Shown here: positions 1 to 64,000 of the stretch, piece by piece
Numbering within the stretch: the stretch's first letter is position 1
Layout of the letters: every line of letters begins with the position of its first letter
Source: Arthrobacter hankyongi
Lineage (GTDB): Bacteria; Actinomycetota; Actinomycetes; Actinomycetales; Micrococcaceae
Direction of reading: 5' to 3'
NCBI RefSeq assembly: GCF_022012395.1
Contig: NZ_JAKLTQ010000010.1
Location: 1 to 64,000 of the forward strand
Length of the DNA: 64,000 nucleotides
The notes under the pieces: model-generated
The model's input: only the letters and a program-made list of their open reading frames with translations
Database searches by the model: none
Told to the model about the DNA's origin: nothing
Program-made: the position numbers and the translations under genes

Positions 1-640
1 CCAGCGGGCATGACAACGTCCACCGCTCCACCCTGCGACAGTTCAAACCCCAACACAGGCGACGGCCAAGGCCCGTTCATGAACCGGCCACCGGCCCGGT
101 GCTTCCCGCCCGAAGCGGAAGCACCAATGCCGGACGCCGCCCCAGCAACAACACCAAGCCTGGCCGTCCGGGGAACGCTCGGCGTGCGCCTGCGCGGGCA
201 GGCCTACGCGGCTTCACACGCCAATAGACGGTCTGCGGCACGGATAGCCGCATGCCACCTCCCCTGCATCGTCCGCATCGGACGTGCCAAGGACCGGATC
301 CGGACGTAATCACGGTTATCGGCTCTTGCTGCTGCGTTCCAGCCGTTTCACTGCGGTTGTCGGGCGCGGAAGAAACGGCCGCCGTTACAGGTGTGCCTCT
401 TTGACGCGTGACCTAAGCAAGTGGACTCGCAGTCGTCGGTTCCGGCGGACCGACGTCGGCCGATACCGCCCGAGGTTGATGTAGTTGTGCGGAGTATCCA
501 ATAGATGGTGCGTTATCTGGCACTTGGGCATAAGTTTTCCGTGAGGCGCCCGTGAGTCTCCTAACATGGCGCACAGTGATGGCCATCACCGTCTTTTACT
601 GCTCCATATTCTTCAGCTCAAACCTTCAGGAGACTCCCCC
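1..640. other. Left edge, no convincing gene
   Basis: No reading frame here has a good ribosome binding site together with a recognisable product. A frame on the minus strand that starts near base 89 and runs off the left end could be the first part of a gene outside the window, but fewer than 30 codons are visible. The last 100 bases probably hold the promoter of the hydrolase gene that starts at 641. Confidence 0.4.
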
Positions 641-1831
641 TTGTGCGACATCCTCACTAACGCTATGCGTAGCGGTGCAACCCGGCGACAGGCCATCACG
701 GGCGTGCTTGCAGGCGCTACGGCCGTCGGTCTCAGCGCCGTTTTAGCGGTACCAGCTCAAGCGTCCCAGGTCCGAAAGCCATTTCAAGCCAAGAACCACC
801 GTACGAAGCTCGTGCTACTCGGTACCGCTGGTGGTCCGCCTTGGTGGCCGGGGACGGACCGCATGGGAATCGCGTCGGCCGTCGTCGTTGGCGACCGTTA
901 CTACCTTGTGGACGCCGGCGAGGGTGTCGGTCCCCGCCTTCGGCGATCGGGGCTCGGCGACCCCCTTGGGGTGGTACAGAACGGGCCTTTGCGGGACCTC
1001 CGGGCGATCTTCCTGACTCACCTGCACTCGGACCATATCTCGGACCTGAACAACATCCTCTCCTCCGGCCTGCACAACGGGCTTCAGCGGGCACCGGAGA
1101 AGATCCAGGTCTGGGGTCCGGGCAACCGCGGGGCGCTGCCCGCATTGTTCGGCGAGGGCCAGGAGCCGCCCGTTGTGGCTCCCGATAACCCGACCCCGGG
1201 GACACGGGAGATGGTGGCGTTGATGGTCCGGACTTTCGCCACTGACTACAACGATCGGTCCCGGGACAACCGGTTCCCGGTGCCAGAGCAGTTGTTCGAG
1301 GGCTTCGATGTCCCGATTCCCGAGCGCTACCTCGCTGACCCGAATGGCAACCCTCATCCACGGATGAGCCCGGTACCGTTCTACGAGGACGATCGCGTGC
1401 GCGTGTCGGCTACCCTCGTTATGCATGCACCCGTTTTCCCTGCGTTGGCCTTCCGCTTCGATACCGAAGACGGTGCGATCGTCATCTCCGGAGACACCGG
1501 CGTCAGCGAGAACCTTGTCGAACTCGCCGAAGGCGCGGATATCCTCGCCCACGAGGTCATGGACCGTCAGTGGGCCGAGAGCCTGTTCCCGCAGCCGCGC
1601 GATGCTGGCTCCGAGGGGCTCTTCCAGCACATGATCCGGTCACACACCCTGGCCGAGGAACTCGGACCGCTGGCGGAGCGCGCCGGGGTGAAGACGCTGG
1701 TGCTGCACCATCTGGTGCCGGGCAACGGTGCGCCGAACTCATGGAACGAAGCCAAGCGCGGCTTCTCCGGCCGCATGATCGTAGGCCAGGATCTCGACGA
1801 GATCGGCATCGGCCGGCCGGCCCGGACATAG
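641..1831 (+). CDS. Tat-exported metallo-beta-lactamase-fold hydrolase
   Basis: Encodes about 396 residues. The TTG at 641 is preferred because CAGGAGA lies 7-8 bases upstream; the frame is open further upstream but without a binding site. The N-terminus has a twin-arginine signal (ATRRQAITGVLAG, then a hydrophobic stretch ending VPAQA), so the enzyme is probably exported folded. The zinc motif THLHSDH (HxHxDH), a later SGDTG and AHEVM match the metallo-beta-lactamase fold of the RNase Z/arylsulfatase-like branch. The family hydrolyses phosphoesters, sulfate esters, lactones and similar bonds, and the substrate cannot be read from the sequence. It stands alone and converges on the sugar-transporter operon. 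It could supply an extracellular first step for the catabolic genes, which is inference. Confidence 0.85.
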   Translation: MCDILTNAMRSGATRRQAITGVLAGATAVGLSAVLAVPAQASQVRKPFQAKNHRTKLVLLGTAGGPPWWPGTDRMGIASAVVVGDRYYLVDAGEGVGPRLRRSGLGDPLGVVQNGPLRDLRAIFLTHLHSDHISDLNNILSSGLHNGLQRAPEKIQVWGPGNRGALPALFGEGQEPPVVAPDNPTPGTREMVALMVRTFATDYNDRSRDNRFPVPEQLFEGFDVPIPERYLADPNGNPHPRMSPVPFYEDDRVRVSATLVMHAPVFPALAFRFDTEDGAIVISGDTGVSENLVELAEGADILAHEVMDRQWAESLFPQPRDAGSEGLFQHMIRSHTLAEELGPLAERAGVKTLVLHHLVPGNGAPNSWNEAKRGFSGRMIVGQDLDEIGIGRPART

Positions 1832-1845
1832 AACCGGAAAGGCGA

Positions 1846-1872
1846 TGGCCGGAGCAGAATATGCTCCGGCCA
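1846..1872. terminator. Bidirectional terminator between convergent genes
   Basis: A perfect 11-bp inverted repeat (TGGCCGGAGCA / TGCTCCGGCCA) with a 5-base loop lies between the stop of the hydrolase gene and the stop of the converging ABC permease gene. Confidence 0.7.
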
Positions 1873-1964
1873 CCACCTTTGGTGCCGAGACTCGTTCTGG
1901 TCAATCAGTGCGGAAATGGCGACGGCGGAGCGGGCACCCCCGTGCCGCCCCGCCGTTGCCGGCT

Positions 1965-3029
1965 TTAGCGGTATCCGGCCCCTCGGCGCGCCTGGTCGAT
2001 AGCCACGGCCACCAGCAGGAGGACGCCCCCGGCGACCGTCTGGTAGTAGGACGGGACGGCGAGCAGCGTCATGCCGTTGTTGATGACACCGATGATCAGC
2101 ACCCCGACCAATGTCCGGGTCACGCGTCCTTCGCCACCGGCCAGGCTGGTGCCGCCCAGCAGGACCGCGGTGAGGACCTGCAGCTCGTAGCCGGTGCCCG
2201 CCGAAGGAACGGCGATGCCGCCCTGGGCCAGCATGAGCAGACCGGCCACGGACGCCGCAAGGCCGCTGGTGGCGAGGATGATGACGCGGGCGCGGTCCAC
2301 CGGGATTCCGGCGAGGCGGGATGCACGTGGATTGGAACCGACCGAGTAGACAGTCCGTCCCCACACGCTGTACTTCGCAATCCACCAGGCCACCGCGAAA
2401 ACGCCGAGCATCACCCACACCGGAACGGGCAGCAGAATCCAGCGGTCGAAGCCGATGGCGTCGAAGAAGGGGTCGCGGACAGCGATTTCACGCCCGTCGC
2501 TAAGGATGAAGGCGGCACCACGGAAAAGCGCCAGGGTACCGATTGTCACTATAATCGGATTGATCCGCAAGCGGACCACGCAGAAGGCATTGACCAGCCC
2601 GCAGACGACGCCGAGGGCCAGGGCGGCTGCTGATGCCGTAAGCGGTCCTGCCCCGAACGAGGACATCATGACGGCTGCTAGGACGCCGGTGATGCCTACG
2701 ATGGAACCGACCGACAGGTCCAGGGCTCCGGAAATGAGCACGAGGGTCATGACGGCCGACATGGTGCCGATGATGGCCACGGAGCGCAGGACGTTGATGA
2801 GGTTGGCTTCCGTGAGGAAGTGGGAGCTGGCGATCGCGAAACCGATGCACAGGACAACAAGGGCGCCGATAAGGGCCAGGTCCTGTCCCCCGGGCAGGGT
2901 TCGACGGAGGCGGGAAGCGCCGTGCTTGGGGGGCTGGATTGCCGCCTGCCCAGGTTCGACGGCGGGAGCTGCGGTTCCGGCGTCAGCGGCTGTTTCCTCG
3001 ACGGAGGAGATCTTGTTCGACGGGTTCAT
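1965..3029 (-). CDS. Ribose-type sugar ABC transporter permease
   Basis: Encodes 354 residues of the RbsC/BPD_transp_2 permease family. A hydrophilic N-terminal tail of about 45 residues precedes multiple membrane segments starting at LALIGALVVLCIGFAIA. The family loop with GSIVGITGVLAAV and the downstream GGTSLAGGEGRV stretch are visible. It is the last gene of a three-gene importer cassette, 10 bases after the ATPase gene. With its partners it should import a monosaccharide or sugar-like ligand. The family also handles autoinducer-2, xylose and polyols, so the ligand is uncertain. Its place downstream of catabolic genes suggests uptake of the pathway substrate or of a glycosidic part of it. 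Confidence 0.9.
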   Translation of the reverse strand: MNPSNKISSVEETAADAGTAAPAVEPGQAAIQPPKHGASRLRRTLPGGQDLALIGALVVLCIGFAIASSHFLTEANLINVLRSVAIIGTMSAVMTLVLISGALDLSVGSIVGITGVLAAVMMSSFGAGPLTASAAALALGVVCGLVNAFCVVRLRINPIIVTIGTLALFRGAAFILSDGREIAVRDPFFDAIGFDRWILLPVPVWVMLGVFAVAWWIAKYSVWGRTVYSVGSNPRASRLAGIPVDRARVIILATSGLAASVAGLLMLAQGGIAVPSAGTGYELQVLTAVLLGGTSLAGGEGRVTRTLVGVLIIGVINNGMTLLAVPSYYQTVAGGVLLLVAVAIDQARRGAGYR

Positions 3030-3039
3030 GGTCTTTCCC

Positions 3040-4536
3040 CTAAAGTGCGGCTGCAGTCAGGTCCGATGCGGTCAAAGCATTGGAGTCGAGTTGGGTCAGG
3101 ATGCGGCCACGACTGAGCACGTAGACGCGGTCGCAGAGTGCGGCAACTTCCTCCGCGTCGGAGGACGTGACGAGGCAGGTACCGCCGGCGTCGACGTATT
3201 CCCCCATGAGCCTGTGGATTTCGGCCTTGGCGCCGATGTCGACGCCGCGGGTCGGCTCGCTCAGCAGCAGCGCCCTGGGCGTTTCACCACCGGAGAACTG
3301 CCGGGCGAGGACCACTTTCTGCTGGTTGCCGCCGCTCAGCGAGGACACCTGGGCCTCGAGTGATCCTGCTTTGACGGCATGGCGGCTGGCCAGCCTTGCT
3401 GCCCGTTCGGTTTCCATGCCTTGCCGCCTGATGCCGGCGCGGGCGAGCCTGCTCCAGTTCGCAAGCAGGATGTTGTCCCTGACGGACAGTCCCAACGCCA
3501 GGCCTGCTCCCTTGCGGTCGGCCGGCACGTAGCCGATACCGCGCTGCCGGGCCTCGATCGGCGATGCAGGCAAGGGCTCTCCGCAGAATGTGGCATGCCC
3601 GGCGGTGTGCTCCTCTGAGCCGTACAGGCAGTCCGCGATGGTCTCGTGGCCGCTGCCGGCGAGCCCGAAGAAGCCAACGATTTCTCCGGCAGCCACGCGG
3701 AATGACACGCCGCCGAGCGAACGCCCGCTGCGCAGATCCTGGACTTCAAAGACAGATGTCCCCTTCCCGGCAGCTGGGGCCGGCCGCGCTTGCGAGCCAA
3801 GCGGGTCGGCGCCGAGCATGGCGCGCACAATGCTCGGCCGGTCCGTGTCGGACACTTCGGTTGCCAGAACGACGGCACCATCCCGCAGCACCGTCACATC
3901 GTCGGCGACGGCGAGGACCTCTTCGAGGTGATGACTGATGTAGAGGATCGCCACCCCCTGCGCGGCGAGACCACGCAGTCGTTCGAGAAGCCCGTCTGCC
4001 TCGGGTGGGGTCAGGGCGGCCGTCGGCTCGTCGAGGAACAACACCTTCGGCCGGGCGGCCAACCCCCGGGCGATCTCCACGAGCTGTTGCTCCGCCAAGG
4101 GCAGGGATCCGACGATGGCTTCCGGATCGATACCGGCGCCAAGCTCGGACAGGACCGCTCCGGCTTGCCGCATCGCCTTGGCGGAGTCGACTATGCCGAA
4201 GCGCCGCGGCAGCTGCCCCATGAGCACGTTCTCGGCCACGGTGAGCGTGGGCGCGAGTTCGAGTTCCTGGTGAACAGTGCGGATGCCTTCGCGTTGGGCG
4301 TCGGCCGGGGTCCGGAAGCGCGCCGGACGGCCGTCCACCATGATCGTTCCTTCGTCAGGTTCGATCATCCCGGACATCATATTGACCAAGGTGGACTTTC
4401 CCGCCCCGTTCTCTCCGAGCAGTGCGTGGATCCGGCCGTGCCGGAGAGAAAGCTCGACGTCGCGGACGGCGTGGGTTCCGCCAAAGCGCTTGTGCACACC
4501 TTCCAGGTGCAGCGCGGGGTGCGTCACCTGGTTCAC
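3040..4536 (-). CDS. Sugar ABC transporter ATP-binding protein (RbsA-like)
   Basis: Encodes 498 residues with two fused ABC ATPase domains, as in RbsA, MglA and XylG. Domain 1 has Walker A GENGAGKST near residue 40, a signature-like region LPLAEQQLVEIARG and Walker B LFLDEPTAAL. Domain 2 has the relaxed Walker A (GLAGSGHE) usual for this family, then SGGNQQK and LLLSEPTRGVD. The GTG start overlaps the stop of the binding-protein gene (GTGA), which indicates translational coupling. It powers import with the permease and binding protein on either side. Residue patterns are intact, so the protein should be functional. Confidence 0.93.
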   Translation of the reverse strand: MNQVTHPALHLEGVHKRFGGTHAVRDVELSLRHGRIHALLGENGAGKSTLVNMMSGMIEPDEGTIMVDGRPARFRTPADAQREGIRTVHQELELAPTLTVAENVLMGQLPRRFGIVDSAKAMRQAGAVLSELGAGIDPEAIVGSLPLAEQQLVEIARGLAARPKVLFLDEPTAALTPPEADGLLERLRGLAAQGVAILYISHHLEEVLAVADDVTVLRDGAVVLATEVSDTDRPSIVRAMLGADPLGSQARPAPAAGKGTSVFEVQDLRSGRSLGGVSFRVAAGEIVGFFGLAGSGHETIADCLYGSEEHTAGHATFCGEPLPASPIEARQRGIGYVPADRKGAGLALGLSVRDNILLANWSRLARAGIRRQGMETERAARLASRHAVKAGSLEAQVSSLSGGNQQKVVLARQFSGGETPRALLLSEPTRGVDIGAKAEIHRLMGEYVDAGGTCLVTSSDAEEVAALCDRVYVLSRGRILTQLDSNALTASDLTAAAL

Positions 4537-5510
4537 TCATTCCCGTTGATGTCGTCTGCGTTCTTGGCAGTTACGACGCGGGTCTGGCCCGGGTGCGTGA
4601 CCTTCGGGACGTCTTCTCCGGCAGCGATCCGTGTGGCGAGGTTGACAATCTCCTTGCCCCACTGTTCTGGGAAGAGGCCTACGGTGGCCACGAGGGGCGA
4701 GCCCTCGCGCTTGAGCTCGTCAACCACCATGGGATCACCGGACGTTCCGACGACCAGCACGTCGTCCTCCCGACCTGCTGCCTTGGCGGCGGCCACCGCC
4801 ACCATGGCCATCGAATCCAGATGGGCCCAGACAGCGATTTTTTCGCCCGGATGCGCGGAGAGAAAGTCTGCGGAGACCTGCCGGGCGACGCTGGGGTCGA
4901 GCCTGGTGTCGCCGACTGTCACGTCGATGGCGCCGAGTTTGCCCTTGAGCGCGGCCTGTGCGGCGTCACTGCGCTCAAGCTGCACGTCGCCGCCGGCGGG
5001 CAGGGCCAGCATCAAGGCACTGTCGACCTTGCCCTTGCCCCATTTCTTCAGGGCGGCATCGGCCAGGGCATCGCCCCCGAGCCGGCCTACCTCCGCATTG
5101 TCAATGGCGAACAGCGGCGCGTCACCGACCGGGTACTGGACGGCGAGCACCGGTACGCCGGCCTCGCCCATAATCCGAGCCACCCGGTCGTTGGCATCGG
5201 CTACCGAACTGTACTCGACGAATACGGAGGGAGTCTGGGTAGCAGCATCGCGTGCGTTGTTGACGACCTTGGCGGCATCGGTGTGGTTGTCGAAGACGGA
5301 AAAATTGTTGCCGACGGCGCCAGCCGCCTTCTCCACCCCCTTGGTGACGGTGGCAACAAACGGGGTCTGCTGGTCGCCTGCGTAGGCGATGGAAACGGTA
5401 CCGGTGCTGCCGCTGGCAGAACCGCCCGTGGCCGGGCCGCCGCATGCTGTCAGGGTGGCAAGGCCGGCGAAGACCGTGATGGCGGCGATGGTTTGCTGGA
5501 TGGTGCGCAT
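4533..5510 (-). CDS. Sugar-binding lipoprotein of the ABC importer (RbsB-like)
   Basis: Encodes 325 residues. The signal sequence ends in a lipobox (LTAC, followed by GGPATGG), so the mature protein is a membrane-anchored solute receptor. The body matches the periplasmic binding protein 4 fold (Peripla_BP_4), with repeats of the VxVxxNNxDAA/VVGTSGDP type. The start has AAAGGAA 6 bases upstream. It is the first gene of the importer cassette and follows a strong hairpin (5560-5596), so its mRNA may be partly independent of the genes upstream. The ligand is unknown. Confidence 0.9.
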   Translation of the reverse strand: MRTIQQTIAAITVFAGLATLTACGGPATGGSASGSTGTVSIAYAGDQQTPFVATVTKGVEKAAGAVGNNFSVFDNHTDAAKVVNNARDAATQTPSVFVEYSSVADANDRVARIMGEAGVPVLAVQYPVGDAPLFAIDNAEVGRLGGDALADAALKKWGKGKVDSALMLALPAGGDVQLERSDAAQAALKGKLGAIDVTVGDTRLDPSVARQVSADFLSAHPGEKIAVWAHLDSMAMVAVAAAKAAGREDDVLVVGTSGDPMVVDELKREGSPLVATVGLFPEQWGKEIVNLATRIAAGEDVPKVTHPGQTRVVTAKNADDINGNE

Positions 5511-5559
5511 GAATGTTCCTTTGCTGTGGTGTGTGACCGGGTGCCGCGCCGCATGGTGC

Positions 5560-5596
5560 GGAGCGGGCAGGGGCGTAATCCGCCCCTGCCCGCTCC
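5560..5596 (-). terminator. Strong hairpin between catabolic genes and importer
   Basis: A perfect 16-bp inverted repeat with a 5-base loop (TAATC) lies between the enoyl-CoA hydratase-like gene and the binding-protein gene on the minus strand. There is no long T run. It could be a terminator, a partial attenuator, or an mRNA stabiliser that sets different levels for the two halves of the operon. Confidence 0.6.
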
Positions 5597-5609
5597 GGAA
5601 CCCGATTCC

Positions 5610-6326
5610 CTACTGTGGGCCGAAGAGCTGGATGAATCCTTCGGCGCCGGAGCGCAGGGCCTGGCCGTAGTCCTGGTCGAAGGACGCGTACATCAGCGGC
5701 CTGCCGAGACGGCCGGCGGTGCCGGAGCGCTGGACGGCCCCGGCGTAGTAGGCCACGCGGTCCTGCAGTTGATCGGCGGGGACGGCCTCGTCGATGATGC
5801 CGAGCTGTTCGGCACGCTGGGCGGTGAACGGTTCGCCGGTGAGGATGTTGGTGATCGCGGCCTTGGCCGGAACCCGGCGCAGGGCCGGGCTCTGGGCGAC
5901 TGCGGGCCAGGTCCCCAGGGTCGCTTCGATGGTTCCCAGTTTGGCGGTGTCGACGGCGATGACGATGTCGGCACTGCAGACCAGGCCGAAGCCGCCGGCG
6001 AGGGCGTCGCCGTTGACGGCCGCGACCACGGGGGTGCGCAGGGCCGGGAACGTTTCGAACAGTTCGACGACGGCGTCTGCGAACGGCCGGGCGGTCCCGG
6101 TGGCGCGGATGTGCGGCCCGTCCGCGCCGCCGCAGAAGGTGTCCCCGGCGCCGGTCAGGACGATGGCACCGGCTGTCTCGTCGTCGTCCAGGGTGCGCAG
6201 CGCCGTTGTGAGTTCCCTGGCCATGCCGGCATCCAGCATGTTCCGTTCCCCGCGTTCGAGAGTCAGGTAGGCGGTGGTCCCTTCGGTGCGGACGCGCACG
6301 GTGGTGAGGTCCTCAAGCACGGCCAT
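5610..6326 (-). CDS. Enoyl-CoA hydratase/isomerase family protein
   Basis: Encodes about 238 residues. The ATG at 6326 is chosen because AAGGAG lies 6 bases upstream; the frame is open further but overlaps the previous gene deeply. Crotonase-fold landmarks are visible: LTGAGDTFCGGAD (first oxyanion-hole region) and VAAVNGDALAGGFGLVCSADIVIA (second oxyanion hole). The fold catalyses hydration, isomerisation, dehalogenation or C-C bond cleavage, usually on acyl-CoA thioesters. No CoA ligase is encoded nearby, so the actual reaction is open. It overlaps the upstream dehydrogenase gene by 14 bases, so the two are translationally coupled. Confidence 0.85.
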   Translation of the reverse strand: MAVLEDLTTVRVRTEGTTAYLTLERGERNMLDAGMARELTTALRTLDDDETAGAIVLTGAGDTFCGGADGPHIRATGTARPFADAVVELFETFPALRTPVVAAVNGDALAGGFGLVCSADIVIAVDTAKLGTIEATLGTWPAVAQSPALRRVPAKAAITNILTGEPFTAQRAEQLGIIDEAVPADQLQDRVAYYAGAVQRSGTAGRLGRPLMYASFDQDYGQALRSGAEGFIQLFGPQ

Positions 6327-7215
6327 GGTCGGCTCCTTCGGTGGTGGTGGTGCCAGGCTGCAGGGCGGCGAGGGCGAGCATGTCCTCGTCCCCGTGGCCC
6401 TGCCCGCCGGCAATGGCGGCAAGCTGTTCGACGGCGGCGGCCAGCGGCAGCGGGACGCCGAGTTCCCGGGCTGCGCCGGTACCGAGCGCCAGGTCCTTGC
6501 GCATCATGTCCAGGGTGAAGGTGGGCGTGAAGTCCTTTGCCGCCAGTGAGGCGGCGCGGGCCCGGATCCAGCCGGAGCCGAGCACGGTGTTGCCGAGGAA
6601 CTCCAGGAAGTCCTCCCGGCGGACGCCGCCGTGCTCGGCCAGGCTGGTCACTTCCACCAGTGCCTGGGCCATGATGCCGAGGTAGAGGTTGTGGGCCAGC
6701 TTCACGAGCCGCGCCCCTTCGGCCTCGCCCGCGGCGACGACGGTCCCGGCCAGTTCCTGCAGGAGGGGGTGCACCGCGGCGTAGGCTGCGGCCGGGCCGG
6801 AGGCGACGATGCAGGCGCCTCCGGCCGTGACGACGCCGGGGTTGCCGCTGACCGGTGCCGCCAGGAAGGCGCTCCCGCTGCCTTCCACGGCCCGGCGCAC
6901 GGCGGCGGAGGCCTCGGCGGAGACGGTGGAGCAGTCGACGACGATGTCCGGGCGGTCCTCGCCGGCCAGCAGGCCGCCGGGGCCGGTAACGACCTGCTCA
7001 AGGTCCTGGTCAGCCCCGACCGTGGTGAACACGATCCGGCAGGCGGCCAGGTCGCTCGGCTTCTCGACGCGCTCGGCGCCCCGTTCCACGAGCGGCTCGG
7101 CCTTGGCCGGGGTGCGGTTCCAGACGGCCAGGGTGTGCCCGGCGTCGAGCAGGCGCGAGGCCAGGGCGGTCCCCATCCTGCCGGTGCCGATCCAGCCGAT
7201 GTCGGCGGTGGTCAC
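6313..7215 (-). CDS. NAD(P)-dependent beta-hydroxyacid dehydrogenase family
   Basis: Encodes 300 residues. The GTG start overlaps the stop of the M24 gene (GTGA). The N-terminus carries a Rossmann motif GWIGTGRMG at residues 5-13. The substrate-binding motif AAPVSGNPGV and catalytic-region sequence VKLAHNLYLG (Lys, then Asn three to four residues on) are those of the 3-hydroxyisobutyrate / 2-hydroxy-3-oxopropionate / 6-phosphogluconate dehydrogenase superfamily. It probably oxidises or reduces a short hydroxyacid or semialdehyde made in this pathway. The neighbours (transketolase halves, M24 protein, crotonase) suggest processing of a carbon skeleton rather than amino acid breakdown. Specific substrate unknown. 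Confidence 0.85.
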   Translation of the reverse strand: MTTADIGWIGTGRMGTALASRLLDAGHTLAVWNRTPAKAEPLVERGAERVEKPSDLAACRIVFTTVGADQDLEQVVTGPGGLLAGEDRPDIVVDCSTVSAEASAAVRRAVEGSGSAFLAAPVSGNPGVVTAGGACIVASGPAAAYAAVHPLLQELAGTVVAAGEAEGARLVKLAHNLYLGIMAQALVEVTSLAEHGGVRREDFLEFLGNTVLGSGWIRARAASLAAKDFTPTFTLDMMRKDLALGTGAARELGVPLPLAAAVEQLAAIAGGQGHGDEDMLALAALQPGTTTTEGADHGRA

Positions 7216-8576
7216 GCCGTCACCTCGGCGAAGTCGGCGGCCGGTGCGGCCGGCTGCAGGTCGACGCCGGTGTAGTAGCGGGTGCCGGCCACGTAGAGTT
7301 GGTCCGCCGGGAAGCGGGTGAGCAGCTGGCAGCCGTCCTTGGTGACCACCAGTTCCTCCTCGATGCGGGCAGCGGCGGAGCCGTCCGGGGTGGGCCAGTA
7401 GGTCTCCATGGCGAAGACCATGCCCTCCTGCAGCTCGATGGGGTGATCGAAGGAGTGGTAGCGGCTCATCAGCGGCCGTTCCCACAGGCCCAGGCCGATG
7501 CCGTGGCAGTACTGCAGCCCGAAGGCCTGTTCCTCGGTTTCGAAGCCGAAGTCCTTGGCGGCCGGGAAGTGCTGGACGATGTCCGCGCTGGAGGCGCCGG
7601 GGCGGACCTCGGCCATGGCCAGGTCCATGAACTCGCGGGCCTGCTTGTAGGCGTCGCGCTGGGCCATCGTGGCGGAGCCGACGTTCAGGGTCCGGTAGTA
7701 GCAGGTGCGGTAGCCCATGTAGGAGTGGATGATGTCGAAGTACGCGGTGTCCCCGGGGCGGATGAACCGGTTGGAGAACACGTGCGGGTGCGGGCTGCAG
7801 CGTTCCCCGGAGATGGCATTGACTGCCTCGACTTCCTCCGAGCCGTTCTCGTAGAGGAACTTGTTCACCAGCGCGACGGCGTCGTTCTCCTTCACGCCCG
7901 GGCGCAGGAAGCGGTACAGCTCCTCGTACGCCCCGTCTACGAGTGCGGCGGAGTGGTTAAGCAGGGCGACCTCGTCCGGGGTCTTGATGGTGCGCGCCTC
8001 GAGCATCAGGTGGTTGCCGTCCTCGACGGTCAGGCCCTCGGCCTCGAGCGCGCGCAGCACGGGCAGTTCGACGACGTCGACGCCGACGGGCTCTCCGGCC
8101 AGGCCGTGCTCGCGCAGGATGTCGGCGATGCGCTTGGCGTTGGCGGCTTCGATGCCGACCTCGGTGGGGATGGCGCCGCGCCAGGTGGAGACACCGGCGC
8201 GCCAGTTCTCCTCCGGCAGCCACGGGGCGAAGCTCTGGTGGGTCTTGGCCGCGGATCCGATGTCCCACAGGATCGGGGCCTGGCCGCGCATCAGCAGGGC
8301 GCAGCGGAAGTACTTGTCCCGGGCCCAGTTCCCGATGTGGGTGGCGGTGGTGTAGCGGATGTTGTTCATGTCGAACAGCACCAGCGCCCCGAGGTGGGAC
8401 CGTTCCAGCTGTTCCATGGCCTTGGCCAGGCGCTCGGTGCGCAGCCGGTCCATGTTGACGCGGTTCTCCCAATCGGAGGCGGTGGCGTCGCCGGGCGAGG
8501 CGATCGGGTACGCGCCGTGGGTGGCCTGGTAGAAGTTCGGAATGCTGCGGCGCTGGCCGTTGTTGGGGGTGCACAT
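7212..8576 (-). CDS. M24-family (creatinase/aminopeptidase P-fold) protein with altered metal site
   Basis: Encodes 454 residues. The N-domain is creatinase-like (LVLFDMNNIRYTTATHIGNW), followed by a pita-bread catalytic domain. M24 enzymes normally bind two metals through Asp, Asp, His, Glu, Glu. Here Asp281, His358, Glu391 and Glu406/407 can be matched, but the second Asp is replaced by Cys292 (GYRTCYYRT where GYxxDxxRT is usual). It may therefore be a single-metal or non-peptidase enzyme, as known for creatinase and the DMSP lyase DddP in this fold. AAGGAG upstream of the ATG supports the start. It lies between transketolase and dehydrogenase genes, so a catabolic hydrolase or lyase role is likely. 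The Cys may be a feature of a whole subfamily. Confidence 0.8.
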   Translation of the reverse strand: MCTPNNGQRRSIPNFYQATHGAYPIASPGDATASDWENRVNMDRLRTERLAKAMEQLERSHLGALVLFDMNNIRYTTATHIGNWARDKYFRCALLMRGQAPILWDIGSAAKTHQSFAPWLPEENWRAGVSTWRGAIPTEVGIEAANAKRIADILREHGLAGEPVGVDVVELPVLRALEAEGLTVEDGNHLMLEARTIKTPDEVALLNHSAALVDGAYEELYRFLRPGVKENDAVALVNKFLYENGSEEVEAVNAISGERCSPHPHVFSNRFIRPGDTAYFDIIHSYMGYRTCYYRTLNVGSATMAQRDAYKQAREFMDLAMAEVRPGASSADIVQHFPAAKDFGFETEEQAFGLQYCHGIGLGLWERPLMSRYHSFDHPIELQEGMVFAMETYWPTPDGSAAARIEEELVVTKDGCQLLTRFPADQLYVAGTRYYTGVDLQPAAPAADFAEVTA

Positions 8577-8604
8577 GGTTTCTGCTCCTTACGTGGATCG
8601 GGGG

Positions 8605-9639
8605 TTAGACGGGGGCGTATTCGCCGGTCGCGGCCGGCGCGACCGGGGCCTGCGGGGGATTGTCCCCGCGGCCCATGGCCGACCAGGCGGCGTCGATCAG
8701 GGCCTGGGTGCCCAGCCCGTACTTTTCGAAGAGGTAGGGCGCGTTCAGGGATCCCTCGCCGAAGGTGTCGGCGACCCCGACGCGGCGCATGGGCCGGCCC
8801 AGGCCGGCTTCGGCGAGGACCTCCGCGACGGCCGAGCCGAGCCCGCCGATGATCGAGTGGTTTTCGGCGCTGACGACGGCGGCGGCCTGGCCGGCAGCGG
8901 CCAGCACACCGTCGCGGTCCAGCGGCTTGATCACCGGCACGTTGACCACCGAGGCGGCAACGCCGGCTTCCGCCAGCGCCTTCGCCGCGCCCAGGGCGGC
9001 GGCGAGCATCATGCCGCTGGCAAAGATCGCCACGTCGTCGCCCTCGACCAGGGTTTGGGCCTTGGTGAGGGAGAGTTCATGGGCCTCGGGGAAGATCACC
9101 GGGATTTCGCCGCGCTTCAGGCGGACGTAGACCGGCCCGTCGATGTCGGCGATGGCGGGCACCACCTGGGCGACCTCGACGGCGTCGGCCACGTCGATCA
9201 CGGTCATGTTCGGCAGCACGCGCATCAGTGCGACGTCGTCGATCGCCTGGTGGCTGGGACCGCCTGGCGTGGACAGCCCCGGCATGAACCCGATGATTTT
9301 CACGGGCAGGTTCGGGTAGGCGATCGCGTTGGCGATCTGGTCGTAGGGGCGGCGGGTGGCGAAGACGCCGAAGGTGTGGACGAACGGGGTGAAGCCGGAG
9401 CGGGCGAGGGTGCCGGCCATCGACATCATGTTCGCCTCGGCCATGCCGGCGTGGATGAAGCGGTCCGGGAAGCGGTCCTGGAACAGGTCAATCTCGCACT
9501 GGCGGGTCAGGTCGCCGGTCACACAGAGCACGTCCGGGCGTTCTTCGGCGAGCTTTGTCAGGGCCTGGCCGTAGGGCTTGAGCGTGGTGGGGTACGGGGC
9601 GGTGCGGAAGCGCGCGGCTTCCGGTGCTTGCATGGTCAC
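8605..9639 (-). CDS. Transketolase C-terminal subunit (split enzyme)
   Basis: Encodes 344 residues covering the pyrimidine-binding and C-terminal domains of transketolase/DXS-type thiamine diphosphate enzymes. Visible are the Glu-containing region HAGMAEANMMSMAGTLA, FATRRPYDQI and the HQAIDDVALMRVLPNMTV stretch. The GTG start overlaps the stop of the N-terminal-half gene (GTGA) with GGAG 5 bases upstream; an ATG two codons later is the alternative. Split transketolases are common in actinobacterial and archaeal catabolic clusters and form a heterotetramer. The pair probably transfers or releases a two-carbon ketol unit from a pathway intermediate. Pentose phosphate metabolism alone seems unlikely given the aromatic-monooxygenase neighbours. 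Confidence 0.9.
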   Translation of the reverse strand: MTMQAPEAARFRTAPYPTTLKPYGQALTKLAEERPDVLCVTGDLTRQCEIDLFQDRFPDRFIHAGMAEANMMSMAGTLARSGFTPFVHTFGVFATRRPYDQIANAIAYPNLPVKIIGFMPGLSTPGGPSHQAIDDVALMRVLPNMTVIDVADAVEVAQVVPAIADIDGPVYVRLKRGEIPVIFPEAHELSLTKAQTLVEGDDVAIFASGMMLAAALGAAKALAEAGVAASVVNVPVIKPLDRDGVLAAAGQAAAVVSAENHSIIGGLGSAVAEVLAEAGLGRPMRRVGVADTFGEGSLNAPYLFEKYGLGTQALIDAAWSAMGRGDNPPQAPVAPAATGEYAPV

Positions 9640-10475
9640 AGGGTCTCCAGGGTCCGGGTCAGTTCCGCTTCGGCGGCGGCGGCCAGCTGGGGCGGGAGTT
9701 TGATGAAGTGGCCGTCGGCATCCTCGGGCAGGCAGTCCAGGCCGTGGACGGTAGAGGTGCGGCAGATCAGCACGGACGGTTTGCACCTCTCCGAGTCGGC
9801 CTCGTGCAGCGCCGCGACGACAGTGTCGACGTCGTGGCCGTCAATGTCGGCGACGTGCCAGCCGAAGGACTCCCATTTCTGCCGCATCGGCTCGAGCGTG
9901 GTGATGCTGGAGATCGGGCCGTCGACCTGGGAGTCGTTGGCGTCGAGGATGACGATGAGCCGGTCCAGGCCGTGGTGGGCGGCGAAGATGGCGGCCTCCC
10001 AGGTCTGTCCCTCCTCGAGTTCGCCGTCGCTGATCAGCGCGTAGACCCGGCCGGCGTGCCCGCCCCGCAGCTTGTCGGCAAGCGCGAAGCCGGCGGCGGC
10101 GGACAGCCCCTGGCCCAGGGAGCCGCAGGTGTAGTCGACGATCGGCGAGCTTTCGGTGCCGATGGCTTCAAGGGGCGAGCCGTTCTTGCCGTAGCTGTCC
10201 AGCTGTTCGCGGGTCAGCAGTCCGAGCGCGCCGGCCGCGGCGTAGGGGGCGATGATGTAGTGGCCGGGCGAGCAGATGAAGCGGTCGCGGTTCCAGTCGA
10301 GATCGGCGAAGACCGCGGCGACCTGTTCGGCGCTGGAGAGGGCCTGGCCGAGGTAGCCGAAGCCCTGCGGCGCGACCATGCGGGTGGCTTCCAGCCGGAT
10401 CTGTGCGGCCAGTCGCCGGGGGTCGATGTCTGCCGGCGGTTGCCGGCGGACCGGTGACTCGAGGTCGATGTTCAC
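9636..10475 (-). CDS. Transketolase N-terminal subunit (ThDP-diphosphate domain)
   Basis: Encodes 279 residues. The GTG start at 10475 overlaps the stop of the Dabb gene (GTGA) and has AAGGAG 6 bases upstream. The thiamine diphosphate/Mg2+ motif GDG...N appears as ISDGELEEGQTWEAAIFAAHHGLDRL with Asn in LDANDSQ. GSLGQGLSAAAGFALADK and SPGHYIIAPYAA also match N-terminal transketolase halves. With the downstream C-terminal half it makes one complete enzyme. Short overlaps link Dabb, both transketolase halves and probably the M24 gene into one translational unit. Confidence 0.9.
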   Translation of the reverse strand: MNIDLESPVRRQPPADIDPRRLAAQIRLEATRMVAPQGFGYLGQALSSAEQVAAVFADLDWNRDRFICSPGHYIIAPYAAAGALGLLTREQLDSYGKNGSPLEAIGTESSPIVDYTCGSLGQGLSAAAGFALADKLRGGHAGRVYALISDGELEEGQTWEAAIFAAHHGLDRLIVILDANDSQVDGPISSITTLEPMRQKWESFGWHVADIDGHDVDTVVAALHEADSERCKPSVLICRTSTVHGLDCLPEDADGHFIKLPPQLAAAAEAELTRTLETL

Positions 10476-10825
10476 CGGGTGCTCCTTGTCGTGGTGGGTT
10501 GCAGATTCTCTGTTGCGGACCCTGCCGTGGTGCCGCTGTAGTGGTCCATGGCGAAGCGTTCGCTGCACAACTCGTCGAGTTGGCCGAGCAGGCGCTGGTG
10601 GGCCTGATGGTCCCAGTACTGGGACAGGCCGTCGTCGGCCAGCCGGGCCAGGCAGCCGTGGGTGAATCCGCGTTGCAGTCCGGAGGGGTTGATGTTGCGG
10701 CCCCAGCTGATCTCGTGCAGGGCGGCGCAGTCCCCGGCGATGGCGTCGCTGAATTCGGTCAGCGCCGTTTCCAGGTCGGTTTCGCGGCCCTCGGCGGCGG
10801 CAAAAAGTACATAGTGTTCCAGCAT
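10472..10825 (-). CDS. Dabb (stress-responsive alpha/beta barrel) domain protein
   Basis: Encodes 117 residues. The central part (SWGRNINPSGLQRGFTHGCLARL, then YWDHQAHQRLL) is the conserved Dabb ferredoxin-like dimeric barrel. The C-terminal 25 residues are a Ser/Thr-rich tail. Small Dabb proteins often sit in aromatic or polyketide pathways, where they act as cyclases, decarboxylases or lactone-forming enzymes, or protect reactive intermediates. Gene order (monooxygenase, reductase, Dabb, transketolase) suggests it handles the product of the monooxygenase. Function is inferred only. Confidence 0.75.
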   Translation of the reverse strand: MLEHYVLFAAAEGRETDLETALTEFSDAIAGDCAALHEISWGRNINPSGLQRGFTHGCLARLADDGLSQYWDHQAHQRLLGQLDELCSERFAMDHYSGTTAGSATENLQPTTTRSTR

Positions 10826-10834
10826 GGGGTGTTC

Positions 10835-11374
10835 CTAGTCCTGGTTCCGTGGCATGCGGTTGAAGGAGCCGAAGCCGCCCTTGAAGAAGAGCAGGGGCTC
10901 GCCGGGTCCCTTCTCGCCGAGATCGCGTACCCGGCCGAGGACCATGTAGTGGTCGCCGGCCTCGTAGACGTGCTCGATGCTGCACTCAATGAAGGCGAGA
11001 GCGCCGTCGAGCACCGGTGCTGCGGTCAGCCCGGGCTGCCAGTCGACGCCGGCGAACTTGTCGGTGCCGCTCCTGGCGAAGCGCAGCCCCAGGTCGCGCC
11101 GGTCGGCGGGCAGGATGTTCGCGCAGAAGCTTCCGGTGCGCTGGATTGCCGGCCAGGTCTTGGAGGTCTTCTGCGGGCTGAACATGATCAGCGGGGGATC
11201 CAGCGAGATGCTGACCAGGGACTGGACCGTCATGCCCAGCGGGCCGTCGGCCGAATCCGAGGTAATGACGGCGACGCCGGTGCAGAAGTTGCCCAGCACA
11301 GAGCGCATGGCCGAGGCCATCTCCTGGGAGTCGGCGATCCGGGCGGGGTGTTCCTTAAGAAGAGTGCTGTTCAT
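10835..11374 (-). CDS. Flavin reductase (HpaC/HsaB type) for monooxygenase 1
   Basis: Encodes 179 residues. The ATG at 11374 has AGGAGG 5-6 bases upstream; the open frame before it overlaps the monooxygenase gene and has no start signal. The flavin-reductase-like FMN-binding split barrel is visible: MRSVLGNFCTGVAVITS, MTVQSLVSISLDPPLIMFSP, FCANILPADR, FARSGTDKFAGVDW, and the C-terminal GDHYMVLGRVRDL. It should use NAD(P)H to supply reduced flavin to the monooxygenase encoded immediately upstream (11412-12626). Confidence 0.92.
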   Translation of the reverse strand: MNSTLLKEHPARIADSQEMASAMRSVLGNFCTGVAVITSDSADGPLGMTVQSLVSISLDPPLIMFSPQKTSKTWPAIQRTGSFCANILPADRRDLGLRFARSGTDKFAGVDWQPGLTAAPVLDGALAFIECSIEHVYEAGDHYMVLGRVRDLGEKGPGEPLLFFKGGFGSFNRMPRNQD

Positions 11375-11411
11375 GGTGTCCTCCTTGCGGGGATCTGTGG
11401 TGAACCGGTTG

Positions 11412-12626
11412 TTAGACGTGGACGGTGACGCCGCCGTCGGCCCCGAGCAGCAGGCGCCCGTAGACTTCCTTGCCCACCTGCGGGGTGGCGTGGGCGTGGC
11501 TGCCGCCGGTGAGGGCATCCTGGTAGATACGGTGCAGCGGGCTGGAGGCGAGGTAGCTGCCGGAGCCGGCGGCCTTCATGAGCTGGTCGAGCGCGTCGCC
11601 GATCAGGGTGACGATGGTGCCGGTGTCGTTGCGCACCCGGGCGCGGATGACCTCGTCCAGCAGTTCGCCGGAGGCGGCGGACCCGTCGATGTCCCGGCAC
11701 GCGCGGTGCATCAGCAGTTCGGCGAGGTCGATCTTGGTCTGCGCGTCGGCGGCGGCCAGCTGGTGCACCGGTGAATTGCGGGCTTCGGTGTAGACGGTGC
11801 CGGTGACGCCCTTGGTGCGCAGGCGTGCCATGGCCAGGTCGGCCGCGGCCTTGCCCAGGCCGATCTGGATGGCTCCGAAGATAATGGTGCCCTTGGGCAG
11901 GAACGGCGCGCGGGCGGCCGGCTCCATGTCGCGCAATTCGGTGCACAGTTCGCCGTTGACCATGTCCTCGAAGTACTGGACGCGGTGCTCCGGGATGAAC
12001 ACGTCGTTGACAACGACGGTGTCGCTGCCCGAGCCCTTCAGGCCCATGGGGTACCAGCTGCGTTCGACCTTCCAGTCGCCCGGGTGCACGATCGCCAGGG
12101 CGTGTCGCAGGCTGCCGTCCGGCTGCGGAGCCAGGAACCCGAGCATCGCGTGCGTGGCCAGGTAGGAGCCGGAGGCGAAGGCCCACGTGCCGGACATCCG
12201 GAAGCCGCCTTCGGCGCGCTCGGCCGTGGTCATCGGGTTCAGGATGACGCACAGCTTGGCCGACGGGTTGCCTGCCCAGACCTCGTCCTGGGCGCGCACG
12301 GGCCAGGTGGTTGCAAACCAGTTGCCGATGTTGATCAGCATGGCCGACCACGCCGCGGAGCCGTCGCCGCGGGCGAGTTCGACCAGCACGTCGGCGACCG
12401 TCCGGGTGTTCGCCTCGAAGCCGTCGTAGCGGCGCGGGACGGTCAGCCGCAGCAGCCCTTCGGCTTCCATGCGTTCGACGGCGGCGGCAGCGGCCTGCCC
12501 CTTATCGCCTTCAGCCGCGTGCTCGCGCAGCACTTCCCGAATGGAAGAAGCACGGGCAACAAGGTCAGGCGCCGGTCCCAGCAGGTCGGTGGCGGCGCCA
12601 GCGGTGGGAATATCGGTCGTGGTCAT
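11412..12626 (-). CDS. Two-component flavin-dependent monooxygenase 1 (acyl-CoA dehydrogenase fold)
   Basis: Encodes 404 residues with the acyl-CoA dehydrogenase fold used by reduced-flavin hydroxylases such as HsaA, DszC and the sulfonamide ipso-hydroxylase SadA. Visible are the N-terminal helical region with VPRRYDGFEANTRTVADVLVELARGDGSAAWS, the middle beta domain (FRMSGTWAFASGSYLATHAML, LKGSGSDTVVVNDVFIPEH), and the C-terminal helical domain ending with HATPQVGKEVYGRLLLG. It is the first gene of the long minus-strand operon, and its reductase gene follows 37 bases later. It most likely hydroxylates an aromatic or phenolic ring, possibly with loss of a substituent. The substrate cannot be read from sequence. 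Confidence 0.88.
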   Translation of the reverse strand: MTTTDIPTAGAATDLLGPAPDLVARASSIREVLREHAAEGDKGQAAAAAVERMEAEGLLRLTVPRRYDGFEANTRTVADVLVELARGDGSAAWSAMLINIGNWFATTWPVRAQDEVWAGNPSAKLCVILNPMTTAERAEGGFRMSGTWAFASGSYLATHAMLGFLAPQPDGSLRHALAIVHPGDWKVERSWYPMGLKGSGSDTVVVNDVFIPEHRVQYFEDMVNGELCTELRDMEPAARAPFLPKGTIIFGAIQIGLGKAAADLAMARLRTKGVTGTVYTEARNSPVHQLAAADAQTKIDLAELLMHRACRDIDGSAASGELLDEVIRARVRNDTGTIVTLIGDALDQLMKAAGSGSYLASSPLHRIYQDALTGGSHAHATPQVGKEVYGRLLLGADGGVTVHV

Positions 12627-12894
12627 GGGATCTCCTGGTGGTCGGAGGGTGTCCGGGGGTCGGTGTCAGTCACTCCATGCTCCGAAAAGCCGCACCGCCC
12701 GACTACGTGCCGGCAGATCAACGTTGCGCCGGTCACTGTGCGGCCGTCACGAGCCATGTATAGGTCCGCAAACAAACTGTGCTGGCAGCACAAACGCGGC
12801 GTCGTCCCTTGGCGGCGCGGGACAAACCGTTTGCCGGCAGAAGTGACATGGATCAAACTCAAAAGACCGCGATGACGCCAGTTCCGGAGGGTTG
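12627..12894. promoter_or_regulatory. Divergent promoter region with operator-like palindromes
   Basis: This gap separates the minus-strand catabolic operon from the PucR-type regulator gene. A perfect inverted repeat TGTGCTG-G-CAGCACA lies at 12778-12792, and a second one, CAAAC-C-GTTTG, at 12823-12833. For the minus strand, TATACAT (complement of 12756-12762) could be a -10 element. The -35 position would then fall on the first palindrome and has no good TTGACA match, which is what an activator-dependent promoter looks like. The PucR-type protein encoded at 12895 is the natural candidate to bind here. Confidence 0.5.
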
Positions 12895-14331
12895 ATGAAA
12901 CATACGTGGGTTTCCCTGCTGACAGCCGCAGAGCCGGCCCGCTTCTACAGTTCGCTCGGCTGCCGCAAGCGGGCCGAAGCGGCAGTAGGTCGAAGCGCTG
13001 TCATGTGGGCGGTCCGTGCGGGACAGCGGATGGCCGACAACATCCTCCAGGAGCTCACGGACTGGACCGGCGACCGGGACGACGAGGAGTTCGAAAGCCT
13101 TCGCAGGGCGACGGAAGCGAGCACCATCGACACTGTCGCCGCCTTGTACACGGGAGACAAGAACTGGCTGGCCCGGTCGACGGAGCCCAGCGAAAACGTC
13201 GCCTTCTATGTGGCACGCAGCATTCCCCTCGACCAGGTCGTGAGGAATGTCCATGCCGGCCAGACCTTCGTTACCGATGAGCTGATGAACGCCCTGGAAC
13301 AGGCCGTTCCCGAGCATGAGCGCCTGGCGACCGCAAAGCAGCTAACCCGGGATGTATCGGCCTGTTGGTCCAGCTTCGTACAGGCGCTCTCGAAGCGTTA
13401 TGCAGAGGAAGCCGCACGCCGTCTCACCAGCCAGAGCGGCCTCACTGCAGAGGCCGTCCGGACCATTCTTCGCGACGAGGGCCCCGTCCCTGACGATGTC
13501 GTTGCCCAGCTTCCCTACCAACTCAGGCAGTCGCATACAGCCTTGGTGGTATGGCTCGAAGATGCCGAGCCTGACACTTTCCGGCACTTTGCCTGGGAGC
13601 AGGTCACCGCCCAGTTGGCCCGGCTGACCCAGGCCAAGGGCGGAACGCTGATACATAACGAGGGAGTCCGGCACGTCTTAATCTGGCTCGGCTCGCGTGG
13701 GCCCCTCGACACGTCCGGGCTGGAGCTTTCGGGAACGTGGCCCTCCCCCTTGAGGATCGCCGTCGGCACTACGGGACAGGGATTGGCTGGATTCCGGCAA
13801 AGCCACCGGGAAGCACTCGCTGCGGAACGGGTCGCCCGGCTCGTGGGCCGGTCCGGCACGGTCACCCGCTACGAGGAGGTCGAACTGCTCTCGCTCCTTC
13901 TGGCCGACACCCGGCAGAGCGCCGCCTTCGTCCGCCGAACCCTCGGTCCCAAGCTTGCCGTTCCCGACGACCGCGCCCGCGAGCTGCGGCGCACTCTCCT
14001 GCACTACCTCGACAACAAAGGCAGCCTCGCCCTCACCGCCGCAGCCCTGCACACCCACCGCAACACCGTGGCCTACCGTATCCGGCAAATCAACGAGGTC
14101 CTCCCGCCGGCTGCTCCTTCATACCAGGTACGGTGCGCCCTGGAGCTCGCGGAGACAGTCCCCGGCACCGTCCTGAGTGATGGGACCGAGAGCCCTTTTA
14201 GCCAAGGTGGACCAGTACATGGCGTCCTCCGTCCACAGCCCGCCACCAAGCGGGGCCGGGATCCCCAGGACAAGCTCCGGCAAAGTACCTCCCCGATGAC
14301 TGTCTTGGGTTCGGGTGGAGCAATAGGGTGA
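12895..14331 (+). CDS. PucR/CdaR-family transcriptional regulator
   Basis: Encodes about 478 residues. The ATG at 12895 follows CCGGAGGG by 4-6 bases; a TTG one codon earlier is possible. The C-terminal third holds the PucR helix-turn-helix: LLHYLDNKGSLALTAAALHTHRNTVAYRIRQINEVL. The middle part is a GGDEF-like sensory region typical of CdaR proteins (LRIAVGTTGQGLAGFRQSHREALAAERVA). A tail of about 60 residues after the HTH is unusual and low in complexity. It is divergent from the operon starting at 12626 and most likely activates it in response to a pathway compound. Confidence 0.85.
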   Translation: MKHTWVSLLTAAEPARFYSSLGCRKRAEAAVGRSAVMWAVRAGQRMADNILQELTDWTGDRDDEEFESLRRATEASTIDTVAALYTGDKNWLARSTEPSENVAFYVARSIPLDQVVRNVHAGQTFVTDELMNALEQAVPEHERLATAKQLTRDVSACWSSFVQALSKRYAEEAARRLTSQSGLTAEAVRTILRDEGPVPDDVVAQLPYQLRQSHTALVVWLEDAEPDTFRHFAWEQVTAQLARLTQAKGGTLIHNEGVRHVLIWLGSRGPLDTSGLELSGTWPSPLRIAVGTTGQGLAGFRQSHREALAAERVARLVGRSGTVTRYEEVELLSLLLADTRQSAAFVRRTLGPKLAVPDDRARELRRTLLHYLDNKGSLALTAAALHTHRNTVAYRIRQINEVLPPAAPSYQVRCALELAETVPGTVLSDGTESPFSQGGPVHGVLRPQPATKRGRDPQDKLRQSTSPMTVLGSGGAIG

Positions 14332-14653
14332 TCCTGGGCCAAGGACATGCGACTTCCACGGAGGGTAGCCGTACTGGGATACAACCGAAATGACCGGCAA
14401 TGGGAAATCCAGCCCGTCGGGCTGCGATTTCTCGGTCAATCCTGCCGGAAGTCACCGATCCCAACCTGGATAGCCTGCTCGATAGGCCCATCCCCGCGCG
14501 GCCCTAACACTTGAGAATTCATGCATGCGGGGGTGTCCGTTATTCAGACGCTCCCCACTCGGCCCCCAAGCGCCCCGGCGGAATATCCGCCGGAGCGCGT
14601 AGGGGCCGTTATTGGCGTGCAGAGTCTGGTGGCCATGCTTCGAGGGAGGACGT

Positions 14654-14701
14654 ACAACGGCCCGGGAACGGCATGTCCTGTGCGTGTCCCCGGGCCGTTG
14701 T
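14654..14701 (-). terminator. Terminator of the MFS transporter gene
   Basis: A perfect 13-bp inverted repeat (ACAACGGCCCGGG / CCCGGGCCGTTGT) with a 22-base loop lies 17 bases past the stop of the minus-strand transporter gene. The rest of the 386-base gap from 14332 to 14717 shows no gene; it may also terminate the converging PucR gene. Confidence 0.65.
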
Positions 14702-14717
14702 GCTTGTCCGCTTGCGG

Positions 14718-16010
14718 TTAGCCGGCGGTCGCCGGGACGGCTTCCACGTCGACGTGCCGGGCCAGGTGCCGTCGGCTGTAGGACAGGCCGGTGCAGATTC
14801 CCAGACAGAGGATTGCCGCCAGCGCGTAGAGGGCGAAGAGCCCGCCGGCTCCCTGGGCGGCGAAGGCGAGCCCGCCGACGAAGGGGCCGGCGAACGAACC
14901 GATGAAGGCCATGGTGTTGGTGATGCCCAGGATCGTTCCGCGGGAGTGGGGTTCGACGGCGCCGGTGGCGGTGGCGTTGATGAGGTTCTGGGCCGAGTGC
15001 CCGCCGATGCCCATGAGCGCCACGCAGATCAGGGCGAAGCCCAGCGATGGCGGCCCCCAGAGCAGTCCGCCGAGCCCGGCGAGGGTAAGGGCGGCGCAGA
15101 CGATGGTGACCTTGGCTGAACCGGCCTTATCGGCCGCAATGGCTGTGAACCACGAGCCGAGGACCGCTGCGCCGGTCAGCGAGAAAGCGAACAGCAGTGC
15201 CTGGGTCAGGCTGAATCCGCGGGACTTCATGGCCTCGGCCAGCCAGACGTTCAGGCCGAGCCAGGTGGCCATGTTGGTGATGGCGGCCAGTGCGACCAGG
15301 CCGACGAAGACTGCCACGCGGCCGCGGAAGAGGCCGGCGAACTTCTGCAGGGGGGTGAGTGTGGTGTCGTGGACCTCGGCGGGTTCGCTGATCCGTGAGG
15401 AGAGCAGGACGGACAGGATGACCAGGGTCATGGCCGTGCCAAGCCAGAACATGGCCCGCCAGCCCCACAGCGGCATGAGGAAGATGCCCGACAGTGCGGC
15501 GACGGTCCCGCCGAGGGGAACGCCTGCCATCGCGATGGTGATCACCAGGCTTCCGCGCCCCTGGGGTGCGTGGTTCCGGGCGAGGGTCATGGCCGTGGTG
15601 AGGGCCGCCCCCACGCCGATTCCGGTGACGAAGCGTGCCCCACCGAGGAACCCGGGCGTGGCAGCCAGGGCGGCCAGGGCGGAGCCGAACCCGAAGATCG
15701 CGGCGGCCACTGCCATGACACGGGGCCGTCCAATCCGGTCGGCGAGCATGGTCCCGCCGATGACCCCGGTCAGGGCGCCGGCGTAGACAATCCCGCCGAC
15801 GAGTCCGGCGGTCCGCTCGTCGATCCGCAGCGAGGGGTCCTCCAGCAGGAGGGGGACCACGGAGCCGAAGACGATCAGGTTGTAGCCCTCCATCAGGGTG
15901 ACGGTGAGGCAGATGGCGATGACGGCGTTGTTCGACAGGTAGGGCCGGGGGCCGCGGCGGTTTGGGCGCGCAGGAGTCGAGGTCATGGGAGTCCTTTGGG
16001 AGGGAGGCAC
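14718..16010 (-). CDS. MFS transporter, aromatic acid:H+ symporter type
   Basis: Encodes up to 430 residues; the ATG nine codons in (MTSTPARP) is the more likely start, after GGAGTC-type sequence. About 12 membrane segments are visible. The loop 2-3 motif MLADRIGRPRVM (G-x-x-x-D-R-x-G-R-x) marks the major facilitator superfamily, and the N-terminal LMEGYNLIVFGSVVPLL resembles the D-x-Y-D/E motif region of AAHS transporters such as PcaK, with Glu-Gly-Tyr here. It should import an aromatic acid with protons. It has its own operator-like site (16037-16048) shared with the TetR/FAD-monooxygenase region, so it is probably co-regulated with the hydroxyquinol genes. Confidence 0.85.
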   Translation of the reverse strand: MPPSQRTPMTSTPARPNRRGPRPYLSNNAVIAICLTVTLMEGYNLIVFGSVVPLLLEDPSLRIDERTAGLVGGIVYAGALTGVIGGTMLADRIGRPRVMAVAAAIFGFGSALAALAATPGFLGGARFVTGIGVGAALTTAMTLARNHAPQGRGSLVITIAMAGVPLGGTVAALSGIFLMPLWGWRAMFWLGTAMTLVILSVLLSSRISEPAEVHDTTLTPLQKFAGLFRGRVAVFVGLVALAAITNMATWLGLNVWLAEAMKSRGFSLTQALLFAFSLTGAAVLGSWFTAIAADKAGSAKVTIVCAALTLAGLGGLLWGPPSLGFALICVALMGIGGHSAQNLINATATGAVEPHSRGTILGITNTMAFIGSFAGPFVGGLAFAAQGAGGLFALYALAAILCLGICTGLSYSRRHLARHVDVEAVPATAG

Positions 16011-16036
16011 ACGGGGCCGGGATAGTTGACATACTC

Positions 16037-16048
16037 TTCAGTTCTGAG
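16037..16048. promoter_or_regulatory. TetR operator-like site in the MFS promoter
   Basis: TTCAGTTCTGAG matches 10 of 12 positions of the palindromic site CTCAATTCTGAG found upstream of the TetR and FAD monooxygenase genes. On the minus strand it lies between a candidate -35 (TTGGTT) and -10 (GAGTAT) spaced 17 bases apart, where a bound repressor would block RNA polymerase. Confidence 0.55.
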
Positions 16049-16126
16049 CAGTAAACCAAGTGTGAGATTAAGGTCATAAAATTGCAAGGGAATTTTTGGA
16101 GGACCGATGCGTGGGGCGCCGGGGTG

Positions 16127-16166
16127 CACAAAGGGCCCCCGCCAAAACGGCAGGGGGCCCTTTGTG
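16127..16166 (-). terminator. Terminator after the TetR gene
   Basis: A perfect 14-bp inverted repeat (CACAAAGGGCCCCC / GGGGGCCCTTTGTG) with a 12-base loop sits 13 bases past the TetR stop and upstream of the MFS promoter. It insulates the two minus-strand genes from each other. Confidence 0.8.
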
Positions 16167-16178
16167 TGAGGGGTGAGG

Positions 16179-16850
16179 CTACGGTTCGAGGCGCAGGGCC
16201 GGCAGCGGCCGGGCGGCGATTTCCTTGGCCTCCTGTGCGTCGATGCCGACCATCGCCAGCATGGTGCGGGCGAACAGTTGGTCGGTTTCCGCCGGCGGTT
16301 CCGTGGAGAGCACCAGGTGCAGCGCAGAGATGAGCGAGCCGAACGTGCACGAGGTCGCGATGTCGGTGTTCGGGATGGTGAAGCGCCCGGCGTCCACGCC
16401 CCGGCGGAGGTCGCGGGCGGCCCGGGGGCCGAGAATGGCAATCAAGGTCGGATGTGCGGCTCCCATGCGGACGATGAACCATCCCCACACCGGATCGCTG
16501 GTGGCCCGGAGCACCAGGTGGCGCAGGGAGGAGGCGAACACCTCGGCGGGATCCTCCATGTCCGCGGTCATCCGGTCCAGGGCGGCGCCGACGGATTCGA
16601 TGGAGGCCTCGGCCACCGCCTCGACGATCTCGTCGCGGGACTGGAAGTAGTTGTAGAAGGTCCCGGCCCCGAGGTCTGCGGCGTCGGTGATCTCCGAGAT
16701 CCCGACGGACTCGACGCCGCGTTCGGCCATGAGGGTCTTCGCAGCCTCGATCAGCCGGGCGCGGGTCTGCTCCCGGCGCCGCTGCTGGCGTCCGACGGTC
16801 GCCGCACCTGTCGCCTTCGTTTCTGTTCCCACCCTAAAACCGTACGCCAC
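16179..16850 (-). CDS. TetR-family repressor of the hydroxyquinol gene cluster
   Basis: Encodes up to 223 residues. Both candidate starts are GTG (16850 and 16832), and neither has a strong ribosome binding site. The N-terminal HTH is clear: RARLIEAAKTLMAERGVESVGISEITDAADLGAGTFYNYFQSRDEIV. The C-terminal ligand domain is less conserved, as usual. It is divergent from the FAD monooxygenase gene, and two 12-bp palindromes lie in the gap. It probably represses its own gene, the monooxygenase operon and the MFS gene, and is released by an aromatic ligand. Confidence 0.88.
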   Translation of the reverse strand: MAYGFRVGTETKATGAATVGRQQRRREQTRARLIEAAKTLMAERGVESVGISEITDAADLGAGTFYNYFQSRDEIVEAVAEASIESVGAALDRMTADMEDPAEVFASSLRHLVLRATSDPVWGWFIVRMGAAHPTLIAILGPRAARDLRRGVDAGRFTIPNTDIATSCTFGSLISALHLVLSTEPPAETDQLFARTMLAMVGIDAQEAKEIAARPLPALRLEP

Positions 16851-16885
16851 CGAGGACGCCGGCGCACGGAGGCATGCCCGGACCG

Positions 16886-16929
16886 CTCAATTCTGAGGTA
16901 TTGCTCAAAGTTGAGAGATGTGTCAGTAT
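16886..16929 (+). promoter_or_regulatory. Two TetR operator-like palindromes and promoter of the FAD monooxygenase operon
   Basis: CTCAATTCTGAG (16886-16897) and CTCAAAGTTGAG (16904-16915) are palindromic 12-mers with centres 18 bp apart. A plus-strand promoter fits here: TTGCTC at 16901-16906, a 17-base spacer, and CAGTAT at 16924-16929. The second operator overlaps the -35 and spacer. The ATG at 16972 follows AAGGA by 6 bases. Confidence 0.6.
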
Positions 16930-16971
16930 TGGTCCGCAAGCATGACGAGCATCACACCGGAAGGACCAGCA

Positions 16972-18621
16972 ATGGCCACCACCACCCCCACAACCCGGCG
17001 GCGGACGCCGGCACCCCCGGCCGTTGGCGCGGACGCGCACTTCGATGCCGATGTCGCGGTCGTCGGCGGCGGGCCGGTCGGCACCCTCCTGGCCGTCCTC
17101 CTCGGCCGGCGCGGCCACCGCGTCACCATCGTCGAGAAGTGGCCGGCCTTCTACGAGCAGCCGCGCGCCATCACGTTCGATCATGAGATTGCCCGGATCC
17201 TGGCCATCCTCGGGATCGACTCGGACAATGATCCGGCGATCGACTACCACAACGACATCTACTACTGGAAGAACGCCGAGGGCCGCACCCTGCTGGAGGT
17301 CGACTGGGCCAGCACCGCGGCCTCCGGCTGGCATACCCGGTACTGGTTCTCCCAGCCGGCCCTCGAGAAGCGCCTGCGCGGGCTCGCCGCCGAACTGCCC
17401 GGGGTCTCCACGCGCTGCGGCTGGCAGGCCACCGGACTCCAGCAGGACGACGACGGCGTGGTCCTGACCGGAACGGTGACCTCCGCGGACGGCACGGTGA
17501 GCACCGAGACCCTGCGCGCGAAGTACGTGGTGGGGGCCGACGGCGCCAACAGCTTTGTGCGGCAGGCCCTGGACCTGGGCTTCGAGGACCACGGATTCTT
17601 CTTCGACTGGCTGATCCTGGACATCATCCCCAACGAGCCGATGCCCTCCGAACCGACCCACTGGCAGCTGTGCGACCCTGCCCGGCCCACGACCATCGTC
17701 CCCGGGGGTCCCAGCCGCCGCCGCTGGGAGTTCATGGTGCTGCCCGGGGAAAACCCGGCCGAGCTCGCCTCCACGGAGTCCGCGTGGAACCTGCTCGAAC
17801 CGTGGGGCGCCACCCCGGAGAACTCGGTGCTGGAGCGCTCGGCCGTCTACCGCTTCCAGGCCCGCTGGGCCTCGGCCTGGCGGAACGGCCGCGGCCTGAT
17901 CGCCGGGGACGCGGCCCACCTCATGCCCCCCTTCGCCGGCGAGGGCATGTGCGCGGGACTGCGCGACTCCCTGGCCCTGGCGTGGCGGCTGGACCTGGTG
18001 CTCTCCGGCAAGGCCGGCGAGGCGCTGCTGGACTCCTACGGCACCGAACGGGCCGGGCACGTGCAGCACTACATCAACTTCTCCATGGACCTGGGCAAGA
18101 TCATCTGCATCACCGACCCGGAAGAGGCCGCCGAACGCGACCGCCGGATGATCACCGAACTCGAGGCCTCCGACGGCACCCCGGTGGACACCGACATCGC
18201 CACCCTCGGCCCCGGCCTCTGGATCGAGGGCACAGCCCACGCCGGCGAACTCTCCGTGCAGGGCGTCGTCGAGGCCAACGGCCGCACCGGACGGTTCGAC
18301 GACGTCGTCGGCCGCGGCTGGACCATCATCGGACGCGGAGCCAACCCCGCCGCCCTGCTCACCGGGGAACAGCGCCGGCTGCTGGATTGCCTCGGCGGAC
18401 GCTGCGCCGGCATCGGCCCCGCAGACGATCACAGCGACGTCGTCGACGTCGACGGCACCTACGGGACCTGGTTCGACGCCCTCGGCGCCGAATTCGCCAT
18501 CCTGCGCCCCGACTTCTACGTAGCAGCCACCGCCTCCACACCGGAGGAACTGCGCGCCCACCTCAACACGATCCTCGCCGGCCTCCGGCTCCCCGCCCCG
18601 GCCCCCACCGCCGCCAAGTGA
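16972..18621 (+). CDS. FAD-dependent aromatic monooxygenase (MhpA/resorcinol hydroxylase-like)
   Basis: Encodes 549 residues. The start at 16972 is chosen for its AAGGA site; an ATG ten codons upstream is the alternative. The FAD-binding motif GGGPVG lies near residue 30, followed by a strand ending in a Glu-Lys pair (VTIVEK). The second FAD motif [22 protein letters not shown] lies near residue 310. This is the class A flavoprotein hydroxylase family (MhpA, phenol 2-monooxygenase, resorcinol hydroxylase), which uses NAD(P)H directly. Followed by maleylacetate reductase and hydroxyquinol dioxygenase genes, it most likely makes hydroxyquinol by ortho-hydroxylating a resorcinol- or hydroquinone-type phenol. 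The exact substrate is inference. Confidence 0.9.
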
Positions 18622-18635
18622 AGGAAAAGAACGCG

Positions 18636-19730
18636 ATGCTGACTTTTGAACACACCACCCTGGGCCAGCGGGTCCTGTTCGGCTCCGGCAAGGCCGCGGA
18701 AAACCTCGCGGCAGAGACCGCCCGGCTGGGCGCCAGACGGGTCATGGTCATTGCCTCCGACTTGGAGGCCGAGATGGCCCGCACAGTCGCCGCGGACATC
18801 GACGTGGCCCTGTGGCACCATGAGGTCGTCATGCACGTGCCCCTCGAGGTCGCCGACCGCGCCCGCGCCGCCGCCACGGAGGCCGGCATCGACCTGGTCG
18901 TCTGCGTGGGCGGCGGGTCCACGACAGGCCTGGCTAAGGCCGTGGCGATGACCACCGGAATCCCGATCGTCGCGGTCCCGACCACGTACGCGGGCTCGGA
19001 GGCCACCAACGTGTGGGGGCTGACCGAGGCCGCCCGCAAAACCACCGGCATCGACGACAAGGTGCTGCCGGTAACAGTCATCTATGACGCCCAGCTGACG
19101 CTCTCGCTGCCCGTGGACATGTCCGTGGCATCCGGCCTGAATGGTATGGCCCACTGTGTCGACTCGCTGTGGGGACCGCGGGCGGACCCGATCAACGCCG
19201 CGCTGGCCGCGGAAGGAATCCGGGCGCTGGCGGCCGGACTGCCGGCGATCGCCACGGACCCGTCCGAGCTGGGAGGGAGGGAACAGGCGCTCTACGGGGC
19301 GTACCTGGCCGCGGTATCCTTCGCATCGGCCGGTTCCGGGATGCACCACAAGATCTGCCACGTCCTCGGGGGCACGTTCAACCTGCCGCACGCGCAGACC
19401 CACGCAACGGTCCTGCCCTACGTGCTGGCGTTCAATGCGCCGCACGCGCCGCAGGCCGAGGCCCGGATGGCCGCCGCGTTCGGCGCGCCCACCGCGCTCG
19501 AAGGTCTGCAGGCGCTGCGGGCGACGCTGGACGCGCCGAAGGCTCTGGCCGACTACGGGTTCACCGCCGGCGGGATCCCCGAGGCGGTGCAGGTGGCCCT
19601 GCCGGCCATCCCCGCGAACAACCCCAGACCGGTTACGGAAGCCAATGTGACCGCCCTGCTGGAGGCCGCGCTGACCGGCGCGGATCCCGCCACCGTCTCT
19701 GATGAGGCCCTGGAAGGAGCCGCACGATGA
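18636..19730 (+). CDS. Maleylacetate reductase, copy 1
   Basis: Encodes 364 residues. The ATG at 18636 follows AAGGAAAAG. It belongs to the iron-type alcohol dehydrogenase superfamily: the nucleotide-binding [15 protein letters not shown] and the metal/active-site region with [12 protein letters not shown] and [23 protein letters not shown] are clear. It reduces maleylacetate to 3-oxoadipate with NAD(P)H, the step after hydroxyquinol ring cleavage. The start lies 14 bases after the monooxygenase stop, and the end overlaps the dioxygenase start by 4 bases. A second, similar copy is encoded at 31149-32225. Confidence 0.94.
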
Positions 19731-20644
19731 ACACCGAAACCACCAGCACCGGCGCCTACCGGGTCAGCGCAGAGCAGGCCGCCGTCGAGGATGACGTCGT
19801 CAACCGCGTGCTCGCCTCCTTCGACTGCTGCGAAGACCCCCGGCTGAAGCAGGTCATGCGGTCGTTGACCACACACCTGCACGCGTTCATCCGCGACGTG
19901 CGGCTCACCGAGGAGGAATGGAACACCGCGATCGAATTCCTTACCGCCGCCGGGCACATCACCGACGACAAACGCCAGGAATTCGTGCTGCTCTCCGACG
20001 TGCTCGGCGCGTCGATGCAGACCATCGCGGTCAACAACCAGGCCTACAAGGGAGCCACCGAGGCCACGGTCTTCGGACCGTTCTTCACCGAGGACGCCCC
20101 GGAGATCCCGCACGGCGGAGACATCGCCGGCGGCGCCAAGGGCCAGCCCTGCTGGGTCGAGGGCAAGGTGACCGACACCGACGGAAATCCCGTGGCCGGG
20201 GCGCGGATCGAGGTCTGGGAGGCCGATGACGACGGATTCTACGACGTCCAGTACACCGACGGGCGGATCGCCGGCCGGGCGCACCTCTACACCGATGCCG
20301 AGGGCAAGTACGCGTTCTGGGGCCTGACCCCGACCCCCTACCCGATCCCGCATGACGGGCCGGTCGGCCAGATGCTCGAGAAGGTGGGCCGGTCCCCGGT
20401 ACGGGCCGCACACCTGCACTTCATGGTCACCGCAGAAAACCTGCGCACCCTCGTCACGCACATCTTCGTCACCGGCGACCCGCAACTGGAAATCGGCGAC
20501 TCCGTCTTCGGAGTCAAGGACTCCCTCATCAAGGACTTCCTCCAGCAGCCGGCCGGCACACCGACCCCGGACGGACGCGATCTGAACGGACAGGACTGGG
20601 CCCGCACCCGCTTCGACATCGTCCTCGCCCCCGCCAACACCTGA
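19727..20644 (+). CDS. Hydroxyquinol 1,2-dioxygenase, copy 1
   Basis: Encodes 305 residues. It is an intradiol ring-cleavage dioxygenase: an N-terminal helical dimerisation domain ([41 protein letters not shown]) is followed by the beta-sandwich. The Fe(III) ligands can be assigned as Tyr172 (GFYDVQY), Tyr205 ([12 protein letters not shown]), His229 and His231 (AAHLHFMV). It opens hydroxyquinol (benzene-1,2,4-triol) to maleylacetate. The start overlaps the reductase stop (ATGA), so the two are translationally coupled. A second copy lies at 32235-33149. Confidence 0.95.
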
Positions 20645-20729
20645 CCCAACTGGCTACCAGGTGCAGGCCGGTTTCCACCGTCACCATACGCCCGGAAACC
20701 GGCCTGCAGCCTATGGAAGGAAAATGCAT

Positions 20730-21923
20730 ATGACCACCGGCCTTGAAAATTCCAGCCGTATTGATTTGACCACCGAGGAGATCTTCGCCGCGCATGAGGG
20801 CGGCAAGCTGTCGATCGGGCTGACGGCCCCGCTGGATGACAAGCGGGATCTGTCCATCGCCTACACCCCGGGGGTGGCCCAGGTCTCCCGGGCGATCAAC
20901 GCGGACCCCGAACTGGCCCAAAAGTACACCTGGGCCGCGCGCCTGGTGGCGGTGGTCTCAGACGGGACCGCGGTGCTGGGGCTGGGCAACATCGGCGCGG
21001 CCGCCTCGCTGCCGGTGATGGAGGGCAAAGCGGCGCTGTTCAAGCGCTTCGCGGGCCTGGATTCGATCCCGCTGGTGCTGGAGACCACGGACGTGGACGA
21101 GATCGTCGAAACCCTGGTCCGGCTGCGCTCCAGCTTCGGGGCGGTGAACCTGGAGGACGTGTCGGCCCCGCGCTGCTTCGAGCTGGAGGCGAAGCTGATC
21201 GAGGCCCTGGACATGCCGGTGATGCACGACGACCAGCACGGCACCGCCGTGGTGGCCCTGGCCGCGCTGACCAATGCCGCGAAGCTGTCCGGGCGGGAGC
21301 TGGGCTCGCTGAAGACGGTGATCTCCGGCGCCGGGGCGGCCGGGATCGCGGTGGCCGAGATCCTGCTGGCCGCCGGGGTGTCCGACGTGGTCCTGCTGGA
21401 TTCGCGCGGGATCATCCACCAGGACCGCGGGGACCTGACCGAGATCAAGGCCGCCTACGCCGCGCGCACCAACCCGCGCGGGCTCACCGGCGGCACCGCC
21501 CAGGCCCTGGACGGGGCGGACGTGTTCATCGGCGTCTCCTCGGGCACCATCCCGGAAGAAACGCTGGCCAAGATGTCCGCGGACGCGGTGATCTTCGCGC
21601 TGTCCAACCCGGACCCGGAAATCCACCCGGAGGTCGCCCACAAATACGCCAAGGTCGTGGCGACCGGCCGGTCCGACTTCGCCAACCAGATCAACAACGT
21701 GCTGGCGTTCCCCGGCATCTTCCGCGGCGCCCTGGACGCCGGGGCGAAGCGGATCACCCCGGCGATGAAGGTTGCCGCGGCCGAAGCGATCGCCGGCATT
21801 GCCGCGCAGGACGGGCTGCGCCCGGACTACATCATCCCCAGCCCACTGGACGAGCGCGTCGCCCCCGCCGTCACCGCCGCCGTCACAGGCGCAGTCCTGT
21901 CCCGGAACGGAAGCGGAGGTTAA
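20730..21923 (+). CDS. NAD(P)-dependent malic enzyme
   Basis: Encodes 397 residues. The ATG at 20730 is chosen because GGAAGG lies 9 bases upstream; an ATG two codons earlier is too close. Malic enzyme landmarks are present: SIAYTPGVAQVSRAI, the Asp-containing VMHDDQHGTAVV metal site, the Rossmann motif GAGAAGIAVAEILL, and IFALSNPDPEI. It decarboxylates malate to pyruvate. In an aromatic catabolic operon it would balance C4 acids from the 3-oxoadipate pathway and supply NAD(P)H for the monooxygenases. It is the small single-domain bacterial type, without the phosphotransacetylase domain. Confidence 0.93.
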   Translation: MTTGLENSSRIDLTTEEIFAAHEGGKLSIGLTAPLDDKRDLSIAYTPGVAQVSRAINADPELAQKYTWAARLVAVVSDGTAVLGLGNIGAAASLPVMEGKAALFKRFAGLDSIPLVLETTDVDEIVETLVRLRSSFGAVNLEDVSAPRCFELEAKLIEALDMPVMHDDQHGTAVVALAALTNAAKLSGRELGSLKTVISGAGAAGIAVAEILLAAGVSDVVLLDSRGIIHQDRGDLTEIKAAYAARTNPRGLTGGTAQALDGADVFIGVSSGTIPEETLAKMSADAVIFALSNPDPEIHPEVAHKYAKVVATGRSDFANQINNVLAFPGIFRGALDAGAKRITPAMKVAAAEAIAGIAAQDGLRPDYIIPSPLDERVAPAVTAAVTGAVLSRNGSGG

Positions 21924-21990
21924 AAGGACCTTCCGGTAATAACTGGAGGCAAGGCGTTGCCCGGTACAAGATGTGCTGCAGGAGGAACGT

Positions 21991-24393
21991 ATGCAACTGA
22001 TTGACGGGGATCTGCACGGCAGGGATGAAGAGATCCGCCATGTGATGAAACTGATTGGCCAGCGGGCCCGGCTTGTGACGTTGACAGGCCTTGGCGGAGT
22101 GGGAAAAACAGTCCTCGCACGCCAAGTACTGCGGGAAGTCCTGGGCACACACGAAATTGGACGGTTCTGGTTCGACTTCGAAGACGGCCTGCCCTGGGAC
22201 GATGCCGTGCTGCATCTCCGGGGGAAGGTACGTGGGATCATGGATGATTTCTCCCCGGACGACCCGGCTGGCCTGCAGCTGATCATCGTCGACTCTTCTC
22301 CCGACCATGAACACGTGCCCGACCTGGTCCGTTCCCTGCTTGAAGAACACCCGAAGCTGCAGATCCTGGCGACCGGCCGGGGCCGGCTGCGCATTTCACT
22401 GGAACGTCCGGTTGAAGTGAAGCCCCTTTCCCTGCCCGCCGAAGCCCTGCCCGCAGACGTGACCCAGCTGGTTCCATTCATCCGGGAGCACTCGGCCTTG
22501 GAATTCTTCGTGGACCGGGTGCTTGCCGTGGTTCCCGGCCTGACACTGGACCGGAATACGGTCGCCGGCCTGCTGGCTGTTTGCCGCAGGCTGGGAGGAC
22601 TTCCGCTCGCCCTAGGGATGGCCGCCCTCAAGAGCAACATCCTCACGCCGGACGCGCTGCTTGCGGAACTGGACCAGTCCCTGGCCTTCCTCGAGGACTT
22701 TGAACCGAGCGCCCCGGCCCGGCACCGGTCCATGCGCGCCTGCCTGGCACCGAGTCTCGACCATCTCTCGGCGGCGGAGCAGGAGGTATTGTCTGTCGTC
22801 GCCGAATTCGAAGGCGGAGCCTCCCTCCGCACCCTCCAGTCCCTTGAACTTGGCCACGACAGCTCCGGGAACCGGGTCCAGCTGCTGTCGGTCGTGTCCA
22901 TTCTGGTGGAAAAGCAGGTGCTGCAGGCCGTCCCGGCCCAGCCGGAAGGCACCAGGATCGTGGTGATGCCGCTGGTCCGCGACTATCTGGTGCTGGGCCG
23001 GGAGGCGGCCATTGGGCCGGAGCAGCGGCAACGCCTGGCCCATGTCCTGCTTGACCAGTCGCAGGCCATGGCCGCCGTCCGCGGCCCCGCCTGCGACCGC
23101 GCCCGGGAGTGGTTCGATGACGAATACGCCAACCTCACCCAAATCTTCGGCTGGTTGCTGGAGACCGGCGACATGGCGGCCGCGGCAGAACTGGTGCATT
23201 CCCTCTACCTGTACTGGCTCCACCGGGGCCTGTTCGAGGAAGGGCTTTCCACGGCGGAACGCGTGCTGGCTGCCGGAGGACTGGACGCCTGCGGACAAGC
23301 CCGGCTGCTGGGCACCATGGGAGGACTGCGGGCGCACATCTCTTCCTTCACGCGCGCCCATGACGAACTGTCCCAGACCGTGGCCCTGTGGCAGCAGGTC
23401 GGTTCACCGGCGGAGCTGGCAGCCTCTCTCGTGGCATTCTCCACTGCCGCACTGGAGGTCAACGGTTACCCCGCAGCGGAAGCGGCTCTCAAAGAGGCCC
23501 TGACGATCTTCGAGCAGCTCGACGACGGCTGGGCACACGCCAGGGCGCTGGCCCTGCTCGGAGCTGCGGCAGCCGGAGAACCCGGCAAGGTGGAATTTGC
23601 CCGGACCTGCCTTGAGGACGCTTCCGCCGCCCTGCTCACCTTTGGCGATCAGGTGGCAGCCAGCCTGCCCCTGGAGCAGCTTGGCCGGCTCCTGCTCGAT
23701 GACGGCGACTATGACCAGGCGCGCCTGGTGCTCGAACACGGCCTGAAGGAAAGCACCGGCGTCGGAGACCAGGTACAGACCTCCGCGTTCCTGAACCTGC
23801 TGGCACATGCCGACACCCTGACGGGACGTCCGGCCGGTGCGGCAGCCCGCTATCTGGAAAGCCTGGAGATCGCGGTCCGGCTCGGGCTGAAGGCGCGGGC
23901 CGTGTGGTGCCTCGAAGGCCTGGCCGAATCCCTGGCCAATCTGACAGAGCCTGACCTGGCTTCCGCAGCGGCGGCCTCTGCGGCGGTGATCCGCGAGGAG
24001 CTGGGCTTGGAATACTGGGTGGAATTCTGCTGTCCCCGCAGGCCCAACAGCCCCCAGCCGACACCGCGCTCCACCCGCCTGGCCGCCGTCGGCGGGAGCG
24101 CGTGGCCGCCGCGGCTGGTCCTGGGGCAGGTTCCGGCTCTGCTGTCCAAGTTCACCGGGGATGAATCATCCGTGGCAACGGCCCGGGAACAGACCTGTGA
24201 CGGCCTGACGCGGCGGGAATCCGAAGTGCTGCGGCTGGTCGCCGGCGGTTTCACCAACCAGGACATTGCGGAGCGGCTGGTGATCAGCATCGACACGGTC
24301 AAGCGCCATATCAGCAACATTTACCGTAAGATCGGCGCACGCGGCCGGGCAGATGCCACCGCATACGCCTGGCAGAACAACCTTGTGTCCTAG
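21991..24393 (+). CDS. Large ATPase-type LuxR regulator (LAL/MalT-like)
   Basis: Encodes 800 residues. The ATG at 21991 follows AGGAGG by 5 bases. It starts with a STAND-type NTPase domain: Walker A GLGGVGKT at residues 33-40 and a Walker B-like LIIVDSS. A winged-helix part and about 350 residues of TPR-like helical repeats follow (for example AGEPGKVEFARTCLEDASAALLTF). The last 65 residues are a LuxR HTH: LTRRESEVLRLVAGGFTNQDIAERLVISIDTVKRHISNIYRKIG. It lies 157 bases upstream of the second monooxygenase operon on the same strand and most likely activates it after ligand-induced oligomerisation. Confidence 0.88.
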   Translation: MQLIDGDLHGRDEEIRHVMKLIGQRARLVTLTGLGGVGKTVLARQVLREVLGTHEIGRFWFDFEDGLPWDDAVLHLRGKVRGIMDDFSPDDPAGLQLIIVDSSPDHEHVPDLVRSLLEEHPKLQILATGRGRLRISLERPVEVKPLSLPAEALPADVTQLVPFIREHSALEFFVDRVLAVVPGLTLDRNTVAGLLAVCRRLGGLPLALGMAALKSNILTPDALLAELDQSLAFLEDFEPSAPARHRSMRACLAPSLDHLSAAEQEVLSVVAEFEGGASLRTLQSLELGHDSSGNRVQLLSVVSILVEKQVLQAVPAQPEGTRIVVMPLVRDYLVLGREAAIGPEQRQRLAHVLLDQSQAMAAVRGPACDRAREWFDDEYANLTQIFGWLLETGDMAAAAELVHSLYLYWLHRGLFEEGLSTAERVLAAGGLDACGQARLLGTMGGLRAHISSFTRAHDELSQTVALWQQVGSPAELAASLVAFSTAALEVNGYPAAEAALKEALTIFEQLDDGWAHARALALLGAAAAGEPGKVEFARTCLEDASAALLTFGDQVAASLPLEQLGRLLLDDGDYDQARLVLEHGLKESTGVGDQVQTSAFLNLLAHADTLTGRPAGAAARYLESLEIAVRLGLKARAVWCLEGLAESLANLTEPDLASAAAASAAVIREELGLEYWVEFCCPRRPNSPQPTPRSTRLAAVGGSAWPPRLVLGQVPALLSKFTGDESSVATAREQTCDGLTRRESEVLRLVAGGFTNQDIAERLVISIDTVKRHISNIYRKIGARGRADATAYAWQNNLVS

Positions 24394-24550
24394 GCGCGAC
24401 CTGTCCGGCCTGACGTCCTCGACGCCGTCGACCGGGGCGCTATGCGGCGGATCGAAAGATAACACTCCCGTGTGATGTGACACACCTCTCACAAATCTGA
24501 TGATGGATCCACTCCCCAGGGAACCCGCAGACGAATGAGAGAAGGACGCC
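24394..24550 (+). promoter_or_regulatory. Putative promoter/operator of the second monooxygenase operon
   Basis: The gap contains an inverted repeat GTGTG-6-CACAC at 24470-24485 (GTGTGATGTGACACAC). It could be a binding site for the LuxR-type regulator encoded just upstream. GAGAAGGA precedes the ATG at 24551. No convincing -35/-10 pair was identified. Confidence 0.35.
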
Positions 24551-25765
24551 ATGACTGCCACAACCACTCCCGCCATCACCGCCACCGGCTGGCCGGGCGA
24601 CCCGGCCGCACGGCGCCGGCACGCTCTGGCCCAGGTTGAACGTATCCGTGACACGCTCGAGGCAGGTGTGGGCGAATCCCAGCAGCTGGGCCATCTGGTC
24701 CCCGAGTCCGTCGAGGCGATGCGGGGGGCCGGAATCCTGGGCATTATGACCCCGGACGACCTGGGCGGCAACGAGGTCGACCCCGTCACGGCCTTCGAAA
24801 TCATCGAAGCCGTGGGAACCATCGATCCCAGCCTGGCGTGGACGGCGGCCATCCTTCTCGAGGGCGCCGGCCAGCTCGCCACGCACCTGTCCCCCGAGCA
24901 GGCGGCCATTGTCTTCGCACCGAAGCTGCCGCTGCAGGCCGTCTCGCTCCGGCCCGGCTCCGCGGAACGGGCCGAAGGCGGTTACATCGTCAACGGCCGC
25001 TGGGACTTCACCAGCGGCATCCACCACGCCGACTACGTGTCGGCAACCTTCTGGACCGACGCGGCCGACGGCAAAACGGAACGGCGCATGGCCCTGATCC
25101 CGGCCGGGCAGTTCGAAATCCTGGATGCCTGGGATGTGCTGGGCATGAAGGCCACCGGATCCACGGCCTTCCAGGTTGATTCGGTCTTCGTGCCCGATGA
25201 GATGATTTACGACCCGATGGGCACCCCGCGCCGTACGGACACCCCGCTGGCCCGGCTGGGCATGGTCCCGTACATCCTGCAGATGCACCCCGGGATGGTC
25301 CTCGGCGCGGCACGCCGCGCGCTGGACGAAATCATTGCCATGGCCCCGACCAAGCGCCGCGGCAGCCGGATCAACATCGGAGCCTCGAAGTCCCTGGCCG
25401 AGTCCTCCTGGTTCCAGCGCGAACTCGGCGAGCTCGACGCCCAGATCCGCGCCGCCCGGGCACTGGCCCTCGAAGCCAACCAGCGCGTCGGAGACACCCT
25501 GGCCGCCGGCGGCGAGATCAGCCTGGAACTGCTGGACTCCATGCAGACGGCCTCCTCCTTTGCCGGCAAGACGGCGCACCACGTGATCACCCGGGCGTTC
25601 CGGCAGGCCGGCGCACAGGCCATCGCCGATGATTCCGTGCTGTCGCGGCTGCTGCGGGACATTAATACCATCCTGGCGCACGGCGTCCTGGGCGAAGTGG
25701 GCTTCGAGCTCCACGGCGAGTTCACCCTCGGCCTGCAGACCGCCGACAACCGGCGGATGATCTGA
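24551..25765 (+). CDS. Two-component flavin-dependent monooxygenase 2 (acyl-CoA dehydrogenase fold)
   Basis: Encodes 404 residues, the same length and fold as the protein at 11412-12626 but clearly diverged. The N-domain has GILGIMTPDDLGGNEVDPVTAFEIIEAVGTIDPSLAWT, the middle domain GGYIVNGRWDFTSGIHHADYV and LGMKATGSTAFQVDSVFVPDE, and the C-domain ends GEVGFELHGEFTLGLQTADNRRMI. It needs reduced flavin from the reductase encoded 10 bases downstream. Family members hydroxylate phenols, indoles, thiophenes or sulfonamides. Its operon also encodes an importer and the second hydroxyquinol-cleaving pair, so it should act on an imported aromatic upstream of hydroxyquinol. Confidence 0.88.
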   Translation: MTATTTPAITATGWPGDPAARRRHALAQVERIRDTLEAGVGESQQLGHLVPESVEAMRGAGILGIMTPDDLGGNEVDPVTAFEIIEAVGTIDPSLAWTAAILLEGAGQLATHLSPEQAAIVFAPKLPLQAVSLRPGSAERAEGGYIVNGRWDFTSGIHHADYVSATFWTDAADGKTERRMALIPAGQFEILDAWDVLGMKATGSTAFQVDSVFVPDEMIYDPMGTPRRTDTPLARLGMVPYILQMHPGMVLGAARRALDEIIAMAPTKRRGSRINIGASKSLAESSWFQRELGELDAQIRAARALALEANQRVGDTLAAGGEISLELLDSMQTASSFAGKTAHHVITRAFRQAGAQAIADDSVLSRLLRDINTILAHGVLGEVGFELHGEFTLGLQTADNRRMI

Positions 25766-25775
25766 GCGCGCCGGC

Positions 25776-26957
25776 ATGACTCTCACCCTCGAAAACCAAA
25801 CCGATCCACGGCATTTCCGCCGGGTCCTGGGCAACTATCCCACCGGCGTCTGCGTCATCACGGCACTCGACCCGGAACTGGGACCCATCGGCATGACAGT
25901 CGGTTCCTTCACCTCCGTGTCCCTGGACCCCGCCCTGGTCGCGTTCCTGCCCATCCGGGAATCCGGCACCTACCAGCGGATCCGAAGCATCGGGAAGTTC
26001 TGCGTCAACGTGCTGGCCTCGGACCAGGACGAGCTGTGCCGGCTCTTCGCGCGGCGCGGGAACGACAAGTTCGCCGGCAGCCCGTGGCATCCGGCTCCCT
26101 CCGGCGCCCCGGTCCTGGACGGGACCATCGCCTGGATCGACTGCGAACTCGCCGCCGTGCACGAAGCCGGGGATCATGACATCGTCATCGGTGCGGTCAC
26201 GGGCCTGGATGTTGCCGAGAACCCGCTGCCGCCGCTGCTCTTCTTCCAAGGCGGCTACGGGCGGTTCTCCACGCTGTCCCTGCTGGCCGGCTCCGACGAC
26301 GGGCTGTCCGCGCAACTGCAGCTGGCGAACCGTGCCCGGCCCTACATCGCATCGCTGGCCGAAAAATACGACGTCGACTGCCATGCCTCGGCCGTGGTCG
26401 ACGATGACCTGGTGCAGCTGGCCTATGCCGGCGGCGGCGGAACCGACACCGGCCTGAGTAAGGTGGGCCTGCGGCTGCCGTTCGTCCCACCAATGGGATC
26501 GCTCTTCGTGGCATGGGCAGGCGGCGGCGCCGTTGATGCCTGGCTTGCCAAGTCCGGCAAAGGCGATGATGCCGTGTTCCGGGCGCGTTTCGATGAACAC
26601 CTCGCCCTGATCCGCCGGCAGGGTTGGATTGCCGCCCCCGATGACGACCGGCTGTACGCCATGGAGTCCGTGGTCGAGCAGCTGGCCACCAGCGGTGTTT
26701 TGCCGGCCAGGCAGCGGCAGCTGCAGAACCTCCTCCAGGAGGTCGCGGAGGACTACGCCGCGGATGTGGATCCGGCCACTGACCGGGCGCACAGCATCTC
26801 GGCTCCGGTCTTCGACCGCAACCGGGACGTGGTGCTCACGCTCACCCTGTACGAACGGCTGCGCCGGACCGGTGCGCCCCGGGCCGAATACCAGGCCGCG
26901 CTCCTGGACGCGGCCGCCCAAGTCACCCGGGACATCGGCGGCAGCAGCCCCGCATAA
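25776..26957 (+). CDS. Flavin reductase fused to an IclR-like ligand-binding domain
   Basis: Encodes 393 residues in two parts. Residues 1 to about 165 are a flavin reductase split barrel (RRVLGNYPTGVCVITALD, MTVGSFTSVSLDPALVAFLP, FCVNVLASDQ, FARRGNDKFAGSPWH). Residues about 175-390 resemble the C-terminal effector domain of IclR regulators (RARPYIASLAEKYDVDCHASAVVDDDLVQ, then GLRLPFVPPMGSLFVAWA and ISAPVFDRNRDVVLTLTLYE), with no HTH. A plausible reading is that the aromatic substrate binds this domain and switches on flavin reduction, as reported for the C-terminal extension of the HpaH reductase C1 of Acinetobacter, which uses a different fold. It partners the monooxygenase encoded just upstream. 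Confidence 0.85.
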   Translation: MTLTLENQTDPRHFRRVLGNYPTGVCVITALDPELGPIGMTVGSFTSVSLDPALVAFLPIRESGTYQRIRSIGKFCVNVLASDQDELCRLFARRGNDKFAGSPWHPAPSGAPVLDGTIAWIDCELAAVHEAGDHDIVIGAVTGLDVAENPLPPLLFFQGGYGRFSTLSLLAGSDDGLSAQLQLANRARPYIASLAEKYDVDCHASAVVDDDLVQLAYAGGGGTDTGLSKVGLRLPFVPPMGSLFVAWAGGGAVDAWLAKSGKGDDAVFRARFDEHLALIRRQGWIAAPDDDRLYAMESVVEQLATSGVLPARQRQLQNLLQEVAEDYAADVDPATDRAHSISAPVFDRNRDVVLTLTLYERLRRTGAPRAEYQAALLDAAAQVTRDIGGSSPA

Positions 26958-27021
26958 GGCGGTGCCTGCACGGCACTAATGCCGCACACCATCATCACCG
27001 ACACTCAGGAATGGACACACC

Positions 27022-28008
27022 ATGCTCAAAATCCACCGCACGGTCCTGGCCGGCGTCATTACCCTGGCCGTGGCCCTGACCGGAACGGCCTGCTCCGCCG
27101 GCACCACGTCGGCTGCCGGCATCAAATCCGAAGACGGCACCACCGCCGTCACCGTGAGCCTGCCGCCGATCGTCGACACCGCGCCCGTCTACATCGCCCT
27201 GGAAAAGGGCCTCTTCAAGAAACACGGCCTCGACGTCAAGGTTGCCGCCACGCCCTCGATGGCCGCAAGCATCCCGGCCGTAGTTTCCGGCGCCTCGCAG
27301 TTCGGCATCCTGGGCGCCGTCGACGTCATGCAGGCCTCGGCAGCCGGACTGCCGCTCAAGATGATCGGCAACACCACCGTAACCACGGACAAGCCGCTGG
27401 AAAGCCCGGAAAAGGTGTACGTCGCCAAGGACAGCAGCATCAAGGCGCCCACTGACCTCAACGGCAAGACCATTGCGGTTAGCGGCCTGGGCGGCGCGGG
27501 CGAACTGTCGCTGCGGGCGGCACTGGACAAATCCGGTGCCGACAGCGACAAGATCAAGTTCCTCGAAGTCCCCCTCGACAGCATGCTCGACTCCTTGAAG
27601 CGCGGCCAGGTCGACGCCATCAACACCATCTCCCCCTTCACCAATGCGGCCGAGAAATCCGGTGCCCGCTACCTGTTCTCCGCCGGCGCCGAAGCCGTTC
27701 CGAACGCGCTGCAGTTTGTGCTGACAACCAGCGCGAAATTCATGGAACAGAACCCAAAGACCGTCGAGGACTTCAGAGCCGCCCTCGACGAGGCGACCAC
27801 CTACGCCGCCGAAAATCCCGATGCCGTCCGCAAGATCCTGCCGACCTTCAGCGGCACGCCGAAGGAACTCGCCGAGGTCATGCAGCTGCCGGTATTCAGC
27901 ACCGACTTCTCGGTGAAGCGTGCGCGCATCTGGTCGGACCTCATGACGGACTACGGCTTCGTGAAGGGCAACATCGACATCAACTCCCTCGTAGTGCCGA
28001 AGGGATAA
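27022..28008 (+). CDS. Substrate-binding lipoprotein, NMT1/SsuA-type ABC importer
   Basis: Encodes 328 residues. The signal peptide ends in a lipobox (LTGTAC/S). The mature part has the NMT1/SsuA-like fold (DTAPVYIALEKGLFKKHGLDVKV, VSGASQFGILGAVDVMQASAAGLPLKMIG, DLNGKTIAVSGLGGAG). This family binds sulfonates, nitrate, taurine, thiamine precursors and, in actinobacteria, aromatic acids such as phthalate. In an aromatic catabolic operon the last group is the best guess. It is followed 2 bases later by the first permease gene. Confidence 0.88.
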   Translation: MLKIHRTVLAGVITLAVALTGTACSAGTTSAAGIKSEDGTTAVTVSLPPIVDTAPVYIALEKGLFKKHGLDVKVAATPSMAASIPAVVSGASQFGILGAVDVMQASAAGLPLKMIGNTTVTTDKPLESPEKVYVAKDSSIKAPTDLNGKTIAVSGLGGAGELSLRAALDKSGADSDKIKFLEVPLDSMLDSLKRGQVDAINTISPFTNAAEKSGARYLFSAGAEAVPNALQFVLTTSAKFMEQNPKTVEDFRAALDEATTYAAENPDAVRKILPTFSGTPKELAEVMQLPVFSTDFSVKRARIWSDLMTDYGFVKGNIDINSLVVPKG

Positions 28009-28010
28009 CC

Positions 28011-28835
28011 ATGGCCACGCAGATGGCCCGTTACGGGCAAATAGGCAGCAGGGTCACCACGCTGGCCCGCTACGGACGGGAAGGCACGGGCCTGGCCGTG
28101 ATTGCGGCCGCCCTCGGACTGTGGGAACTGAGCAGCGTCACCGGGCTCCTGCCCGGCTCGGCATTCCCGAGCATGTCCGCCACCCTCCCCGCCCTGGCCA
28201 CCCTGCTGGGCAGTGCCGGGTTCTGGCAGGCGTTCGGCCTGACCCTGGGCAGCTGGGCGCTCGGCGTCCTGATCGCGGCCGCGGCCGCCATCCCGGCCGG
28301 CATGCTCCTGGGCCGGATCAGGTTCCTGTACCGCTCGACCCGGCTGGCCGTGGATTTCCTCAGCACCATTCCCTCGGTCGCGATGATCCCGGTCATCGTC
28401 CTGCTGTTCGGGGCCACCATGGAAATGAAGCTGGTGCTCATCGTCTATGGAGCTTTCTGGCCCATCCTGGTCCAGACCGCGTACGGGGTCCGGGACACGG
28501 ACCGGGTGCTGCTGGACACCGCCAGGTCATACTCGCTCTCACGCCTGACCGCGGCCGTCTTCATCCTGGTCCCGACAGCGTTGCCCTACGTGGTCACCGG
28601 CCTGCGGATCTCGGCGGTGATCGGGCTGCTGCTGGGAGTTTCAGGCGAGGTCCTGGGGTCGGCCCCCGGCCTGGGACTGGAGATGAACATGGCACAGTCC
28701 GGCGGCGACCTGCCGGTCACTTATGCCTATGTGATCCTGATCGGTTTGATCGGCATTGCCGTGGACCGCGGATTGAACCAGGTATCGCGCCGGGTGCTCT
28801 ACTGGCACCCCTCGGTGAGAGGAGCAGCCACGTGA
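28011..28835 (+). CDS. ABC importer permease 1 (SsuC/TauC family)
   Basis: Encodes 274 residues with about six membrane segments. The BPD_transp_1 EAA loop is recognisable around DTDRVLLDTARSYSLSRLTAAVFILVPTALPYVVTGLRIS. The importer has two different permease genes rather than one homodimeric one, which resembles the phthalate/pyrimidine-precursor type more than the alkanesulfonate type. It overlaps the next permease gene by 4 bases (GTGA). Confidence 0.9.
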   Translation: MATQMARYGQIGSRVTTLARYGREGTGLAVIAAALGLWELSSVTGLLPGSAFPSMSATLPALATLLGSAGFWQAFGLTLGSWALGVLIAAAAAIPAGMLLGRIRFLYRSTRLAVDFLSTIPSVAMIPVIVLLFGATMEMKLVLIVYGAFWPILVQTAYGVRDTDRVLLDTARSYSLSRLTAAVFILVPTALPYVVTGLRISAVIGLLLGVSGEVLGSAPGLGLEMNMAQSGGDLPVTYAYVILIGLIGIAVDRGLNQVSRRVLYWHPSVRGAAT

Positions 28836-29620
28836 AGGCCATCGTGAACAGATCAGCCGGACTGCTGACGGAAATCTGGCTGCCCGTCGCGGCCTTCGCC
28901 GCCTGGTGGATCTTCAGCCTCAACAGCACGTCCATGTACTTCCCGCCTTTGGCCCGCATTGCCTCCGAACTGGGCAACATCCTCACTACACGCTTTGCCA
29001 CCGATGTCCTGCCCAGCCTGCAGAACCTTGGCACCGGCCTGCTGGTCTCCGTGGCCCTGGGCATCTCGGCCGGACTCGTACTGGGGCTGGTACCGGCCCT
29101 GTATGCCGCCGCCAGCCCGCTGCTGGAGTTCATGCGGGCCATCCCCGGCGTCGCACTGCTGCCAATTGCGCTGTTCATGTTCGGCATCGGGCCGGATATG
29201 AAGGTCGCCATCATCGTCTTCGGCGCCGTCTGGCCGGTCCTGATGAACACCGTCGACGGAGTCCGCGGCATCGACGTGCTGGTCAAAGACGTCGCACGCA
29301 GCTACGGCCTTGGACCTTGGAACCACCTGTGGCGGATCATCCTGCCCGCCGCATCACCCCAAATCATCGCCGGCATCCGGGTCAGCGTAGCCCTGGGCGT
29401 CATCCTGATCGTGGCCAGCGAATACATTGCCTCGACCGAAGGCATCGGCTTCATCGAACTACAGTCCGCGCGCCAGTACCACATGGACGTGATGTGGGCG
29501 GCGCTGCTGCTGCTGGGCATCCTCGGCTACGCCGCCAATGTGCTGTTTCGGGTAGTCGAGCACCGTCTGCTCCGCTGGCATCGCGGCCTGCGCGGAACGG
29601 AACAAGGAGAATCGAAATGA
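28832..29620 (+). CDS. ABC importer permease 2 (SsuC/TauC family)
   Basis: Encodes 262 residues. The GTG at 28832 overlaps the stop of permease 1 and follows GAGAGGAG by about 8 bases. Six or so membrane segments are visible. The EAA loop is DVLVKDVARSYGLGPWNHLWRIILPAASPQIIAGIRVSVALG, clearly related to but different from permease 1, so the transporter should be a heterodimer. It overlaps the ATPase gene by 4 bases (ATGA). Confidence 0.9.
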   Translation: MKAIVNRSAGLLTEIWLPVAAFAAWWIFSLNSTSMYFPPLARIASELGNILTTRFATDVLPSLQNLGTGLLVSVALGISAGLVLGLVPALYAAASPLLEFMRAIPGVALLPIALFMFGIGPDMKVAIIVFGAVWPVLMNTVDGVRGIDVLVKDVARSYGLGPWNHLWRIILPAASPQIIAGIRVSVALGVILIVASEYIASTEGIGFIELQSARQYHMDVMWAALLLLGILGYAANVLFRVVEHRLLRWHRGLRGTEQGESK

Positions 29621-30423
29621 CTGACACCACGCTCAAGCACAGCCTGACCCAGGCCCCCGCCCTGTCGGTGCAGGGGCTTTCCAAGACCTATAACAGCGGT
29701 GCCGCGGCACGGCAGATCCTGGGCAATGTCAGCTTCGACATTTACAAAGGCGAGACGGCGAGCATTGTCGGCCCGTCCGGGGCAGGCAAGACCACCCTGC
29801 TGCGCTGCCTGGCCGGATTGCAGCCCTCGACGTCAGGAGCGGTCTACCTCGGTAACGAGAAGGTGACCGCCCCACCCCGGCAGCTTGCTGTCGTCTTCCA
29901 GGACTACAGCCGCTCGCTAATGCCATGGCTGACCGTCGGGGCCAATGTCGAACTGCCGCTGCGCGGCCGGGGGCTCACGGCGGCCCACCGCCATGAGCGG
30001 GCGCAGAGTGCGCTGGCCAGCGTCGGCCTGCCCAACCATGCCTCGCTGCACCCCTGGCAGCTCTCCGGCGGCATGCAGCAGCGGGTGGCGATCGCCAGGG
30101 CCCTCGCCTTCGAGCCGGACGTTCTGCTGATGGACGAGCCCTTTGCCTCGGTGGATGCGCAGACCCGTGCCGACCTCGAGGACCTGACGCATACGATCAA
30201 GGAAAAATACGGGATGACGATCCTGGTGGTCACCCATGACATCGAAGAGTCGGTGTATTTGGCCGACCGGGTCATCGTCCTGTCAGGATCACCGACGAGC
30301 GTAGCTGAGATTGTTCCTGTGGACCTGGCCTATCCACGGGATCAGGTGCAGACCAAGTCGACACGCGAGTTTGCCGATCTGCGCGCTCACATCCTCGGAC
30401 TCGTCCGCCGGCCGGCTGCCTGA
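29617..30423 (+). CDS. ABC importer ATPase (SsuB/TauB family)
   Basis: Encodes 268 residues. AAGGAG lies upstream of the ATG at 29617. All ABC motifs are present: Walker A GPSGAGKTT near residue 53, Q-loop VVFQDYSRSLMPWLTV, signature LSGGMQQRVAIARAL, Walker B VLLMDEPFASVD and switch His in VVTHDIEESV. It completes a four-gene importer with the binding protein and two permeases. Confidence 0.93.
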   Translation: MTDTTLKHSLTQAPALSVQGLSKTYNSGAAARQILGNVSFDIYKGETASIVGPSGAGKTTLLRCLAGLQPSTSGAVYLGNEKVTAPPRQLAVVFQDYSRSLMPWLTVGANVELPLRGRGLTAAHRHERAQSALASVGLPNHASLHPWQLSGGMQQRVAIARALAFEPDVLLMDEPFASVDAQTRADLEDLTHTIKEKYGMTILVVTHDIEESVYLADRVIVLSGSPTSVAEIVPVDLAYPRDQVQTKSTREFADLRAHILGLVRRPAA

Positions 30424-30454
30424 CCACCATCCCCAAAGAGGAAAGACACACCTT

Positions 30455-31075
30455 ATGAATGCCCGTCTTCTCGCCGACACCTACCCCGTTCTCGATCAAG
30501 CGGCCCTTGACCTCCTCTTTTCAGAGGCCCGGACGGCCAATGCCTTCACCGATGAACCGGTCTCCCCCGGACAGCTCCGGATGATCTACGAATTGACCAA
30601 GTTCGGTCCTACCGCCTTCAACAACCAGCCCCTTCGGATCACTTATGTGTCGGCAGGGGAATCCCGGGAACGGCTGGTCGCCCATCTGAACGAAAACAAC
30701 AAGCAGAAAACGCTTGACGCCCCGATGACCGCGGTCCTCGCCTTCGATGCCCATTGGCACGACCAACTACCGGCGGTCTTTCCTCACCGGCCCCAGCTGC
30801 GCGAGGGATTCGTGGAGAATCTGGACCTGCGGTACGGCATCGGCCGGGACAACGCACACCTGCAGGCGGGATACTTCATCCTCGCCGCCCGTGCCCTGGG
30901 CCTCGCGGCAGGGCCGATGACCGGATTCAACAAGGCGTCCTTGGACGCAGACTTCTTCCCGGACGGGAGCCAAAGGAGCATTCTCGTAGCGAATATCGGC
31001 TACGCAGCGGAAAAGGCCTGCTCCGAAACTCGCTTACCGCGGCTCCCCTATGAAGAAGCGGTCACCGTCCTCTAG
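30455..31075 (+). CDS. RutE-like nitroreductase-fold flavoprotein
   Basis: Encodes 206 residues. The ATG at 30455 follows AAAGAGGAAAG. It has the short nitroreductase fold of the malonic semialdehyde reductase RutE group (LLFSEARTANAFTDEPVSPGQLRMIYELTKFGPTAFNNQPLRITYV, then QAGYFILAARALGLAAGPMTGFN). It should bind FMN and use NAD(P)H. Members reduce semialdehydes, nitro groups or quinones. Next to a hydroxyquinol pathway, quinone reduction or a nitroaromatic substrate are both possible. Nothing in the sequence decides between them. Confidence 0.82.
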   Translation: MNARLLADTYPVLDQAALDLLFSEARTANAFTDEPVSPGQLRMIYELTKFGPTAFNNQPLRITYVSAGESRERLVAHLNENNKQKTLDAPMTAVLAFDAHWHDQLPAVFPHRPQLREGFVENLDLRYGIGRDNAHLQAGYFILAARALGLAAGPMTGFNKASLDADFFPDGSQRSILVANIGYAAEKACSETRLPRLPYEEAVTVL

Positions 31076-31148
31076 ACAGCACCATCGGCGGAATGCGTCA
31101 CATAGCCGGGATAGCCGCGCCTATAAAAAAGACGAAGGAACATACGGA

Positions 31149-32225
31149 ATGAATCTGGTTTTTGAGCATGTGACCCTGGGGCAGCGGGTGCTGTTCGGCT
31201 CCGGGAAGGCCGCGGAGCACCTGGCCGCGGAGGTTTCCCGGCTGGGCGCGCAGCGGGTGATGGTGATCGCCAGCGAGTTCGAGCGGCCGATGGCCGGGCA
31301 GGTGGCCGCGGGAATCGACCCGGTCCTGTGGCAAACGGACGTGGTGATGCACGTGCCGGTGGAGACGGCGGAGAAGGCCCGGGCCGCGGCCGCCGGCCAC
31401 AACGTGGACCTGCTGGTCTGCGTGGGCGGCGGGTCGACCACGGGCCTGGCCAAGGCCGTGGCCCTGACCAGCGGGATCCCCATTGTGGCGGTGCCGACCA
31501 CCTACGCCGGATCCGAGGCGACCAACGTGTGGGGACTGACCGAGGCGGCCCGGAAAACCACCGGGGTGGATGACCGGGTGCTGCCGGCCACGGTCATCTA
31601 CGACGCGGAGCTGACCCTCTCGCTGCCGGTGGACCTCTCCGTGGCATCGGGGCTGAACGGGATGGCGCACTGCATCGACTCGCTCTGGGCCCCGCGGGCG
31701 GACCCGATCAACGCCGCCCTGGCCGCCGAAGGCATCAGGGCCCTGAGCCAGGGTCTGCCGGCGGTGAAGGCCGACCCGGCCGGGCTGGACGGCCGGGAGC
31801 AGGCGCTCTACGGCTGCTACCTGGCCGCGGTCGCCTTCGCCTCGGCCGGGTCCGGGATCCACCACAAGATCTGCCACGTGCTCGGAGGCACCTTCAACCT
31901 GCCCCACGCCCAGACCCATGCCACCGTGCTGCCCTACGTGCTGGCGTTCAACGCCCCGGCCGCCCCGCAGGCGGCGGCCCGGATCGCCGCCGCGTTCGGT
32001 GCCGCGGACGCCCTGGAAGGCCTGCAGCACCTGCGCCAGGTCCTGGACGCGCCGCGGGCACTGGCCGATTACGGATTCACCGCAGAGGACATCCCCGAAG
32101 CGGTGCGCATCGCGCTGGACGCCATCCCGGCATCGAACCCGCGCCCGGTCACCGCCGAGAACCTCACCGCCCTCCTCACCGCCGCCCTGACCGGCGAGGA
32201 TCCCAAAACCCTCACCGACCTCTAA
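31149..32225 (+). CDS. Maleylacetate reductase, copy 2
   Basis: Encodes 358 residues. The ATG at 31149 has AAGGAA 8 bases upstream; the frame is open further back but that part is basic and low in complexity. It aligns with copy 1 over its full length, sharing [19 protein letters not shown], [15 protein letters not shown] and [19 protein letters not shown]. It is slightly shorter at the C-terminus. It reduces maleylacetate to 3-oxoadipate. The dioxygenase copy 2 gene follows 9 bases later, so the gene order of copy 1 is kept, although the 4-bp overlap is lost. Confidence 0.94.
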   Translation: MNLVFEHVTLGQRVLFGSGKAAEHLAAEVSRLGAQRVMVIASEFERPMAGQVAAGIDPVLWQTDVVMHVPVETAEKARAAAAGHNVDLLVCVGGGSTTGLAKAVALTSGIPIVAVPTTYAGSEATNVWGLTEAARKTTGVDDRVLPATVIYDAELTLSLPVDLSVASGLNGMAHCIDSLWAPRADPINAALAAEGIRALSQGLPAVKADPAGLDGREQALYGCYLAAVAFASAGSGIHHKICHVLGGTFNLPHAQTHATVLPYVLAFNAPAAPQAAARIAAAFGAADALEGLQHLRQVLDAPRALADYGFTAEDIPEAVRIALDAIPASNPRPVTAENLTALLTAALTGEDPKTLTDL

Positions 32226-32234
32226 GGACCCGCC

Positions 32235-33149
32235 ATGACCGACTCCCCGGAAACGACCATCAACGGGATCAGCGCCGAGCAGGCCGCGATCGAGCAGCAG
32301 CTGACCGACACCGTGCTCGCGTCCTTCGCCAACACGCCCGATCCGCGGCTAAAGACCCTGATGCAGGCCTTGGTCAAGCACCTGCACGCCTTCATCCGCG
32401 AGGTCCGCCTCACCGAGGCCGAATGGAACGCCGCCATCGAATGCCTCACCGCCGCCGGGCACATCACCGACGACAAGCGCCAGGAATTCATCCTGCTCTC
32501 GGACGTGCTCGGGGCCTCCATGCAGACCATCGCGGTAAACAACCAGGCGGTCGGCAACGCTACCGAGGCCACCGTCTTCGGGCCCTTCTTCACCCAGGAC
32601 GCCCCCGAAATCCCCCTCGGCGGGGACATCGCCGGCGGCGCGCACGGGCAACCCTGCTGGGTCGAAGGCATCGTTACCGACACCGAGGGCCGCCCCGTCC
32701 CGCACGCGAGGATCGAGGTCTGGGAGGCCGACGAGGACGGCTTCTACGACGTGCAGTACGCCGACTCCCGCACCGCCGGCCGCGCCTGGCTGACCTCGCA
32801 GGCGGACGGGTCCTTCCGGTTCTGGGCCCTGACCCCCACCCCCTACCCCATCCCCCACGACGGGCCGGTCGGGAAAATGCTCGAAGCGACCAACCGCTCC
32901 CCGGTCCGGGCCTCGCACCTGCACTTCATGGTCACCGCCCAGAACCTGCGCACCCTGGTCACCCACATCTTCGTCGAAGGCGACCCCCAGATCGAGATCG
33001 GCGACAGCGTCTTCGGGGTCAAGGACTCCCTCATCAAGCGCTTCGACCGGCAGGAACCCGGCACCCCCGCCCCCGACGGCCGCGACCTGGGCAACCAGGC
33101 CTGGGCCCGCACCCGCTTCGACATCGTCCTCGCCCCCGCAGGCACCTGA
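32235..33149 (+). CDS. Hydroxyquinol 1,2-dioxygenase, copy 2
   Basis: Encodes 304 residues and is collinear with copy 1. The Fe(III) ligands are conserved: Tyr171, Tyr204, His228 and His230. Differences from copy 1 are scattered conservative changes in both domains rather than in the ligand positions. It ends the second operon. Having both copies on one plasmid suggests separate regulation of two entry routes, or gene dosage to keep toxic hydroxyquinol low. Confidence 0.95.
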
Positions 33150-33970
33150 GCCGCTGCCCTGCCAATGGCTTGCCCTGCTGGAAGCAGGAGCTCTGAGCCC
33201 GAAGTACACCGCCTTGCCGAAGTCATCCTCAAGGCAACTGCCGGAACCGTATGGAGCGCCCTCCAGGAACAGCCCACCGCCCATACCGAAGTCCGCTCCT
33301 TGGCCATGTCTGGCAGACGATAGGAAGTAATCACCCCCGGGACTGCCGCGACGCCTCCGTCGCGGCAAGCCCCGGGGTAAAGGTATGGCCTATGAGCGAG
33401 AAGACCCGCGAACACCATAAGGAATACCTTCCCGCCCTGCCTCATCGAGACCTGGCGGCGTCTGAATGGCGCCGCCGGAGACGGACGCCTCCGCCACGGG
33501 CCACGCCGGCTTTGCCCCCTGCCTGCCCTCCCAGGGCGTCCGTTCCGCCGGTCGCTACCGGCAGCCGCGCCGGATCCAGACTCTATCCCCAGCCAGATCC
33601 GGATCCGGCGCCGGCCAAAGCATAGTTTTCAAGGGAAGCCCAGCTCCCGTCACGCCTCCCCTGCTGTCGCGTAAGCCGGTCCTTCACCGCGACGCGGTCT
33701 CGTCATGGCTCGTAGGCCAAGATCACGCACAGATACTGCGATTGCTGATTGGCGTATGCCCCGCCCACAATAAAGCCCGGCGAGGTACCCTAACCGCGAC
33801 AGTCACCTCCATGGCTGGTCAGGCCGCTCCAGGCCACATGCCAAACTTGGGAATTACACAGGGAACGCCGAAAGAAACTGTGTTCCGGCTTTTCGCGACA
33901 TGTTGGCCGACGTGCTTCCTCCGGCACGTGGCTGGAATCCGACAAGGTACTACGCTGATAGCCTTGCGGC
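33150..33970. other. Gap with a strong hairpin, end of the catabolic region
   Basis: No convincing gene is seen over about 820 bases. A hairpin at 33334-33377 has a perfect TGCCGCGACG / CGTCGCGGCA stem, a 4-base loop and outer CCCCGGG/CCCGGGG pairing, so it probably terminates the second operon. From about 33.9 kb the base composition becomes more AT-rich, marking a change of origin. Confidence 0.5.
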
Positions 33971-34825
33971 GTGGTGAACCAATGGCACAAAGAAGAAGCT
34001 GGCGTGCTGGCCGTTCAGATGGCGGCGCACACCGCCGGCCTGATCAGTCGAGACCAGACCAAACACGACTTCGGCATCGACCTTCAATTCGAACTGACGG
34101 ACGATCGAGGCGACGGGACAGGCCGACTCTTGGCAGTCCAGATCAAGACGGGAAAGTCCTACTTCAGTAATCCGACGACGGATGGCTGGTGGTTCTACAT
34201 CAGCGAGCGACACGCACGGTATTGGCTCAACCACTCGCTCCCCGTGATTCTCGCCTTGCATGATGATCGGAACGAGGCTACATACTGGGTTCGCGTTGCG
34301 AGCGACACGATTGAGAGCACAGAAACGGGCGGATCGAAAGTCCTGGTACCGTCCGGACAGGTTCTAGACGAGAGCGCGTTCGCGCACATAGCTCGGTTCG
34401 CGGAACGTCGGAGATCGATTTCGACAGGAACATTTGTCGATACGCCAGGACGTCACCGCGTTGTCATGAAGGAGGCGATGGAAGCTGCGGCTCGCGATGA
34501 CGCCCGCATCGCCTTTGAGCTGGCGCAAGGGACGGGCACATTAATGGTCACCGACGCTACTTACCATATGGGTGATCCGATGGGACGCTATGTCCTTACG
34601 GCGTATCGTGAGTTCGACGAGTTTTTAGCGCTGGTTCTGGTAGTTAACCACCTCACGTCGCTAAACAAACTATTGGAATCGGTAAATGAACCGTGTGTGA
34701 GATTGCAGGCCCTTCTCAAGGGCTTTGCTATGGCGATGCCAAACGATGCCCATCTCGACGAAGTTGAGCACTTGAAGCAATACATCGCGTTAAACGCCGC
34801 CACGTACTGGGGCGGGGCCATATAG
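33971..34825 (+). CDS. DUF4365-type nuclease-like protein
   Basis: Encodes 284 residues. The start codon at 33971 is probably a GTG, without a strong ribosome binding site. The N-terminal 150 residues match the DUF4365 pattern, a PD-(D/E)xK-like fold: an Asp in HDFGIDLQFEL, then LLAVQIKTGKSYF (QxK), followed by WWFYISERHARYWLNHSLPVILAL. DUF4365 domains are frequent in phage-defence and mobile islands. The C-terminal half is helical and not recognised. Composition is AT-richer than the catabolic genes. A DNA-cleaving defence role is inference. Confidence 0.7.
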   Translation: MVNQWHKEEAGVLAVQMAAHTAGLISRDQTKHDFGIDLQFELTDDRGDGTGRLLAVQIKTGKSYFSNPTTDGWWFYISERHARYWLNHSLPVILALHDDRNEATYWVRVASDTIESTETGGSKVLVPSGQVLDESAFAHIARFAERRRSISTGTFVDTPGRHRVVMKEAMEAAARDDARIAFELAQGTGTLMVTDATYHMGDPMGRYVLTAYREFDEFLALVLVVNHLTSLNKLLESVNEPCVRLQALLKGFAMAMPNDAHLDEVEHLKQYIALNAATYWGGAI

Positions 34826-35202
34826 ATTGGTGAAGCTCCACATACGCCGTACTCGGCTCAGCTGTCCACAACGCTCATCTCGAACGCCCGGAAATCGCTG
34901 CCGCACCAGCGAAAGATTGGGCCCAGTTTGGAAATTTTCTCGCAAGTTCCCTGGACGCAATGCTTATTGCGTGACCGGGTTCTAGCCTTCGGAGCAGCGA
35001 AACGAATGTTGGGCCTACCCCACAGCAGGAACTCGACCAGTCAGCGGCAACGTTGATGGTTGGGCGCTCCGACCTTGGACAACGGTTCCGGCTGATACCG
35101 GCAGACCGCCGGCCGAGACTCCGATCCGGGCCTGATGGTGTTCCGGGTTCGATCTGTCCTTTTGATGATCCTCGGGTTGTCAGAGCTCAGAGGGTCAACG
35201 GG
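34826..35202. other. Gap between island genes
   Basis: No gene is supported in these 377 bases. A short hairpin (ACGCAAT-gctt-ATTGCGT, 34955-34972) may terminate one of the two converging genes. Confidence 0.4.
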
Positions 35203-36036
35203 CTATTCGAGGTTGAGGAACTTCAACAGGAAGCTTCCGGCCACTGTGGTGACGGCAAATGCCGCTACGGCACTAACCACCTTGAGTGTTTTTGTCATGA
35301 GTGGCTGCGGGGCATCAGTAAACCTGAATGCTGGGACGAGCAAGTTGGAAACTCCGGATGCCGTCAGCAGAACAAGGGCGGCGATAGTCGCCCACCACAT
35401 GATCGCTGCTACGGCAGTATTGTGATCGTTCTGGCCGGCGTAAGAGAGGCCGGCGAGGACTGTGAACGCCCAGGCTGCCGCTACGAAGGTCCCTCTGCGG
35501 AAGATGGACCACCAGCGGGAAACTCCTCGTATTCCCATTTCAACGACGGCCGTGACAGTGCTTAGCCAATGTTCATCGTCGGACGACAACGTGATCACGA
35601 GCCCGCTGGACGCGTCCAGATTGAGCACAACGTTTGAACCGAAGTCAACACGGATCGACTTAGCGCCCTCTAGGTTGCCCTGAGCGAGTAGGTCATCGAC
35701 GTCGCCTTTGACGGAAACCGAACGGCCGGCACCCAAGCTGGCATCGAGCCGGGGAAGAAGACGCTCCTTGACCACAGCTGCTTGTTCGTTGAGGGAGATT
35801 TCCGTCCTGGCCAGAAGGTCCTGGGCGTATGCATCCTGCGGACGCTCGGCCAAGGCCCGCCGCGCATCAGACACCTGACTGTGCCAGAAGACCAACTGCT
35901 CATCGAGGTTTTTCTGCCTGGTCTGCGTCAGGTGAGCGTCGATCGCACGTAGAAGTTCCCTCAGCTGGGCCATCGATAGCCGGACGGTTTTCCGTCGAAT
36001 TTCTTGTCTAATGAGCATGCCGGTCACCCTATCCAT
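35203..36036 (-). CDS. Hypothetical membrane protein with long cytoplasmic N-domain
   Basis: Encodes up to 277 residues; an alternative start lies six codons in. I do not recognise the family. Residues 1-110 look helical and charged (LRELLRAIDAHLTQTRQKNLDEQLVFWHSQV) with coiled-coil character. Residues 110-160 look like a small beta domain. Three hydrophobic segments follow (FVAAAWAFTVLAGLSYAG, AIMWWATIAALVLLTASGV, VVSAVAAFAVTTVAGSFLL). It is divergent from the OLD-family gene and has the same AT-richer composition, so it may be part of a defence module as a membrane effector. That is speculation. Confidence 0.6.
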   Translation of the reverse strand: MDRVTGMLIRQEIRRKTVRLSMAQLRELLRAIDAHLTQTRQKNLDEQLVFWHSQVSDARRALAERPQDAYAQDLLARTEISLNEQAAVVKERLLPRLDASLGAGRSVSVKGDVDDLLAQGNLEGAKSIRVDFGSNVVLNLDASSGLVITLSSDDEHWLSTVTAVVEMGIRGVSRWWSIFRRGTFVAAAWAFTVLAGLSYAGQNDHNTAVAAIMWWATIAALVLLTASGVSNLLVPAFRFTDAPQPLMTKTLKVVSAVAAFAVTTVAGSFLLKFLNLE

Positions 36037-36314
36037 GATATGTACCCATGATCGTGTCGGCCGACATGTGCTTCTGGCTGCCGAAGGTGTGTACTTGCCA
36101 GCGTAGGATCCTCCAAGGATTACCTCGCACCCTGCGACCCGCTAGCGACTAGGGCAGGTAAATTGCCGTGGTATCGGCGCGGCAGACAGCTACAAACATC
36201 TGCGGAAGGTAGGGCACTGTATCTCCCGCGGTGGATTACGCGCACCGGCTACCGTCTCAGGCAAACCGGAAGCAATAACCAGGGACACCACATCTGAAGC
36301 TCGATAATGAATCC

Positions 36315-38159
36315 ATGACAACGGACTCCTCCATAGACCAGACCGCGCCATGGGACCCACACTTGCCGCCATATCTCCGTGGAGGAGACCCTGAAGCTTT
36401 TGGAGTCCGTGTTGCATCAGTTGCCTTTGAGGGCGGTGAGAGCATCAAACTTCCCGAGGTTGGTGTTACGGCCGTAGTCGGCGGCAATAATGTCGGTAAG
36501 TCCACGCTGCTCAAGCAAGTAAAGTCCTTGTTGGAACACGGCGGCGAACAAGGCTTCCCCTTTCTTGTTCAGGGAATCGAACTGAATCGACGCGGTACCT
36601 CATCCGACATGATCGCTTGGCTAGGACGTCACGGAAGTTACCAAGTTCAGAACCAGTCGGCCGTGCAGTTCATGAGACACTCCGAGGCGCCTCAAAATGT
36701 CGAGATGCTGAGCAATGCTCACGACGGGCATTATGGACAGCACAGCCTCGCGTATGCTTATCCTTTGCTGGGAAGGTTTTCAGATGCCCAAGACCGGCTC
36801 TATTGGACGGAACCAACGCAACGCCGCAGCGACTTCTCGGCACCGCCAACCCATCCAGTGCATGTTTTGGAAGACGACCCTGACGCGTTGGGACGAATCC
36901 AGAGGCACGCACGGGACATCTTCAATCAAGAACTGACACTAGACAGGTTGAGCGGAAGCTCGATGCTCCGGGTTGGCACCCCCGGCATTGAGGCACCTCC
37001 TGTTGATCAGGTAACCCACGAGTATCGAAATGCCCTGGCGAGTCTGCCACCGCTGAATGAACAAGGGGATGGTGTTCGGAACGCGCTCGGGATACTCATG
37101 CCCTTGGTTACCCCCTACCAGATCATCCTGATCGATGAGCCGGAAGCCTTCCTCCATCCTCCGCAGGCGAGGTTCCTAGGCCAGGCTTTGTCGGAAATGG
37201 CCTTGGAGTATCAAGTCCAAATCATTCTTGCGACGCACGACCGCAACCTCCTTGCAGGCCTGCTCGACGCGCCGGAGACAGACGTCTCCGTAGTGCTTCT
37301 CAACCGCAATAAGAACCAAACCCAGGTACGCCAACTACCGGCTGAATCTGTCCGAGAGCTGTGGGAGGACCCGGCGCTTAAGTACACCAATATGCTGGAC
37401 GGACTCTTTCACCGACTCGTGGTCATCGCGGAAAACGAACGGGACTGCCAGTTCTACGCGGCGGCCCTTGAGGCAGCGTACGAGGACGGCAAGGCCAACG
37501 TTTCTCCATACGATGTCCTTTTCGTTCCCAGCAGCGGCAAGGCAGCGATTGCCCGGCTCGCGGGCCATCTCAAGAAGCTCGGCGTAAACGTCGTCGTCTC
37601 CCCCGACCTTGACGTTCTCAACGATCAACGGGTTATCAAGGCACTGGTCGCCGCGCTGGGCGGCGACTGGGACAAGATCGAAAAAGTCTACAACGCAGCA
37701 ATCGGTGAGTTCGTGGGACCCCGAACCCCGAGGAAAAACAGAGACGTCCTGAACGCGATACAAGCAGTCCTGGGCGCTGCCCCAGATGGCCCATTCACGG
37801 GTGAGAGCAAGCGAGCTGTGAATGCCATGCTGTCCGTACAGAGCCCGTGGACAGCGCTCAAGGATTACGGAACAGCTGCGTTCAAGAGCGGAGCGGCAGC
37901 CGCAGAACAATTGCTCCAGTGGCTCGACGACTTGGGCATCTGTTGCGTCCGCGTAGGCGAACTCGAAGGATTCGGACGGGAAATCCAACGCCGGAAGGGC
38001 TTGGATTGGCTAACCGATGCGCTCACCGCCCAGACCCATAAGAAAGCCGCGGTGCAGGAGCATGTAGCACGGCTGGTTGCAACCCGTGAACCGCAGACCA
38101 CAGAGACACGCGCTGAAGCCGGCACTGAGGACTTCATACCCTCAGAACAGCAGGGCTAG
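36315..38159 (+). CDS. OLD-family ATPase with TOPRIM nuclease domain
   Basis: Encodes 614 residues. The N-terminal ABC-type ATPase has Walker A GGNNVGKST at about residues 56-64, Walker B IILIDEPEAFLHPP near 270 and a switch His in ILATHDRNLL near 305. The C-terminal half has TOPRIM features: an acidic residue in VIAENERDCQFYAAAL near 370 and DLDVLND near 433, which fits the DxD. This is the layout of OLD-family nucleases, including P2 Old and the GajA subunit of Gabija. No UvrD-like partner (GajB) is encoded next to it, so it would be a class 1, stand-alone type. No good ribosome binding site is visible. A phage-defence function is likely. Confidence 0.82.
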   Translation: MTTDSSIDQTAPWDPHLPPYLRGGDPEAFGVRVASVAFEGGESIKLPEVGVTAVVGGNNVGKSTLLKQVKSLLEHGGEQGFPFLVQGIELNRRGTSSDMIAWLGRHGSYQVQNQSAVQFMRHSEAPQNVEMLSNAHDGHYGQHSLAYAYPLLGRFSDAQDRLYWTEPTQRRSDFSAPPTHPVHVLEDDPDALGRIQRHARDIFNQELTLDRLSGSSMLRVGTPGIEAPPVDQVTHEYRNALASLPPLNEQGDGVRNALGILMPLVTPYQIILIDEPEAFLHPPQARFLGQALSEMALEYQVQIILATHDRNLLAGLLDAPETDVSVVLLNRNKNQTQVRQLPAESVRELWEDPALKYTNMLDGLFHRLVVIAENERDCQFYAAALEAAYEDGKANVSPYDVLFVPSSGKAAIARLAGHLKKLGVNVVVSPDLDVLNDQRVIKALVAALGGDWDKIEKVYNAAIGEFVGPRTPRKNRDVLNAIQAVLGAAPDGPFTGESKRAVNAMLSVQSPWTALKDYGTAAFKSGAAAAEQLLQWLDDLGICCVRVGELEGFGREIQRRKGLDWLTDALTAQTHKKAAVQEHVARLVATREPQTTETRAEAGTEDFIPSEQQG

Positions 38160-38173
38160 CAAAGGAGGGGACG

Positions 38174-38311
38174 ATGCCACGAGCTAAGCGCATCCGCCCC
38201 AAGCCTGACAGCCGTAGCGCCCTCACCGTAGCGGGTACGAGCGCTGCCCCGGGAGGTTGGTTGTTGGCCTGGCTAATCGCCCGATTGTCGGTGAAACGGA
38301 GAGCTCCCTAA
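38174..38311 (+). CDS. Small basic protein downstream of the OLD-family gene
   Basis: Encodes 45 residues (starts MPRAKRIRPK). The ATG lies 14 bases after the OLD-family stop and has a strong AAAGGAGGGG site 4 bases upstream, better than that of the large gene. The N-terminus is strongly basic. A short hydrophobic stretch (GGWLLAWLIARLSV) could be a membrane segment, and the end is basic again. I do not recognise it. Its position suggests it is cotranscribed with the nuclease gene and could be a small effector or regulator. Its length makes chance possible. Confidence 0.5.
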   Translation: MPRAKRIRPKPDSRSALTVAGTSAAPGGWLLAWLIARLSVKRRAP

Positions 38312-38339
38312 ATATAAGGTGTAAAAACCGGGATCCGGC

Positions 38340-39254
38340 CTACGCCAGCGCCCGTGCCACGTCGTAGCCGGCGGACTTTGCCAGCTTGTGCCGGGACCGG
38401 TCGTACCGCCGCGTGGTGCGCGGATCGGCCTGCCCGAGGCTGTCCTGCACATCGTGCAGGGGCACCCCGTTGTCCAGGGCGATCGTGGCGAAGGTGTGCC
38501 GCAGGCTGTGCGGGCTGATCCGTCCCTCGATGCCGGCCCTGCGGGCCAGCCGCTGAACGGTGCGGAACGCCTCGGTGCGGTGCCATGACTTCCCGGTGGC
38601 CGTGGTGAAGAGCGGCCGGCTCGTGCCCTGCCCGAGCACCAGGTCGGCCCCGGTGGTGCCCAGGTAAAGGTTCAGCGCTTCGACCGCGGGGGCGGGCACC
38701 GCGACCTTGGCGATCTTGCCGCCCTTGCGCCGGACGGTCAGGGTGCGGTGGCCGGCGTCGTGGCCGTAGTCGGCCGTCGTGGCGCCCAGGGCCTCGCTGA
38801 TCCGGACGCCGGTGAACAGCAGCACGTTGACCAGGGCGTTGGACCGGTCGCCGGCGGCCCGGGCGGTGCGCAGCAGCTCCTTCGCCTGGTCGCGGCTGAG
38901 CCCCTGCGTCGAACTGTGGTCGGCGTCCACCCGCGGCCGGGTGACCGCCTGCACCGGATTGAAATGGGCGGCATCCACGGCAATGGCGTACCGGTAGAAG
39001 CTCGACAGCGCCGCCAGCGTCCTCGCCACGGTCGACGGAGCCCCCGCGAGGGTGTGCCGGTAGCCGTCCACATGCACCCGGCGCGCCGTGAAAAGGTCCA
39101 GGCCCAGGCCGTCGAGCCAGGCGCAGTAGTCGAGCAGGTTCCGGCTGTAGGCGGCCAGCGTATGGTGCGACATCTGCGCCAGCTGCCACGCGGCAATAAT
39201 GCTTGCGTGTCGTGCGGCGTTTCCGGCAGGCGCGGTGTTATAAGCGAGGTCCAC
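38340..39254 (-). CDS. XerC/D-like tyrosine recombinase, plasmid resolution
   Basis: Encodes 304 residues, the usual length for XerC/XerD. The GTG start at 39254 follows GGAGAGTGAGGC. It has an N-terminal SAM-like core-binding domain (residues 25-105) and a catalytic domain with Arg151 (TGVRISEALG), Lys177 (RRKGGK), His249 and Arg252 (HSLRHTFAT), and Tyr284 (TTRRYDR). The residue usually His or Trp in the LGH motif is Gln275 (LGQADPRTTRRY). A perfect dif-like 11-6-11 palindrome lies 12 bases upstream of its start. It most likely resolves plasmid dimers at that site. Confidence 0.92.
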   Translation of the reverse strand: MDLAYNTAPAGNAARHASIIAAWQLAQMSHHTLAAYSRNLLDYCAWLDGLGLDLFTARRVHVDGYRHTLAGAPSTVARTLAALSSFYRYAIAVDAAHFNPVQAVTRPRVDADHSSTQGLSRDQAKELLRTARAAGDRSNALVNVLLFTGVRISEALGATTADYGHDAGHRTLTVRRKGGKIAKVAVPAPAVEALNLYLGTTGADLVLGQGTSRPLFTTATGKSWHRTEAFRTVQRLARRAGIEGRISPHSLRHTFATIALDNGVPLHDVQDSLGQADPRTTRRYDRSRHKLAKSAGYDVARALA

Positions 39255-39265
39255 GCCTCACTCTC

Positions 39266-39293
39266 CCACAACATAAGGGACATTATGTTGTGG
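39266..39293. other. dif-like recombination site
   Basis: A perfect inverted repeat of two 11-bp arms (CCACAACATAA and TTATGTTGTGG) around a 6-bp centre (GGGACA), 28 bp in all. This is exactly the 11-6-11 layout of Xer dif sites, and the inner CATAA...TTATG matches the conserved core of dif. It lies directly upstream of the XerC/D-like gene, so it is the likely crossover site and may also allow autoregulation. Confidence 0.8.
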
Positions 39294-39306
39294 ATTGGCG
39301 CGTGTC

Positions 39307-39336
39307 GGAAATTTTCCGCGGAAGCGGAAATTTTCC
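39307..39336. repeat. Paired GGAAATTTTCC repeats beside the dif-like site
   Basis: Two direct copies of CGGAAATTTTCC lie 19 bp apart, start to start, 14 bases from the dif-like site. They could be accessory sites bound by a directionality protein, as with cer and psi of plasmids, or simply AT-rich promoter DNA of the recombinase gene. Confidence 0.45.
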
Positions 39337-39409
39337 CCGATCCGGCCCGAAATCGCTTGACCTGCGACCAAAGCCTGTTGTAAGGGGACTTCGATGCACA
39401 AAAAAGGAA

Positions 39410-39434
39410 GCCGGAAAGTCTTGTGCTTTCCGGC
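39410..39434 (-). terminator. Rho-independent terminator of the 39462-39800 gene
   Basis: A perfect 9-bp stem (GCCGGAAAG / CTTTCCGGC) with a 7-base loop is followed on the minus strand by a T-rich tract (complement of AAAAAA at 39400-39405). Confidence 0.8.
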
Positions 39435-39461
39435 GTCCGTGGTTAGTAATCCGCGGCCAGG

Positions 39462-39800
39462 TCAGAGGGCGGCGGGGATCGCCGCCCTCTCGTCGTCGGT
39501 GGCCCCGTCCAAGGCCCAGCCGATGCCGTTCCTGATCTGCTCCCAGTCAACGGTGTCCGCCCCCAGCTGCCTCGCCCGGGCGTTGTAGCCGTCCCGGTAC
39601 GCCCTGACCGCGGAGTTCACCGCCTCCGTCCCGTGGCTGCGGTAGGCATCAAGCACCAGGCGCCCCGTGTCCTCCCCCGGATTGTGGATGCTGGTGCCGG
39701 CCACAACCACCGTGCCGCCCCGCAGGTCCTGCGCCGCCATCTCCGCGGCATGGCGTCCTGTCTCTTCGGCGCTGACAATCAACTCGTTGACCGATTTCAT
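39462..39800 (-). CDS. Hypothetical protein, 112 residues
   Basis: I do not recognise this protein. It is acidic and apparently soluble, with alternating helical stretches (VNELIVSAEETGRHAAEMAA, TEAVNSAVRAYRDGYNARARQLG). An AAGGAAAAGGGGG region upstream of the ATG supports the start, and a good terminator follows its end. High third-position GC shows that it is a real coding frame. It sits alone on the side of the recombinase that faces the repeat region. Confidence 0.7.
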   Translation of the reverse strand: MKSVNELIVSAEETGRHAAEMAAQDLRGGTVVVAGTSIHNPGEDTGRLVLDAYRSHGTEAVNSAVRAYRDGYNARARQLGADTVDWEQIRNGIGWALDGATDDERAAIPAAL

Positions 39801-40350
39801 CGGGATCCCCCTTTTCCTTGTTTCCCCTGCTTGAATCCTATCGGCAGGCCAAAGGTTTTTCGGGATGGCTGGCTGTGTTTTTCATATGTGACTGTCTGTG
39901 AATTTCTGTTCGCTGTTCTCGTTCGCATTGGTGCTGCACGGCAGTACCGGGAACACGTTTGAGCAGCGAAAATCAATAGAAGCGGATGCGGTCTCGTCTC
40001 TTACAGAATGCGCAGGTTTTTGGGGCTGCCCGCGCCCTATGCAATCAGGGTCATGATGCACGCCTTCGATAATGCCATGCGGCATACCGCCTATGAGCGG
40101 CTGACCAACCGCTCTCAACGTCCTCGTCCTGGCGCCTTTGGGAATAGGGGTGTCTTCGCAATTCGGCCGGGTAGATGCGGCCGGCTATTTGTGAGTTGAC
40201 AAGCTTATTCATTCATTGAGCGGGCCGCCGGGAAGTCCATCCACGGGTGTGGAGCATGACGGCAAACACCAGGGTCGACGATGCTCCATGCAGAAGCACT
40301 GAAACCGCACTCCCGCTGACCGTCACGGCTCCGGCCTCGACTGCCTGCTT

Positions 40351-40470
40351 CTACTCCGGCGAGGCGGCCGGCCCGGGCCCGGCTCCATCAGCCTGGGCAG
40401 CACTGGAACGATGGAACTGCCTGACGAGCGGCGGCAGGGTCAAGCCGTCCAGAAGCTTCACCTGCGATGC
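40351..40470 (-). pseudogene. Truncated copy of the LGRETSP repeat protein
   Basis: On the minus strand this reads (A)SQVKLLDGLTLPPLVRQFHRSS...AASPE and stops. It matches the C-terminus of the protein encoded at 44825-45058 (SPQVKLLVGLTLPPLVRQSHRS...AASPE). DNA similarity continues past the stop codon, over about 40306-40470 against 44784-44940. The N-terminal part is missing, so this is a fragment left by duplication or recombination. Confidence 0.75.
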
Positions 40471-40601
40471 ACAGCGACGGGATCCAAGACCCCGATGGCC
40501 CCGAACTCATCACTATCATCGACAACGGCCTGATCGAGATCGAACCGGGCATGGCGACAGCACGCCTCTACCTGGTCCGCACCGCTGCACGACTGCCCTA
40601 A
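40467..40601 (+). CDS. Possible small ORF or gene fragment, 44 residues
   Basis: Codes for a 44-residue peptide beginning MHSDGIQDPDGPELITIIDNG. Composition looks protein-like (acidic, IxIIDNGLIEIEPG), but there is no good ribosome binding site, and it starts at the breakpoint of the repeat-protein fragment. It is more likely the tail of a disrupted gene than a functional gene. Confidence 0.25.
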   Translation: MHSDGIQDPDGPELITIIDNGLIEIEPGMATARLYLVRTAARLP

Positions 40602-40745
40602 GCACGTCGGACAGGGGCGCCTGACGCCCGGTACCGTTTTTGGCAGGCTGCGCCGGTACTGGGTCCGAAGCCCCTTCGATGCCGCTAAAACCCCTAGCTT
40701 GAGCGGGAATTCCGCTGTTCAGGAGGTCGGCCGCGGCCGGAGTGG

Positions 40746-41089
40746 GTACCGGCGCAAAAAGGCGAAAAGGTACGCATATTTCTCGTTATTTCAGGGCGAA
40801 CGGCCAAAAGTACCGTATGTACCGGCGCAATTAGAAAAACCCTATGCGCATGCGCGCACGTGTGTGTACTTTCTAAAATAAATTGGTACATGCGGTACTT
40901 TTCCCTCTCTGTTTGTTGATTTTTCAGGGTAAAACGGCCAAAAGGGCGTACCGTATCAGCAAAACCACGAGGAAAAATACGGTACGCGCCGCACCCTTCC
41001 TGTGCGCCCAAAAACCCCGTCGTACAAGGCGAAGAGCCGTCTGCGGGCATGCCGCGGCCGCCGGAAAAATACGGTACCTAATACGGTAC
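40746..41089. repeat. Iteron-like cluster of ATACGGTAC repeats
   Basis: Within 345 gene-free bases the 9-mer ATACGGTAC occurs at 40977, 41069 and 41081, and its complement GTACCGTAT at 40810 and 40948. The longer GGAAAAATACGGTAC is repeated at 40971 and 41063, and GTACCGGCGCAA at 40746 and 40819. AT-rich stretches lie between the copies. The pattern fits binding sites for a replication, partition or regulatory protein. The surrounding DNA from 39801 to 41459 otherwise holds only the small fragments listed. Confidence 0.65.
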
Positions 41090-41459
41090 TTTCGGCGGTT
41101 TTGGCCCCAAAACCCCTCAAAATCGCCCCCTGCATCCCCTCGAACGCCTTCGAAAGAAGGAGGAAAAGCCGTGCAATCTTCCGGGCATACCCTGACCGCC
41201 ATCAACAACTCAGCCTTCTGCGCCCGGAGCAACCGGCCACGTTTGAGGATCTGGTCGCACTGAACATCGCACGCGAATGCATCGACATCCACAACTCACG
41301 CCAGCTGGAGTTGGACGTGCCCCCGACGGGCTCTTCCAGGCCGACGATGCCACGTAGCTGATGGCTTTCACCGTGTCCTGTGCATCAGCGAACCGACCGG
41401 GCTGAGCGCGACTCACCTGCACCGTGAACGGTGGAACGCTCTCGCGCTACCCTGTAGCC

Positions 41460-41681
41460 ATGAGCAGCAGGAACCGGCGCGACATCGGGCGCGTGCTCAG
41501 GGGTGAGACACCATACGACGACCTCGATGAGCGTGATCAGGCGAGAGTGCGGGCAAACTGGGATGAGCAGATCGCCGAGCGTCGGGCGCGCCTGGATCTC
41601 GCTGCCGAATTCACGCAGGCGGGGCGTTCCTGGACAGAGGCGGACAAGCAGGGCTCTGCCGTCGTGCACCGCAACAGATAA
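41460..41681 (+). CDS. Small charged protein upstream of fic (possible antitoxin)
   Basis: Encodes 73 residues rich in Arg, Asp and Glu (starts MSSRNRRDIGRVL; contains YDDLDERDQARVRANWDEQIAERR). I do not recognise a family. It is the only gene just upstream of the Fic-domain gene, 62 bases away on the same strand. It could be a regulator or antitoxin, but the canonical Fic-inhibitory motif is not visible in it. Confidence 0.5.
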   Translation: MSSRNRRDIGRVLRGETPYDDLDERDQARVRANWDEQIAERRARLDLAAEFTQAGRSWTEADKQGSAVVHRNR

Positions 41682-41743
41682 AAGAGTGCGCGTAAAGCCA
41701 CCATACCAAAGGCTAACCACATAGCTTTTGGCATGATGGAGTG

Positions 41744-42946
41744 ATGATCACGGATAGACGGCAGCCCGGCACCTGGCCGGCGACCGGCTACGAAGCCCGC
41801 CCGTGGGTGCGCTCCGGTGACGAAACCGCCTCCCGCCGGGCCCTGCTCCAGGTCCGCGGCGACTACCGGGCCGCCCTCCCGCCGTTGATCGCCGCGGTCC
41901 CGGCGCTACCGGACCCCGAGACGATTGCCCTGGCCGATGATGCGAGCCGGGAACTTGCCCGGTTCGACGCCGAGGTCGGAATGATCGCTGTCCCGTTCGC
42001 GCTGATCCTGCTGCGTAGTGAGTCCGCCTCCAGCTCCGAGATCGAGAACCTCACCTCCAGCGCCCAGCAAGTGGCCCTTGCGGAAATCGGCCGGTCGAAG
42101 TCCGACAACGCGCGCCTGGTCGCCGCGAACGTCCGCGCCACGACCGCGGCCATCGAGCTGTCCGATCGGCTGGACGGGAACTCGATCCTCGCCATGCACG
42201 ATGCGCTGTTGCGGGACACCGCGCCGGAATACACCGGCCGCTGGCGCAGCGAACAGGTCTGGCTCGGCGGCGGGGGCATCTCGCCGCACGACGCAACGTT
42301 CGTGCCGCCCCACCACACGCGCGTACCCGGGCTCATGGCCGACCTGGTCGCATTCGCCGGGCGCACAGACGTGCCCGTGCTCATCCAGGCGGCGATCGCA
42401 CACGCTCAGTTTGAGGCCATCCATCCCTTCCCCGACGGCAACGGTCGGACCGGGCGGGCTCTCCTGCAGGGCATGCTCCGCCACGGCGGCCTGACCCGCC
42501 AGGTTGCCGTGCCCGTATCGGCAGGGCTCCTGCACGACACCAATGCCTACTTCCGCGCGCTGACCGAGTACCGGGCCGGGAAAGCCGAGGCCATCGTCAC
42601 CGCCGTGGCCGAGGCAACCTTCGCTGCAATCCGCAACGGCCGTGCACTCGTGAGGGACATCCAGGCTGCGGCTGCCCGCTGGGACAGCCTGGTCGTCGCC
42701 AGAAGCGACTCCTCCGTGCACCGGGTCAAGGAATACCTGCTCCGCCAACCGGTCGTGAACACCAGGACCATCGCGGCAGAGCTGCAGATCAGCGAGGTTG
42801 CCGCGCAGAACGCGATCGACAAGCTGGTCGACGCCGAGGTACTCACACAGAGCAGCGCCGGCCGCCGGAACCGCATCTGGCAGGCGCCGGAGATCCTCGC
42901 AGCACTCGATGCGTTCGGCGCACGGGCCAGACGCCACCATGGCTGA
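41744..42946 (+). CDS. Fic-domain protein (AMPylator family), class II
   Basis: Encodes about 400 residues. The ATG at 41744 is used; a GTG one codon earlier is equally possible. The N-terminal helical part has a built-in inhibitory motif (SSSEIEN, fitting [S/T]xxxE[G/N]). The Fic core motif HPFPDGNGRTGR near residue 230 is intact (HxFx[D/E]GNGRxxR), so it should transfer AMP or a related group to a hydroxyl side chain. A C-terminal winged-helix region (TIAAELQISEVAAQNAIDKLVDAEVL) is typical of class II Fic proteins of the SoFic type. A 9-bp inverted repeat with one mismatch (41706-41731) lies just upstream. The target is unknown. Confidence 0.9.
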   Translation: MITDRRQPGTWPATGYEARPWVRSGDETASRRALLQVRGDYRAALPPLIAAVPALPDPETIALADDASRELARFDAEVGMIAVPFALILLRSESASSSEIENLTSSAQQVALAEIGRSKSDNARLVAANVRATTAAIELSDRLDGNSILAMHDALLRDTAPEYTGRWRSEQVWLGGGGISPHDATFVPPHHTRVPGLMADLVAFAGRTDVPVLIQAAIAHAQFEAIHPFPDGNGRTGRALLQGMLRHGGLTRQVAVPVSAGLLHDTNAYFRALTEYRAGKAEAIVTAVAEATFAAIRNGRALVRDIQAAAARWDSLVVARSDSSVHRVKEYLLRQPVVNTRTIAAELQISEVAAQNAIDKLVDAEVLTQSSAGRRNRIWQAPEILAALDAFGARARRHHG

Positions 42947-43005
42947 AAGCCGCAAGGCGGTCACCGACGACGCTAGAATTGATACCGGAGATGAGGAGGC
43001 CCGAC

Positions 43006-43167
43006 ATGCTCAGCAGCGAGCAAAAACGCGAGTTGACCATCGACACCATGGCCAGCTGGGCACTGGACGGCATGCAGCCCGACCGTGAGACCGTCGAGGA
43101 CATCAACGCATACCTCGATGGCCACAAGACGCTTCACGAGTTAATCGAGAAGCCGAAGAAGCTCTGA
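43006..43167 (+). CDS. VbhA-like antitoxin of a class I Fic system
   Basis: Encodes 53 residues. GAGGAGG lies 7 bases before the ATG. The pattern TIDTMASWALDGMQPDRETVEDINAYLDGHKTLHELI matches VbhA-type antitoxins, whose inhibitory helix carries SxxxE[G/N]; here it is SWALDG, with Asp replacing Glu. Its stop overlaps the start of a truncated Fic gene (TGATG), so it is the left half of a class I module whose toxin is broken. Confidence 0.65.
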   Translation: MLSSEQKRELTIDTMASWALDGMQPDRETVEDINAYLDGHKTLHELIEKPKKL

Positions 43168-43298
43168 TGCCTGCGGGTAGTGCCGAACCGTTCGCCGATC
43201 CGTACGTCTACTCAGGTACGAGCGTCCTCCGCGCGCTCGAGACCCCTTTTTCCGGCCCGGCCCCTGCAAGCGATGAAGTACGTCCACCCTTCACCTAG
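43167..43298 (+). pseudogene. Truncated Fic toxin
   Basis: The 43-codon frame starts in a TGATG overlap with the antitoxin stop. Its N-terminus (EPFADPYVYSGTSVLRAL) is what class I Fic/Doc toxins begin with (YxYPGTxVLxN). After that the sequence loses similarity and stops. The Fic core HPFxDGNGR is absent, so only the start of the toxin gene remains. Confidence 0.65.
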
Positions 43299-43481
43299 CT
43301 CCTTACTGGCGTCAACGCCGTCGTATTTCCGGGCCGTCTCGTAGGGCCGGCCCAGATCCGATGCGCAGCCTTTGGCGCAAGCAAAACAGACAAGTGATAA
43401 CGAGTTGGACCGGTCTCTTGCGCTCTACTGCCCTTCCACATATCGTCTGTCGATAACATCGAAATTTGATAAGGGGGCATC

Positions 43482-44087
43482 ATGGACAAGGCAGTCTGGA
43501 AGCGCCGCGGAGCCACTACGGCCGCCATTACCGGAGTCACGATCCTGGGCGGCGTCATGATTGCCGGCTCGGTTCTGCCGCCCTGGCCGCTGATCTCCAA
43601 CCAGTATTTCGGCCAGAACTCACCGATCGGCAACTTCGTCCAGGCGGTCTTCGAGTACCCCATCGTTGGTCCAGCCGCCTGGCTGTTTGTCGATCAAGAA
43701 CCGTGGTACGTGAGCGTGCTGGAACTCGCACCGATCATCCTGCAGGCCATCATCCTGGCGGTGCTGACGTTCGCGATAGCCCGGCTGCTGGCCGGCATCC
43801 CCGGCGGCGACTCGTTCGCCCCCTCCGTCCGCAAATCGTTGACGCTGCTGAGCGTGGCGGCGCTGGCGGGCGCCATAATCCAGTTCAGCGTAGGGTTGCT
43901 GGCCTGGACCATCTGCAAGGGATGGCACGACGCCAACTTCGGGCCGGTGAATGACCTCGTCTACGGCCGGCCGCCGTTCCCGGACTGGCCGGTGACCCTC
44001 CTGATCATCGGGATCCTGGCGGCAGCCCTCCGGGCCGCATTCCGCGATGGCGCACAGCTGCGGGAGGAGGTCGCCGGAATTGTCTGA
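43482..44087 (+). CDS. DUF2975-like membrane protein
   Basis: Encodes 201 residues with four hydrophobic segments (AAITGVTILGGVMIAGSV, APIILQAIILAVLTFAIARLL, SLTLLSVAALAGAIIQFSVGLLAW, PVTLLIIGILAAALRAAF). This size and topology, plus an XRE gene that overlaps its end, match the DUF2975-XRE pair known as YoaS/YozG in Bacillus. GATAAGGGGG lies 5 bases before the ATG. Function of the family is not established; the membrane protein may control the activity of the regulator. Confidence 0.65.
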   Translation: MDKAVWKRRGATTAAITGVTILGGVMIAGSVLPPWPLISNQYFGQNSPIGNFVQAVFEYPIVGPAAWLFVDQEPWYVSVLELAPIILQAIILAVLTFAIARLLAGIPGGDSFAPSVRKSLTLLSVAALAGAIIQFSVGLLAWTICKGWHDANFGPVNDLVYGRPPFPDWPVTLLIIGILAAALRAAFRDGAQLREEVAGIV

Positions 44088-44358
44088 CCGGAAAGAGGAA
44101 CAGCACCGCATCACCTGCCATCTCGACGAGGTGCTCCAGACCCACGACGTGACCCTGACCGAGCTGTCGCGCCGCACCGGGATCACGATGGCCAACCTGT
44201 CGATCCTCAAGACCAACAAGGCCAAAGCGATCCGCTTCTCGACCCTTACGGCGATCTGCGAAGCGCTCGACACCAGCCCGGCGGAGCTTTTCAGCTTCTC
44301 CCCGGACCAGAGCTTTCCGGCAGGTACGCAAAAGGCGACCGCCCGGATCCGGCACTGA
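44080..44358 (+). CDS. XRE-family regulator (YozG-like HTH_26)
   Basis: Encodes 92 residues. The TTG at 44080 overlaps the end of the membrane protein gene and follows GGAGGAGG by 9 bases. The HTH is clear: ITCHLDEVLQTHDVTLTELSRRTGITMANLSILKTNKAKAIRFSTLTAICEALDTSPAELFSF. It is the usual partner of DUF2975 proteins, and it probably autoregulates the pair. Confidence 0.82.
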   Translation: MSDRKEEQHRITCHLDEVLQTHDVTLTELSRRTGITMANLSILKTNKAKAIRFSTLTAICEALDTSPAELFSFSPDQSFPAGTQKATARIRH

Positions 44359-44532
44359 CCCAAACAGTGACGACGGTCCCATCTGCATCCGTATCCCGGC
44401 CAGCCGGCGTAAATCGCTCAGGCCGTGCCGGGCTTCCGAAAGGATAACGATCCCGGTCTTGTCATTGTCGAAGGCCGGCTCTGCTGCTTGGCTGGAACCG
44501 GCACGTATCACGATGATGAATGTGGGGGCCGG

Positions 44533-44793
44533 GTGGAAGCGTCGAAACTGTCAGCGATGACTATGCGCGCCGGGGCCGGGCTGGGAGCAGCTGCCGTCCT
44601 GCTTGTACTTCTGAACCCTCTGATCATCGGCACCTTCGGCACGACCACATTCGTTGAGCACGCGCCCGTGGCCATGGTGGTCACTGCGGTTTACCTGCTG
44701 GCAACAGCCGCCTGTGTCATATTTTCCGCTGTCCTGGTTGCCGCTTCCCTGATCATGCGCCATGCAGAATTGCTGAAGTCAGAGTCCCGCTGA
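44533..44793 (+). CDS. Small two-helix membrane protein, DUF unknown
   Basis: Encodes about 86 residues from a GTG at 44533; an ATG at 44557 is possible, and the frame is open further upstream. Two hydrophobic segments are visible (GLGAAAVLLVLLNPLIIGTF and VAMVVTAVYLLATAACVIFSAVLVAASLIM). I do not recognise the family. It lies downstream of the DUF2975/XRE pair and may belong to it, since many such loci carry a further small membrane protein. Confidence 0.5.
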   Translation: MEASKLSAMTMRAGAGLGAAAVLLVLLNPLIIGTFGTTTFVEHAPVAMVVTAVYLLATAACVIFSAVLVAASLIMRHAELLKSESR

Positions 44794-44824
44794 CCGTCAT
44801 GGCTTTAGGCTCAACCGTCGGCTT

Positions 44825-45058
44825 CTATTCCGGCGAGGCGGCCGGCCCGCCTTCATCAGTCTGGGCGTTACGGGAACGGTGGGACTGCCTGACGAGTGGC
44901 GGCAAGGTCAGCCCGACCAGAAGCTTCACCTGCGGCGAGGTCTCACGGCCCAGTTTCCTGTCCAGCGTGACCTTGAGCCGTGCCGCGCGGATTTCCTTGC
45001 GCAGCACAGCGGCAACCTGGTCCCGGTCAGCCGGGTCGTAGCTCCTGCGGTACGTCAT
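44825..45058 (-). CDS. LGRETSP-repeat protein, single-repeat member
   Basis: Encodes 77 residues with one copy of a repeat also present three times in the gene upstream: YDPADRDQVAAVLRKEIRAA, then RLKVTLDRKLGRETSPQVKLL. The ATG overlaps the stop of the upstream gene (ATGA), so the two are translationally coupled. The C-terminal 20 residues are low in complexity. A degraded copy of its 3-prime end lies at 40351-40470. Family and function unknown. Confidence 0.7.
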   Translation of the reverse strand: MTYRRSYDPADRDQVAAVLRKEIRAARLKVTLDRKLGRETSPQVKLLVGLTLPPLVRQSHRSRNAQTDEGGPAASPE

Positions 45059-45633
45059 GTGATGTCCCGATCCTTCGCCCTGGTAATTGGCGGCAGTTCC
45101 ATCTCGGACAGAAGCTTCACCTTCTCCGAGGTCTCGCGCCCGAGCGCCTTGTCGAGCTCGACTTGCAATTGAGCAGCGAGGATCTCGCGGCGCAGGGTGG
45201 AGAGCACCCGGTCCCTGTCCGTCGGGTCGTAGGTTCTGCGGGCGGTCACTTCATCGACGCGCTGGTGCCGCCCGGCGATCGGCGCCAGCTTCATTCGGGA
45301 CAGGCGTGTCACCTTTGGCGAGGGTTCCCGTCCCAGCAGTTCGTCCAAGGTCACTTTCAGGCGGGCTGCGAGGATCTCGCGACGCCGTGTACCGCAGCCC
45401 GGGTCCTTGGTCGCCGGGTCGCCGCTGCCGCGGCCGGTTGCATTTTCGGCGGGATGGTCCAATCTGACGATCCGCGGCAGGTCCATGGCCGCCAGAGCCT
45501 TCACTTCCGGGGAGGTTGTGCGGCCGAGCTCTTCGTCGAGAATAACCTTCAGCCGTGCAGCCCGGATCTCGCGGCGCAGCACGTTGAACACATAGCCCTT
45601 GCCGTACTGGCGGTATTTCGTCGGCTTCGTCAT
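45055..45633 (-). CDS. LGRETSP-repeat protein, three-repeat member
   Basis: Encodes 192 residues. The ATG at 45633 follows AGGAGG by 6 bases. It contains three imperfect repeats around RREIxAARLKVxLDxxLGR, continuing xxSPxVKxLxxMxLPxI, separated by linkers of about 30 residues. The repeats look amphipathic and basic, and could be a small helical DNA- or protein-binding unit. I know no family with this pattern. It forms an operon with the single-repeat gene downstream. Confidence 0.72.
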   Translation of the reverse strand: MTKPTKYRQYGKGYVFNVLRREIRAARLKVILDEELGRTTSPEVKALAAMDLPRIVRLDHPAENATGRGSGDPATKDPGCGTRRREILAARLKVTLDELLGREPSPKVTRLSRMKLAPIAGRHQRVDEVTARRTYDPTDRDRVLSTLRREILAAQLQVELDKALGRETSEKVKLLSEMELPPITRAKDRDIT

Positions 45634-46088
45634 GAGCGTCCTCCTGCTGCAAGGCGTTTCCATCATCGCCCGTTACTGGCCGATGGTCTATGCCACCGGG
45701 ATACTGAAAGGCCACCAAACCATCGTGTGGCAGGTCTTTGAACGACGTAACAGAGTGCTGACGCCTTTGATAGGGTGACCATCCGTTATAAAGAACCCCC
45801 GGTCTGCTCGACCGGGTACGCACCGATGGGCAGCTTGCCCGGCTCCGTCAGCCGGGCACATCGTAGGGGGCGCGCCATGCGGATTCTTCCCGGCTGATCC
45901 GCCTGACCCAGGTGGCCGGGATCCAGCGGGTTTCGATGCCGAGGTCATCGTCCTGCCGATCGCGCCGGTGGCCCGCGGCCCGGGCAATCTATCTTCCCGT
46001 CCGTGAAGGCCTTTAGACGGATCGCCGGTCATGTCATCTCCTTCCGGACCGCAGCGGCCAGGGTTGCCGCAGAGTTCATTGCGGCACC
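45634..46088. other. Gap without a supported gene
   Basis: Reading frames in these 455 bases are low in complexity and lack start signals. The region probably contains promoters for the repeat-protein operon and degraded sequence. Confidence 0.4.
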
Positions 46089-46817
46089 TTAACGCCGGGG
46101 GCCGGGGCCGAGCAGCCAGTCCACAATCGCCTTGACCTCATTGGGGCTGGAGAGGAACCATTCGGCGCCGGGGGCATCGGCCAGCTGCAGGCCCCTGAGG
46201 GAGAGGATGGCATGCAGTGTCTGTTCCAGCTTGCGGGGTGTGTCCGTCAGCCAGGCATAGGCGACCACGGGGGCCTCGGGCATGGCGGTGCCCTGCTGGT
46301 TCGCCACCCGGACACGGGAATCGCGTGCAGACGTCATCCCGACTTTCACCGGCCACCGTGCTTCCTTCCTGAGGCCGGCCAGTTCCTTGTAGCTGGGGAA
46401 GTAGTAAACGTAGACACATCCGGACCCCTCTCCCTCGTTGGTTTCTTCACCGGCCACGTCGACACTGGCCACTTCGAGTTCCCCTGCAGGTTCCGTCCCG
46501 GGAGCAAAGGCAGGCTTTAGGCTGGCCGGGACGCCCGGCCTTTCCCGCCAGCGCCACCAGCCGTGTACGCCGGCCGGTTCGATCAGCTGCGCACGAGCCA
46601 GGAAGATCACGGCCTTCCGGACCAGCAACGTGAATGCCGTTTTCGCGGGCGCCCCGCCTCGGGCCAGATGGTACTCCTGTACTTTCTCCAATGCGCGGCG
46701 CCGGAACACCGGCTCGTCCAGGACGCTCCGGGCAAGAGAGGCCATGAGCTTGGGAGTGAGGGGCACGCCCTCGAACCTGTATCGGGACGACACGCCGCCG
46801 ATGTCAGCCTGCCCCAT
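46089..46817 (-). CDS. GIY-YIG-like (T5orf172/MUG113) C-terminal domain protein
   Basis: Encodes up to 242 residues. The C-terminal 110 residues (CVYVYYFPSYKEL, WPVKVGMTSARDSRVRVANQQGTAMPEAPVVAYAWLTDTPRKLEQTLHAIL, GAEWFLSSPNEVKAIVDWLL) match the T5orf172/MUG113 branch of the GIY-YIG nuclease fold. The Arg of SRVR and the Glu of GAEWF are where catalytic residues are expected. The N-terminal part is helical and unrecognised, with a tryptophan-rich GWWRWRERPG. Such proteins occur in phages and plasmids, but their target is unknown. Confidence 0.65.
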   Translation of the reverse strand: MGQADIGGVSSRYRFEGVPLTPKLMASLARSVLDEPVFRRRALEKVQEYHLARGGAPAKTAFTLLVRKAVIFLARAQLIEPAGVHGWWRWRERPGVPASLKPAFAPGTEPAGELEVASVDVAGEETNEGEGSGCVYVYYFPSYKELAGLRKEARWPVKVGMTSARDSRVRVANQQGTAMPEAPVVAYAWLTDTPRKLEQTLHAILSLRGLQLADAPGAEWFLSSPNEVKAIVDWLLGPGPRR

Positions 46818-47192
46818 GGCACCGCCTTCCCGAAGCAGCCTTCCCTGCTGTCACGACGGTTCTTTTGCGGAGATCAGCGGACCGGCCACGGCAGCCGGTG
46901 CAGCCGCGGACTGCCGGCGGAGCGGCCACCCGGGAGACAAGCCCGCGGGGAGTTGCAGGGCCGTTCATTGGCCCGGATCGCGGGTTGATTGCCCAATCCT
47001 GCCCGGCTGCGGCCAAAGCTGCGCGATGCTGGTTCTGCGTGTGGGATCCAGATGGACGATGAGCGGTCCCATGGCCGACCTCCAGGCTGCGGTGGTGGCG
47101 TTCACCATTCTGGGATGAGCGTCACGTCCACAGCCGAAAGAATCCTTATATATAGGGTCGATTGTATTAGGCCATATTGACATGTTCAATGT
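46818..47192. promoter_or_regulatory. Gap with an operator-like palindrome before the XRE gene
   Basis: No gene is seen. Near the right end there is an AT-rich stretch TATATATAGGG (from 47149) and the inverted repeat ATTGA-catgt-TCAAT at 47176-47190, immediately before the XRE start codon at 47193. An autoregulatory operator is likely. No ribosome binding site precedes the ATG, so the message may have a very short leader. Confidence 0.45.
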
Positions 47193-47456
47193 ATGCCTTG
47201 GACCAAGCAGCACTCAATCCAACTTGGATTACGCATCCGGGAGTTGAGACGGCTGAAGGGTCTAACGCAGGAATCTCTGGCGCACCGTGCAGGGATCACC
47301 AAGAACCAGATGCAGCTCATCGAGGCGGGCAGGGGCTCGCCTGGAGACCCCCTGCCCGGTTCCAACCCCAGGGCATCCACTCTTGTCGGGATCGCCGAAG
47401 TGCTGAGCGTCAGGCCGGGAGATCTTCTCAATGAAGCGGTAGCACCACCGGAGTAA
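47193..47456 (+). CDS. XRE-family transcriptional regulator
   Basis: Encodes 87 residues. The Cro/C1-type HTH is IQLGLRIRELRRLKGLTQESLAHRAGITKNQMQLIEAGRGSPGD, followed by STLVGIAEVLSVRPGDLLN. It is slightly longer than usual between helices 3 and 4 because of an inserted Gly/Pro-rich segment (GSPGDPLPGSNPRA). It probably regulates itself through the palindrome just upstream. The next gene is a broken recombinase, so it may be the left-over regulator of an old mobile element. Confidence 0.82.
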   Translation: MPWTKQHSIQLGLRIRELRRLKGLTQESLAHRAGITKNQMQLIEAGRGSPGDPLPGSNPRASTLVGIAEVLSVRPGDLLNEAVAPPE

Positions 47457-47582
47457 GACATGGCATATGCAGAGGTTTGCGGATTCCTTGCTCCCTCACC
47501 GCAGACACTCAAAACCATGCAGGTGGCAGACCACGAAAGACCCCACGACGTTGCGCTGCGCGCATCACGAACCGGGTGGGAA

Positions 47583-48122
47583 CCGACAGGAAGCACCTTA
47601 GCTCGGGCCCATACCGGTGCGGGGTGTGCGACAAGCAGGTGAAGTCGCACGGGCAGCGGTATGGATGCGCAGGTCACGTCGTGCGTTCACGGAGCAGACC
47701 GATGAATTCATTGGCGCGGTCGTCCGGCGGCAACTCTCGCTTCCGGATCTCCGCGACCTGCTGCCGCCTGCAGATGAGCCGCGTCTGCGGGAGATCAAAG
47801 AGGACATCAACAAGCACCGGGCCAGGATTCACAGGGCACAGCGGGATTACGATGACGAGTTCATCGAAGGCTTAGATCCAAAGCGCGTTCGCGACCGTGA
47901 GAACGCCGCGATTGACACCCTGGAAGTCGAGCGCCTGCGGCTCTCGCTGAGAGGACGCACTCCAGCGTGCTGGGAGCACGTGATCCAGTCGCTGCCTTCG
48001 ACGCCGGCAATCTTGCTAATCGGCGGAGGGTTGAAGACATCCTTCGTGAGGTGCGTCTCTACCCGCATCCACGTGGAGTCAAATCGTTCGAGCCCGATTC
48101 GGTAACCGTTCCGTGGCGGTGA
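47583..48122 (+). pseudogene. Frameshifted C-terminal remnant of a large serine recombinase
   Basis: Three frames must be joined to follow the similarity. First comes a zinc-ribbon segment (PYRCGVCDKQVKSHGQRYGCAGH). Then comes a coiled-coil part in another frame (TDEFIGAVVRRQLSLPDLRDLLPP...EIKEDINKHRARIHRAQRDYDDEFIEG). The third frame ends DILREVRLYPHPRGVKSFEPDSVTVPWR. This is the C-terminal half of phage-type serine integrases. The catalytic domain is absent, so the gene is dead. Confidence 0.75.
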
Positions 48123-48390
48123 GCCATATCGACGCGCGACTCACCGTCGTTCGACATGACGCGAAATCGTCGCTCATGAGCACTACAGTGATGGTTGTCT
48201 GACTACCCGGTCAGATGCACCCGACGGGACAACGGGGATGGGATCCCGCCGTCGAAACAGGTTCCCACGCTCCAGGCTAGTGCGATCACCAGCGCATGAT
48301 GAGCCTACGAGTCAATCGTCTGGTGAGGTCGGATCGGCCAAAAGCGATCCTGGCAGGGTAAAGCGCGGTAGCGTCCTGCGAGACGTACAG

Positions 48391-48765
48391 GTGCTCACTC
48401 CTCATGAGAGGAGCGGCCCTTGCCTGCTGCCCTTGCTCCCCCTGTCCCCGTTACTCTTGCCCCCCCTTATCCCTCCCCTTGCTCCCGCTCCGCGCCTGAC
48501 GCTTCCGGAAGCTGTTGCAAGAGGCTTCGGCGGGTATTCCACGCTGCGCAAGAAGACCGCTTCTGGCGAACTCCCCGCCGAGCGCGTCGGCCGGCGCTAC
48601 CTCATCCGCGAAGCCGGCTTAGAGGTTATGGTCGCATCCGTCGTCGGCCGTTGCACCGAGCAGGCCTCCGTCAACGCTGCGATCGATTGTCTCGTCGCCG
48701 CACCACAGCTCTCGCGGGAGCAGCGCGAACGCCTCTCCGGCATCCTCGGCGGAGGTGCGGCGTGA
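48391..48765 (+). CDS. Excisionase-like HTH protein
   Basis: Encodes about 124 residues if the GTG at 48391 is used; the start is uncertain. The first 30 residues are an unusual Leu/Pro-rich stretch (LLPLLPLSPLLLPPLIPPLAP). The rest contains an excisionase/MerR-like HTH region (RLTLPEAVARGFGGYSTLRKKTASGELPAERVGRRYLIREAGLEVM). Its stop overlaps the start of the next gene (GTGA). It heads the mobilization gene cluster, so it may regulate it. Confidence 0.55.
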   Translation: MLTPHERSGPCLLPLLPLSPLLLPPLIPPLAPAPRLTLPEAVARGFGGYSTLRKKTASGELPAERVGRRYLIREAGLEVMVASVVGRCTEQASVNAAIDCLVAAPQLSREQRERLSGILGGGAA

Positions 48766-49082
48766 GCGCCCCGGCACCGGCCGGATGTTGCCGGACCGTC
48801 GCCGCCCGGCGTTCCGTGTTCATGGGCATCGTCATGGCGCACCGCCACGGCATCGTGGGTATTCCCGCGCTGACTGACCGTGCCTCGGCGGTCAGCGACA
48901 AACTCGCCTGGCTCGCACAGCGGGGCCTCGGAACGGTTTCCGGGGGCGATTGGAAGAACGCGTGCAGGCTTGAGCGGACCTCCCGGATGCTCCCCCTCGG
49001 CACGCTGAAGCCCTGCCTCGACCGCATGCTCGCGATGCCCGTCGGTGTCAGCTCCGGCGAGGCTGACCGCCTGCGGTATTGA
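48762..49082 (+). CDS. Hypothetical protein in the mobilization cluster
   Basis: Encodes 106 residues. The GTG start overlaps the previous stop. I do not recognise the family. It is basic, probably soluble, and contains WLAQRGLGTVSGGDWKNACRLERTSRMLPLGTL. Cotranscription with mob genes suggests a role in transfer or its control. Confidence 0.55.
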   Translation: MSAPAPAGCCRTVAARRSVFMGIVMAHRHGIVGIPALTDRASAVSDKLAWLAQRGLGTVSGGDWKNACRLERTSRMLPLGTLKPCLDRMLAMPVGVSSGEADRLRY

Positions 49083-49161
49083 TCAAGACCCGGACCACCC
49101 GGCGTGGTCGCCGCAAAGCGGGATCGGCTCCGCGCATCACCCTGAACGAAAGGTCGTCACC

Positions 49162-49470
49162 ATGAACACCATCACTGCCCACCTCGACGCCGAGATCGCG
49201 AAGGCGAAGAAGCAGGCAGCCCAACGCATCGCCAAACTCAAGCGGGAGGCCGCCGCCGAACAGAAAAAGATCGATGCGAAGGTCATCGAGCTGCTCCGCC
49301 AGCAGTACCCCGACCAGTATGAGGGGCTCGTCCGGGAGGCCATGGACGCTCTTGCCGCTGCCAGGGCGAAGAACTCGAAAGGTGCCCGCCGCCCTGCCCC
49401 GACAAAGCCAGTGGAGCCGCAGCTGTGGAACAACGACGCCGATGGCGCGTACGGGGAAGGGACACGATGA
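49162..49470 (+). CDS. Small coiled-coil mobilization-associated protein
   Basis: Encodes 102 residues. AAAGG precedes the ATG at 49162. Residues 5-50 form a strongly predicted coiled coil (LDAEIAKAKKQAAQRIAKLKREAAAEQKKIDAKVIELLRQQY). The rest is a basic linker. Its stop overlaps the MobC-like start (ATGA). Proteins of this type often accompany relaxosome accessory genes. Confidence 0.7.
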   Translation: MNTITAHLDAEIAKAKKQAAQRIAKLKREAAAEQKKIDAKVIELLRQQYPDQYEGLVREAMDALAAARAKNSKGARRPAPTKPVEPQLWNNDADGAYGEGTR

Positions 49471-50051
49471 ACGACGAGTTCAGCAGCCGTTCCCGGGGGA
49501 TCGAAGGGGGCGCAGCCCCTTCGCAAGCAGTACCGGACGACACGGGCGCCAGCGACATGTCTGACGGGGCTACTGCTTGCCCCTATGCCGTACAGGTGGA
49601 ACAGCAGCCCGGCACCCGAGGCAACGCCGGTCCGGATGCTCTGGAGGTTGGGCGGCAGAGCCATGGCGCGAAGCGTCGCGGAAGTCGGGCAAAGCTCGAC
49701 GTGGACTTCGGCCACGCGACGCTTCCGGCGGTGCGCGCCCGCGCGGACCGCCTCGGGCTCCAGCCCGGCGTATGGGTGAAGGCCGTCGTCCGGGACGCGC
49801 TCCATGCGTCGCGGACGGAAGAACTCGATGCCGCCATCGCGGCTGCCCTCGTCGGTGGCGAGCAGCGGGCCCAGGTATCAGCGGACGTTCGGGCATTGGC
49901 AGCGCAGATCCGTCCGCTGGCGATCAACGTTCACGATCTCGGCCGTCGTGCCCGTGCAGGTGAGCCCGTGTCGCTCGGCGTCGATGTGCCCGAGCTGATC
50001 GATCTGCTCCGCGAGGTACGTGAGCTGTTGGGTGATCGGAGGGCTGGATGA
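49467..50051 (+). CDS. MobC-like relaxosome accessory protein
   Basis: Encodes 194 residues. The first 75 residues are a low-complexity linker. The remainder (LDVDFGHATLPAVRARADRLGLQPGVWVKAVVRDALHASR, then ADVRALAAQIRPLAINVHDLGRRARAGEPV) has the ribbon-helix-helix plus MobC domain layout that binds oriT and helps the relaxase. It overlaps the relaxase start by 4 bases (ATGA), the usual order for mobilizable plasmids. Confidence 0.82.
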   Translation: MNDEFSSRSRGIEGGAAPSQAVPDDTGASDMSDGATACPYAVQVEQQPGTRGNAGPDALEVGRQSHGAKRRGSRAKLDVDFGHATLPAVRARADRLGLQPGVWVKAVVRDALHASRTEELDAAIAAALVGGEQRAQVSADVRALAAQIRPLAINVHDLGRRARAGEPVSLGVDVPELIDLLREVRELLGDRRAG

Positions 50052-51373
50052 GCACCACGCACTACAGCCCGAGCAACAGCGCTGCCGACACCGAGCGGTA
50101 CGTCAGGGGCAAGGACAACTCGCGGGGTGTGGCGATCACGTGCGACGTGCCCGGTCCGCCGGGCACGTTCGCCGCCCGGGCTCGTGCCCTGACCCAGAAC
50201 ACCCGCCGTGAGGTTGAGGTGCTGCACTACCGGCAGTCGTTCGGCGAGGACTTCGACCCGAAGGATCCCAACCACGTGCAGCGCGCGAACGACCTGGGGT
50301 ATCTGCTTGGGAAGAAGATGCATCCACACGCGGATGTCCTCGTCGTCACGCACACCGACGGCCGCGGCGGGAAGGTCCACAACCACATCCTCGTAATTAA
50401 CCATGACGACTCGACCGGCAAGGCGCTCTCGGACTACCGGACGTTCCACGACCGGAAGGCAGGTAACCAGCACGGTGTGCAGTCGGCCAACGACGAACTG
50501 ATGGCCGAGCACGGCCTCTCGGTGGTCAAGCGCATCGAGCATCAGCCGAAGGACTGGGAGCTTCGCCGCGAGGACTTCGCAGAAGGCTCTCTCGACCGCC
50601 AGATGGGCGATCGCATGACGGCCGCTCTCGAAGACCCCCGTTCGACGAGCAAAGCAGCACTCATCGCAGTGCTCGACGAACAGAATCAGCTGCCCGGTGA
50701 TGACGGCCGGGCCGTGCCGCGGATGCGGCTGCACACCTCGATCGCCAAGAAGGGCAAGCGCCAAGGTCTTGAGACCTGGACGCTCTACATCGAAGACCAA
50801 CGCGGTGAGACCGGCCGCGCCGAGCGGCGCAAGCGTACCTCGGTGCTCTCGGCGGACTTCACGCCCGAGGGCACACAGGCGTTCTTCGACTACCACCAGC
50901 AGAACCACATTCAGAAGGAACAGGACAATGAGCGCAGCGCTCGAACGGATGAAGCAGCGCGACGTGCCGCAAGTGCAGCGCGACACGCCGCAAGTGCAGC
51001 CTGTGGTGCAGGCGGACAAGACGATGGAGATATTGACCTCGATCCTCACCGCCGTCGAAACACAGAACAGCCGTCTCGCAGGATTGGAGCAGCGGCAGCA
51101 GAAGCTCGCCTCGTACGTGAAGGTCATGGACGAGGCGACGAGCAGGCAGATCGAGGGCATGGAGCAGCGGCTCCGGCAATCGATCACGCAGGCATCCGTG
51201 CCCGCACCCGGCGCCTCCTCGACGAACGAGAGCATGAGGAGCGAGCTGCGCGAGATCGGGCGGACGCTGAGCTCGCTCGCCAACGCGCTCGACGGGAAGC
51301 AGATCGCCGGCGCAGTTTCATCGCTGATGTCCGCGAAGACACAGATCGAGAAGACGACGGAATGGAACTCTAA
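50048..51373 (+). CDS. MOBP-type relaxase
   Basis: Encodes 441 residues. The relaxase domain covers about residues 1-250. The metal-binding His triad is HTDGRGGKVHNH (His102, His111, His113), and the preceding VLHYRQSFGEDFDPKDPNHVQRANDLGYLL and Tyr18 region match the MOBP/relaxase family. It nicks oriT and pilots the strand into a recipient. The C-terminal 150 residues are Ala/Arg-rich and overlap another gene in a different frame. No type IV secretion genes are in the window, so the plasmid is mobilizable rather than shown to be self-transmissible. Confidence 0.88.
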   Translation: MSTTHYSPSNSAADTERYVRGKDNSRGVAITCDVPGPPGTFAARARALTQNTRREVEVLHYRQSFGEDFDPKDPNHVQRANDLGYLLGKKMHPHADVLVVTHTDGRGGKVHNHILVINHDDSTGKALSDYRTFHDRKAGNQHGVQSANDELMAEHGLSVVKRIEHQPKDWELRREDFAEGSLDRQMGDRMTAALEDPRSTSKAALIAVLDEQNQLPGDDGRAVPRMRLHTSIAKKGKRQGLETWTLYIEDQRGETGRAERRKRTSVLSADFTPEGTQAFFDYHQQNHIQKEQDNERSARTDEAARRAASAARHAASAACGAGGQDDGDIDLDPHRRRNTEQPSRRIGAAAAEARLVREGHGRGDEQADRGHGAAAPAIDHAGIRARTRRLLDEREHEERAARDRADAELARQRARREADRRRSFIADVREDTDREDDGMEL

Positions 51374-51860
51374 ACAGGCCAACGAGTTCGTGAACAAGTA
51401 CCGGCAGGCTCTCAACGCTGCCGGACGGGCGATCAACACTACGGCGGACCAGGCTGTAACAGCGATCAAGGAGTCGGCTTCCACAGCAGCCGGAGCGGCA
51501 ACACAACAGATCGACGCTGCCATCGACCGCGTCAATGCTGCTCGTGAAAGCGCAGAGCACCTCGTGGAAGTTGCCGAGCGCCTCCAAAAACCCCTGGCAT
51601 GGGCCACGGCGGCCCGAATGGCGCTTACTCTGCTCCCAGTAGCCGTGGTGCTGCTCATGGGCGTGCAGAGCGTCTGGACCCTCGTGGTCGGCATCCGGTG
51701 GGCGCTGGCACAGGACTGGGCCCTTTGGCTGAACATCACCGCCGGGATCGGCCTCGCCGGTCTCGTCACCGGTGCCGGGTTCGGATTATGGCGACTGACT
51801 GTATGGGTGAAGGCTGCACTCGACGAGGCTGCGACGCAACCGAGGAGGAACAGGCGATGA
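50928..51860 (+). CDS. MobB-like membrane protein overlapping the relaxase gene out of frame
   Basis: Encodes 310 residues. The ATG at 50928 follows GAAGGAACAGGAC and lies inside the relaxase gene in another frame, overlapping it by 446 bases. It starts with a Gln-rich stretch, then coiled-coil helices (LTSILTAVETQNSRLAGLEQRQQKLASYVKVM) and two membrane segments near the end (ALTLLPVAVVLLMGVQSVW, WLNITAGIGLAGLVTGAGFG). This layout is that of MobB of ColE1/RSF1010-type plasmids, also encoded within mobA in another frame. It probably anchors the relaxosome to the transfer channel. Confidence 0.8.
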   Translation: MSAALERMKQRDVPQVQRDTPQVQPVVQADKTMEILTSILTAVETQNSRLAGLEQRQQKLASYVKVMDEATSRQIEGMEQRLRQSITQASVPAPGASSTNESMRSELREIGRTLSSLANALDGKQIAGAVSSLMSAKTQIEKTTEWNSKQANEFVNKYRQALNAAGRAINTTADQAVTAIKESASTAAGAATQQIDAAIDRVNAARESAEHLVEVAERLQKPLAWATAARMALTLLPVAVVLLMGVQSVWTLVVGIRWALAQDWALWLNITAGIGLAGLVTGAGFGLWRLTVWVKAALDEAATQPRRNRR

Positions 51861-52009
51861 AGTACGGCTGCACCCGCACGTCGGCGAAGGACAAGCAGGA
51901 CGACGAACTTCAGCGCCACGCCCTGGTCGCTGAAGGAGCCGCCGCCCGGACCGTTGGGTGGTCGAACGCGACCTACTACCGGCACCGTTCGATAGCCGGA
52001 GTCTCGTAA
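51857..52009 (+). pseudogene. Internally deleted serine resolvase
   Basis: The 50-residue frame begins like a Tn3-type resolvase (MKYGCTRTSAKDKQDDELQRHALVAEG, compare MxxGYxRVSTxDQ...QxxAL) and then jumps to what looks like the C-terminal HTH end (GWSNATYYRHRS, compare LGVSRATLYRHL). The catalytic core is missing. The start overlaps the mobB-like stop (ATGA). Confidence 0.6.
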
Positions 52010-52046
52010 ACCCCAGCCCGAGGCTGAAACTTCTAAGACAACATTC

Positions 52047-52087
52047 CGAGGCCCGTTCGCCGGCGCTTTGCCGGTGAACGGGCCTCG
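52047..52087 (+). terminator. Terminator of the mobilization operon
   Basis: An 18-bp stem with one mismatch (CGAGGCCCGTTCGCCGGC paired with GCCGGTGAACGGGCCTCG) and a 5-base loop, followed by TCTCATTTT. It lies 37 bases after the resolvase remnant. Confidence 0.85.
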
Positions 52088-52523
52088 TCTCATTTTGGAG
52101 ATGACTCTGGGACTTAATTGTGATGACTGATGGACAGCAGCGCCCGTCCCGGTTGCAGGAGAAGGCGCTGCTGTGATGTCGAGGGCATCGATGGGTTCAT
52201 CTCGATGCTTGGCGACGTGCGCGTCATACGAAAGGACCTAATACACGCGCTGCCGGCGAAGCACGGCCTGCACCGCCGCCTGACGAAGGACCTCGGTTAC
52301 ACCGGTGCCACCGGCTGGCGACATCGGCGACACGATTTAAATTAACAGTTTCTAATATTCGCTGTGGCGGGGATCGCGGTGCTAGATTCCACTTATGACC
52401 GGGAGCGCATTCCGCATCCGGCGCCCGTCGGCCACCCGGCCGGTCCGGGAATCCGCTCGACCCAGGTACGACCACCGCGGTGCCGCACTTTGGCCCCGCA
52501 AAATTCGAAGGACAGTGAGTGAT
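52088..52523. other. Gap before the replication module
   Basis: No gene is supported. An AT-rich stretch (TTCTAATATTC near 52350) could hold the promoter of the ribbon-helix-helix gene at 52524. Confidence 0.4.
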
Positions 52524-52760
52524 ATGGCTGCTACAGAACAGCGTCGGCGCGGCCGGCCAGCTATGGGCGACCGCAAATTCATTGGGTTCCGGACGGCTAC
52601 GTCCCGGGCCGAAGTCCTGGAGGAGGCAGCAAAGGCCGAGGGCATCACGATGAACAAGCTCGTCGAAGAGCTCCTGGACATCGGCTACAGGCACTGGGCA
52701 CCCGGTCACCACGAACGCCTCAACGGTCAGGAGGAGCTGCCCATCAGCCGCATCGCCTGA
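52524..52760 (+). CDS. Small ribbon-helix-helix protein, probable copy-control or rep regulator
   Basis: Encodes 78 residues (starts MAATEQRRRGRPAMGDRK). GAAGGACAG lies upstream; the frame is open further but without a start signal. The pattern KFIGFRTATSRAEVLEEAAKAEGITMNKLVEELLDIGY is a ribbon-helix-helix fold. It lies directly upstream of the replication gene with only a hairpin and a leader between, which is the place of CopG-type regulators. A second gene of the same kind is encoded at 55344. Confidence 0.75.
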   Translation: MAATEQRRRGRPAMGDRKFIGFRTATSRAEVLEEAAKAEGITMNKLVEELLDIGYRHWAPGHHERLNGQEELPISRIA

Positions 52761-52768
52761 CAACGCAG

Positions 52769-52843
52769 AAGGCCCGCACTGAGGCGGGCCTTCGAAGCAT
52801 GATACTTCTACCTGACATTGCTTGCCGGCTTTCCAGGTAGAAG
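52769..52843 (+). promoter_or_regulatory. Hairpin and leader stem-loop at the rep start
   Basis: A perfect 9-bp stem (AAGGCCCGC / GCGGGCCTT, 52769-52792) follows the regulator stop by 8 bases. Next comes a 10-bp inverted repeat (CTTCTACCTG at 52805-52814, CAGGTAGAAG at 52834-52843), whose 19-base loop contains the TTG start of rep at 52822. The layout suggests attenuation or translational control of replication. A similar arrangement follows the second ribbon-helix-helix gene at 55574-55651. Confidence 0.55.
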
Positions 52844-54807
52844 CCGATTACCAGTCGCTTCTCAGCGATTGGCCTCTTTCGCTCCTTCGAAAGAAATCCT
52901 CCGAGGGGAGTGCCCTCTTCGCATCCTCTGAAAGGAATGCCCTCATCGTACAACAGCATGCCCTTTTGCTGCCAGACACGCAGGTCAACGGCGCGTCGGA
53001 CCCGGAAAACCCCGCAACCACGTGGGCGGCCCTGGCTCCGTTGCTTGCCGGCCAGCCGCGCGTCCGGCTTTCCCGTGACGGCGGACGGTCCTACCCGCAG
53101 AAGCACGAACGGGACCTGACCGCAGCCCTGCCGTCCGTTCCCGCCGCCGTGCGCATTTTCGGCAAGGACGGCACCTGCGCCGCCATCTGCCTGGACTTCG
53201 ACTCCTCGCTGGCCGGGCCCGACTGGGTGGAGGCCGACGTGCGCGCCATCCAGTCCTGGCTGCACCGCTGCGGCGCCCGCTGGATCGAGGACTACTCCCC
53301 CAGCGGCGGCCGCCACCTCTACGTTCCGCTGGAGCGCCGTGCCACCTTCACCGAAGCCCGCGACCTTGTCGAGGCCCTGGGCGCCAGGCATCGGAGCCTG
53401 GACAAGACCCCGCACCAGAACCTGCTCCACGGTTGTATCCGTACCCCGGGCAGCCGGCACAAGCGCGGCGGCCACCAGCAGCTGGCCATGAGCCTGTCCC
53501 TGGCCTACGACGTCGCCCGCCGGCCCAACAGCTACGCGGTATGGACCGCCATGACCGCCGACCTGGCCGACGAGATCGCCGCCGTGCGTGACCTCCGGCT
53601 CGAGCAGGAGTACCGCCCCGCATTGCCCGCCGACCCGGATCCGGCGGAGCTGGGCAACAACGGAAGGATGTCGAGGGCCATGCAGCGCCTGGCGGTCTCG
53701 GGCATGTACGAGGCCGGACGGTACGGTTCCGACTCGGAGGCCCGCCAGGGCGTGATCACCGGCGCTGCCGCGGCCGGCCTGTCGCTGCTGGAGGTGGACC
53801 GGCGGATGAAGCAGGGTCTGTGGCCCGGGCTCGCCTCCTTCTACGCCCGCTACCCAGCCCGGCACCGTATGCCTGCACTGCGTAGGGACTGGAACAACGC
53901 CGTCCGTCACCTGCGACAACACGCGGGCGAAGCGCCAAGGAAGAAAGATGTAAATAAATACCCCACAAGCCAGCTACCTTCACAGGCGCGGGTCGGACAG
54001 GGTTCTGAAAATACGATGACCGACGAGAACGAGCATCGGTTCATCAGGACCTGGCGCAACGCCCTTGCCTTGGCTGAAAAGCGGTACGGGGATACCCGGG
54101 CGGGTCTGGCCAGGAAGATGGTGCTCAGGTCCTTGGGTGAGGCGGCGCATAAGTCAGCGAGCCGGTTCGTGGAATTCGGGGTCCGCTCACTGGCCGTTGC
54201 CACCGGGCTGGACCACACCACGGTCAGCTCCCACCTGCGGGCACTGCGGGCCGAACCGGATCCCTTGCTGGTCCTGATCGAGGCCGGGCGTGGAACCCGC
54301 GGGGATCTCTACCAGCTGCAGATCCCCGAACAGCTTCGGGAGCACAGCGAGGCGGCAGCGTGGCGGCGCGGCAAACTCCACGCGCTGCGGCCGGTGTTCC
54401 GGGAGCTGGGCCTGCCGGCGGCGTTTGTGTACGAGGCACTGGAACACTCCCCCACTTCCCTGTCGACAGCGGAGCTGATGCGGATTACCGGTCTGTCCCG
54501 GCCCGCGGTGGCCCAAGCCCTGGAGTCGATGGCGGCCTGGAACCTGGTCCAGCGTGACGACAACTGGTCGGTGGTGGCCGCAACGAGCCTGCGGGCCGTG
54601 GCCGAACTGCTCGGCGTCCTCGAAGCGGTGGCTGAGCAGCTGGCCCGGTACCGGGCCGAGCGGGCCGCCTGGCGGGAGTGGCTGGCCCGGCACGTCGTGG
54701 TCAGTCCGCTGCTCCCCTCTCCCGACGACGACTACCCCTGGGAGAACTTCGAGGGCCCGCCCGACGAGTGGACACTATCCGACATGTCATTCGGTCTGGC
54801 TGGATGA
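52822..54807 (+). CDS. Replication initiator with primase-like (AEP) domain
   Basis: Encodes up to 661 residues. The TTG at 52822 is a guess; no later start codon with a good site was found. Residues about 80-260 contain an archaeo-eukaryotic primase-like core: CLDFDSS (catalytic acidic residues) and GRHLYVPL (His motif), with RTPGSRHKRGGHQ. The middle part has a PriCT-like region with KQGLWPGLASFYARYP. The C-terminal part has winged-helix features (SLAVATGLDHTTVSSHLRALRAEPDPLLVLI and MRITGLSRPAVAQALESMAAW). Proteins with this layout are replication proteins of actinobacterial plasmids. 9-bp repeats begin 118 bases after its stop. Confidence 0.8.
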   Translation: MPAFQVEADYQSLLSDWPLSLLRKKSSEGSALFASSERNALIVQQHALLLPDTQVNGASDPENPATTWAALAPLLAGQPRVRLSRDGGRSYPQKHERDLTAALPSVPAAVRIFGKDGTCAAICLDFDSSLAGPDWVEADVRAIQSWLHRCGARWIEDYSPSGGRHLYVPLERRATFTEARDLVEALGARHRSLDKTPHQNLLHGCIRTPGSRHKRGGHQQLAMSLSLAYDVARRPNSYAVWTAMTADLADEIAAVRDLRLEQEYRPALPADPDPAELGNNGRMSRAMQRLAVSGMYEAGRYGSDSEARQGVITGAAAAGLSLLEVDRRMKQGLWPGLASFYARYPARHRMPALRRDWNNAVRHLRQHAGEAPRKKDVNKYPTSQLPSQARVGQGSENTMTDENEHRFIRTWRNALALAEKRYGDTRAGLARKMVLRSLGEAAHKSASRFVEFGVRSLAVATGLDHTTVSSHLRALRAEPDPLLVLIEAGRGTRGDLYQLQIPEQLREHSEAAAWRRGKLHALRPVFRELGLPAAFVYEALEHSPTSLSTAELMRITGLSRPAVAQALESMAAWNLVQRDDNWSVVAATSLRAVAELLGVLEAVAEQLARYRAERAAWREWLARHVVVSPLLPSPDDDYPWENFEGPPDEWTLSDMSFGLAG

Positions 54808-54924
54808 GGAACCCGCCGCGACACGCCGTAAAGATAACGATTTCCTGAATACGTTTCCCTCTGAGTGCCCTCTGCATGGCGGGAAGACAGTCGGCAGACC
54901 AGCTCCTGCGTGACAAAAGGAGGA

Positions 54925-55032
54925 AATGGTTCCGTTGGTTCCGTTGGAATCCGACCCTTTTGACCCTGATTGCATATCGTTCGGGGGACTGAAAACCGGT
55001 TCGGCGAAATTGGTTCCATTTCTGGCGTTGGA
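54925..55032. repeat. Short run of 9-bp repeats downstream of rep
   Basis: AATGGTTCC (54925), GTTGGTTCC (54934) and GTTGGAATC (54943) follow each other in exact 9-base register, and related units recur near 55008-55030 (TTGGTTCCATTTCTGGCGTT). They belong to the same family as the large array at 57.0-58.5 kb. The place just after rep suggests origin iterons. The remaining gap between 54808 and 55343 has no gene. Confidence 0.6.
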
Positions 55033-55343
55033 ACTATGGGTTCGCAGCTTGACCCTGCTCTGTCAACGAACGCCGGGCACAGTCTGCTGCCGGCTTTCCC
55101 GCAGAATCACGGGCCAAAAAGCCTGTAACAGCTTGCCGCGGCGTAGGCGCACCCGGTGGTAGGTTCGGGAACAGTTGGAAAAAGTTACAGCCTCGCTGGC
55201 GGCAACCGGTGGAGGCTGAACCCAGGCCACCCGGCCGCAACCAGCTGATCGGTCCGCCGGATCCCGGTGGAACCGGAGCGTCTGCCAAACCGGACTCCGG
55301 AATGGCCCAGGCACCCGCGTGGGATAAGTAGGACAGGGGCCAC

Positions 55344-55568
55344 ATGGCTGCGCCAGGAAACCGCGGATGCGGCCAGCGAAGCAAAGGCGAACGCCGCTTC
55401 GTTGGAACCCGTGTGCCCGTAGCGGACCACGACCTGTTGGTCGCCGCCGCGGCCGTGCACGGCTTGACTGTCAGCGAGTACGTGGCAGCTGTCCTGACCG
55501 AGAAGCTCCGGAGCGAACACGTGGATCAGACTCAGGAGGGGCTGCCTATCGGGCCCAAGGCCACTTAA
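55344..55568 (+). CDS. Second small ribbon-helix-helix protein
   Basis: Encodes 74 residues. The pattern ERRFVGTRVPVADHDLLVAAAAVHGLTVSEYVAAVLTEKL fits a ribbon-helix-helix fold. It differs in sequence from the 52524 protein but has the same size and the same downstream hairpin plus leader, with no rep gene after it. It may be the orphan regulator of a lost second replicon, or a repressor acting on the nearby repeats. Confidence 0.65.
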   Translation: MAAPGNRGCGQRSKGERRFVGTRVPVADHDLLVAAAAVHGLTVSEYVAAVLTEKLRSEHVDQTQEGLPIGPKAT

Positions 55569-55573
55569 GCACG

Positions 55574-55681
55574 GGAAGGCCTGCACGAGGCAGGCCTTCC
55601 GATGACGCCTCCAGCTCTACACCTACTGCTTCCCGGCTACCAGGTGAAGAGCTTCCAAGCAGCTCCCGGCCGGGAGCTGCT
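55574..55681 (+). terminator. Hairpin series after the second ribbon-helix-helix gene
   Basis: There are three elements: a perfect 11-bp stem (GGAAGGCCTGC / GCAGGCCTTCC, 55574-55600), a 10-bp stem with one mismatch (CTCTACACCT / AGGTGAAGAG, 55615-55651), and a perfect 24-bp palindrome at 55658-55681. The first two resemble the leader of rep at 52769-52843 in order and spacing, and share the GCTTxCCGGCT...CCAGGT core. Confidence 0.6.
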
Positions 55682-57027
55682 CTATAGCTGACCCCGTGGA
55701 GGGTCCCTCTGCTATGCCCCCAACTCTACACACGGGTGTGGGCGTATCAAGGGGAGATGACCGGCGCGTCGGTTTTGTCATGCCCCTAAAGGGGGTGTGT
55801 CCCCGCTGTGCACCGATACTGTCGCCCGGACCATTGGTGCCCGGCACGGCCTTGGCCTGCTAGAGCCGGCAGCAGGAAGGATGCAGCACACGCCAACTTC
55901 GGCACGCCATCACGCCATGCGGGAGTGCCGGGTCATTCAGGCTAGCCTAAACCGCCGGCATCCACTGTGGCTGCTTCACCGTGCTTACCCTGCTCACATC
56001 CGATCATGGAGAACACTGCCAAGTCACGTGGGGCCGCTCCGACGTCCGATTCTGTCCCAGTCTCACCCAGGGCACCACCCATCCTGCTTCTATGTGGATC
56101 TCGTGTGGCTACCCTCGGACCGGTTCGCCTGGCAATGACAGCGCCTTGCCAGGCTCCCCCTTGAGGTTCCGTTGGCGCACTCCCCTACCGGATTGGTCCG
56201 GTTCGGCAACCGGTGGTATCCATCGGTTATGGCCAGCTGCGGCGGTGCCGGCAGGAGTACCAGCATTTGTTCGAACCGGAGCACCCGGTATCGTCAGCCG
56301 GAGCGGGATCCCCTATCCGCACAGCAGTTGCTTCGCCGCGGACGATGCAGCAGCACACCGTCTAAACCTTCGGTCTATACGTCCGGCTTTTTGGTCCGGC
56401 GGCACTACGACGGGGCAAGGCTCCAGATCGGCATCGAAGATGCCTGCCAGTTCCTCCGAGGAAGGGTATCGTTTAGCCGCGCCGGCTGTCCGCCGAAGCT
56501 GCTGAGTGCCCCGAGCGCAGCCGATCCGGACAGAGCTCGGAGTGGTTGGAGACATTGAGTTGGGCGGGAAGCCCGGGACAAATCTGGACGCGTCACGTAA
56601 AGAGAGAATGCCCGTAAAGCTGCGGGTGCCCCGGAGACACCCGGTCGTACTTCCGATCCGGCTAAGTCGTGCACGCATTCGAACGTGCCACAAGCGACTT
56701 CTCGGGAGCCACGGGGCTAAGCAAGCATGTGCGCCACAGCAGCAGCTCACTGTCGCGTCCGAACCGGCGAGGCCACCCAAGCCCCCCGCGCACTACCTGT
56801 CCTGCCCGGAATATAAGGGTCCCACTCACCACTCCCCTACCGTCTGGCCGCTGATGCCGGCGTCCGGGCAGATCGTTCAGACCCGGCCGGCGGAACGGCA
56901 CGCTCACCTGGCACTGAAAGTCGTGGCTGGCAGGCTTGCGTCCCCGACACCGCTATTGCCCCTGAACGCACGGACTGCAGAAGGTGACGGAATTTCCTCA
57001 GAGCGAACGGCAGTAATGAAATCAATA
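55682..57027. other. Gene-free DNA, first part
   Basis: Frames are short or of unlikely composition, without start signals. Scattered CCGGT/ACCGG-type inverted repeats are seen near 56190-56215. Base composition is lower in GC than the catabolic genes. Nothing else is recognised. Confidence 0.45.
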
Positions 57028-58470
57028 GAACCATTGGATCCGGCTATCCGTCGCGGAAAAATGGAACCATTGAAGGCAATACGGGCAAAGCTGGGAATGA
57101 TTCGGGCGTCTTAGACCCTTGGCAGCATCCGCCACAACCGCTGGCGCCAGTGGCAGTAATGGTTCCATTATCTTCGTTGGAAGCGGGCCCGCCGTCCGAC
57201 GGCCTGGACGCGTGCACTCCTGAAACGGAATCACACAACAGTCGGGTCGGGTAGGAACCAGCCAAGGAAGTAATGGTGCCATTACTGGCTTTTGGTTCTT
57301 GGCCGGCCGCTACACGCGCGCCTATGGGTGGAGGCCTTGGAAGAATAGCTGTTAATGCTGGAATGCTGTCATTACCGGTTTTGCCTCCAATGGTTCCATT
57401 GCGTCCGCGAGGCAGCCCCGAGGTGCCACGCCTGGCTGGTAATGGAAGTATTGACTCCATTGCTTCCAGGGATGACGATACAGCGTGACGTTTACGCCTT
57501 ACCCCAAGGTCACAAAATAGATCCATTGATTCCTTGAGACGCAAAGCCAGTAAGGGAACCGTTAGTTTCAATTCAGGTAATGCATGCCACGGGGTCGGCC
57601 GACAGCAGTGGATCGGGCAGGGAGGAACTTAAGGAACCTTTACCTCCAGAGCCCGCAACCGAGCCGAGTAGCTGAACCCAGGTGACTTGCGCGGCCGGGC
57701 TTGTGTTGGCGGAACGGACACCATGGAAACAATGACAGCATTGGAGGTGTTGCCTTAAAAGCTTCCTTTAATGGACTTACTGCCATATCGGTCTGCGTTG
57801 TCCTTGCTCCTCTTCGCCGAGGCGTCGCTGGCAATGTCCCTAATGCTTCCATTGCTTCCATCCATAAGTCTTTGGAGTTTCTGCGGTCACAACGGCAATG
57901 GAAGCATTTACTCCTTTGCTTCTTCGCGGCAGTTGATTCGGTCGGACGAACTGGATGCCCACATGATCCTAGGCCTGGAAATTGATCCGTTAGTTCCAAT
58001 ACGCGCAGTGCGGGCATTGGAGCCATTGCTTCCAATGCCCGCAATGCATCCTATACCGTTGCCCGACAGCGAGCCGGCCGGGCGGGAAGCAAAGGAACCG
58101 TTGCCGCCATTGCCGGCAACGACACTGGAGCCGGTCGGGCCCTCGGCACAACCAGACGCGAGCTGCTGTCGATGCAGTCCGAGCCAAGGATGCATCACCG
58201 AGCTGGGCTGTGTTGCCTCCAATGGTTCCTTTAATGGCTTTGCTGCCCCGTCCGCCGGGACCACCGGCGTCAATGGTTCCATTTCTTCCAACGCATTCAC
58301 CAGAGGGTTGGGAAGTAATGGAGGAAACGGAGGCAATGGAGCCACAGGCGGTTCGCCGCCAGAGGCGACGGGCGACATGCCCGCCTTGTCGCCAGCCCAT
58401 GTGTGGAAGCAACACCGCCAATGGATGTAATGCCATTAAAGGAAGCATTTACACCATTGGAAGAAAAGGG
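57028..58470. repeat. Degenerate 9-bp-period array upstream of parA (putative centromere/iterons)
   Basis: About 1.4 kb of non-coding DNA is filled with variants of [A/G][A/T]TG[G/C]nnCC, many in exact 9-base register. For example ATTGGAGCC, ATTGCTTCC, AATGCCCGC and AATGCATCC run without gaps at 58016-58051. Exact repeats include AATGGTTCC at 57158, 57389, 58221 and 58272; ATTGCTTCC at 57459, 57851 and 58025; TTGCCTCCAATGGTTCC at 57381 and 58213; and GGAAGCATTTAC at 57900 and 58441. AATGGnnCCATT palindromes read the same on both strands. The array ends about 140 bases before parA. It fits a partition centromere or an iteron field. Confidence 0.7.
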
Positions 58471-58613
58471 GTGTGTCGCAGGCGTGTCTTCCGGGCATGC
58501 GCGGGGAGCACAGCTAGGGTTAAGGGCAGTCGGTGCTGGCTCGACGCTCTCTCGGCAGAGGTGAGCTTTCCGCACCCTGAAACCAGAATTTGGCTATGGA
58601 AGGTACTGAAACC

Positions 58614-59441
58614 ATGCCGGCAAAAATCGTCGCCATCTGCAACCAGAAGGGCGGGGTCGGGAAGACCACGCTAGTGACCGGACTGGCCGAAATGTTCTCC
58701 CAAGTGCTCGAGCTGCGCGTCCTGGTGGTCGATGCTGATCCGCAGTACAACGTAACCTCGGCCTTGGGGGTCGAGCAGCCGGAGTTCACCCTGAACGATG
58801 TCCTGGCGGGCGACCCGGACAACAACCAGAAGATCATGCCCGGAGTGGCCGCTGAGGCCGTCATGCTTGCCGGCGACGCCTGGCAGCCCCGGTTGGCCCG
58901 GGATGAGTCCTTCCCGGCCCTGCACCTGATCGCCGCGGAACGAAACCTCGCAACGCGCGAACGGGATTCGATGATCGCCCGAGAGCGGCGCCTGCGCACT
59001 GCGCTGAAGGGCATGGTTGACGAATTCGACATTGTCCTGATCGACTGCCCGCCGTCGCTGGGCCTGTTGACCGTGAACGCCCTGACCGCAGCCACGCACG
59101 CGCTGCTGGTGACCGAACCTCGCGTGTCCTCCGTGGAAGGCCTCAACGAAATCGCGACCACCATCGGCGAGGTCCAGGAGAACCTGAACGAGGACCTGGT
59201 CCCCGCCGGTGTGGTCATTAACAAGGTGCGCAGGGGCCGCAGCGACCAGATGCACTGGATCGAACAGGTCCACGAAAAGTGGGGCGATTTGGTATTGGAC
59301 CCGCCACTGCCGGACAGGGAGTTGTTCTCCAAGGCACAGGCGGCCGCAGTACCGCTGAGCAGCTACGGCTTTGCAGCCAATGCGTTGCGTAACGACCTGG
59401 AGAAGCTGGCCCGGACGATCTGGGATGGAGTCCAGCTGTGA
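58614..59441 (+). CDS. parA: ParA partition ATPase
   Basis: Encodes 275 residues. The ATG at 58614 has GGAAGG 10 bases upstream; an ATG six codons earlier is possible. The deviant Walker A is QKGGVGKTT at about residues 10-18, the Walker A-prime is VVDADPQYNVT and Walker B is VLIDCPPSLG. There is no N-terminal HTH, so it is a type Ib-like short ParA that does not itself bind the operator. It segregates the plasmid with the partner encoded immediately downstream and, presumably, the array upstream. Confidence 0.93.
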   Translation: MPAKIVAICNQKGGVGKTTLVTGLAEMFSQVLELRVLVVDADPQYNVTSALGVEQPEFTLNDVLAGDPDNNQKIMPGVAAEAVMLAGDAWQPRLARDESFPALHLIAAERNLATRERDSMIARERRLRTALKGMVDEFDIVLIDCPPSLGLLTVNALTAATHALLVTEPRVSSVEGLNEIATTIGEVQENLNEDLVPAGVVINKVRRGRSDQMHWIEQVHEKWGDLVLDPPLPDRELFSKAQAAAVPLSSYGFAANALRNDLEKLARTIWDGVQL

Positions 59442-60301
59442 GCCCGGCCCAACCGCCTGTGGCCCGCGGCGGCAGTGACAACCCGCTGGCCAAGTTCAAA
59501 CGCGGCGGCCTGAAGAAGGCTGCCGGATCCAGCGTGGTCGCCGAGATGATCAGCTCCCCGCAGCCCGAGCAGCCTGCCGCCGTCGTACCTGCCCCGCAGC
59601 CGCCCGTCCAGGCCGCCGACGCGGCACCCGCTGCGGCACCGGCATCCAATGCTGCCCCTGCCTCCGAACCGGCGCCCTCCGTCTCCGCTACGGTCCTTGC
59701 CGAGAGCCCACCGGTCCCGGGCCCAGAGGCGCTGCGTCCGGGACCGGAAACCCCCCAGGCCCGCGAGGAACAGGCTCCAACGCGACCGTCGCCGCAGCCG
59801 GTCCAGGCCCCGCCGCACTCCCAGGTCGACGTCCCGGCCAAAGTGTCTCCGAGCGGACAGTACGACGCTGCGGCAATTGCCGGAGCACACCTGCCGCCGG
59901 CCCAGCCCATCCAGCCAGCGGCTGCGGGATACCTGCAGCCGGTCCAGGCCCCGGTCCCGCAGTATGCCCCGCCCGTGGCCGCGCCGGTTCAGCAGCCCTT
60001 CCCGGCAGCTGTCCCGCAGTACGAACAGCCGGTGACCGCCCAGGCGCCGGCGGCCGTCCCGGAACAGCCGGCACCCCCGAAGTCGAAGAAGACCAGCTTC
60101 CACCAGCCCGTGGGCTCCGGGGACAGGATGCGCTCGACCTACAACGCCACACGGCACCTGACGAAGTACCTGACCATGTCGGAGTTCATCTGCGCCGCCG
60201 TGGACAAGATGTGCGCCGAGCTGGAAGAGAAGTACAACGACGGCGAACGCTTCGACGCGGACCCCGGCGCTGTCCCCAAGGGACGTCCGGTCGGTTCTTG
60301 A
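59438..60301 (+). CDS. ParB-like centromere-binding protein with long Pro/Ala linker
   Basis: Encodes 287 residues. The GTG start overlaps the parA stop (GTGA). Residues 15-30 (NPLAKFKRGGLKKA) may be the ParA-contacting tail. About 180 residues of Pro/Ala/Gln-rich linker follow. The last 65 residues (KTSFHQPVGSGDRMRSTYNATRHLTKYLTMSEFICAAVDKMCAELEEKYNDGERF) look like a ribbon-helix-helix DNA-binding domain, not an HTH ParB. RHH-type partners such as ParG and omega bind arrays of short tandem repeats. The long disordered linker is unusual. Confidence 0.78.
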   Translation: MSPAQPPVARGGSDNPLAKFKRGGLKKAAGSSVVAEMISSPQPEQPAAVVPAPQPPVQAADAAPAAAPASNAAPASEPAPSVSATVLAESPPVPGPEALRPGPETPQAREEQAPTRPSPQPVQAPPHSQVDVPAKVSPSGQYDAAAIAGAHLPPAQPIQPAAAGYLQPVQAPVPQYAPPVAAPVQQPFPAAVPQYEQPVTAQAPAAVPEQPAPPKSKKTSFHQPVGSGDRMRSTYNATRHLTKYLTMSEFICAAVDKMCAELEEKYNDGERFDADPGAVPKGRPVGS

Positions 60302-60318
60302 GACGGACTCCGAATGCA

Positions 60319-60355
60319 GCAGGCCCCGGCAGCCGTCATGGTTGCAGGGGCCTGC
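60319..60355 (+). terminator. Terminator after parB
   Basis: A 9-bp stem (GCAGGCCCC / GGGGCCTGC) with a 19-base loop starts 18 bases after the parB stop. Confidence 0.65.
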
Positions 60356-61066
60356 TTATCGGTTCCGACAATACGCTTGCGGCAGGAGAGCGGATCGACA
60401 CCTGCACCGGATCCCGGGTGGTATGCATGACCGGATGATGCTAGAAGTCCATTTACTCGGCGGCCAGGCCGGCAAGCTCGGCCCACTGCAAGATACCGGG
60501 CTTCGGAATACGAAACCGTTCCTGTTCATTTTTGAAGACGGCAACTTATCTACGACAATCGGCGGTCGGTCCCGGCCCTTCCGTGTTGGCGGGCTCAGGC
60601 GGTGGGAGACACCCCCTGTTTCCGTCCACAAGCGTAGGTCAGGAGTCCGAGGATGCGGACTGCGTCCGAGCGTGTACACATGTGTAGCAGATCAAATAGA
60701 TCGAGCCCGACAGCGTGCCAGTGGTGCATCGAAGACACGGCCAAGAATCACCCGCGTGGTGGGACGCCTAAGCATCTGTCTCCCTGAACAGCCCCTGGCC
60801 GCTGTGGACGCGCAGTTGGGAATTTCGGCCGCGATGGGTTCAACGGCCTCCGGATGGATTTATCTGCATTGCGGGGAACCATCTTTCCGGAGATGAGATG
60901 AGCAGGCAGAGCCTGTTAGGAGCGTTGGTGACACATATGGAAGTGTTCTGCATGGCTGGAAGCATGAGCCCGGTCAGCGCGTGGCCGTTGTCCCGGAGGA
61001 GTCGGAGTGGGCAGACAATGAGTGGATTTTTCGTGGATTTCCTGTTCCGCGGCGCGTAGGGTGGAG
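60356..61066. other. Gap between par and the RES toxin-antitoxin locus
   Basis: No convincing gene is seen in 711 bases. A perfect 12-bp palindrome TACACATGTGTA lies at 60675-60686. The last 100 bases presumably hold the antitoxin promoter. Confidence 0.45.
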
Positions 61067-61477
61067 ATGACGGAGAAGGGGAGCGTGAGGACCGTGAGTA
61101 TTTCCACCGGGATCGGTGCCGCCCATGCGGGCACCGCGCGGTTGGGCATCCGGGAGATCGTCCGCCAGCTGAACGGTGCCCTTGGTGCCACCCTGGTTGC
61201 GGCCCTGGCCGGGGCCAGGGACCCGAAGATCAGCTACAAGTGGGCCCGGACCGACGGGCCCGAACCCAAGCCCGAGGCCCAGGCGCGCCTGATGCTTGCC
61301 CACCGGGCCTGGACTGCGGTCTCGAGCGTGGAGGGGGAGCACGTGGCCCGTTTGTGGTTTGTCGGGGCCAACCCGTGGCTGGGGGAGATCTCCCCGATCG
61401 AGGCCATCAGCCGGCTCGAGGCCAAAAAGGTCATGGACGCCGCCGCGGCCATGACCGATGACCGGTTCGCCGGTTGA
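61067..61477 (+). CDS. Antitoxin with DUF2384 (MbcA/ParS-type) domain
   Basis: Encodes 136 residues from the ATG at 61067; a GTG at 61085 after GAAGGGGAGC is possible. The N-terminal part is HTH-like (ARLGIREIVRQLNGALGATLVAALAGARDPKISYKWAR). The C-terminal part (VEGEHVARLWFVGANPWLGEISPIEAI) is the Xre-MbcA-ParS toxin-binding domain. The stop overlaps the toxin start (TTGA). It should neutralise the RES toxin and repress the operon. Confidence 0.85.
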   Translation: MTEKGSVRTVSISTGIGAAHAGTARLGIREIVRQLNGALGATLVAALAGARDPKISYKWARTDGPEPKPEAQARLMLAHRAWTAVSSVEGEHVARLWFVGANPWLGEISPIEAISRLEAKKVMDAAAAMTDDRFAG

Positions 61478-62241
61478 GGCGCACCTGCACCGCGACGGGA
61501 CTGGCCCTGGTCGACACCCGGCTGGAGGGGTACCGGATCGCCAAGAGCTCCTACGGGCCGGTCAGCCCGCGGCCGAGGCCCGCTTCCCCGGGCGCCGACC
61601 GGTCCGGCTGGTCGCGCTTCGACACCCCGGGCAGCACCATCTATCTGGCTGGGGATAGGCGCACCGCGTATGCCGAGACCCTGTCCATCACCCGGGTCGG
61701 GAACCGGTTCCGCTCCGCGGTATCCTTCGCCGCCGCCCAGTTCGGCATCCCCGAGGCCGAGGCGCAGGCGCTGGTCGAGGAGGACTGGACCCGCAACGGC
61801 AACATGGTGCCTGGCTGGCTGCCGGCCAGCTGGCGCGAGGGGCGGCTGATGTACCGGCTGCGCATGGACGGCCCCGCTTCCTGGGTTGACCTGACGGCGG
61901 CCGAGTCCGTCGCGGCCCTGAACCGCCACCTCGGACCGGCCTTCGACGAGGAACTGAACATCCCGCAGATCACCCTGGGTGCCCTGACCGGGGAGAACCG
62001 TGAAGCCACCACGCTCATCGCCCAATGGATCCGCGAACAGGTCCTGGACGACGGCAGCTATGCCGCCGGCGTCCGGTTCCACTCCAAATTCGGCGGCGGC
62101 ACCTGCTGGGCCTGGTGGATGCGCCGCACCGACGACGGCCTCGGCCCCGAACTCGTGGAGATCATCGCCGAGGACGAAATCCACCCCCGCGACCCGGATC
62201 TGGACTACGTCCTCAAGCTCTACGGCGCCTCCTGCCGCTGA
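61474..62241 (+). CDS. RES-domain toxin (NAD+-degrading type)
   Basis: Encodes 255 residues from a TTG that overlaps the antitoxin stop. RES landmarks are Arg21 (EGYRIAK) or Arg48 (WSRFDTPG), Tyr57 (STIYLAG), Glu68 (TAYAETL) and a Ser in VRFHSKFGGGTCW. Known RES toxins such as MbcT phosphorolyse or hydrolyse NAD+. It is somewhat longer than the usual 160-220 residues. The pair most likely stabilises the plasmid. Confidence 0.85.
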   Translation: MRRTCTATGLALVDTRLEGYRIAKSSYGPVSPRPRPASPGADRSGWSRFDTPGSTIYLAGDRRTAYAETLSITRVGNRFRSAVSFAAAQFGIPEAEAQALVEEDWTRNGNMVPGWLPASWREGRLMYRLRMDGPASWVDLTAAESVAALNRHLGPAFDEELNIPQITLGALTGENREATTLIAQWIREQVLDDGSYAAGVRFHSKFGGGTCWAWWMRRTDDGLGPELVEIIAEDEIHPRDPDLDYVLKLYGASCR

Positions 62242-62323
62242 CCGCGCATTGTCGAGGGCCAAGGCGTCCGGTCCCGACGCAGACGGTCTTTCTGTGCCCG
62301 TCCGGGGCTGAGGACCGTAGGGT

Positions 62324-63121
62324 CTACCGGGCTGTGGTCGAGACCGGGGTGAGGGAGAACCAGCACTGGCCGGGGCTATACTCGCCGACTTCAGCGGTCA
62401 CCCGGAATTTGTCGCCTGCGCCCACGTAGGACGGGATGTTCTTGCCGGTGAAGTTGAGGTCGAACATGCTCACGTCCTCGTACCTGAACGCTGGGCCCAC
62501 GGCGGTTTCCGGCCCCGCGTTGCCCGGGCCGAGAAGGATGTCATACCGGGTCTTGTATTCCGCGTGATTTTGCATGTTCACGATGGAACCGTCGAACTTG
62601 ATTTCCCGGCCCTCGTACTTAGCCGCGAAATCCGCCATCGAGGGATCGCAGGAGTCGGCCTTCAAGAGCGCCGCGAACTCCTTGCTGTTCTTGGCGGTGA
62701 TGACCTGGTCGGTTCCTTCAGACGGGGTCGGAGTAGGCGACGGGGCGGGTGCCTCGTCCACGGTCACCGCCTCGGTCGACTTAGCCTCGGCCGACTCAGT
62801 AGCGGTGCTCTCGGCACTGGTCTCGCCCCTGTTCTGGGCGGCGGCGATTCCGATGCCGCCGGCAGCCAAGAGCAAGAGAACGGCCGCCGCTCCCGCGAGG
62901 GTCCGTTGCTTCGCGGGGGCGAGACCCCGGAACACGTACCATGCCTTCGACAGGAACGTCTCGGGCTTTACGCGCCGGAAGTTCAGCGTGGTCTGCAGAG
63001 TGCCCTGGGCCTGGTCTACGAGTTCCCAGCCGCTCTCTTTCTGCGCCTTGGCAATCGCGCGGTTCTCCATGCCGCGCACTGCCCGGACGGACATGTACTC
63101 GTATTTAATGTCGCCCGACAT
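62324..63121 (-). CDS. DUF4839-like membrane-anchored protein
   Basis: Encodes 265 residues from the ATG at 63121, which follows GGGGAGCCGG; an earlier in-frame start is possible. The N-terminal cytoplasmic part (YEYMSVRAVRGMENRAIAKAQKESGWELVDQ) is followed by one membrane segment (AAAVLLLLAAGGIGIAAAQ). An acidic Thr/Ser/Pro linker and a C-terminal beta domain come next (FAAKYEGREIKFDGSIVNM, KTRYDILLGPG, GDKFRVTAEVGEYSPGQCWFSL). The C-terminal part matches the DUF4839 pattern. Function is unknown. Confidence 0.7.
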   Translation of the reverse strand: MSGDIKYEYMSVRAVRGMENRAIAKAQKESGWELVDQAQGTLQTTLNFRRVKPETFLSKAWYVFRGLAPAKQRTLAGAAAVLLLLAAGGIGIAAAQNRGETSAESTATESAEAKSTEAVTVDEAPAPSPTPTPSEGTDQVITAKNSKEFAALLKADSCDPSMADFAAKYEGREIKFDGSIVNMQNHAEYKTRYDILLGPGNAGPETAVGPAFRYEDVSMFDLNFTGKNIPSYVGAGDKFRVTAEVGEYSPGQCWFSLTPVSTTAR

Positions 63122-63480
63122 CCGGCTCCCCGACCCCTTAACTGAATTCACTGAAGCGCCCTGGGCCTGATGGAGACTCTCGCTATGTGGTTCCTACCTC
63201 CAGGTCGCAGTTGGCTTGATCAGCATAGAACGTGTTCCCGACCTCTCCAGGCAAGACCCGTCGAGGTAGCCGAAGAGCCGCAAACGGCAAAAGCCGGCAG
63301 GAAACCTCGGGAATACTTGTCATATGCGCTGTTATCGGCGTTCCAGGTCTGATCGCATGTCCGGGCGGTGTTCAGATGGGATAGTCGTGGGCGGGCGCGG
63401 TGACAACAGGGCTCAGGCAGAGGGCTTCGCTGCTCCGGACTGGCTTCGGAAGCAGGGCGGCTGCATGTGGCAAAGCCCGG
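63122..63480. other. Gap between the DUF4839 gene and the kinase gene
   Basis: No gene is supported in these 359 bases. It lies between the start of one minus-strand gene and the end of another, so it should contain the promoter of the DUF4839-like gene. Confidence 0.4.
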
Positions 63481-64000
63481 TCAGGAGGTTGGTGAGCCGG
63501 GAGCGGAGGGGATGTCTTGTGACAGGACCTGGACCAGGGTCGGATAGGAGGTCTGGGTGCCTTCACGGGTTGCGGCGAGGGCGGCGGCCCTGACGGCGAA
63601 GACGGCGGCCTCCTGCAGTGTCGTGCCGGCGGCGAGCCGGCTGGCGATTGCTCCGAAAAATGCGTCTCCGCAGCCTGTGGTATCGATGGCTTCGACGGGT
63701 ACCGGTTCGACGATGACCGGTCGGCCTTCTCCGGTGGAATCAAGCACGGCGGCACCTTGGGGGCCGAGGGTGACGATGGCCCGGGGCAGGCCCAGCCGGC
63801 GGAATTCCTGCTGCACGGTGTTCCAGTCGGGGTGTTCGGGGAGCGGATGTTTGAGCAGGTTGGATGCCTCGTGGCGGTTCACGAGCAGGATGTCGGTGTC
63901 CCGGAGCAGATCCTGCGGGACTTCGGTGTAGGGCGAGAGGTTCAGGATGACCGTTGTGCCCTGGGTTTTGCCCGTCCGGGCCGCTGCCTGGACGGTGGGC
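63481..64000 (-). CDS. PfkB-family (ribokinase-like) carbohydrate kinase, 5-prime end outside the window
   Basis: About 172 C-terminal codons are present. The frame stays open to the window edge and reads TVILNLSPYTEVPQDLLRDTDILLVNRHEA there, so the gene starts beyond base 64000. The PfkB signature DTTGCGDAFFGAIASRLA with its catalytic Asp is intact, preceded by AIVTLGPQGAAVL. It is probably a ribokinase or related sugar kinase. With the ribose-type importer at the other end of the window it may handle the same sugar, though the two are far apart here. Confidence 0.85.
   Translation of the reverse strand, partial: PTVQAAARTGKTQGTTVILNLSPYTEVPQDLLRDTDILLVNRHEASNLLKHPLPEHPDWNTVQQEFRRLGLPRAIVTLGPQGAAVLDSTGEGRPVIVEPVPVEAIDTTGCGDAFFGAIASRLAAGTTLQEAAVFAVRAAALAATREGTQTSYPTLVQVLSQDIPSAPGSPTS

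Follow-up and report, generated by a model that had tools for sequence, protein, structure and literature searches.

A kilobase-scale array of degenerate 9-bp units as probable partition site of a type Ib parAB cassette in Arthrobacter hankyongi

The region between rep and parAB in the window (the first 64,000 nucleotides of contig NZ_JAKLTQ010000010.1, assembly GCF_022012395.1) holds a dense array of degenerate 9-bp units at positions 57006–58464. With a probability of roughly 0.85, we interpret this region as the parC partition site belonging to a type Ib parAB cassette, probably read by a ribbon-helix-helix (RHH) ParB of the pCXC100 type. The sequence data comprise a 9-bp phase, its organization into 14–16 tracts with about 80–88 units of the type A[AT]TG[CG]nn[CG]C, homology of the encoded proteins, a gene arrangement that is kept among relatives and absence of the phase beside a similar Rep where the Par cassette differs.

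The 9-bp period reported in the initial annotation was clearly recovered by autocorrelation against shuffled controls. Across 57028–58470, the self-match at lag 9 was 0.367 versus 0.253 in 500 dinucleotide-preserving shuffles (z = 10.2), and it was echoed at lags 18, 27 and 36 (z = 4.4, 4.7 and 3.7 against the same type and number of shuffles), while the highest value among non-multiples of 9 was z = 3.8 at lag 8. Lags 3 and 6 remained at background and lag 7 fell to z = −3.6. Some coding stretches of the window reached similar lag-9 values, but there lags 3 and 6 were high, too. Complementarily, A[AT]T triplets were paired at exactly 9 bp in 20 cases versus 1.4 expected (z = 16.6), and between lags 3 and 45 no lag besides multiples of 9 exceeded z = 1.3 in this pairing analysis. 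From either of two seeds, an EM model with 16 columns converged on the identical, strand-symmetric pattern, cA[AT]TG[CG]nn[CG]CA[AT]TG, in agreement with the strand-symmetric cores described before. The unit consensus, A[AT]TG[CG]nn[CG]C, is self-complementary and replaces the earlier [A/G][A/T]TG[G/C]nnCC, of which the 9-bp length stands. As a consequence of this self-complementarity, ‘direct’ and ‘inverted’ units are largely one thing and their orientation is poorly defined.

A unit model built from the array assigned 80 units to 14 tracts of three to nine units between 57060 and 58464, compared with a mean of 1.1 and a maximum of 6 units when the fixed model was run on 100 shuffles. The tracts lie at 57060–57104, 57140–57184 and 57263–57307 (five units each), 57344–57406 (seven), 57441–57467 (three), 57516–57587 (eight), 57722–57784 (seven), 57824–57859 (four), 57897–57923 (three), 57980–58060 (nine), 58091–58126 and 58212–58247 (four each), 58272–58352 (nine) and 58402–58464 (seven). 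The 17-bp exact repeat previously noted at 57381 and 58213 is present, with one copy in the tract from 57344 and the other in that from 58212. Retraining the model on each sequence yielded 88 units in 16 tracts over 57006–58613, versus a mean of 5.2 and a maximum of 20 in 12 shuffles. As the same procedure with a 12-bp model still collected 46 units from the window array, the specificity of the unit counter for the period is incomplete, and by itself it provides no clean test of period, whereas autocorrelation does (z = 1.2 at lag 12). Tracts occupy about half of 57006–58464, and their start positions modulo 9, worked out by hand, revealed no common 9-bp register, so that each tract represents a separate run. 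What had been described as a single 1.4-kb array in strict register therefore consists of genuine units but lacks continuity, being made up of 14–16 separate runs.

Scanning the entire 140,095-base contig with the unit model identified the array as the sole dense cluster. Seven tracts of at least three units started outside it: four far off, one of four units at the array edge (57006–57041), which moves the start slightly ahead of the 57028 given originally, and two after rep. The latter match the units that had been pointed out at 54925 and comprise a four-unit tract directly after rep (54916–54951, with the stretch 54927–54947 also detected by TRF) and a three-unit tract at 55009–55035 from the unit-model scan. 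Both (54916–55035) may be a former rep-side end of the array. The non-coding DNA ahead of the array (55569–57005) contained no 9-bp unit according to the retrained unit method, and nine units at 12 bp.

The array ends about 150 bp ahead of parA, with a leader at 58471–58613 (forward strand) in between. parA (58614–59441, forward strand) encodes a ParA-type ATPase in which AAA_31 spans residues 4–195 and no N-terminal helix-turn-helix or other DNA-binding domain is found, as is characteristic of type Ib. Directly downstream, and overlapping the parA stop by 4 bp with its start, parB (59438–60301, forward strand) encodes a short, conserved N-terminal segment, a long Pro/Ala/Gln linker and a C-terminal domain (60071–60301, forward strand), the predicted DNA reader. 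This domain is homologous to PDB 3NO7 (E = 1.2e-7 for the window protein alone, 9.2e-21 as a 13-member profile), which we take to be the C-terminal domain of the pCXC100 ParB; the entry itself is titled ‘putative plasmid related protein’. Against PF18064 (‘Centromere-binding protein ParB C-terminal’), the window ParB scored 16.1 bits and thus under the cut-off of 27, which was exceeded by nine out of nine other ParBs scanned, including three from loci with the same gene arrangement (L001, L003 and L005 in our numbering of loci). Pfam and NCBIfam scans of the window ParB returned no match to the ParB/Spo0J family, that is, to ParB of the type Ia or chromosomal helix-turn-helix kind. A single-sequence AlphaFold model of the ParB C-terminus was poor (pLDDT 71, pTM 0.37) and depicted a single long helix instead of an RHH fold.

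On the other side of the array, the Rep-like protein (52822–54807) carries a winged-helix domain (MarR_2) and is not matched by any replication family of Pfam or NCBIfam; relatives of it occur in 104 plasmid records, and we infer that it is a replication initiator. Beyond parB, the gene of an RES-domain protein (61474–62241) comes after that of a small protein lacking any Pfam match, and the two genes (61118–62241 together) look like an RES-type toxin–antitoxin pair adjoining the partition genes.

The site had been proposed as a new kind of partition site and compared with omega alone. A partition site is indeed the best-supported reading and the difference in unit length from omega holds, but the ParB is homologous to that of pCXC100 (Leifsonia xyli subsp. 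cynodontis, type Ib, PF18064), which is the nearer relative and a precedent. As Huang et al. in 2011 and Yin et al. in 2006 are said to have reported, the pCXC100 centromere consists of about nine uninterrupted 9-nt direct repeats. The window shares with pCXC100 the homologous ParB C-terminal domain and repeats that precede parA, which in pCXC100 reportedly are 9 nt long as well. It differs by its approximately 80–88 units in 14–16 tracts over 1.4 kb, set against the nine or so uninterrupted repeats reported for pCXC100, as well as by its self-complementary unit, a ParB linker of about 170 residues and a site placed between rep and parA. ‘New kind’ is hence only partly right, since 9-nt repeats for this ParB family have reportedly been published, while the kilobase scale, the division into tracts, the rapid turnover and the period swap described below appear to be new. 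Passages of PMC5016525 place the pCXC100 site upstream of parA and mention its direct repeats. The tested pCXC100 site was not among the best 40 of 47 plasmid matches of 3NO7 (best 51%), and the titles and abstract openings of the papers listed by literature searches yielded no description of arrays like this in Arthrobacter plasmids. The omega/parS system of pSM19035, with its 7-bp units, resembles the window in that a small RHH protein, in our case a predicted one, reads tandem short units; a 7-bp unit model, however, collected just 5 units from the window array versus 88 at 9 bp. According to parts of PMC5016525, omega binds direct and inverted repeats alike at three sites of 7–10 iterons.

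Searching relatives for the array beside the same parAB, as suggested in the initial annotation, revealed 19 further rep–array–parAB loci. ParA searches returned five plasmid records and, in a sample of 395 genomes from the family, 16 close matches, a count that includes the window; as one genome match corresponds to plasmid record L005 and was counted once, this resulted in 20 loci with the window. These 16 genome matches all had E ≤ 1.1e-90, with the next match at 7.5e-36. The order Rep homologue, array stretch, parA, parB was found at all 20 loci, with Rep divided between two reading frames in L004 and L005, an annotated gene overlapping the rep end in L001, and a small RHH-like gene plus two annotated genes between Rep and array in L004. 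In the window and L043, the interval between rep and array (55344–57005 in the window) holds a second small RHH-like gene as well as additional DNA; among the other 18 module loci, only L004 has an RHH-like gene there. Lag-9 autocorrelation reached z ≥ 4.1 at 18 out of 20 loci and was weaker in L002 (1.9) and L052 (2.2). With the retrained unit model, every locus exceeded the maximum of its own 12 shuffles, yielding 30–88 units in 5–16 tracts (30–79 units for the 19 loci besides the window). The arrays of L055 and L056, from two different genomes, are 99.96% identical, leaving at most 19 independent loci. ParB length varies between 160 and 287 residues in the module, with a variable Pro/Ala/Gln linker joining the conserved N-terminal segment to the C-terminal domain, yet all 20 arrays are large; the long Pro/Ala linker noted earlier is thus not tied to the large array. 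At two loci, the module sits in contigs of 3.0 Mb (L053) and 3.7 Mb (L056) and may therefore be chromosomally integrated. A scan of genome contigs with the ParA alignment, whose patterns were generic Walker-type motifs, gave at least 80 loci; owing to these patterns, none of the 80 listed lay above 40% identity, and none was used.

At the DNA level, searching with the array returned two matches only (33–34 bp, E = 0.1 or worse), and searching with array plus parAB matched nothing but a 45-bp stretch of parA. The commonest 6-bp core between the A/T triplets varies between loci: GGAACC or GCTTCC in the window, L043, L001–L004, L048–L050 and L054, ACTTCC in L044–L046, GGTACC in L051–L053, AGGGGC in L047, AGAGGC plus ACCTCC in L005 and GCCAGC in L055 and L056. 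In a forced alignment of the window with L043, whose ParA is 93% identical, the leader was 85% identical, the tracts 55% and the spacers 40%, the latter being, in our judgement, about the level of unrelated sequence in such an alignment. Together with the differing cores, this contrast indicates that phase and density persist while the sequence turns over.

To relate the array motif to the proteins, we compared 6-mer profile distances between arrays with protein distances by Mantel tests on 17 loci, with L044, L048 and L055 left out beforehand as relatives of L045, L049 and L056. Comparisons involving Rep covered 14 loci (without L043, L050 and L051, whose Rep frames were truncated), with L004 and L005 entering with 300 Rep residues. 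In RHH proteins, the beta-strand is the DNA reader, and eight ParB beta-strand columns were picked from the alignment before the test. Over the 17 loci, motif distance correlated with ParA (0.70), the ParB beta-strand (0.63) and the whole ParB domain (0.59). The beta-strand retained 0.45 (p = 0.0005) with ParA controlled, compared with 0.24 (p = 0.03) for the helices, and 0.31 (p = 0.006) with Rep controlled on 14 loci, where the whole ParB domain dropped to 0.08 (p = 0.30) and the helices to 0.00. Controlling for the beta-strand alone left ParA with 0.57, and Rep, too, kept part of its correlation (see below). As co-inheritance of the module predicts these remaining ParA and Rep correlations, the covariation test supports ParB as the reader of the array but does not prove it.

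The rival that survives best, although we consider it improbable, holds that the units are replication iterons for the Rep encoded just upstream and that the array is the origin or part of it. The position between rep and parA at all 20 loci, the two small tracts directly after rep and the correlation of motif distance with Rep (0.67 on 14 loci, 0.53 after beta-strand control) would all fit iterons. Natural combinations of a similar Rep with another Par cassette speak against them. Thirty-one plasmid records carry a Rep 60–80% identical to that of the window, four of these also with a ParA 60–80% identical, and eight of the other 27 were examined. In these eight swap plasmids (Rep 62–67% identical, no close ParA), 17 out of 17 stretches around rep and par showed lag-9 z ≤ 2.2, the highest value coming from 227 bp after rep in L062; the array thus did not go with Rep in any of the eight examined, of 27 available. 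A paired A[AT]T scan of the same loci never exceeded three pairs in 600 bp, which lies in the range of the shuffles, but this test has low power and likewise scored the positive locus L003 at three. Instead of a 9-bp array, L062 (pYJN5-1, Rep 67% identical) contains an 8-bp array of 95 units in 1,342 bp (lag-8 z = 7.6, both values being inflated by a duplicated stretch of more than 100 bp) upstream of its own, different ParA. This array, at 11459–12800, lies ahead of that ParA and also of a ParB-like protein for which Pfam gave no match. Swap locus L067 is repetitive without a clear unit, with 16–24 units at 7, 8, 9, 11 and 12 bp (17 at 9 bp versus 24 at 8 bp and 21 at 11 bp), and in L068 (pASPHE301) a strongly repetitive stretch with lags 11 and 22 and words such as ACCACACC follows its own parAB (8544–9686). 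Conversely, L006, L007 and L011 carry parAB of the window ParB’s family with 8, 9 and 19 units upstream of parA, and no Rep homologue was detected there within the 7.6–12.8 kb examined. The missing 9-bp phase beside a similar Rep with another Par cassette in the eight swap plasmids examined, on which we reject iterons, and the arrays lacking a detected Rep together indicate that the period follows Par, not Rep.

It is very unlikely that one of the small RHH-like proteins (52485–52760 or 55344–55568) binds the array as a regulator of copy number or transfer. These proteins adjoin rep, an array of repeats is a plausible target for an RHH protein, and small-RHH distance correlated with motif distance over 17 loci (0.43), retaining 0.27 (p = 0.006) with the beta-strand alone controlled. 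The partial correlation vanished, however, with ParA (0.02, 17 loci) or Rep (−0.08, 14 loci) controlled, for which reason we reject this operator role. Moreover, a 76–78-aa protein is annotated before rep in six out of eight swap plasmids devoid of a 9-bp array, as judged by annotation rather than sequence comparison.

Outside the module, the 9-bp signal is patchy in more distant relatives of the ParB family. At E = 1e-6, just 19 of the 396 genomes scanned from the order contained PF18064. Of 24 genome places listed, 20 were examined and nine were dropped for want of a ParA on the expected strand. The remaining 11 included clear 9-bp arrays in L172–L174, two or three units in L156, L157, L163 and L164, no 9-bp signal in L159, L169 and L170, and a signal in L155 that was not counted, because the ParA start seemingly lies inside coding sequence. 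Among 11 plasmid loci of the family, seven had A[AT]T pairs at 9 bp within 250 bp before parA, while no such pair was present over this distance in L009, L010, L071 and L072. In two short-array cassettes (L073:3889–3963 and L074:541–628), two or three units extend into what is presumed to be the parA ribosome-binding sequence, and the last unit holds GGAGGT, which resembles a ribosome-binding site and suggests possible autoregulation by ParB.

An operator role may hence be part of the family’s history, in line with a further alternative, namely that the array does carry ParB but mainly as a sink setting parAB expression or as a barrier to related incoming plasmids. We regard this as even less likely than binding by the small RHH-like proteins: the window array is far larger than an operator and stops well short of parA, and centromeres ordinarily cause incompatibility as a side effect. 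Finally, although open reading frames of up to 219 aa cross the array, a degraded or unannotated coding repeat of three codons can practically be dismissed, given that these frames lie on both strands, that third-position G+C is 0.47–0.62 in the four long ones versus 0.81–0.83 in parA, parB and rep, as befits the non-coding status assigned initially, that the unit is strand-symmetric and that the array is mostly unalignable to that of L043 despite the closely similar ParA.

For the preferred reading, a partition site bound by ParB, we propose that adjacent ParB dimers would line up along a tract, each occupying a single 9-bp unit and, the unit being self-complementary, in either orientation. 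The 14–16 tracts would then serve as distinct platforms for cooperative loading. The N-terminal segment of ParB is, by analogy with other type Ib proteins, the likely ParA activator, and the N-terminal peptides of many dimers could reach and stimulate ParA on the nucleoid, thereby moving the plasmid. Selection would hold the phase and density of units rather than exact sequence or position, so that arrays would drift fast and the core would change between plasmids along with ParB, as expected of partition-based compatibility groups.

More broadly, and with somewhat less than even confidence, we suggest that Micrococcaceae plasmids combine one Rep lineage with interchangeable, kilobase-scale centromeres: dense, degenerate arrays whose unit length is set by their own ParB (9 bp for the PF18064 type, 8 bp in pYJN5-1) and whose phase and density are kept, while their sequence turns over in about the time in which ParA changes by 7%. 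The closest parallel for Rep-sharing plasmids split by partition type appears to be Clostridium perfringens, where, according to parts of PMC9426499, plasmids with similar Rep carry different ParMRC partition families linked to compatibility. That system is of the ParM/ParR kind and its binding specificity was measured, whereas in the window’s plasmid group specificity is deduced from sequence. If our suggestion is true, such a centromere is read by number and phase, not by exact sequence, and compatibility groups form rapidly.

Overall, an unannotated 1.4-kb stretch becomes a testable candidate centromere. In the portions of an Antarctic Arthrobacter plasmid survey considered here (PMC6305408), a replication module was recognised in one plasmid only and only predicted parS sites were mentioned; with so few modules recognised there, the conserved rep–array–parAB module should help to annotate a poorly known plasmid group. 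The 20 natural variants, which differ in core at a constant 9-bp phase, and the natural swap, in which a similar Rep accompanies another period, allow two questions to be put to the test: by what means a small RHH protein stays specific when its repeats are degenerate, and how new compatibility groups are founded by partition sites.
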